Below are positions 1 through 20,984 of a DNA stretch of 20,984 nucleotides, in pieces. The stretch comes from a virus: positions 1 through 20,984 of IMG/VR virus record IMGVR_UViG_3300021141_000069. One strand, written 5' to 3'. Every line of letters starts with the position of its first letter. The first letter of the stretch is position 1. The notes below the pieces were generated by a model, which saw only the letters and a list, made by a program, of their open reading frames with translations, searched no databases and was not told the DNA's origin. A program made the translations under genes and the position numbers.

Positions 1-212
1 ATGATAAAATAACAGGCAGCAATGGTAAATTTGAAATAATGGCAACTATATTTGAAGAATTTGAATATTTAGGATGGTTTTCTGATAAATTTACAGATGA
101 TTATAATTTTATAGAAGGTTCAAATAAATTAAATATAAGAAAACAATTTTGGTCGCACGGTGGGTTAAGTAAAAATATTGAAAGCGAAATTTATGATATG
201 CTAAAAAAATAA
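1..212 (+). CDS. C-terminal part of an unknown protein (5' end outside window)
   Basis: An open frame enters from the left edge (first full codon at base 3) and ends at TAA 210-212, giving the last 69 residues of a protein. The visible part is rich in Phe, Asn, Lys and Ile, contains the stretch GWFSDKFTDDYNFIEGSNK, and ends in DMLKK. I do not recognise a family. It ends one base before the methyltransferase start and shares that gene's very A+T-rich composition, so the two probably form one transcription unit and may have arrived together. A role in glycan synthesis or modification is only a guess from the neighbour. Confidence 0.7.
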   Translation, partial: DKITGSNGKFEIMATIFEEFEYLGWFSDKFTDDYNFIEGSNKLNIRKQFWSHGGLSKNIESEIYDMLKK

Positions 213-213
213 T

Positions 214-930
214 ATGAAATCAATTCATGATAACAATTTTATTTTACAGTTAGAACATGAAATAAAAGAAAAACTTTGCATCAGCGAAATTCAATCTAAC
301 TCTCAACTAAATCAAGATCTATTTGTATTGATTTTAAAAAATTTTAAAACAAATGGTATTTTTGTAGAATTTGGAGTGTGTGATGGAATATTTTTAAGTA
401 ATAGTTTTATTTTAGAAAAAAAATATAATTGGAGTGGAGTTGTATGTGAACCATTAAAAAGTTTTCAAACAAAGCTATCGCAAAATAGAAACTGCTCTAT
501 AGATCATAGAGCAGTATATTCATCTAGTAATTTAACGGTTGAATTTAGAGAAATATCTGGAAATGAAGAACTTTCTGGAATATGTTCTTCTTTTTTAGAG
601 GATAATCTTGAAATTATCAGAAATGAAAACTATATATCATATCAAGTTGAAACTATAAGCTTAACAGATCTTTTAGACGATTATAATATTCCTGTTTCAA
701 TTGATTTTATTTCTATTGACACAGAAGGTTCAGAATTTGATATTCTATCGAATTTTAATTTTGATAAATATGACGTTGATATTTTTACAGTAGAACATAA
801 TTATATTCATAGCAAACGGGAAGAAATTAAAAATTTAATGGAAAAGAACCATTACACTCGAATTCTTACAGATATATCTCAGTGGGACGACTGGTATGTT
901 TCCAATAAATTTTTAAATACGAGAAATTAA
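214..930 (+). CDS. FkbM family SAM-dependent methyltransferase
   Basis: 238 residues. The SAM-binding motif I is visible as VEFGVCDG (about residues 51-58), followed by an acidic residue in VVCEPL (about 76-81), and the characteristic FkbM-type segment DFISIDTEGSEFDIL lies near residues 164-178. FkbM-type enzymes usually O-methylate sugars or small molecules, and in phages and bacteria they often sit in surface glycan clusters. The start ATG lies one base after the upstream stop, with no clear Shine-Dalgarno sequence. The gene is strikingly A+T-rich (for example 13 G/C in bases 361-420, against 33 in 1561-1620 of the UV endonuclease gene), which suggests a separate origin from the downstream genes. 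The substrate cannot be read from the sequence. Confidence 0.85.
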   Translation: MKSIHDNNFILQLEHEIKEKLCISEIQSNSQLNQDLFVLILKNFKTNGIFVEFGVCDGIFLSNSFILEKKYNWSGVVCEPLKSFQTKLSQNRNCSIDHRAVYSSSNLTVEFREISGNEELSGICSSFLEDNLEIIRNENYISYQVETISLTDLLDDYNIPVSIDFISIDTEGSEFDILSNFNFDKYDVDIFTVEHNYIHSKREEIKNLMEKNHYTRILTDISQWDDWYVSNKFLNTRN

Positions 931-940
931 TAACTTAAAT

Positions 941-1267
941 GGGTGTGACATGGTTTCGACATGACTGTTGAAACAATATATGCAATGCACAGTCTGCACG
1001 ACTATAAGTGCGCAAGAAAAACGAAAAAGATACACTAGCTCTCGCGGCATAACCGCACCAACACATCGACTCCGATGCAGTGTGTTGGCACAGAGGAAGA
1101 TCGGATAGTTGTATATCGAAAATATAATAGACTCATCGATTCGAATATTGATGCGGGATTGCTCGACAACAATCTAGGTTGTGATTGTCCTAACATCAAT
1201 CAATAAATTGTAGAAGTATATTGTCGAGAAGTCATGGACTGGAGTTCGATCCTCCACACATCCACCA
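941..1267 (+). ncRNA. ssrA: tmRNA (ssrA), complete, with encoded CCA
   Basis: The 5' end GGGTGTGACATGGTTTCGAC matches the conserved tmRNA start, and the 3' end carries a T arm (GGAG-TTCGATC-CTCC) followed by ACACATCC and ACCA. The acceptor stem pairs bases 941-947 with the strand before ACCA and has a G3-U pair, the alanine identity element recognised by AlaRS. Helix H2 is supported by ATGACT (961-966) pairing with AGTCAT (1230-1235). A pseudoknot-type stem follows the tag: CCAACACA (1058-1065) with TGTGTTGG (1081-1088). The tag frame ends at TAA 1050-1052 and reads RKKNEKDTLALAA if it resumes at CGC 1011. tmRNA with SmpB rescues stalled ribosomes and tags their products for proteolysis. No smpB gene is seen in the window, so host SmpB would be needed. 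The promoter is unclear; it may be processed from a transcript reading through from the left. Confidence 0.95.
1011..1052 (+). other. tmRNA tag-peptide reading frame
   Basis: The frame ending at TAA 1050-1052 encodes NEKDTLALAA preceded by RKK. The LALAA end matches the usual hydrophobic, protease-recognised end of bacterial tags (E. coli ends in YALAA). Aligning the upstream TATAAGTG with E. coli TATAGTC places the resume codon at CGC (Arg) 1011-1013. The GCA at 1012-1014 would instead read ARKTKKIH and stop at TAG, losing the normal tag end. The exact resume codon is therefore inferred. Confidence 0.75.
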
Positions 1268-1274
1268 TTTTCTT

Positions 1275-1304
1275 GTTTACATATGAGCGCTCTTAGGGTA
1301 TAAT
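1275..1304 (+). promoter_or_regulatory. Early-type promoter of the UV endonuclease gene
   Basis: GTTTAC (1275-1280), 18 bases, TATAAT (1299-1304). GTTTAC is the T4 early promoter -35 sequence. The same N18 spacing occurs in all other full promoters of this window. The -10 box ends only 5 bases before the ATG, so the transcript would be leaderless or nearly so. It begins just after the tmRNA CCA end. Confidence 0.8.
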
Positions 1305-1309
1305 GCATC

Positions 1310-2227
1310 ATGACACCACGACTGGGACTAGTTTGTATAAGCGAAAGACTGACACACCAAAAGATCTCAGCGAAGACGATGACTCGCAAACAGTTTGTAA
1401 CTCTTGGTCGAGAGCGTGGGTTGCAAGTACTATCCGAGCGTATACTTCATAATTCACAGCACATCTTGCGTACTCTCCAGGCATGCATCGACTCAGGTGC
1501 TCGACACTATCGTGTGTCGAGTTCAATTTTTCCGTTGCTTACTGATCATACGCTCGAGTTGCGCTACGACGACCTGCATGGGTTTAATGATATCGCAAGC
1601 AACCTCGCGAAGGCTGGTGAATTTGCTCGGCGGCATGACATCACATGCAGTTCACATCCCGATCAGTTTAATGTCCTATCAAGTTATAACCCTGATGTTG
1701 TAGACAAGACTATTCGCGAACTTGACCATCAGTCATATGTACTTGATATGATGGGATGTAAAGCAAACTATAGTTCTCCAATGTGTCTGCATCTCAACAA
1801 GAGCCCTGACTTTAAGCGTGAAAAGATTGGCGAGTATGTGTCTCGCTTTTGTGCAAATCTCGCACGTTGCAGTCGTGGCGTTCGTCATCGACTTGTGTTA
1901 GAAAACGAAGACAAAGCATACTGGAATTGCGAGAATCTCTACACACATTTTGCCGGTCATCTTCCACTTGTCTATGACAATCTTCATGACACGTGCAACC
2001 CGTCATGTGACTCGTCTCAAAGCATCTCTCGATTTCGTCAAAGTTGGGGAAAGTACACACCAGTGTTTCATTGGAGCGAAGGCATTGGCAGCACTCGTAG
2101 TCATACTGACTATGCGACTCATCTTCCCCATGTAGTCTCTGCAAATCGTGATGTCACATGGGAAGTCGAGCTCAAGGCAAAAGACAACGCGATCGCTCAT
2201 ATTCTGAGCACCTTTTTTGCCTCCTAA
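1310..2227 (+). CDS. uvsE: UV damage endonuclease (UvsE/UVDE family)
   Basis: 305 residues, a full-length UVDE TIM-barrel protein. It starts with the typical RLGLVCIS strand. Metal-ligand motifs are present in order: SSHPDQFNVLSS (H116), CLHLN (H161), LVLENED (E198), YDNLHD (D223, H226), FHWSEG (H254) and an acidic C-terminal strand WEVELKAKD. These enzymes nick DNA 5' of UV photoproducts using bound metal ions and start alternative excision repair. The ATG lies 5 bases after a perfect TATAAT and there is no Shine-Dalgarno sequence; an in-frame upstream start would fall inside the promoter. A terminator begins right after the stop codon, so the gene is a single-gene unit. In a phage it would protect the genome from sunlight damage. 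Confidence 0.95.
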   Translation: MTPRLGLVCISERLTHQKISAKTMTRKQFVTLGRERGLQVLSERILHNSQHILRTLQACIDSGARHYRVSSSIFPLLTDHTLELRYDDLHGFNDIASNLAKAGEFARRHDITCSSHPDQFNVLSSYNPDVVDKTIRELDHQSYVLDMMGCKANYSSPMCLHLNKSPDFKREKIGEYVSRFCANLARCSRGVRHRLVLENEDKAYWNCENLYTHFAGHLPLVYDNLHDTCNPSCDSSQSISRFRQSWGKYTPVFHWSEGIGSTRSHTDYATHLPHVVSANRDVTWEVELKAKDNAIAHILSTFFAS

Positions 2228-2269
2228 AGGTCATTTTCTCTATACGGGGCTTAACTCCGGGACTTTTTT
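2228..2269 (+). terminator. Rho-independent terminator after uvsE
   Basis: The outer stem AGGTC (2228-2232) pairs with GACTT (2261-2265, one G-U). An inner hairpin CGGGG-CTTAA-CTCCG lies at 2245-2259. A run of six T follows (2264-2269). The same arrangement recurs at 5843 and 14067. Confidence 0.75.
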
Positions 2270-2288
2270 CACTTTTTTGAAAAAAGTT

Positions 2289-2335
2289 GTGTACTTTTGC
2301 CGCGGTTTATGCTATAATAACCATGTAAGCAACAA
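2289..2335 (+). promoter_or_regulatory. Early-type promoter plus GTAAGCAACAA leader, copy 1
   Basis: GTGTAC (2289-2294), 18 bases, extended -10 TGC-TATAAT (2313-2318). The predicted start site, 7 bases after the -10 box, is the G of the conserved leader GTAAGCAACAA (2325-2335). Directly upstream is a 9-bp palindrome CTTTTTTCA/TGAAAAAAG (2263-2286) with a six-base loop. This drives the 2348 operon. There is no Shine-Dalgarno sequence before the ATG at 2348. Confidence 0.85.
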
Positions 2336-2347
2336 ACCGATACCAGA

Positions 2348-2596
2348 ATGACCAACGACGACAAACATTACGGAACAGTAGAGATCAAGATGTCAAATGG
2401 TGAGTATTTCACCACCGAGGTAGTAAAAGAAGGAGATAAGTTTATCACTGGAACGTTTACCAATACTGGACTTCTTCGCGACAAGTGGGAAGTAAGCATT
2501 GAGGAATACTATTCTCATCAAGAAGCTCTACAGGAACTTTATGAAATTCTCGAAGAGTATGCAAACTCACCAGAAGCGCTGCTTCAATATGCCTAA
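2348..2596 (+). CDS. Hypothetical protein, first gene of early operon
   Basis: 82 residues, not recognised. The N-terminal half looks beta-rich (GTVEIKMSNGEYFTTEVV) and the C-terminal half is an acidic helix (SHQEALQELYEILEEYANSPEAL). The start follows promoter copy 1 and its conserved leader by about a dozen bases, and no ribosome binding site is seen. The small acidic form is typical of early phage proteins that modify the host, but no function can be assigned. Confidence 0.75.
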   Translation: MTNDDKHYGTVEIKMSNGEYFTTEVVKEGDKFITGTFTNTGLLRDKWEVSIEEYYSHQEALQELYEILEEYANSPEALLQYA

Positions 2597-2603
2597 TAAT
2601 ACT

Positions 2604-2804
2604 ATGAAAACATATCTAGTTCAATCATACACTGATACTGGTCGAGGCAGTATACCAATCTATCGAGTTATGAAAGAAAAGGAACTCAAGCGAGTCAAAA
2701 TCTATGGAGACTTTCTAAATGTCTATGAGTTGGCTTCTCCTCGACCACTTTCTATAGCTAAGATGAAGGAGCTAAAAATTCCATTCATGACGAAAAACAA
2801 ATAA
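2604..2804 (+). CDS. Hypothetical basic protein
   Basis: 66 residues, not recognised. Starts with MKTYLVQSYTDTGRG and ends in a basic tail (MKELKIPFMTKNK). Two start codons are possible: ATG 2589 (overlapping the previous gene by 8 bases) or ATG 2604. I chose 2604 because its upstream sequence (AATACT before ATG) resembles that of the next gene (AACACT before ATG). The frame upstream of 2589 is covered by the previous gene. Beta-rich N-terminus. Confidence 0.65.
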   Translation: MKTYLVQSYTDTGRGSIPIYRVMKEKELKRVKIYGDFLNVYELASPRPLSIAKMKELKIPFMTKNK

Positions 2805-2808
2805 CACT

Positions 2809-3030
2809 ATGATGCAATATATCCGAACAGCATTGAGAGTTTATCTTGATAACGGTGATTCATTCAATACCAATTTTAATATTCTAAACGATATGCTCAA
2901 AGACAGGACAGTTCAAGATGTCGTTGATCGTTATTATGTAAATAAACACTACACTACTGGCAATCAAATGTTGCATCGCATTACAAGTGTTGATGTGTTG
3001 GCAGTATCAGACATTAATGAAGTTGTCTAA
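2809..3030 (+). CDS. Hypothetical protein
   Basis: 73 residues, not recognised. Sequence begins MMQYIRTALRVYLDNGDSF, and the middle NILNDMLKDRTVQDVVDRYY is probably helical. It starts four bases after the previous stop, with AACACT before the ATG, and is part of the same operon. The two ATG codons in tandem leave the exact start uncertain by one residue. Confidence 0.65.
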   Translation: MMQYIRTALRVYLDNGDSFNTNFNILNDMLKDRTVQDVVDRYYVNKHYTTGNQMLHRITSVDVLAVSDINEVV

Positions 3031-3051
3031 AATCACTGATGCAATAGACGA

Positions 3052-3093
3052 ATGAGCAGTTCAGCAAAGAGTAAAGGCGGCGTCACTAGCTAA
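3052..3093 (+). pseudogene. Truncated copy of the MSSSAKSKGGV small basic protein gene
   Basis: ATG at 3052 begins MSSSAKSKGGV, identical over eleven residues to the start of the 47-residue protein at 7974, but two codons later (TS) there is a TAA at 3091, with a second stop (TAG) in frame next to it. The nucleotide copies differ mainly at third positions, so the match reflects a once-coding sequence. It is either a decayed duplicate or a 13-residue peptide gene. It lies in the 85-base gap before the phosphoesterase gene. Confidence 0.6.
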
Positions 3094-3115
3094 TAGAGTA
3101 GAGTAAATAATAATT

Positions 3116-3787
3116 ATGAACAAGCCAATCTTTGTAATAGGAGACATTCATGGCAAGTGGGATGCGCTTTTTCTTAAGATAAAAGCTGGCGATATTCGTG
3201 ATTTTGTCTTGATCGGTGTTGGTGACCTTGGAGTCGGTTTTAAACTCGAGAAGCAACAGGATCGTCAGTTTGAATATATCAACACCTTTTTCAAAAGTCG
3301 AAACATCGATTTTCTAGGCATTCGCGGCAATCATGATGACCCAGCATATTTTGATGGAAAGGTAAGCATGAGTAATTTCAAGTTGCTTCCAGATTATACA
3401 TCAATGACTCTAGATGATAAAGAATTTTTGTTTGTTGGTGGTGCTGTCAGCATTGATCGACGTATGCGAGCACAGGGCATTTCATACTGGGCAGATGAAA
3501 AGTTTGTCTTGGATGTTTCTAAGATAAAGCGGTGTGATGTACTCATTACACACAGTGCTCCAACATGGAATGGACCGTGTGATAAGTCTGGAATCTTAGG
3601 CTGGTGTGATCGTGACTCTACACTTTGGGATGAGTGTGTACAAGAACGCAAAGATCATGATATACTTTTAAAACTATGCGGTGCGTCTCGTCATTATTGC
3701 GGTCATTTTCATACCTCTTCTTCAGTTGACTTTGATGGATGTGTGAGTACAATATTAGACGAACTAGAAATCGGAGAAATAAGATGA
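3116..3787 (+). CDS. Calcineurin-like metallophosphoesterase
   Basis: 223 residues with the full set of metallophosphoesterase motifs: GDIHG (D10, H12), GVGDLGVG (D37), RGNHDD (N72, H73), a late LITHSAP (H146) and YCGHFHTS (H197, H199). The second motif lacks the usual GDxxDRG arginine. The family binds two metal ions and cleaves phosphate esters; members include protein phosphatases, nucleases and cyclic nucleotide phosphodiesterases, and the substrate here is unknown. It overlaps the next gene by four bases (ATGA), so the two are translationally coupled. No clear Shine-Dalgarno sequence; the start is preceded by an A/T-rich stretch. Confidence 0.9.
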   Translation: MNKPIFVIGDIHGKWDALFLKIKAGDIRDFVLIGVGDLGVGFKLEKQQDRQFEYINTFFKSRNIDFLGIRGNHDDPAYFDGKVSMSNFKLLPDYTSMTLDDKEFLFVGGAVSIDRRMRAQGISYWADEKFVLDVSKIKRCDVLITHSAPTWNGPCDKSGILGWCDRDSTLWDECVQERKDHDILLKLCGASRHYCGHFHTSSSVDFDGCVSTILDELEIGEIR

Positions 3788-4077
3788 ACAAACAACTGAC
3801 TATTGAAGAACTAAACAAAATTTTAGATTCATATATTGCATTGAAGCGCGTGATCGACTCTGCAGTCGAAGTCGGGTGTTTAGACCCAGATGGTCCAATT
3901 TACAATACAGTTTGGAAAGCATTTGAAGATACAGTAGATATTGTCGATCCAGATGGTTGGATTATGTGGTATATCTATGACAATGATATGGGAGAAAGAG
4001 GAATGCAAGTAAAGATTGGTGATGAAGAAATTTTGGTTGAAAATAGAAGAGATTTATTGAAGGTGATGAATTCTTAA
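3784..4077 (+). CDS. Hypothetical acidic protein
   Basis: 97 residues, not recognised. Acidic and aromatic: contains SYIALKRVIDSAVEVGCLDPDGP and WIMWYIYDND, ending EEILVENRRDLLKVMNS. The start overlaps the phosphoesterase stop (ATGA) and is preceded by GGAGA at a usable distance, so it is one of the few starts here with a Shine-Dalgarno sequence. A longer in-frame start at 3739 would lie deep inside the upstream gene and is unlikely. Confidence 0.75.
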   Translation: MNKQLTIEELNKILDSYIALKRVIDSAVEVGCLDPDGPIYNTVWKAFEDTVDIVDPDGWIMWYIYDNDMGERGMQVKIGDEEILVENRRDLLKVMNS

Positions 4078-4080
4078 ATT

Positions 4081-4269
4081 ATGAATATTGTTATTGTAAT
4101 TTTATTGGTCATTCATACTGCTTTGTGTATGATTGCTGGTTTTTGGATGGGTGTTAATAAAACACATCGTGAAGCATATGAAAATGGTCATATGACTATT
4201 GAGCGTGTAGGTGATAAAAGAAATTATCGCTGGATCGAGACTCATAAAATAGGATATGACTATGAATGA
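4081..4269 (+). CDS. Small membrane protein with one transmembrane helix
   Basis: 62 residues. An N-terminal hydrophobic helix (about residues 2-24, NIVIVILLVIHTALCMIAGF) is followed by a polar, charged tail (NKTHREAYENGHMTIERVGD). Lys/His/Arg immediately after the helix suggest that the tail stays in the cytoplasm. It overlaps the next tiny membrane protein gene by eight bases. Function unknown. Confidence 0.7.
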   Translation: MNIVIVILLVIHTALCMIAGFWMGVNKTHREAYENGHMTIERVGDKRNYRWIETHKIGYDYE

Positions 4270-4351
4270 TTTGACCATAGTACTCTATTGTATTCTCATG
4301 ACTTCGCTTGCGATTGGCACACTTATAATTTTTGAAAAATACGACAAATGA
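4262..4351 (+). CDS. 29-residue membrane peptide
   Basis: Reads MNDLTIVLYCILMTSLAIG and then a short polar end EKYDK. Almost the whole peptide is one hydrophobic helix. The start overlaps the previous stop by eight bases and the stop (TGA 4349-4351) overlaps the next start by four (ATGA), so the frame fits exactly into a chain of coupled genes. That exact fit is the main reason to believe such a short gene. Function unknown. Confidence 0.6.
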   Translation: MNDLTIVLYCILMTSLAIGTLIIFEKYDK

Positions 4352-5301
4352 AAACTGCATATCAATATAAAGACATATGTTTGCTACCTCGCTATAGTAG
4401 CCTAAAGACTCGTCAAAGAGCTGAAGTTTCTACAGTATTTTTAGGATCACAATTTAAATTACCAGTGGTGCCTTCGAATATGGTATGTGTCATAAACGAA
4501 TCACATGCAAAATGGCTGAGTGAACGCGGCTATTTCTATGTCATGCATCGTTTCGGTGTCGATAACCTTGAATTTGTTCGCGCTGCCCAAGGTTGGAAAA
4601 CAATCAGCATCAGTGTAGGTGTGCAAGAAGTCGACAAATATCTACTTGAGCAGATCGCAGCAGAAGATTTAAAGTTAGACTATGTCACAATCGACATTGC
4701 TCATGGTGATAGCATTCTTATGAAAGAGATGCTAAGTCATATTTCTTCGTTGTCTCTTGATACAAAAATCATTGCCGGCAATGTCTGCACTCCCGAAGGC
4801 TATCGCAGGCTTGTTGAATGGGGGGCAGATGCTGTAAAAGTTGGTATTGGTGGTGGAGGTGTGTGCAGCACAAAAAACAAAACTGGCTTTACTTTTCCAA
4901 TGTATAGTTGTATCACACTCATTGATCGTGTGCGAGAACTTGATGATCCACCAATAGTCGCAGATGGCGGAGTTCGTGAGCATGCCGACATTGTAAAAGC
5001 AATTCATGCCGGAGCAGAGATGGTTATGGTTGGTGGTCTCTTTAGTCGATGTATTGATTCACCGGCTGAAATGATTGACGGTCAAAAAGTTTATTTTGGA
5101 AGTGCTTCTCAATACAACAAGGGTGAATATCGAAACGTTGAAGGAGTTAAGCGTGCACTAGATCTTGACACTATGACCTATGCAGAAAAACTGCTCGAGA
5201 TAGAACAGGACCTTCAAAGTGCGGTTTCTTACTCGGGCGGAAGAAACTTACTTGATATCCCGAGTGTAGAATCAATGCTCGTTACAAGTTGGGAGGCATA
5301 A
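4348..5301 (+). CDS. guaC: GMP reductase-like (IMPDH/GMPR family) enzyme
   Basis: 317 residues, a TIM-barrel of the IMP dehydrogenase/GMP reductase family without the CBS domains of IMP dehydrogenase. The N-terminus YKDICLLPRYSSL corresponds to the family start. The catalytic loop is KVGIGGGGVCSTK with the active cysteine at about C173 (usual form GIGPGSVC, so P and S are replaced by G). The phosphate-binding VADGGVREHADIVKAIHAGAEMVMVGGLF follows. The length and absence of CBS domains favour GMP reductase (GMP to IMP using NADPH) over IMP dehydrogenase. In an infected cell it would shift guanine nucleotides back to IMP for adenine nucleotide synthesis. It starts at an ATGA overlap with the 29-residue membrane peptide. 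Confidence 0.85.
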   Translation: MKTAYQYKDICLLPRYSSLKTRQRAEVSTVFLGSQFKLPVVPSNMVCVINESHAKWLSERGYFYVMHRFGVDNLEFVRAAQGWKTISISVGVQEVDKYLLEQIAAEDLKLDYVTIDIAHGDSILMKEMLSHISSLSLDTKIIAGNVCTPEGYRRLVEWGADAVKVGIGGGGVCSTKNKTGFTFPMYSCITLIDRVRELDDPPIVADGGVREHADIVKAIHAGAEMVMVGGLFSRCIDSPAEMIDGQKVYFGSASQYNKGEYRNVEGVKRALDLDTMTYAEKLLEIEQDLQSAVSYSGGRNLLDIPSVESMLVTSWEA

Positions 5302-5323
5302 ATTTGAAGGAGATCTTTATTAG

Positions 5324-5572
5324 ATGAATAATGAAAAATGTTGGGAATGCAATGGCACTCTGCAGCGGGTGACCGTCACCGAAACCTATGACGTACATCG
5401 CCTTGGGCAAACTGTCATAGCAAACATTCCGATGTTTCGTTGCTGTTCATGTGGTGCCGAAGTAATTGGCGCAGAAGGAGGTGCGCATATCGATGACACC
5501 ATCGAAAGAGAATACAAGAAGCGAGGTCTTGAGCGTCAATACAGAACACGTACAGGAACTGTAGTAGAATAA
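5324..5572 (+). CDS. YgiT-type zinc finger protein, copy 1
   Basis: 82 residues. Two CxxC pairs (C6/C9 and C40/C43) separated by a beta-rich segment (TLQRVTVTETYDVHRLGQTV) resemble the zinc-binding N-terminal domain of MqsA/YgiT antitoxins, but the DNA-binding helix-turn-helix domain is missing. The tail EREYKKRGLERQYR is basic. A second copy with the same Cys spacing is at 7366. The start is preceded by AAGGAGAT, ten bases before the ATG, one of the clearest Shine-Dalgarno sequences in the window. Function unknown; a zinc-dependent regulator or protein-binding module is possible. Confidence 0.75.
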   Translation: MNNEKCWECNGTLQRVTVTETYDVHRLGQTVIANIPMFRCCSCGAEVIGAEGGAHIDDTIEREYKKRGLERQYRTRTGTVVE

Positions 5573-5576
5573 ACTT

Positions 5577-5843
5577 ATGCCAAAATACAGAATCGTAAAG
5601 GACTATCGCAACAGAAACACAAAACTGTCACACGAAAAATACTATATTCAACGCAAGTGGTTATGGATGTGGAATGACATCGATCCATTTGACGTTGACT
5701 CGAGTTTCTACAGAAGCGGTAAAAGTTGGGACACCTTTGAAGAGGCACTCGATGTATACACAAAGATCGAAGAGATTGAAGCTCTCAAGTGCCGTGGATT
5801 AGAGGTCGTGTGGCCAAAACCACGTCCGGAATGGCCTTGCTGA
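5577..5843 (+). CDS. Small protein of the YRIV/KxLWxW paralog family, copy 1
   Basis: 88 residues. It shares with the genes at 17363 and 17672 the pattern YRIV or YRII near the start, then YY.I or YYIQ, then K-(F/W/V)-L-W/C-x-W/F, then an acidic helix with EEA or AED. This copy reads KYRIVKDYRN, KYYIQRKWLWMW and DTFEEALDVY, and has a longer C-terminal end (EVVWPKPRPEWPC). It ends the early operon; the terminator begins at its stop codon. Aromatic-rich compact fold; function unknown. Confidence 0.7.
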   Translation: MPKYRIVKDYRNRNTKLSHEKYYIQRKWLWMWNDIDPFDVDSSFYRSGKSWDTFEEALDVYTKIEEIEALKCRGLEVVWPKPRPEWPC

Positions 5844-5884
5844 GGTCATTTTTCTAAGCCCGGGCTACGTCCGGGACCTTTTTT
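5843..5884 (+). terminator. Rho-independent terminator, end of first early operon
   Basis: Outer stem AGGTC (5843-5847) with GACCT (5875-5879). The inner hairpin CCCGGGC-TAC-GTCCGGG (5859-5875, one G-U) is an alternative or added stem. T run 5879-5884. Same design as the terminators at 2228 and 14067. Confidence 0.85.
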
Positions 5885-5903
5885 CACTTTTATGAAAAAA
5901 GTT

Positions 5904-5950
5904 GTGTACTTTTGCCGCGGTTTATGCTATAATAACCATGTAAGCAACAA
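5904..5950 (+). promoter_or_regulatory. Early-type promoter plus GTAAGCAACAA leader, copy 2
   Basis: GTGTAC (5904-5909), N18, TGC-TATAAT (5928-5933). The predicted start falls on the G of GTAAGCAACAA (5940-5950). Upstream palindrome CTTTTTTCA/TGAAAAAAG as in copy 1. From the palindrome to the leader it is nearly identical in sequence to copy 1. Confidence 0.85.
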
Positions 5951-5961
5951 ACCACAACCAA

Positions 5962-6213
5962 ATGAAACTGATTAAAACAGCACCACAACAAGAAGCAACC
6001 TACAAGGTAGGAGACGAAATCGTCCTCCAATATTCGATCTTCGACGGTCGTACCTCTGAATGCAAGCACAAGGCAATGACTGTTACCAAGGTCAACAAGG
6101 TGACGATCATCGCTGAAGACAAATTTGGCAACTGGCTCAGACTTGACCCTCGCGAAGACAAAATCACCACTCGTGCTCAACTCATCAAAGAGTTGAACGA
6201 CTCGATCGACTAA
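5962..6213 (+). CDS. Hypothetical protein, probably small beta-barrel
   Basis: 83 residues, not recognised by family. The pattern YKVGDEIVLQYSIFDG...AMTVTKVNKVTIIAEDKFGNWLRLDP looks like a small SH3-like beta barrel (Gly-Asp turn, alternating Val/Ile strands), and the C-terminus is an acidic helix. First gene after promoter copy 2, with no Shine-Dalgarno sequence; the start is set by the promoter and leader. The next gene has a related GD-turn pattern, so the two may be distant relatives. Confidence 0.75.
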   Translation: MKLIKTAPQQEATYKVGDEIVLQYSIFDGRTSECKHKAMTVTKVNKVTIIAEDKFGNWLRLDPREDKITTRAQLIKELNDSID

Positions 6214-6225
6214 GAAACTAACCAC

Positions 6226-6236
6226 GTAAGCAACAA
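6226..6236 (+). promoter_or_regulatory. GTAAGCAACAA leader motif without a promoter
   Basis: The exact 11-base leader motif recurs here, 12 bases before the ATG at 6249, but the -10 position holds GAAACT instead of TATAAT and no GTGTAC lies upstream. The flanks (AACCAC before, ACCACA after) match those of promoter copy 2 (AACCAT, ACCACA). This suggests that the motif works at the RNA level, for example in translation initiation. Confidence 0.6.
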
Positions 6237-6248
6237 ACCACACCACCT

Positions 6249-6551
6249 ATGAAAACAGCATCACTCAGCGTACAAGACATCAATACAGCCATCATCTCTG
6301 GAGGCTTTGCAAATGATGATCTCAATAGCATAATCCAAGCCATCACCTTTGCCCGCACTCGCCTTGCTCAAAAGACCAAAGCTTCTCTTCATCTAGGCGA
6401 CAATGTTCAATTTACAAGCCCACGAAGTGGAGGTGTGACCACTGGACATGTTGTCAAGATTGCCGTTAAGTTTGTCACGGTTCAAACTAGTGGCGGTCGA
6501 TGGAAAGTTCCAGCGAGTATGCTGTCTAAAAACGATGCAGTTCTTAAATAA
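6249..6551 (+). CDS. Hypothetical protein with SH3-like C-terminal half
   Basis: 100 residues. The N-terminal half is probably helical (SVQDINTAIISGGFANDDL). The C-terminal half, LHLGDNVQFTSPRSGGVT followed by GHVVKIAVKFVTVQTSGGRWKVP, is a typical small beta-barrel pattern of phage proteins that bind nucleic acid or proteins. It follows the 5962 gene on the same transcript and has its own copy of the leader motif. No function assigned. Confidence 0.75.
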   Translation: MKTASLSVQDINTAIISGGFANDDLNSIIQAITFARTRLAQKTKASLHLGDNVQFTSPRSGGVTTGHVVKIAVKFVTVQTSGGRWKVPASMLSKNDAVLK

Positions 6552-6573
6552 ATCTAAACAATACAATCATAAC

Positions 6574-6825
6574 ATGAAGACCATCACACAAGACGAATTC
6601 ATTGACCTGGTATCAAGCGCATACGCTGTTGTTGTTAACAGCGAGTTCATACAGTATGTTGGTTATGACGATCAAGATAGATTGTACACTGCTGACTATG
6701 ACATGCAAGATTTCACCTATCTCGACAAGGTAGATAATATCAGCATTGGAGACAACACCATCCTCTTCTTCATCGATGGTAATCCGATGGTACTGCAATT
6801 GCTCGTGATCAAGAAGCTCAGCTAA
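6574..6825 (+). CDS. Hypothetical acidic protein
   Basis: 83 residues, not recognised. Begins MKTITQDEFIDLVSSAYAVV and continues as alternating beta strands rich in Asp, Tyr and Ile. The start at 6574 (ATAACATG) is preferred to the upstream in-frame ATG at 6448, which lies inside the previous gene. The stop overlaps the first of the AAGGAACACYAATATAAT elements. Confidence 0.7.
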   Translation: MKTITQDEFIDLVSSAYAVVVNSEFIQYVGYDDQDRLYTADYDMQDFTYLDKVDNISIGDNTILFFIDGNPMVLQLLVIKKLS

Positions 6826-6841
6826 GGAACACCAATATAAT
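6824..6841 (+). promoter_or_regulatory. AAGGAACACYAATATAAT element 1
   Basis: AAGGAACACCAATATAAT, ending 6 bases before the ATG at 6848. Same 18-base element at 6980, 7133, 7343 and 17883. The TATAAT looks like a -10 box but no matching -35 is seen 18 bases upstream. With a start 7 bases past the box the mRNA would begin at the ATG. Confidence 0.65.
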
Positions 6842-6847
6842 AAGAGT

Positions 6848-6991
6848 ATGAAGGAGATGTTCATAGTAATTGTCGGAGAGGGAGATGAGAAGTTCAGCGT
6901 GTATTACGATGACTATGGTAATGCCGCAGAGTGCGCTCTAAGTTATAGAGAGCAGGGATTAAAGGTAAGGGTTGAGACAAAGGAACACTGA
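6848..6991 (+). CDS. Small acidic hypothetical protein
   Basis: 47 residues starting MKEMFIVIVGEGDEKF and ending in KEH. Strand-turn-strand start, then a Tyr/Asp-rich middle and a helix ECALSYREQGL. Not recognised. The ATG lies 6 bases after the TATAAT of element 1. The last three codons (Lys-Glu-His) are part of element 2, which therefore overlaps the coding sequence, as in the next gene. Confidence 0.65.
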   Translation: MKEMFIVIVGEGDEKFSVYYDDYGNAAECALSYREQGLKVRVETKEH

Positions 6992-6997
6992 TATAAT
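6980..6997 (+). promoter_or_regulatory. AAGGAACACYAATATAAT element 2
   Basis: AAGGAACACTGATATAAT (one change from consensus), 6 bases before the ATG at 7004. It overlaps the last codons and TGA stop of the upstream gene. Confidence 0.6.
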
Positions 6998-7003
6998 CTT
7001 TAC

Positions 7004-7144
7004 ATGGAAGAGGATAAAAAGAAACAATTCGAAGAGCGCTTCAAACTATTCGAAGAATGCTGTGATATTGTTGATAGAGTCTTAGAAGAGAGACGTGCAG
7101 GTGCTTATGATGAGCAAATGAAAATAGTTCGTAAGGAACACTAA
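7004..7144 (+). CDS. Small charged helical protein
   Basis: 46 residues, MEEDKKKQFEERFKLFEECC then DIVDRVLEERRAGAYDEQM and a KEH end. Strongly charged and almost certainly one or two helices, possibly a short coiled coil. Not recognised. Placed between elements 2 and 3; its KEH end and TAA are part of element 3. Confidence 0.65.
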   Translation: MEEDKKKQFEERFKLFEECCDIVDRVLEERRAGAYDEQMKIVRKEH

Positions 7145-7150
7145 TATAAT
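7133..7150 (+). promoter_or_regulatory. AAGGAACACYAATATAAT element 3
   Basis: AAGGAACACTAATATAAT, 6 bases before the ATG at 7157, with the same following bases (AAGAGT) as element 1. Overlaps the end of the upstream gene. Confidence 0.65.
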
Positions 7151-7156
7151 AAGAGT

Positions 7157-7342
7157 ATGAAACAGGACATCGACACCACATTCACTGTTACCTGGAAGTC
7201 GGTAACGCAAAGAGACCGGAAGACAGTTATGTTCAGCAAGCAGAGTGATGCAGAGGAATTCTACAAATTAAAGAAAGATAAAGACAGATTTCCTGCTCTC
7301 TACATTACTGAAAAGATCACCTCTACACGCCTACTGAAATAA
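7157..7342 (+). CDS. Hypothetical basic protein
   Basis: 61 residues, beginning MKQDIDTTFTVTWKSVTQRD. The pattern of a beta strand, MFSKQSDAEEFYKLKKDKDRF helix and a final strand LYITEKIT resembles small phage beta-alpha-beta proteins that use a similar 'SDAEEFY' helix. No function assigned. The ATG is 6 bases after the TATAAT of element 3. Confidence 0.65.
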   Translation: MKQDIDTTFTVTWKSVTQRDRKTVMFSKQSDAEEFYKLKKDKDRFPALYITEKITSTRLLK

Positions 7343-7360
7343 AAGGAACACCAATATAAT
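7343..7360 (+). promoter_or_regulatory. AAGGAACACYAATATAAT element 4
   Basis: AAGGAACACCAATATAAT, 5 bases before the ATG at 7366 (second YgiT-type gene). Begins inside the stop of the upstream gene. Confidence 0.65.
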
Positions 7361-7365
7361 TAGGT

Positions 7366-7605
7366 ATGGATACCGAAGAAAAACTTTTGTGCTGGGATTG
7401 CAATGGCATTCTTAAGAGAGTGTGCATCACAGAGACATATGAAGAGCCTGTCCTTGGAAGCATTACTATCAAAGACATTCCGATTCTTCGATGCAAATCT
7501 TGCAGCAGTGAAGCAATGGGCGATGAAGGCAATACGGTTGTAGAGGAGTATATTGAGAAAGAATATAAGAAAAAAGGACTCGAACGAAAATACAGACGCA
7601 TATGA
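7366..7605 (+). CDS. YgiT-type zinc finger protein, copy 2
   Basis: 79 residues, paralog of the protein at 5324. C9/C12 and C43/C46 have exactly the same spacing as in copy 1, and CW(D/E)CNG, ITETYE or VTETYD, and the end EYKKKGLER or EYKKRGLER are shared. Again only the zinc-binding part of the MqsA/YgiT pattern is present, with no DNA-binding domain. Unlike copy 1 it has no Shine-Dalgarno sequence and follows element 4. It overlaps the next gene by four bases (ATGA). Confidence 0.75.
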   Translation: MDTEEKLLCWDCNGILKRVCITETYEEPVLGSITIKDIPILRCKSCSSEAMGDEGNTVVEEYIEKEYKKKGLERKYRRI

Positions 7606-7895
7606 GTGATACACCACGAATGGATTCAGCATTCAATCAACCCACATCCACAACCCCAAGGATGAATTGGCAACTCGATCAATGCTACCGAGAAGGTTGT
7701 AAGTTAGAGCGGGAACATAACAAAGTAAAAGAGAACGCTGAACGCTATCGACTTGATGCTAATCGTCTTGAAGCAGAGGTTATGATACTAAAGGAAAAAC
7801 TCAAAGAGTATGATGATACATTAACCGTTTGCACCGATAACTTTTCATGCAAGACATTTGTGCCGCAAAAGTGGGAACTGCCGCCCTATCAATGA
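7602..7895 (+). CDS. Phage coiled-coil protein (SDTPRMDSA start)
   Basis: 97 residues. Starts with SDTPRMDSAF, a variant of the TPRTDA motif found at the start of many small phage proteins. Residues about 30-70 (REGCKLEREHNKVKENAERY onward to MILKEKLKEY) form a long, heptad-like, charged helix and so probably a coiled coil. The C-terminal end is Cys- and Pro-rich (DNFSCKTFVPQKWELPPYQ). Translationally coupled to the zinc finger gene by ATGA. No function known to me. Confidence 0.75.
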   Translation: MSDTPRMDSAFNQPTSTTPRMNWQLDQCYREGCKLEREHNKVKENAERYRLDANRLEAEVMILKEKLKEYDDTLTVCTDNFSCKTFVPQKWELPPYQ

Positions 7896-7900
7896 GCTAA

Positions 7901-7950
7901 GCAGTGACCTTAACTGTTTACTGCATAGCAAACTTTCACTGCACAGTAAA
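7901..7950 (+). other. Four-arm inverted repeat with pseudoknot order
   Basis: GCAGTGA (7901-7907) pairs with TCACTGC (7936-7942), and TTTACTG (7917-7923) pairs with CAGTAAA (7944-7950). The arms alternate (A, B, A', B'), the order of an H-type pseudoknot. Lies in the gap between 7895 and 7974 where no gene is seen. Confidence 0.5.
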
Positions 7951-7973
7951 AACGATCAACCCTAGTAAAAATC

Positions 7974-8117
7974 ATGAGTAGTTCAGCTAAGAGTAAAGGC
8001 GGTGTAAAGACCGTTCAATGGTGGAAGCATCTACGCAAGTACTGGAGACGCGTGCAAAATAAGCGTGTGCGTAAGGATGGTAAGAAGGAAATACAGAAGG
8101 AACTCAAATATGATTAG
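7974..8117 (+). CDS. Small very basic protein (MSSSAKSKGGV family)
   Basis: 47 residues: MSSSAKSKGGVKTVQWWKHL, then RKYWRRVQNKRVRKDGKKEI and QKELKYD. Rich in Lys/Arg and Trp, so probably a nucleic-acid- or membrane-binding peptide. A truncated copy of its start is at 3052. It overlaps the next start by eight bases. No clear Shine-Dalgarno sequence (AAAAATC before the ATG). Function unknown. Confidence 0.65.
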   Translation: MSSSAKSKGGVKTVQWWKHLRKYWRRVQNKRVRKDGKKEIQKELKYD

Positions 8118-8346
8118 TGTACTAGCAAATCTTTTAAGAGAATGGGACGGCTCTTATAAGCCAGAAAAAATTTGTATCTATAAAGAAGGCAAAGAGATGG
8201 TTTTTGATGCAGAAGAATGGAATCACCTATGTGATGTGTTAGCAGGAAAATACAATAAAGCCGCATCATCAATCCCAGAAGGTTGTTATACACCTGACTC
8301 TATATCAGTATGGAGCAAAGAATGGGTTGGAGGACAACTAACGTAA
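8110..8346 (+). CDS. Hypothetical protein
   Basis: 78 residues: MISVLANLLREWDGSYKPEK, EMVFDAEEWNHLCDVLAGKY and a Gly/Trp-rich end. Not recognised. The start at 8110 gives an eight-base overlap with the previous gene and has GGAA nearby; the in-frame ATG at 8065 would lie well inside the basic protein gene. Acidic helices suggest a soluble protein. Confidence 0.7.
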   Translation: MISVLANLLREWDGSYKPEKICIYKEGKEMVFDAEEWNHLCDVLAGKYNKAASSIPEGCYTPDSISVWSKEWVGGQLT

Positions 8347-8363
8347 AATTACTATAAAAAATC

Positions 8364-8392
8364 TATAAATGACTATAGAACCACGATAAATA
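8364..8392 (+). promoter_or_regulatory. Possible late promoter octamers
   Basis: TATAAATG (8364-8371) and GATAAATA (8385-8392) each differ by one base from the T4 late octamer TATAAATA. The second ends 8 bases before the ATG at 8401. Weak by themselves, but a gp33-like coactivator is encoded nearby. Confidence 0.35.
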
Positions 8393-8400
8393 CAAAATAT

Positions 8401-8730
8401 ATGATGACAACAATAACTACAATATTAGCATATACCCTTAGTCTTGGCGCGATTTGCAGCCTGTTTTACGTTGCATGCCGACTCTTCTCTGAGTATATTG
8501 CGATGCGTAAACTGAAGCCGCTTAAAATGCCAACACCAGTAGAAGTGCCCATTGTAAAAAAACAAACTGCACCAAAAAAGAAAGCGGTATATAAAAATCC
8601 TGCAAAAAAACAGCCAACTATAAAGCAAGCTGCTGCAGATGCTGCTAAAAAAGCAGCGACAAAAAAGCAACCGACCAAACAGGCAAATAAAAAGACAGCA
8701 GTTCGTAAGAAACCGCAAACCAAGGTTTAA
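8401..8730 (+). CDS. Membrane-anchored Lys/Ala-rich protein
   Basis: 109 residues. One transmembrane helix near the N-terminus (about residues 6-30, ILAYTLSLGAICSLFYVACR) is followed by a tail made almost entirely of Lys, Ala, Gln, Pro and Thr (AAADAAKKAATKKQPTKQAN), like the tail of histone H1 or HU-type proteins. The basic tail is expected on the cytoplasmic side and would bind nucleic acid or acidic surfaces. Two ATG codons stand in tandem, so the start may be one residue later. Late-type octamers lie just upstream. Function unknown. Confidence 0.75.
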   Translation: MMTTITTILAYTLSLGAICSLFYVACRLFSEYIAMRKLKPLKMPTPVEVPIVKKQTAPKKKAVYKNPAKKQPTIKQAAADAAKKAATKKQPTKQANKKTAVRKKPQTKV

Positions 8731-8731
8731 T

Positions 8732-8986
8732 ATGTCAGACGAAGTATTTGATTTTGGGTTTACTGCTGTTGCAGAAGACGAACTAGAGGTAGTTCGTGCG
8801 GCAAATGCAAAGGAAGATGAAGTGATTGAACTTCAGACTCGCCTAGATTCGCTCTATAAATCTATCTTGCCTCTTGTCTCAAATCTAAAGAAAAACCCAG
8901 AAAAGGATTATATTTACTGGCCAAATCGGTTAGACAAGGTAAAAGCTTTTGAGGGCATCATCTCTAAAATATACAATGGGGCATGA
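8732..8986 (+). CDS. Conserved T4-like phage protein (KNPEKDYIYWPNR motif)
   Basis: 84 residues: MSDEVFDFGFTAVAEDELEV, a helical ELQTRLDSLYKSILPLVSNL and the motif KNPEKDYIYWPNRLDKVKAF. From memory, this motif recurs in small uncharacterised proteins of T4-like marine phages, which supports the phage assignment; I cannot verify this by search here. The ATG at 8732 follows the upstream stop by one base; the earlier in-frame ATG at 8639 is inside the Lys-rich gene. Overlaps the next gene by four bases (ATGA). Confidence 0.75.
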   Translation: MSDEVFDFGFTAVAEDELEVVRAANAKEDEVIELQTRLDSLYKSILPLVSNLKKNPEKDYIYWPNRLDKVKAFEGIISKIYNGA

Positions 8987-9183
8987 AAGAGGGGACTCCA
9001 GAAGACACTATCGTAATGATTATGAAGTGGTCTGATGGGTCAAGCGCATGCTTTTTTCAAAGTGACAACGCAGCAATAAAGGAATATATAAAACAAAAGA
9101 CTCTGAAAAATTCAGGGTTGCATCTAAAATATACAGTAAAAAAATATCTAAAAAGCGAATATGATAAACTAAACGGGCTTTAA
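8983..9183 (+). CDS. Hypothetical protein, last gene before terminator
   Basis: 66 residues: MKEGTPEDTIVMIMKWSDGS, ACFFQSDNAAIKEYIKQKTL and a basic end. The pattern resembles a small beta-beta-alpha fold. Coupled to the previous gene by ATGA. The stop is followed 30 bases later by a strong terminator. No function assigned. Confidence 0.7.
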   Translation: MKEGTPEDTIVMIMKWSDGSSACFFQSDNAAIKEYIKQKTLKNSGLHLKYTVKKYLKSEYDKLNGL

Positions 9184-9213
9184 ACACCTGTTTAAGCATA
9201 CATAAAATTAGAG

Positions 9214-9242
9214 AGGCATATCATTTTTTGATATGCCTTTTT
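9214..9242 (+). terminator. Strong Rho-independent terminator
   Basis: Perfect 10-bp stem AGGCATATCA (9214-9223) / TGATATGCCT (9229-9238), loop TTTTT, followed directly by a T run. It separates the small-gene operon from the lysis cassette. Confidence 0.9.
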
Positions 9243-9243
9243 G

Positions 9244-9251
9244 TATAAATA
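9244..9251 (+). promoter_or_regulatory. T4-type late promoter octamer
   Basis: Perfect TATAAATA directly after the terminator. In T4 this octamer, read by gp55 with coactivator gp33, is the whole late promoter. It faces the lysis genes, which are expected to be expressed late. The leader to the ATG at 9301 is about 45 bases. Confidence 0.75.
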
Positions 9252-9300
9252 CAACTAGTGAATGACTCTATATTATGCCTAATAACAAATACTAAAGCAT

Positions 9301-9489
9301 ATGGAACTACTCATAAACTTCGTACAGACACAAAGCTGGTTTGGAATCGCAACCGCTGTTATTGCTCTTGCTAGTGCAATTGCTGCAGCAACTCCAACAC
9401 CTGCTCCTGGAACAACACTCGCAAAGTTTTATGCGATCATCGACTTTCTTGCATTAAACTTTGGCAAGGCTAAAGATAAAGGTGAATAA
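9301..9489 (+). CDS. Putative holin (single transmembrane helix)
   Basis: 62 residues. Hydrophobic helix about residues 13-31 (WFGIATAVIALASAIAAATP), a Pro/Thr linker (TPTPAPGTTLAKF), then an amphipathic second segment (YAIIDFLALNFGKAKDKGE) ending in charged residues. Small size, membrane helices, a charged C-terminus and a position directly before spanin and endolysin genes fit a holin, which would make the membrane permeable to the endolysin. It overlaps the next start by one base. No sequence motif proves the role. Confidence 0.6.
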   Translation: MELLINFVQTQSWFGIATAVIALASAIAAATPTPAPGTTLAKFYAIIDFLALNFGKAKDKGE

Positions 9490-9689
9490 TGAACACACTG
9501 CTCATTGCCATTGCCGCTGCATGCAATGCCTATGCATCATGGGTGGCATGGCAACGAGAGACTGAAATAGATCGAATCGAAGATGAAATTGATAAGCTTG
9601 CTGCCACTGGTGATCCTGCTGCAAAGTTGCGGATTGAACGACTCGCAACGAGAAAAAAACGAAAGCTTGAACGCCTCGGCGCTCTATGA
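9489..9689 (+). CDS. Putative inner-membrane spanin (Rz-like)
   Basis: 66 residues. One N-terminal transmembrane helix (about residues 3-21, TLLIAIAAACNAYASWVAW) followed by a highly charged helix (RETEIDRIEDEIDKLAATGD, then KLRIERLATRKKRKLERL) likely to form a coiled coil in the periplasm. This is the layout of Rz-type i-spanins. From 9583 the same DNA also encodes the start of a lipoprotein in another frame, as in lambda Rz/Rz1. Spanins fuse inner and outer membrane in the last lysis step in Gram-negative hosts. It is shorter than lambda Rz. The role is inferred from architecture and position. Confidence 0.7.
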   Translation: MNTLLIAIAAACNAYASWVAWQRETEIDRIEDEIDKLAATGDPAAKLRIERLATRKKRKLERLGAL

Positions 9690-9822
9690 TCCGGTGACAG
9701 TTACCCTCATTGAAGGAAAACAATACACCTTTGCTGAAGGAACACTAGTCGGGCGTGGTCAAAAATTTCATAGCGACTATAGCTATCGCAGAGCAATAAT
9801 TATAGGAAATTCTAATAAATAA
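9583..9822 (+). CDS. Putative outer-membrane spanin lipoprotein (Rz1-like), overlapping
   Basis: 79 residues in a different frame from the Rz-like gene, sharing 107 bases with it. It begins MKLISLLPLVILLQSC, a lipoprotein signal peptide with lipobox LQSC, giving lipidation at C16 and a mature chain of 64 residues. The rest is polar (GLNDSQREKNESLNASALYD, then VTVTLIEGKQYTFAEG) with no further membrane segment. A lipoprotein start embedded in a coiled-coil membrane gene next to an endolysin is the classic Rz/Rz1 sign. The C-terminal half is beta-like rather than the Pro-rich form of lambda Rz1. Confidence 0.75.
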   Translation: MKLISLLPLVILLQSCGLNDSQREKNESLNASALYDPVTVTLIEGKQYTFAEGTLVGRGQKFHSDYSYRRAIIIGNSNK

Positions 9823-9827
9823 AAGTT

Positions 9828-10592
9828 ATGTCATACGCAAACGTTGGTAAAGTTTGGACAGTAGAGTCATTTAAAGAATATCTAAGCACGCTTAAAAAGC
9901 CTGCATATGTAAAGAGTGTCACTATACACCACACAGGTGCACCTTCATTGGCGCAGCGCAAGAGTGGGTTGCTCGCTCAACATATCTTAAACATAAAGGC
10001 ATATTACCAATCACTCGGTTGGAATCGTGGACCACATCTTTTTGTTGACGAGGATCAAATCTTTGGCATGACCCCACTGAATGTTCCTGGCATACATGCA
10101 GTTTCATTTAATCGTAACTCTATAGGCATCGAAATACTTGGAGACTATGACAGTGAAGATCCACTAACTGGTCGTGGATTAGCATGCATGAAAAATACGG
10201 CTGCAATTACAAAGGCGCTCTTCAATTGGCTAGACATGCCAGTTAATGAAAACACATTAAAGTTTCATCGCGATGACCCAAAGACAAGTAAAACCTGTCC
10301 TGGCAAAAAGGTTAAAAAGGATTGGTTCATCTCACTTGTACAAGGCAGTGAAGTTAAAACCGCTGCTCCTGCTCCAATATTTGCTGTAGCTGGAACAGAA
10401 GTGTCACTCATTGACTATGTGGTGCAGCACAAAGGCTATGATGCTAAAACAGCAACAAAGTTATTAAAGGTTAAAAATGGAATGACAACCTTTAATGGAA
10501 CGTGGATCGAAAGCGCACGTTATGACTCACAGCGTGCAACCACACTTGCGCTCAGCAGCGAATTAGACACAGACGTGCCTAAAAAATCTTAA
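9828..10592 (+). CDS. N-acetylmuramoyl-L-alanine amidase (endolysin)
   Basis: 254 residues. Amidase_2/PGRP domain over about residues 25-170: zinc ligands H34 in VTIHHTG, H147 in KFHRDDP and C157 in SKTCPGK, with K155 equivalent to the catalytic Lys of T7 lysozyme (K-x-C). GPHLFVDEDQIF and NSIGIEILGDYD are typical core strands. It cleaves the amide bond between MurNAc and L-Ala in peptidoglycan. No signal peptide, so export depends on the holin. Residues about 180-254, joined by an Ala/Pro linker, form a separate unknown domain (SLIDYVVQHKGYDAKTATKL) that may bind the wall. Follows the spanin gene by five bases. Confidence 0.92.
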   Translation: MSYANVGKVWTVESFKEYLSTLKKPAYVKSVTIHHTGAPSLAQRKSGLLAQHILNIKAYYQSLGWNRGPHLFVDEDQIFGMTPLNVPGIHAVSFNRNSIGIEILGDYDSEDPLTGRGLACMKNTAAITKALFNWLDMPVNENTLKFHRDDPKTSKTCPGKKVKKDWFISLVQGSEVKTAAPAPIFAVAGTEVSLIDYVVQHKGYDAKTATKLLKVKNGMTTFNGTWIESARYDSQRATTLALSSELDTDVPKKS

Positions 10593-10651
10593 TTTTAATG
10601 GAGTGATGTATTATAGCATGGTAACACCAACAACACATAACAAATAAAATT

Positions 10652-11413
10652 ATGGCCACCGCCAAACGAGAAAAAAAGAAAAAGGCATCGCCTTCAAAAC
10701 CTGATCTTTTCGCCGAGGACTCAACTAACATTGAGTCCTCGATTGCTTTAAATTTCTGCTTTAATTTTAAAGTCAAAAAGCCGTTTCACTTTAATGAGGC
10801 GCACAAGGCATTTTATGACTGTATAAAGGCAGACGATACAAACATGGCATTTGTTGACGGTCCTGCAGGAAGCGCTAAAAGTTATATTGCTGTACTTGCT
10901 GCCTTGGAACTCTTTAAGGACAAAAAGATTAAGCATATAAACTATATACGCAGCGTAATTGAAAGCGCGTCTCGTAGCATTGGTGCATTGCCTGGTGAGG
11001 TTGACGATAAGTTTTTGCCATATGCAATGCCATGTCTAGAAAAAATACGCGAGATTACAGATGAGAGTACCTGTCTGCAACTTCGCAACGCAAATGTGGT
11101 GAGTGCCACTCCAGTAAATTTTGTACGTGGTCTTACATTCAATGATAGTGTTGTGATTGTCGACGAGGCACAAAACCTAACACGTTCAGAGCTTGTAACG
11201 ATACTTACTCGGTTCGGTAAAAATACAAAATATGTAATCTGCGGAGATCTTAAGCAGTCAGATATTGGAAAACTTTCGGGCTATCCAGATGTCTATTCTC
11301 GATTTAACAATACATCTGCTGTAGAAAATAACATACACACCTTTAAGTTTGGAGAAAGCGAGATTGTACGCAGCAAGATATTACGATATATTGTACAGGT
11401 GCTTGAAGCATAA
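10652..11413 (+). CDS. phoH: PhoH-like ATPase
   Basis: 253 residues, P-loop NTPase of the PhoH family. Basic N-terminus (KREKKKKASPSK), then the core with Walker A GPAGSAKS (residues 70-77), Walker B VVIVDEAQN (D171/E172) and the sensor-like YVICGDLKQSD. The AKS form of the P-loop is unusual compared with the common GTGKT. PhoH-like proteins resemble the N-terminal helicase half of RecD-type enzymes; their role in phages is unresolved, with links to phosphate stress or RNA metabolism. A perfect 11-bp inverted repeat lies in codons for about residues 20-30. The upstream gap (10593-10651) has no obvious promoter. Confidence 0.9.
   Translation: MATAKREKKKKASPSKPDLFAEDSTNIESSIALNFCFNFKVKKPFHFNEAHKAFYDCIKADDTNMAFVDGPAGSAKSYIAVLAALELFKDKKIKHINYIRSVIESASRSIGALPGEVDDKFLPYAMPCLEKIREITDESTCLQLRNANVVSATPVNFVRGLTFNDSVVIVDEAQNLTRSELVTILTRFGKNTKYVICGDLKQSDIGKLSGYPDVYSRFNNTSAVENNIHTFKFGESEIVRSKILRYIVQVLEA
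10714..10741 (+). repeat. Perfect 11-bp inverted repeat inside phoH
   Basis: CGAGGACTCAA (10714-10724), loop CTAACA, TTGAGTCCTCG (10731-10741). It would form a stable hairpin in the mRNA about 60 bases after the start codon. It is not followed by a T run, so it is not a standard terminator. Confidence 0.85.
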
Positions 11414-11433
11414 AAAAATAAACTTTTTTCACT

Positions 11434-11498
11434 TTTTTTGGGGTTTTCTATGGTTTTCTATATAGATAAATCTATGGTACATAGAAAACCCCAAAAAA
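11434..11498 (+). repeat. Perfect 19-bp inverted repeat with inner palindrome
   Basis: The arms at 11434-11452 (TTTTTTGGGGTTTTCTATG) and 11480-11498 are perfect reverse complements. The 27-base loop holds a further palindrome ATAGAT-AA-ATCTAT and a direct repeat of GGTTTTCTAT that would allow slipped pairing. It lies just after the PhoH stop. It could serve as a bidirectional terminator (A and T runs at the ends) or as a replication or regulatory element. Confidence 0.85.
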
Positions 11499-11630
11499 GA
11501 CAAGCATAAATAAGGACCTATCCAAACTATGCCCGAAGGTTCCGGAACGGATAAATAGTGTTGAGTTAATGCCAGATTAGACATTTTTCTTATTTTGTCG
11601 AGAATTTTATGCACTTTTGTGAAAAAGGTT
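11499..11630 (+). other. Non-coding stretch with two late-like octamers
   Basis: No gene is seen. It holds CATAAATA (11505-11512) and GATAAATA (11550-11557), each one base from the T4 late octamer, and the palindrome GTTCCGGAAC (11539-11548). It bridges the long inverted repeat and promoter copy 3. I see no tRNA here. Confidence 0.5.
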
Positions 11631-11677
11631 GTGTACAAATCGTGAGTTTTGTGGTATAATAGTCATGTAAGCAACAA
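11631..11677 (+). promoter_or_regulatory. Early-type promoter plus GTAAGCAACAA leader, copy 3
   Basis: GTGTAC (11631-11636), N18, TGG-TATAAT (11655-11660). The predicted start is the G of GTAAGCAACAA (11667-11677). The spacer differs from the other copies while both boxes, the spacing and the leader are kept, which shows what is under selection. The leader is followed by T and the ATG at 11679. Confidence 0.85.
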
Positions 11678-11678
11678 T

Positions 11679-11888
11679 ATGACACACCTCGAAACACTAA
11701 AGACTGACCTTGAGCTTCACCTCAAAAGTCGTGAAGCCCTGGTAGACGGTTCTGGCGGGTTTTTTATCAAACGAGCCGGTTATAATGTCGGTGCCGTTAT
11801 TCATAGCTATGATGGCATCATACGCTCCTTGGAGGAAGAGATTGCCAGCATTGAGGCTAAAAAACGTAATAAGAAAACACCTGCATGA
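11679..11888 (+). CDS. Hypothetical protein, first gene after promoter copy 3
   Basis: 69 residues: MTHLETLKTDLELHLKSREA, a Gly/Phe-rich turn (VDGSGGFFIKRAGYNVGAVI) and a helix SYDGIIRSLEEEIASIEAKK. Two helices around a beta hairpin, with a basic end. The start is fixed by the leader motif, one base before the ATG. A longer frame from 11649 would begin inside the promoter. Coupled by ATGA to the next gene. Not recognised. Confidence 0.75.
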   Translation: MTHLETLKTDLELHLKSREALVDGSGGFFIKRAGYNVGAVIHSYDGIIRSLEEEIASIEAKKRNKKTPA

Positions 11889-12031
11889 AAACACTACTAG
11901 AACGTATAGAAAATATGTCAAATAGCAATCATCGTAAATTGCTCTATATTGGTGCAGCATTCGCACTCGTCGGGGGCTCCCCCATCTTTGCCGCAATGCT
12001 GTGCTTGGTTGCATTTACACTTGAAGACTAA
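11885..12031 (+). CDS. 48-residue membrane protein
   Basis: Charged N-terminus (MKTLLERIENMSNSNHRK), then a hydrophobic helix (LLYIGAAFALVGGSPIFAAM, continuing LCLVAFT) and an acidic end LED. One transmembrane helix, possibly a hairpin around GGSP. Overlaps the previous stop by four bases. Could be a lysis- or exclusion-type membrane peptide, but nothing proves it. Confidence 0.65.
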   Translation: MKTLLERIENMSNSNHRKLLYIGAAFALVGGSPIFAAMLCLVAFTLED

Positions 12032-12034
12032 TCT

Positions 12035-12229
12035 ATGAAAAATACACTACAGAAACTAATCGATCAGTTTAATGCTGATATTGCCTCTAATCTACAGGAT
12101 ATTGCTGAGATTTTGCCCGATGGCCGCTATGCTGAAGCACTTGACCTTCAAACTGAAAACCTCACGCTCGAGAGAGTAGTTGATGTTTTAGAAAATGAGT
12201 TGAAGGAATTGGCTAGTGCTCAGTCTTAA
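12035..12229 (+). CDS. Small helical protein
   Basis: 64 residues, acidic: MKNTLQKLIDQFNADIASNL, QDIAEILPDGRYAEALDLQT, then LERVVDVLENELKELASAQS. Predominantly helical, with heptad-like Leu/Val spacing at the end, so probably a coiled-coil hairpin. Three bases after the previous stop. Not recognised. Confidence 0.65.
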   Translation: MKNTLQKLIDQFNADIASNLQDIAEILPDGRYAEALDLQTENLTLERVVDVLENELKELASAQS

Positions 12230-12234
12230 GTCAT

Positions 12235-12483
12235 ATGAAAGTTATATCTAAGCCGCTGGCGTTTGCATTCATAATTGCTTTTTTTGCAATTGTAGCACTT
12301 GGAATATATCTACAAGTGCTGTGGGCGGATTGGGCAATTACTAAAATTTTTAATAAAGATTTTCATAATCTAAAAATTTTTGCAGCATTATGCATAGTCG
12401 AAATGTTGTCGCCTAAAGCTTTACAGGGCATTACTATGATCATTTTGATTCTTATGACACTGTATATCTTTTTGACTGCATGA
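12235..12483 (+). CDS. Membrane protein with two or more transmembrane helices
   Basis: 82 residues. Helix 1 about residues 8-30 (AFAFIIAFFAIVALGIYLQV), a linker with charged residues (ITKIFNKDFHNLK), and hydrophobic segments about 47-58 and 64-82 (GITMIILILMTLYIFLTA). The basic linker suggests both ends outside or a re-entrant layout. It overlaps the next start by four bases (ATGA). Not recognised. Confidence 0.65.
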   Translation: MKVISKPLAFAFIIAFFAIVALGIYLQVLWADWAITKIFNKDFHNLKIFAALCIVEMLSPKALQGITMIILILMTLYIFLTA

Positions 12484-12641
12484 ATGACAAATCAAATTTT
12501 ATTGCTCACCTTCGCGGTCATGATGTCTACTATGTCAATGGCTGTTTTACATTGGATCCACTTCCAGATCTAGTGACACTACAAACTATAGTTTCTTACT
12601 TGATTGATGAAGGGTTTGTAAATATTGACGAAAGCCTTTAA
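12480..12641 (+). CDS. Small soluble hypothetical protein
   Basis: 53 residues: MNDKSNFIAHLRGHDVYYVN, GCFTLDPLPDLVTLQTIVSY and LIDEGFVNIDESL. The start overlaps the stop of the membrane protein gene (ATGA) and the stop lies one base before the lipoprotein start, so the frame fits the gene chain. A second ATG in another frame at 12484 would give only 29 residues. Not recognised. Confidence 0.6.
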   Translation: MNDKSNFIAHLRGHDVYYVNGCFTLDPLPDLVTLQTIVSYLIDEGFVNIDESL

Positions 12642-12642
12642 T

Positions 12643-12906
12643 ATGAAACGTTTAATAGTTGCACTGCTGTCAATTTGCTTAACAAGTTGTGTTGTCGAAT
12701 ATACCCCAACCGGCTATTCATCGGTTGGTTACTATAGATATTCTGGTTCGCACTCATCATCTACGTACCGGTCATACAATTGTTATCGCTCATATCGCCG
12801 GACAACAATTACCCCGGTTGCACATGGGTTTGATCCTGATCCTCAATATGTAAATGGTTATGTGTTTAGAGGTGGTGATGGCATGCCATATGCGGCTGAA
12901 TTTTAA
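12643..12906 (+). CDS. Tyr/Ser-rich lipoprotein
   Basis: 87 residues. Signal peptide MKRLIVALLSICLTSC with lipobox LTSC, so lipidation is predicted at C16. The mature part is dominated by Tyr, Ser, Arg and Gly (GYYRYSGSHSSSTYRSYNCY), then a more ordered end (HGFDPDPQYVNGYVFRGGDG). The start ATG is one base after the previous stop; the earlier in-frame start would overlap that gene. Phage lipoproteins often act at the cell surface, for example in blocking superinfection, but that is an inference here. Not next to the endolysin, so a spanin role is less likely. Confidence 0.75.
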   Translation: MKRLIVALLSICLTSCVVEYTPTGYSSVGYYRYSGSHSSSTYRSYNCYRSYRRTTITPVAHGFDPDPQYVNGYVFRGGDGMPYAAEF

Positions 12907-12914
12907 AAAAAAAT

Positions 12915-13448
12915 ATGTTAACACTAGATGAACTTAAAAAGCTGTGTGAGGACTCAAATACTGTGGATTATTGTCTCCCAGTACTTGACTCACCAACCTT
13001 TTTGACATGTCCTTTGAGTCTGGAACCAGACTCTCCATACTCATATGTTGGAGGTCTATGTAACCACACTCACGAGATTATAAGTTCTGGAATATTGTTG
13101 TGCTCGCTGTATAAAAACTATAACAACACCGCTATAAACGTGCGTGAATATATTATCAGTGCAATATGGTGCAACTATGGAAAATTATGGGAATATGTTT
13201 GTTCGGACCCAGAGTCTCAAACTTGGATGTATGCCGCGCAAAATCCTAAAACCGAAACTGGATATCGATCGGCTTTCCAGTTTGAAACACATGCGTCTTC
13301 TTTGGATACAGATGACGACATCTCTGTCGCAAATGTGGTGCATAATATATTTTCAACTCATATAGGCCGGCCAGCAACTCCAGAGGCTCACCTCTTACTA
13401 TCAAACATTCAACTTTCTCATAAACTATATTATTATAAGCAATCATGA
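12915..13448 (+). CDS. HD-domain-like protein with lost HD motif
   Basis: 177 residues. The layout follows YhaM-type HD phosphohydrolases: GGLCNHTHEII (H51) matches GGLLEHT, AIWCNYGKLWEY matches ALLHDIGK with the His-Asp pair replaced by Cys86-Asn87, a late His (H126) follows, and PATPEAHLLLSNIQLSHK matches PKTPEALLLHHADNLDAK without the final Asp. Several metal ligands are thus missing, so it is probably not an active phosphohydrolase, or uses another chemistry. The assignment to the family is my reading of motif order, not a search result. Coupled by ATGA to the DnaQ-like exonuclease gene, which hints at a joint nucleic acid role. Confidence 0.65.
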   Translation: MLTLDELKKLCEDSNTVDYCLPVLDSPTFLTCPLSLEPDSPYSYVGGLCNHTHEIISSGILLCSLYKNYNNTAINVREYIISAIWCNYGKLWEYVCSDPESQTWMYAAQNPKTETGYRSAFQFETHASSLDTDDDISVANVVHNIFSTHIGRPATPEAHLLLSNIQLSHKLYYYKQS

Positions 13449-14047
13449 GCACACAATACACAGGATACAAACATTTTTTTCTTGACGTAGAGACAACTGG
13501 TCTTGATCGTGACCGGAATGAAATATTTCAAATTAGTGGAATAATTACTGACGCAAATCTTAACGTTCTTGAAGAATGTGATTTGAGATTTCGTCCACTG
13601 TCTCTAGAATACGTTCAGGACGAAGCACTCACAAAAACAGGAATGACTCTCCAAAGTTTAAGTGATTTGCCTCTTTCTGCTCGAGAGGCATATTCGCAAC
13701 TAGTTGAAATGTTAGGACGTCATTGTGATAGGTTTGATAAAAAGGACAAGCTTCACTTTGTTGCATATAACGCTGCTTTTGATATTGATTTTATTCGTAG
13801 GTTTTTTGAGAAAAATGGAGATCAGTTTTTTGGCAGTTGGTTTTGGAACCCACCAATCTGTGTGATGCAAGCCGCCGCATGGATGACAATGAGGGTACGA
13901 GGCGCTCTCCCAAATTTCAAACTTGGAACCCTGTGTCAATGTGCTGAATTAGGATGGGATGAGTCTGCCGCGCATGATGCTGCCTATGATATTCGTCAAA
14001 CCCTAGAGCTTTTTCGGTATCTCCGTGCAGATATCCCTCAATTGTGA
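13445..14047 (+). CDS. DnaQ-like 3'-5' exonuclease (DEDDh)
   Basis: 200 residues, the size of a free-standing DEDDh nuclease. Exo I FLDVETTGL (D14, E16), Exo II FVAYNAAFDIDF (D113) and Exo III AAHDAAYDIRQTLELF (H177, D182) are complete. These enzymes remove nucleotides from 3' ends using two metal ions, as RNase T or oligoribonuclease-like RNA enzymes or as DNA proofreading subunits. RNase T-like (RNA trimming) and DNA roles cannot be told apart here. Begins at an ATGA overlap with the HD-like gene and ends just before a terminator. Confidence 0.9.
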   Translation: MSTQYTGYKHFFLDVETTGLDRDRNEIFQISGIITDANLNVLEECDLRFRPLSLEYVQDEALTKTGMTLQSLSDLPLSAREAYSQLVEMLGRHCDRFDKKDKLHFVAYNAAFDIDFIRRFFEKNGDQFFGSWFWNPPICVMQAAAWMTMRVRGALPNFKLGTLCQCAELGWDESAAHDAAYDIRQTLELFRYLRADIPQL

Positions 14048-14066
14048 GCTTTTTTAGGCCTCCAGG

Positions 14067-14109
14067 AGGTCATTTTCTCTATACGGGGACACCGTCCGGG
14101 ACCTTTTTT
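14067..14109 (+). terminator. Rho-independent terminator after the exonuclease gene
   Basis: Outer stem AGGTC (14067-14071) with GACCT (14100-14104), inner GGAC-ACC-GTCC, then six T (14104-14109). A second small hairpin GGCCTC-CAG-GAGGTC (14057-14071) precedes and competes with it. Confidence 0.8.
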
Positions 14110-14128
14110 CACTTTTATGAAAAAAGTT

Positions 14129-14175
14129 GTGTACTTTTGTCGCGGTTTATGCTATAATGACCATGTAAGCAACAA
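14129..14175 (+). promoter_or_regulatory. Early-type promoter plus GTAAGCAACAA leader, copy 4
   Basis: GTGTAC (14129-14134), N18, TGC-TATAAT (14153-14158). The leader GTAAGCAACAA (14165-14175) begins at the predicted start site. The upstream palindrome CTTTTTTCA/TGAAAAAAG is present. The ATG at 14177 follows after one base, as in copies 3 and 5. Confidence 0.85.
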
Positions 14176-14176
14176 T

Positions 14177-14668
14177 ATGACCACCACCTACTACGCCTCA
14201 GAAGTCAGTTCCGAAGAATACTCCGCCACATTAGCAGAGGCTGCAGAACTTGCCCTCGCTGATTATGAAGCTCATATCTCTGAGCAAGACGTTCGCATTG
14301 GAGACATCATCAAAGACAGCAACGTTGCAGATGACATCACACTCTATCGTGTCACTGATATAATTCAAGAGCAATGGTACGAACCACTCATTGTGCTTGA
14401 AGTTCTCAAACATTCTGGCTGGTCCCCCACTTCGGTTCGCTTTCATCACCTCTTCAAACCAACCAAGGCGACGCCACGAAAGCTACGGTGGTTTTTGAGC
14501 GCGATTCCAGTTGGTGGACTATTCAAAAGTTCTAACTATGAAGGCGCTCTACTTATGCAGCGAGTCGAAGACACCGATGCTGGCACACTACGAGCCCGTT
14601 ATCTAGAAGGTCAATTTACAGGCGAGGTCATTTGTAAAAGCAAACACAGCCGAGTCTATGCTCTCTAA
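14177..14668 (+). CDS. Hypothetical protein, first gene after promoter copy 4
   Basis: 163 residues, not recognised. N-terminal acidic helix (SSEEYSATLAEAAELALADY), then a beta-rich middle with the turn VRIGDIIKDSNVADDITLYR, VTDIIQEQWYEPLIVLEVL, and a basic C-terminal part (KPTKATPRKLRWFLSAIPVG). The GD-turn barrel resembles those of the 5962 and 6249 proteins. The MTTT start (ATGACCACCAC) is shared with the gene at 16161, so sequence conservation runs from the leader into the first codons. A frame through the promoter from 14117 is rejected. Confidence 0.8.
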   Translation: MTTTYYASEVSSEEYSATLAEAAELALADYEAHISEQDVRIGDIIKDSNVADDITLYRVTDIIQEQWYEPLIVLEVLKHSGWSPTSVRFHHLFKPTKATPRKLRWFLSAIPVGGLFKSSNYEGALLMQRVEDTDAGTLRARYLEGQFTGEVICKSKHSRVYAL

Positions 14669-14687
14669 TCTCTCAACACACAAAAAT

Positions 14688-14924
14688 ATGGACAAAGAAT
14701 ACATTGTAAAGACAAAAACTGGTGGAGAAGCGACAGTACTTGCTCGCACCCCAGCCGAAGCCCTTGGTATCTATACAAAACGAGGACGATTTGGCATTGG
14801 AGCAGCATGGACTTTTACTCGTCAACCAGACGGTTGGATTGTATGCACCCATACTGGAATGAAGACTCTTGAACGCACCTATCACAAACTCCGTGAAAAG
14901 GACTATGTTCGTGGCATGCGCTAA
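14688..14924 (+). CDS. Hypothetical basic protein
   Basis: 78 residues: MDKEYIVKTKTGGEATVLAR, TPAEALGIYTKRGRFGIGAA, W-rich middle and a basic end (HKLREKDYVRGMR). The layout of a strand, an 'AxTPAEAL' helix and further strands is typical of small phage domains. The ATG at 14688 is preferred; the alternative ATG at 14658 adds ten residues and overlaps the previous gene by 11 bases. Lies 18 bases before the ligase gene. Not recognised. Confidence 0.7.
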   Translation: MDKEYIVKTKTGGEATVLARTPAEALGIYTKRGRFGIGAAWTFTRQPDGWIVCTHTGMKTLERTYHKLREKDYVRGMR

Positions 14925-14942
14925 ACTTCAACTTTATATCGT

Positions 14943-16055
14943 ATGAAATTACCTACACTATACAGTCGTACATCGACTGGGAGCATTCAAGAATGGACGA
15001 TTGAAATCGAAGATGGACGGTGTCGTACCCATCATGGCAAGGTCGGAGGCAAGATTGTGACCACACTGTGGACCACATGTGAAGCCACTAATGTCGGCCG
15101 AGCAAATGAGCGCGACATTTCAGCTCAAGCACTTTTCGAGGCACAAGCACTCTGGAAAAAGAAAAAGGAAAGTGGTTGTTTTGAGTCAATTGCTGACATT
15201 GATCGCAGTCTTTATATTGAGCCAATGCTTGCTAAAAAATGGGAAGATCGCAAAAGTCGTGTCGTCTATCCAGTCTATAGTCAACCAAAGCTTGATGGTT
15301 TACGAGCAGTCATCACAGCAAAGGGGGCAACTACACGAAATGGCAAGCCTTGGGTTACGATTCCCCATATCTTGCAGGAGTTGGCTCCTCTTTTTAAGGC
15401 ACATCCAGATCTTGTGCTTGATGGCGAGCTTTATACTCACAAATATAAGGATGACTTTAATAGTATTTGTAGTCTTGTGAAAAAAACCAAACCATCCGCT
15501 GCAGACCTACAGGAGTGTGCCAATAAGATCCAATTTTGGTGGTATGATACGGTTGACCCAAGTAAAAAGTTTTCGGCACGTTCCTCTCAGGCTGCTTACT
15601 ATGCAAACACATTCAAGTTAAATCCAAACATTATTGTGGATGTACCTACCACTATGGTATGTGACGAGATTTCCCTTGATGCGACATATGAAAATTATTT
15701 GCAAGATGGCTATGAAGGTCAGATGGTACGAGTTGACGCGCCATACGAGTGTAAGCGTAGTGACTCGCTGCTCAAGCGCAAAGAGTTTCAGGATGGCGAA
15801 TATCTCATTGTTGAAATTTGCGAAGGCAATGGCAACAAGAGCGGCATGGCTGGTTATGCGGTCTTGCAAAGACCAGATGGAAAAACCTTTCGAAGCAACA
15901 TTAAAGGCACACACTCATTTTTGAAAGAGCTCTTAAAGGATGCTGAGTCTCTTCGTGGAACATATGCTACATGCACCTATTTCAATCTTACCCCAGATGG
16001 CATTCCACGCTTTCCATACGTCACCAGACTGAGACCGGGGCCTGGAATTGACTGA
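14943..16055 (+). CDS. ATP-dependent DNA ligase with WGR-like N-terminal domain
   Basis: 370 residues. The N-terminal 75 residues (YSRTSTGSIQEWTIEIEDGR ... HHGKVGGKIVT) look like a WGR-type domain. Nucleotidyltransferase motifs: I PKLDGLR with K116 as the adenylated Lys, III VLDGELY (E162), IV DGYEGQMVR (E258), V LLKRKEF (K278/K280). The C-terminal part (FRSNIKGTHSFLKELLKDAE) belongs to the OB-fold. It seals nicks with 3'-OH and 5'-phosphate ends using ATP, as needed for lagging strands and repair after UvsE. The length fits compact phage and virus ligases. Last gene of the copy 4 operon; the stop is followed by a hairpin and promoter copy 5. Confidence 0.93.
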   Translation: MKLPTLYSRTSTGSIQEWTIEIEDGRCRTHHGKVGGKIVTTLWTTCEATNVGRANERDISAQALFEAQALWKKKKESGCFESIADIDRSLYIEPMLAKKWEDRKSRVVYPVYSQPKLDGLRAVITAKGATTRNGKPWVTIPHILQELAPLFKAHPDLVLDGELYTHKYKDDFNSICSLVKKTKPSAADLQECANKIQFWWYDTVDPSKKFSARSSQAAYYANTFKLNPNIIVDVPTTMVCDEISLDATYENYLQDGYEGQMVRVDAPYECKRSDSLLKRKEFQDGEYLIVEICEGNGNKSGMAGYAVLQRPDGKTFRSNIKGTHSFLKELLKDAESLRGTYATCTYFNLTPDGIPRFPYVTRLRPGPGID

Positions 16056-16077
16056 AATTTGACCCTGGAGGTTGAAA

Positions 16078-16100
16078 AAAAGTGAAGTTTTTTCACTTTT
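16078..16100 (+). terminator. A/T-rich hairpin after the ligase gene
   Basis: Perfect 9-bp stem AAAAGTGAA (16078-16086) / TTCACTTTT (16092-16100) with a five-base loop, in place of the GC-rich terminators found before the other promoters. Its right arm overlaps the conserved promoter-proximal palindrome, so the two structures exclude each other. Terminator function is uncertain. Confidence 0.5.
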
Positions 16101-16112
16101 ATGAAAAAAGTT

Positions 16113-16159
16113 GTGTACTTTTTGCGGGTTTTAGTGTATAATAATCCTGTAAGCAACAA
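16113..16159 (+). promoter_or_regulatory. Early-type promoter plus GTAAGCAACAA leader, copy 5
   Basis: GTGTAC (16113-16118), N18, TATAAT (16137-16142), leader GTAAGCAACAA (16149-16159), T, then the ATG at 16161. Here the bases before the leader are CCT rather than CAT, so an ATGTAA start-stop seen in other copies is absent. Confidence 0.85.
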
Positions 16160-16160
16160 T

Positions 16161-16502
16161 ATGACCACCACTGATATTACCTCTGCCGTAGCCACAGTTT
16201 CACTCTATCGTAGCCTCAATAACCGATTTGTCGATGACGCTGACGATCGCCAACGACACATCACATTTCGCTGCATGACTGAGTATAGTCAAGACAATAC
16301 TCCTGAATGGCTGTTCGAAGCGACCAATGCCCCAGAAAGTTTTCTTGACGCTGAGCAGATGTTTGTGCGTCAGACATTCGCTGATGCGAAGCTCCACTCA
16401 CTTTCTCGTGGAGACGTAATTGGCATCAACGGCACATTCTATAAATGCAAGATGGTTGGATGGGAAAAGGTCCCACACTTTAACGACACAATTGAACACT
16501 GA
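16161..16502 (+). CDS. Hypothetical protein, first gene after promoter copy 5
   Basis: 113 residues: MTTTDITSAVATVSLYRSLN, a charged DDADDRQRHITFRCMTEYSQ, and a C-terminal barrel-like LSRGDVIGINGTFYKCKMVG. The gene start shares MTTT codons with the 14177 gene, and both have the GD-turn pattern, so they may be related regulatory or DNA-mimic-type early proteins. The start is set by the leader. The stop overlaps the next start (TGATG). Confidence 0.75.
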   Translation: MTTTDITSAVATVSLYRSLNNRFVDDADDRQRHITFRCMTEYSQDNTPEWLFEATNAPESFLDAEQMFVRQTFADAKLHSLSRGDVIGINGTFYKCKMVGWEKVPHFNDTIEH

Positions 16503-16675
16503 TGAATATGAAACAAAAAACTTGGGTTTGCGCTGGACAATGGGGTTGGATTTCAACCGACGAGGTGGAATTTTCTGACATCGAAGAAGGACCATTCGGA
16601 GATATAATGAGTTTTGAATTTTGTGGAGAATCTTTCAAATCTCAGATCGCAGTTGGATCAAAACCAGGAGCATAA
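16502..16675 (+). CDS. Small acidic Trp-rich protein
   Basis: 57 residues: MNMKQKTWVCAGQWGWISTD, EVEFSDIEEGPFGDIMSFEF, then SQIAVGSKPGA. Start ATG shares its A with the previous TGA stop (TGATG); a second in-frame ATG at 16508 would shorten it by two residues. Not recognised. It ends one base before the next ATG. Confidence 0.65.
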   Translation: MNMKQKTWVCAGQWGWISTDEVEFSDIEEGPFGDIMSFEFCGESFKSQIAVGSKPGA

Positions 16676-16676
16676 C

Positions 16677-16994
16677 ATGAATAGACTAGATTCCATACGT
16701 GAAGTACTTGACATCAGATTTGCTGATTTACAACAAGAGATTGACTCTCTCAAAGAAGAAAACTATAGGCTACACAATGGCTTTCAAGGCGCATGTTACG
16801 CATGCGAACCCGTAGCAGAACTCAATCAAAAGCTCGTTGAAAGAGGACATGCACTCTATCGAGCACTTGCATACTTTACGGATAGTTTCTCATCCTTTAT
16901 GGATGAAGACGGCTTTTCACAGGAGAAGAAAGCAGTAGAAGATTGGAAGGAACTCTTTGATAATAATGTACCCGAACAAAACTATGAAGATTAG
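16677..16994 (+). CDS. Coiled-coil hypothetical protein
   Basis: 105 residues. The start is a heptad-like helix (MNRLDSIREVLDIRFADLQQ, EIDSLKEENYRLHNG), then a C-x2-C pair (ACYACEP) followed by a long helical part (AELNQKLVERGHALYRALAY) and an acidic end. One base after the previous stop; the longer frame from 16614 overlaps the previous gene. Similar coiled-coil plus Cys-pair design to the 7602 protein. Not recognised. Confidence 0.7.
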   Translation: MNRLDSIREVLDIRFADLQQEIDSLKEENYRLHNGFQGACYACEPVAELNQKLVERGHALYRALAYFTDSFSSFMDEDGFSQEKKAVEDWKELFDNNVPEQNYED

Positions 16995-17370
16995 AATTGA
17001 CAACATTGGCGCACAGCCTCCGACTTATATTGGTAAACCTCCAGAAGATGTAGACAAAAGAGTTGTTATTGTTAAGTTCTTTCCCAATCCTAAATATGGT
17101 AAATTGCAGGAATATATTGATGATGGTTGGAATGATATTGGAGATCGCATCATAAAAGATATGTGTAGCATTCACAAGAACTGCTTTGAAGGCAAAGAGA
17201 ATAATATAGTGATTGCTGATCTTGTCTATGATTCTAAAGAAGAAGACACATTCTTAGAGACTGTAGGTGAGCGAGTGCTACAGCTATCACTAGAAGACCG
17301 CGAAACTTTCTTTGAGGTTTATGCTCTTGCGGCAAAGAAACTAGCTAAACAACATAAACAAGATGAGTAA
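16984..17370 (+). CDS. Hypothetical protein
   Basis: 128 residues, not recognised. Starts MKIRIDNIGAQPPTYIGKPP, continues with a strand RVVIVKFFPNPKYGKLQEYI and helices (DDGWNDIGDRIIKDMCSIHK), and ends in a Lys/Gln-rich tail. Overlaps the previous gene by 11 bases and the next by eight. Mixed alpha/beta, soluble. Confidence 0.7.
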   Translation: MKIRIDNIGAQPPTYIGKPPEDVDKRVVIVKFFPNPKYGKLQEYIDDGWNDIGDRIIKDMCSIHKNCFEGKENNIVIADLVYDSKEEDTFLETVGERVLQLSLEDRETFFEVYALAAKKLAKQHKQDE

Positions 17371-17563
17371 ACAATACAGAATTGTAGAACGCATAGATCA
17401 TCGAACTGCTAGAATATACTATGCAATTCAAGTAAAGTTTCTTTGGTTTTGGGTCACAGAGTATCATTATGGAATTTGGGCGACAGCGGAAGCCGCAGAA
17501 GATATGGTTATGAAACTGATGAAAAATCCAAACAGAGTAGTAAAAACATTTTCTTATGAGTGA
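17363..17563 (+). CDS. YRIV/KxLWxW paralog family, copy 2
   Basis: 66 residues: KQYRIVERIDHRTARIYYAI, QVKFLWFWVTEYHYGIWATA, EAAEDMVMKLMKNPNRVVKT. Shares with copies 1 (5577) and 3 (17672) the YRI start, the YY or KYY turn, the aromatic K-x-L-W-F-W strand, the AED helix and, with copy 3, the ending RVVKTF. Overlaps both neighbours by eight bases. Probably a tandem duplication with copy 3. Function unknown. Confidence 0.75.
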   Translation: MSKQYRIVERIDHRTARIYYAIQVKFLWFWVTEYHYGIWATAEAAEDMVMKLMKNPNRVVKTFSYE

Positions 17564-17654
17564 TATGTGGATAACAATAATTTTAGGCTCACTCGCGATG
17601 TTTGCAGTATGCTATATCATTTATAAAGCTAGTGATGAAGATTTTTGGTATTAA
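17556..17654 (+). CDS. 32-residue membrane peptide
   Basis: MSDMWITIILGSLAMFAVCY then IIYKASDEDFWY. One hydrophobic helix and an acidic, aromatic end. The start ATGAGTGA overlaps the previous stop by eight bases (an in-frame ATG three codons later is possible). Third of the tiny one-helix membrane proteins. Function unknown. Confidence 0.55.
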   Translation: MSDMWITIILGSLAMFAVCYIIYKASDEDFWY

Positions 17655-17671
17655 GGAATAATAATAAGAAT
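17653..17671 (+). promoter_or_regulatory. Shortened variant of the AAGGAAC element
   Basis: AAGGAATAATAATAAGAAT stands before the ATG at 17672. Compared with the full elements about six bases are missing, so no TATAAT remains and AAGGA is about 13 bases from the ATG. This variant could act as a plain Shine-Dalgarno site, unlike elements 1-5. Confidence 0.4.
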
Positions 17672-17884
17672 ATGACTTCACACTATCGAATCATAGAAGA
17701 GAAAAATCCCCTCACAAACGACAAATACTACAAGATTGAATCAAAAGTTTTGTGCTTTTGGTTGAAAACTTGTGGTCTGTATCATAGCGCTGAAGACGCA
17801 GAGAAAGAAATTAACAAACGACATCCAAGGAGTACACGTGTAGTAAAGACATTTGAATTTACTGAGAAGATACTCTGGGATTAA
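17672..17884 (+). CDS. YRIV/KxLWxW paralog family, copy 3
   Basis: 70 residues: MTSHYRIIEEKNPLTNDKYY, KIESKVLCFWLKTCGLYHSA, EDAEKEINKRHPRSTRVVKT. Same order of features as copies 1 and 2; here the aromatic strand is VLCFW. The ending RVVKTFEFTE parallels RVVKTFSYE of copy 2, its close neighbour. The start at 17672 is chosen because the frame upstream lacks support. Function unknown. Confidence 0.75.
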   Translation: MTSHYRIIEEKNPLTNDKYYKIESKVLCFWLKTCGLYHSAEDAEKEINKRHPRSTRVVKTFEFTEKILWD

Positions 17885-17900
17885 GGAACTCTAATATAAT
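17883..17900 (+). promoter_or_regulatory. AAGGAACACYAATATAAT element 5
   Basis: AAGGAACTCTAATATAAT, 6 bases before the ATG at 17907, more than 10 kb from elements 1-4. It overlaps the stop codon of the upstream gene as the others do. Confidence 0.65.
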
Positions 17901-17906
17901 AAACGT

Positions 17907-18386
17907 ATGGGACTTGACATGTATATATTTAAAGTTAAGAAGACTGCTCACTCTATTAAAGAACTGAGCGATCTTAATCGCAATCCGGAACCTGGACAGC
18001 CAGAAGTTGCGGAGTTTGAACCATTGCAGCGCCCGTATGAAGATACGTGTCCTGATTATTACTCAATCTTCCAAGAGGTTGCATACTGGCGTAAGTTTAA
18101 TGCACTGCATCAGTGGTTTGTTACAACTGTTCAGGCAGGTGTAGATGAATGCGATCTTTATGAACTAGATAAAGATGTTCTTTTTGAACTGTTAGAGATT
18201 CTTGAGGATGTTTACCATCTTAAGAATCCTAGTAAGCTGCCTCCCACGCAAGGATTCTTTTGGGGGTCGACTGAAGTAGACGACTACTATTGGGATAAAG
18301 TAGAGAGCAGTATTCAAATAATTTCGGGTTTGATTGACTATACAGATTGGGATAACGAACGCCTCTTCTATCAATCTTCTTGGTAA
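17907..18386 (+). CDS. Conserved phage protein (MGLDMY / YWRKFNALHQWF)
   Basis: 159 residues. The start MGLDMYIFKVKK, the motif EVAYWRKFNALHQWFV (about residues 57-72) and LPPTQGFFWGSTEVDDYYWD (about 111-130) form the pattern of a widespread uncharacterised protein of phages and some bacteria (forms like MGLDMYL and YWRKANAIHKWFV). The aromatic and charged conserved residues suggest a binding or enzymatic site but no function is known to me. Preceded by element 5 with no Shine-Dalgarno sequence; full length compared with relatives as far as I can recall. Confidence 0.8.
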   Translation: MGLDMYIFKVKKTAHSIKELSDLNRNPEPGQPEVAEFEPLQRPYEDTCPDYYSIFQEVAYWRKFNALHQWFVTTVQAGVDECDLYELDKDVLFELLEILEDVYHLKNPSKLPPTQGFFWGSTEVDDYYWDKVESSIQIISGLIDYTDWDNERLFYQSSW

Positions 18387-18391
18387 AATTT

Positions 18392-19060
18392 ATGATAAAT
18401 AAAGTAGAACTAATTGGGCATTATGGGTGTGATGAAACTATCGCTTGTAGTGCGTGGACAAGCACATCACGAGAATTAACTGATGAAAAGAAATCGCGCA
18501 TTCCTGGACTCATCAACATGTTGTGGTCTAATGGTCACGAAACACCGTTTGAGAAAGGCAGCGTGCATTTTCTTGTTGATACTGACATTGCCACTCATAT
18601 TCATTTGCTCAAGCATCGTATTTCTAGCATTAATGCTGAATCAGCCCGATATAAAGAACTAAACGACGACAAGTATTATCTGCCTGAAGATTGGAAAGGT
18701 GTTCAAGCTAATACAACAAAGGTATTCTTTCGAAACCTTGATGAAGGTGCTGATTGGGTTAAAATCTTAGAGCAATACACAAAACTTGGTAATATGCTCT
18801 ATCATGATTGTCTTGCCGACCTTACACCCATTCTTGGTCGTAAACGAGCGAAGGAAAGTGCTCGATTCTTTAAGACATACAACAGTCAAATTCAGGCTGA
18901 TGTTCAATTTAATATGCGTAGCTTTGCAAACTTTTTGAAGTTGAGAAACTCTGAGCATGCACAGCTAGAGATACGTGAGATCTCAGCAGAGATGCTCCGA
19001 CTTGTATCAGAAATTGAAGGAGAGCCATTTAAACATACATTAGCAGCATGGAATATCTAA
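18392..19060 (+). CDS. thyX: Flavin-dependent thymidylate synthase ThyX
   Basis: 222 residues, normal for ThyX. HETPFEKGSVHF (residues 49-60) and RNSEHAQLEIREIS are typical. The signature RHRxxSxNExSxRY reads KHRISSINAESARY (residues 74-87), with R74 changed to Lys and the Glu at 82 to Ala, both conservative enough in position that activity is still likely. ThyX makes dTMP from dUMP with methylenetetrahydrofolate, NADPH and FAD. ATG 18392 is used; an in-frame TTG at 18380 would overlap the previous gene. Phages carry it to secure dTTP supply. Confidence 0.95.
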   Translation: MINKVELIGHYGCDETIACSAWTSTSRELTDEKKSRIPGLINMLWSNGHETPFEKGSVHFLVDTDIATHIHLLKHRISSINAESARYKELNDDKYYLPEDWKGVQANTTKVFFRNLDEGADWVKILEQYTKLGNMLYHDCLADLTPILGRKRAKESARFFKTYNSQIQADVQFNMRSFANFLKLRNSEHAQLEIREISAEMLRLVSEIEGEPFKHTLAAWNI

Positions 19061-19222
19061 CATTATGTATACATTGACACTACAACAGCAAACTTGCTTT
19101 GGCTTATAACTTGTCAAAGCGAATCAAAGGGTGACAGTTTGAGAGCGTCTTATGAAAGCGCTCTCTGCAAAATTTGCGAACTTAAAATGCAAGCTGATAG
19201 TTATCGCTGCAAAACTTATTAA
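19061..19222 (+). pseudogene. Open frame without a standard start, possible frameshifted gene
   Basis: A frame open from 19061 to TAA 19220-19222 reads VYIDTTTANLLWLITCQSES, then KGDSLRASYESALCKICELK, MQADSYRCKTY. It looks like a normal small helical phage protein but has no ATG or GTG near the start. ATG at 19065 is two bases out of register (M-Y, then an extra AC before I-D-T-T) and itself ends after 12 codons. Either it is a gene broken by a two-base insertion, or it uses an unusual start such as TTG further in. It fills an otherwise empty 200-base gap between thyX and the next promoter. Confidence 0.35.
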
Positions 19223-19230
19223 AGTTTCTT

Positions 19231-19260
19231 ATTTACTTTTAATCTAAAATGGTGTATAAT
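19231..19260 (+). promoter_or_regulatory. Early-type promoter of the DUF2693-like gene
   Basis: ATTTAC (19231-19236), N18, TATAAT (19255-19260), the same spacing as the GTGTAC promoters but without the leader motif. The -10 box ends 6 bases before the ATG at 19267, so the transcript is predicted to be leaderless, as for uvsE. Confidence 0.7.
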
Positions 19261-19266
19261 AGTCTT

Positions 19267-19533
19267 ATGACAAACAATAAGTTTGATAAAGAAAAAATAC
19301 TGGAGCAACTTCAAAATGGAGTCGTACTCGTCACTTTTACCAAAGCTGATGGCACAGTTCGTAGTATGAAGTGTACGCTTCAACCTAGTCTGCTTCCTCC
19401 GCATACAATCAAAGAAAAGACGTGTGCGAGCGGAGAAAACTGTGACTGCATCAAGGCATATGACCTTGAAGTGAATGGGTGGAGAGCCTTTAAAATTTCT
19501 AGAATAATTTCAATTTTTGACACAAATGAGTAA
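19267..19533 (+). CDS. DUF2693-like small SH3-barrel phage protein
   Basis: 88 residues. The core VVLVTFTKADGTVRSMKCTL (residues 19-38) and the late KAYDLEVNGWRAFKISRIIS (residues 65-84) follow the pattern of a small phage family (V-T-F-T-K-x-D-G-x-R, C-T-L, then W-R-x-F) described as an SH3-like beta barrel. The Cys pair in TCASGENCDC may bind metal. No function is known for the family as far as I can tell. Starts at a predicted leaderless position; overlaps the next gene by eight bases. Confidence 0.75.
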   Translation: MTNNKFDKEKILEQLQNGVVLVTFTKADGTVRSMKCTLQPSLLPPHTIKEKTCASGENCDCIKAYDLEVNGWRAFKISRIISIFDTNE

Positions 19534-20743
19534 TGCATTTAAAGCTGGACGCGTAATTGCGCCAGACGCAAAGTGGACAGGCGACGAGCCAGAATGGAAT
19601 GGTTGGGAAACTTGGCCAATTGAAAAGTTTTATAAGACACGGGCTCGTGCTTTAGGGTTTTATAATTACTACTTGGATACTGCAGCGATGAAGCCACTCG
19701 TGCTTGATTGGATGAAGATCAACGGGTATAACAAGGATGATGTCTCTGCAATCAAAGAGGCAAACCCAAACGTTTTACCAAGCACTGTTGGCAAACTTGT
19801 GCGATGCTTGACGCGCGGAATGCCAAGTATACACCCACAAGCAACAGAATATTTTGCAACACTTCCTTTTCATGATGAGCCGCCAGTTCCAAGGGATGAT
19901 GCGTCAGTTGTGCATCATGAGTTAAAACGAGCAATTACGCTTTTACGAGCAAACTCATCGTCAGATAATAATGATGACACAAAGGTTAAAGTTGCAACTC
20001 CAAGTCCACTTGATCGTATACGCGAGAGAGTGCACAAGGAGATTGTTGTGCAACTTGAGGATTGCACCGATCAATGGGCAACCACACGTTCTGGAAATGC
20101 TTCTTTTAATATGTCTGCCGCTTTACGAGACTCTAAGATTCCTGCACAAGGCTGTAAGACTATACTTGATTGGTTAGAAAAGAACCATACTGAGTATAAC
20201 GGAGCGCTTCAGCGTGAGGATGAACAACTTGTTGAAGGTTATTCGCACTTACCAAAGGCAGAACTTCGTAAGATTGTAAAGTCGCTTGAAAGCATGATTA
20301 GTGACGTTCGTAACCATGCAAAAATTAAAAATTCTACTCGCAAGCCTCGTAAGAAAAAGGTTAAGGATGCTAGCAAACAGGTTTCAAAATTAAAGTATCA
20401 ACAACATTCATCAGACTGGAGCCTAGACTCTGTTTCTCCGACTCGCATTCCAACTTCTCAGAGACTCTATCTCTTTAATACAAAAACGCGGGCGCTGAGT
20501 GTCTATGTTGCATCTGGGGCGGCTGGCTTTGAAGTAAAAGGAACTTCATTAAAAGGCTATGACACGTCAAGCAGCTTTATTGCAACTCTTCGTAAACCCA
20601 AAGAGACTCTAAATAACATTTTAAGTTCTACACCAAAACAACTTGACAAATTGTTTGTAAACTTAACAGTTAAGAAAAAACCAGCAAATGGCCGTATAAA
20701 TGAACAAACAATAATCTTAAAAGTAGTTGAACACAAAATATAA
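19526..20743 (+). CDS. Conserved T4-like phage protein of unknown function (405 residues)
   Basis: 405 residues. The N-terminal part WNGWETWPIEKFYKTRARAL, then FYNYYLDTAAMKPLVLDWMK and LVRCLTRGMPSIHPQATEYF, is reminiscent of an uncharacterised protein in marine T4-like phages (from memory, not verified). The middle (about 150-265) is helical and charged; a basic linker (KNSTRKPRKKKVKDASKQVS, about 275-295) follows, and the C-terminal 110 residues (QRLYLFNTKTRALSVYVASG) look beta-rich. The basic linker suggests nucleic acid binding. The ATG at 19526 gives an eight-base overlap; the TTG at 19517 is rejected. Adjacent to gp33. Confidence 0.8.
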   Translation: MSNAFKAGRVIAPDAKWTGDEPEWNGWETWPIEKFYKTRARALGFYNYYLDTAAMKPLVLDWMKINGYNKDDVSAIKEANPNVLPSTVGKLVRCLTRGMPSIHPQATEYFATLPFHDEPPVPRDDASVVHHELKRAITLLRANSSSDNNDDTKVKVATPSPLDRIRERVHKEIVVQLEDCTDQWATTRSGNASFNMSAALRDSKIPAQGCKTILDWLEKNHTEYNGALQREDEQLVEGYSHLPKAELRKIVKSLESMISDVRNHAKIKNSTRKPRKKKVKDASKQVSKLKYQQHSSDWSLDSVSPTRIPTSQRLYLFNTKTRALSVYVASGAAGFEVKGTSLKGYDTSSSFIATLRKPKETLNNILSSTPKQLDKLFVNLTVKKKPANGRINEQTIILKVVEHKI

Positions 20744-20744
20744 T

Positions 20745-20981
20745 ATGTCTGAAGAATTACCAATAAAAATTTTAACAAAACAGGAGTTTGCTCTTGAAAT
20801 TGAGCGCCGGGTTCGTCTCAAATCTATAGGATATCTTGAAGCAATCATTGACTATTGCGATGACCATACAATAGATCCTGACGACATTTCAAAACTTGTT
20901 GTCGGCAGTCTAAAAGAAAAACTTGAAGCTGAGGCACAGCGCAATAACTTATTGCCTAGGAGCGCATCACTATTTGCATGA
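20745..20981 (+). CDS. 33: gp33-like late transcription coactivator
   Basis: 78 residues. IKILTKQEFALEIERRVRLK, then GYLEAIIDYCDDHTIDPDDI, SKLVVGSLKEKLEAEAQRNN and LLPRSASLF follow the order seen in gp33 of T4-like marine phages (Y-x-E/D-A-I/V-x-x-Y-C, L-K-E-K-x-x-x-E-A-Q, N-x-L-P). gp33 bridges RNA polymerase and the sliding clamp to activate late promoters together with the sigma-like gp55 (not in this window). The start is one base after the previous stop. This gene, together with the TATAAATA octamer at 9244, supports a T4-type late transcription system. Confidence 0.75.
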   Translation: MSEELPIKILTKQEFALEIERRVRLKSIGYLEAIIDYCDDHTIDPDDISKLVVGSLKEKLEAEAQRNNLLPRSASLFA

Positions 20982-20984
20982 CAG

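Follow-up and report, generated by a model that had tools for sequence, protein, structure and literature searches.

A complete one-piece tmRNA gene next to uvsE in an uncultured phage group with T4-type members

The stretch of DNA analysed here (the window) is the viral IMG/VR record IMGVR_UViG_3300021141_000069, 20,984 nt long, and positions 941-1267 of its plus strand hold a complete one-piece tmRNA (ssrA) gene, set between an FkbM-type methyltransferase gene and uvsE (Table 1). In bacteria, tmRNA releases ribosomes that are stuck and adds a mark to the protein left unfinished. ARAGORN and the Rfam model RF00023 called identical ends, and the RF00023 match was full length (model positions 1-374), with 87.6 bits and an E value of 4.2e-33 against a curated cut-off of 47 bits. 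The first-pass annotation had proposed, pending the Rfam covariance model, a complete tmRNA gene carried by a phage, and this is confirmed: the record is viral and phage-type genes surround the locus, with phage-family matches in the window for UvsE, PhoH, DNA ligase, the thymidylate synthase family, an exonuclease and an endolysin or amidase. A blastn search with the window tmRNA against isolate phages gave no match.

Table 1 Features in and around the tmRNA gene, in window coordinates
Feature	Position	Strand	Basis and remarks
FkbM-type methyltransferase	214-930	+	Pfam PF05050, E 6.7e-16; last gene of the A+T-rich cassette (about 24-28% GC); stops 10 nt short of the tmRNA
Acceptor stem, 5' strand GGGTGTG	941-947	+	Pairs with 1257-1263 (CACATCC); G3-U70; sequence and pair counts
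H2 helices, 5' strands	960-966, 973-980, 981-986 (within 960-986)	+	Partners 1230-1236, 1217-1224 and 1207-1212, respectively
Pseudoknot 1 (PK1)	991-1011	+	S1 991-994/1000-1003, AGUC/GACU; S2 996-999/1008-1011, GCAC/GUGC
Spacer GCAAGAAAAAC, 11 nt, from PK1 to the putative resume codon, A at -4	1012-1022	+	Comparison with L015, L019 and E. coli (PMC2481249)
Putative tag frame GAA AAA GAT ACA CTA GCT CTC GCG GCA TAA (EKDTLALAA*)	1023-1052	+	Comparative inference
Post-tag pseudoknot (PK2)	1058-1104	+	S1 1058-1065/1081-1088; S2 1072-1076/1100-1104
Two more stems	1134-1182	+	1134-1140/1147-1153; 1166-1170/1178-1182
T arm (1240-1256), acceptor 3' strand (1257-1263), encoded ACCA (1264-1267)	1240-1267	+	
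Sigma-70-like promoter TTTACA-17-TATAAT	1276-1304	+	Consensus match only
UV damage endonuclease UvsE/UvdE	1310-2227	+	Pfam PF03851, E 1.8e-38; phrog_8420

Read base by base, the sequence contains the acceptor stem, T arm, ACCA, H2, PK1, post-tag pseudoknot and EKDTLALAA* frame, so that the alanine-type acceptor with G3-U, T arm, H2, post-tag pseudoknot and encoded CCA noted at first reading are all present. The assignment to RF00023 rests on the full-length match above the cut-off, on the alanine-type G3-U70 acceptor with T arm and CCA end, on PK1 and further pseudoknots backed by compensatory change and, by comparison with relatives, on a frame about 11 nt past PK1 with A at -4, a hydrophobic -AA tail and a stop, a frame on which ARAGORN disagrees. 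A two-piece (permuted) tmRNA was considered and rejected, the order of parts being standard and the model matched in one piece.

Conservation of the fold was assessed in an alignment of 14 rows, which are the window's clade in a tree of 167 tmRNAs. The predicted folding energy of the window tmRNA lay below that of 100 of 100 shuffles (z -2.73). With the structure drawn on the window itself and 6 of the 14 rows near-copies, both of which flatter the pair counts, standard pairs occupied 85.6% of 911 cells (shuffled mean 70.8%; slid versions 29.3-43.4%) and both sides had changed at 42 of 66 pairs (shuffled mean 28.1); neither value was reached by any of 500 shuffles. The count of further pair types, one of five measures, was not distinctive (48 of 500 shuffles), and the stem at 1166-1170/1178-1182 was poorly preserved beyond the close relatives (59% of cells). 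The alignment is out of register by one base at the acceptor of L060, at the CCA end of L020 and at the T arm of L054, and L020 and L054 count against the fold. PK1 of L015, L054 and L222 has a different geometry, judged by eye only, and PK1 S2 shows compensated pairs (window GCAC/GUGC, L019 GCUU/AAGC, L020 GCUC/GAGC). The third acceptor pair is G-U in 13 of the 14 rows, with L060 shifted by one base and L020 the exception; both keep G3-U70 in register. These comparisons support a fold kept by compensatory changes across the 14 relatives, PK1 and the post-tag pseudoknot included. Separately, the tmRNA of L020 (8847-9170), read by hand, has an acceptor that starts GUG, not GGG, with G3-U70 still present.

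We consider it likely that this gene encodes a functional phage tmRNA. The gap between cassette and tmRNA yielded no consensus promoter, and a promoter-like match lies within the cassette at 716-744; the RNA would be transcribed either with the cassette or from that match, and then trimmed at both ends. It would be charged with alanine by the host alanyl-tRNA synthetase through G3-U70, be bound by host SmpB and EF-Tu, and enter those host ribosomes that have stalled on mRNAs which were cut or are unfinished. Translation would then switch to the GAA at 1023, add A+EKDTLALAA and stop at the UAA at 1050-1052, and the tagged product would be degraded by a ClpXP-type protease reading -LAA. The phage could gain in that, during takeover of the cell, ribosomes leave cut host mRNA sooner and fragments are cleared. 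SmpB (PF01668) was found in none of 16 related records, which may be fragments and do not include the window's own record, with controls positive in 10 of 14; the host may therefore have to supply SmpB.

The lack of a phage SmpB in those 16 records would also suit a decoy, an RNA that is charged or binds SmpB and mainly ties up SmpB, dampening host trans-translation. Such a role has been proposed for the tRNA-like-only RNA of mycobacteriophage DS6A, and PMC4131195 and PMC11915505 describe a tRNA-like-only molecule that inhibits tmRNA. A decoy, however, would need none of the mRNA-like part, PK1 and the tag, and all three are kept; because this half of the molecule is retained, we regard the decoy role as improbable and favour the working tmRNA.

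The frame in which this tmRNA would be read is the point on which ARAGORN and the comparative evidence part. ARAGORN starts the tag at a GCG at 1010 and reads 32 codons, AQEKRKRYTSS..., without the LALAA end; it calls similar tags in the close relatives L002, L003, L005 and L013. Were the tag read in this frame, the product would be AQEKRKRYTSSRGITAP... (32 aa), which we judge very unlikely: the start lies partly within PK1 stem 2 (1008-1011), and the called length varies between 32 and 27 codons among the five sequences, whereas EKDTLALAA is identical in all five. Relatives, moreover, retain LALAA in 9-codon tags of like type (GENNLALAA, GKNTLALAA and GINNLALAA), in a frame beginning 11 nt past PK1 in L019 and L015 and 12 nt past it in L203, L178, L060, L222 and L020, as counted by eye. 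According to PMC2481249, this spacing is 11 nt in E. coli tmRNA, the base at -4 (A86) is the main frame determinant, and a U85A change raises reading in the -1 frame. Among the 14 rows, the window type alone has A at -5 (by eye), which resembles E. coli U85A, and the -1 frame here is the one chosen by ARAGORN. Comparison with the relatives places the frame at GAA 1023 and gives a tag as long as theirs, with A at -4 and 11 nt past PK1, and therefore a resume codon at GAA 1023 and the tag EKDTLALAA are supported; the tag ending in LALAA proposed at first reading holds up. The window's resume codon would be GAA, against GGC in relatives. The ARAGORN tag looks like a mis-call, since its start falls inside PK1, and an automatic tag call on tmRNAs of this type would mislead annotation. 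A mis-call of the same kind was seen in L060 (5311-5641), where ARAGORN gives AQQQKALIT and the comparative frame GINNLALAA.

To place the gene among its relatives, 42 UvsE-related records, all possibly fragments and many of them near-copies, were searched, and RF00023 exceeded its cut-off in 32 (21 of 23 in one set, or 22 of 24 with L060, which had entered that set via a pattern, and 11 of 19 otherwise). Three tmRNA types were distinguished by eye: A, the window's; B, in L011, L012 and L022-L029; and C, with a 33-residue tag. Explaining the types on the UvsE tree takes 4 changes for A and 3 each for B and C, counted against all other rows including those in which no tmRNA was found, and neither A nor B forms a single clade. 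The rows without a tmRNA are mostly fragments, and two of them have a UvsE identical to that of typed rows; L042, a partial protein, was left out. These counts fit phages having exchanged tmRNAs, or uvsE, with one another. The type B tmRNAs of L022-L029 (for example L022, 15410-15790) include long tags in L022 and L023, such as GNNIVNAVRSFVNRSFAPQGELALAA (26 codons), with the LALAA end kept.

In the tree of 167 tmRNAs, the window's clade comprised 14 viral rows and no bacterial row, with support of 0.99. The bacterial rows came from a pattern scan that sought one-piece tmRNAs whose 9-codon tag fits [LF]A[LF]AA (at least 117 stretches) and are a partial, pattern-biased set; since nine codons are built into that pattern, an E or D at the first position of bacterial tags does not show that such resume codons occur in bacteria. 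Records without a parsed 3' end, duplicates and L021, L236 and L241 were left out of the tree, the 5' end of L020 was shortened by one base, L054 was reduced to 322 nt, and the other phage tmRNAs of L011, L012, L022, L037 and L041 were added. Descent from one host lineage, for which a comparison with host ssrA genes had been suggested, could not be shown with this partial bacterial set.

The lack of one shared history between tmRNA types and UvsE, and the varying location of the gene among relatives, might mean that a bacterial ssrA was captured and now persists as a passenger or in decay, with no function for the phage. The compensatory evolution of the fold argues against this, as does the prevalence of tmRNA in the UvsE-related records; in addition, the window and the nine viral records closest to it in arrangement hold six distinct tmRNA sequences, whose columns are on average 97% identical, with an unbroken and unchanged tag region in 6 of 6. 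The passenger reading is disfavoured, and we give it very little weight. Given its presence in 32 of 42 records, tmRNA appears common in one uncultured phage group with T4-type members, and ribosome rescue looks like the phage's own equipment and not like an accident of capture.

An assembly chimera of bacterial and phage DNA, suggested by a GC step near position 940, can practically be dismissed, since the tmRNA lies directly before uvsE, with a 42-nt gap, in the window and nine other viral records among the 42 UvsE-related loci, and window positions 1-940 recur ungapped at 99.5% in L002 and 79% in L003, whose record names indicate two different metagenomes. A bacterial piece joined by error at 1-1270, which would have undone the first-pass reading, is thus refuted as far as assemblies can tell, the junction between the FkbM gene and the tmRNA being repeated in the separate record L002 over 940 nt. 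On gene content, the tmRNA is assigned to a group of uncultured phages, some of them T4-type. The tmRNA-uvsE locus also stands in three larger records (G001, G002 and G003) that encode a T4-type gp23, a protein found in 9 of 24 records searched overall. The gp23 of G002 is nearest to those of Pelagibacter phage HTVC008M, which NCBI places in Kyanoviridae, Pantevenvirales, and of the Melnitz methylophages (56.6-57.6% identity). The gp23 of G001 has 491 aa, against 438 in G002 and 435 in G003. G001 (the record of L004) and G007 (the record of L026) have gp23 of equal score and length, with a UvsE identity to the window of 99% for L004 and 56% for L026. Given this odd length and equal score, recombination between phages or a chimeric contig may account for G001 and G007, and some such records may be recombinant or chimeric.

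Phage tmRNAs are already in print, and the window tmRNA therefore joins a known class; the first-pass remark that tmRNAs are normally cellular does not stand as a claim of rarity. PMC9004378 gives tmRNA in 402 of 18,146 phage genomes, and PMC11915505 lists 79 phage sequences among 97,179, with 10 as the most frequent tag length. PMC4131195 names ssrA in mycobacteriophages Bxz1, Wildcat and others and in Bacillus phage G, and PMC7162821 reports tmRNA and SmpB in metagenomic huge phages. In the excerpt of PMC5587285, no tmRNA was found in phage pf16, and the excerpt of PMC3037559 mentions phage tmRNA only in a reference. The window copy resembles the bacterial one-piece tmRNA (RF00023) in matching the model over its full length, in G3-U70, T arm, PK1 and 11-nt spacer, and in the -LAA end of its tag, and differs in being carried by a phage, in its inferred GAA resume codon and in its supported clade without a bacterial row of the set. 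Methylophilales phage Melnitz (PMC9004378) likewise has a tmRNA in a T4-type phage, and its gp23 is among the nearest to that of the sister record G002, but its tmRNA is two-piece and described with a glutamine riboswitch, whereas the window's is one-piece and precedes uvsE. Bxz1, Wildcat and others and Bacillus phage G (PMC4131195) share an ssrA in a phage genome, but are named for mycobacteria and Bacillus and lie outside this group. The huge phages (PMC7162821) are likewise uncultured and carry tmRNA, but SmpB occurs in that genome set, against 0 of the 16 records here.

The type C tmRNAs of distant UvsE relatives (33-35% identity) are one-piece tmRNAs of about 400 nt, scoring 87-107 bits against RF00023 in the seven records tested, and one such record, G009, has a T4-type gp23 whose best isolate match, among the matches listed, is about 34%. 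Loci with a type C tmRNA are L272-L278, L280-L293, L295-L297, L037 and L041 (for example L041, 15333-15739). A scan for the tag start gave 22 stretches, 20 of tmRNA type, with 17 distinct tag frames; the other two, L279 and L294, were rejected as an ordinary gene. All 17 frames encode 33 residues ending in LELV or FELV, with the common form AEDNFDMAMSLEEADAIL..GFVD[AS]EA[ET]LELV and no -AA end. Over these frames the uncorrected pN/pS is 0.19, variable columns number 9, 5 and 18 at codon positions 1, 2 and 3 (p 0.016, relatedness ignored), and the other two frames contain stops in 17 of 17. Of the complete type C RNAs, 17 of 17 have G3-U70 and 0 of 17 an encoded CCA. Long tags exist in Mollicutes. 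Searches of Pfam, PHROGs, PDB and isolate phages, at the limits used, gave no match to the type C tag, which also had no second occurrence elsewhere in five of the records; its pattern did not occur in 398 genomes from one phylum or in 396 from a second, and the true hosts may lie elsewhere. SmpB was found in 0 of 13 type C records, two of them shared with the 16-record set, with positive controls.

A tag that lacks -AA, yet seems to be preserved by selection, suggests that tagged proteins go elsewhere than to ClpXP. We offer, as a tentative possibility, that tmRNA has become a tagging device of the T4-type phages' own, with a tag chosen by the phage as a signal and not inherited as a host degron: the window's lineage would have a host-like degron with a GAA resume codon, and the deep sister lineage a 33-residue peptide without -AA, selected at the protein level, by which rescued proteins might be stabilised, relocated or passed on to some factor, of phage or host, that is not ClpXP. 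Type C thus raises a testable question, namely what a phage gains from its own tag on unfinished proteins.

The flanks of the window tmRNA evolve differently. In L005/L013 and L004/L009 the upstream block differs, and similarity to the window sets in only within the 20 nt adjoining the tmRNA (16-17 of 20 identical, versus 2-8 of 20 further upstream). Since this block changes while tmRNA and uvsE stay, the A+T-rich block is read as a swappable cassette with its border within about 20 nt of the tmRNA, and tmRNA plus uvsE as the constant flank. The upstream genes have FkbM methyltransferase, DUF6492 and nucleotide-sugar transferase matches, the others of those scanned being without a Pfam match, and the cassette probably serves sugar modification in part. 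The first-pass idea that the tmRNA marks a past integration or exchange site survives only in the limited sense that the cassette has been swapped next to it between otherwise close phages; as an integration site it is unsupported, with no integrase among the ten window proteins scanned.

Downstream, the TATAAT of the uvsE promoter lies a few bases ahead of the ATG in the window and its relatives (1276-1312), so near that the uvsE mRNA may be leaderless. Elsewhere in the window, a repeat of about 118 nt occurs at 2228-2345, 5843-5960, 11570-11687, 14068-14185 and 16052-16169, with its core also at 19252; the copies have 60-84% identity to the first and a TATAAT-type promoter, with a string like ATGTAAGCAACAA in most, and the repeat is probably a repeated early promoter and leader. 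A second promoter-like repeat of about 39 nt, AAGGAACWCYRATATAAT..., has five copies (6823, 6979, 7132, 7342 and 17882), with an ATG near each 3' end.
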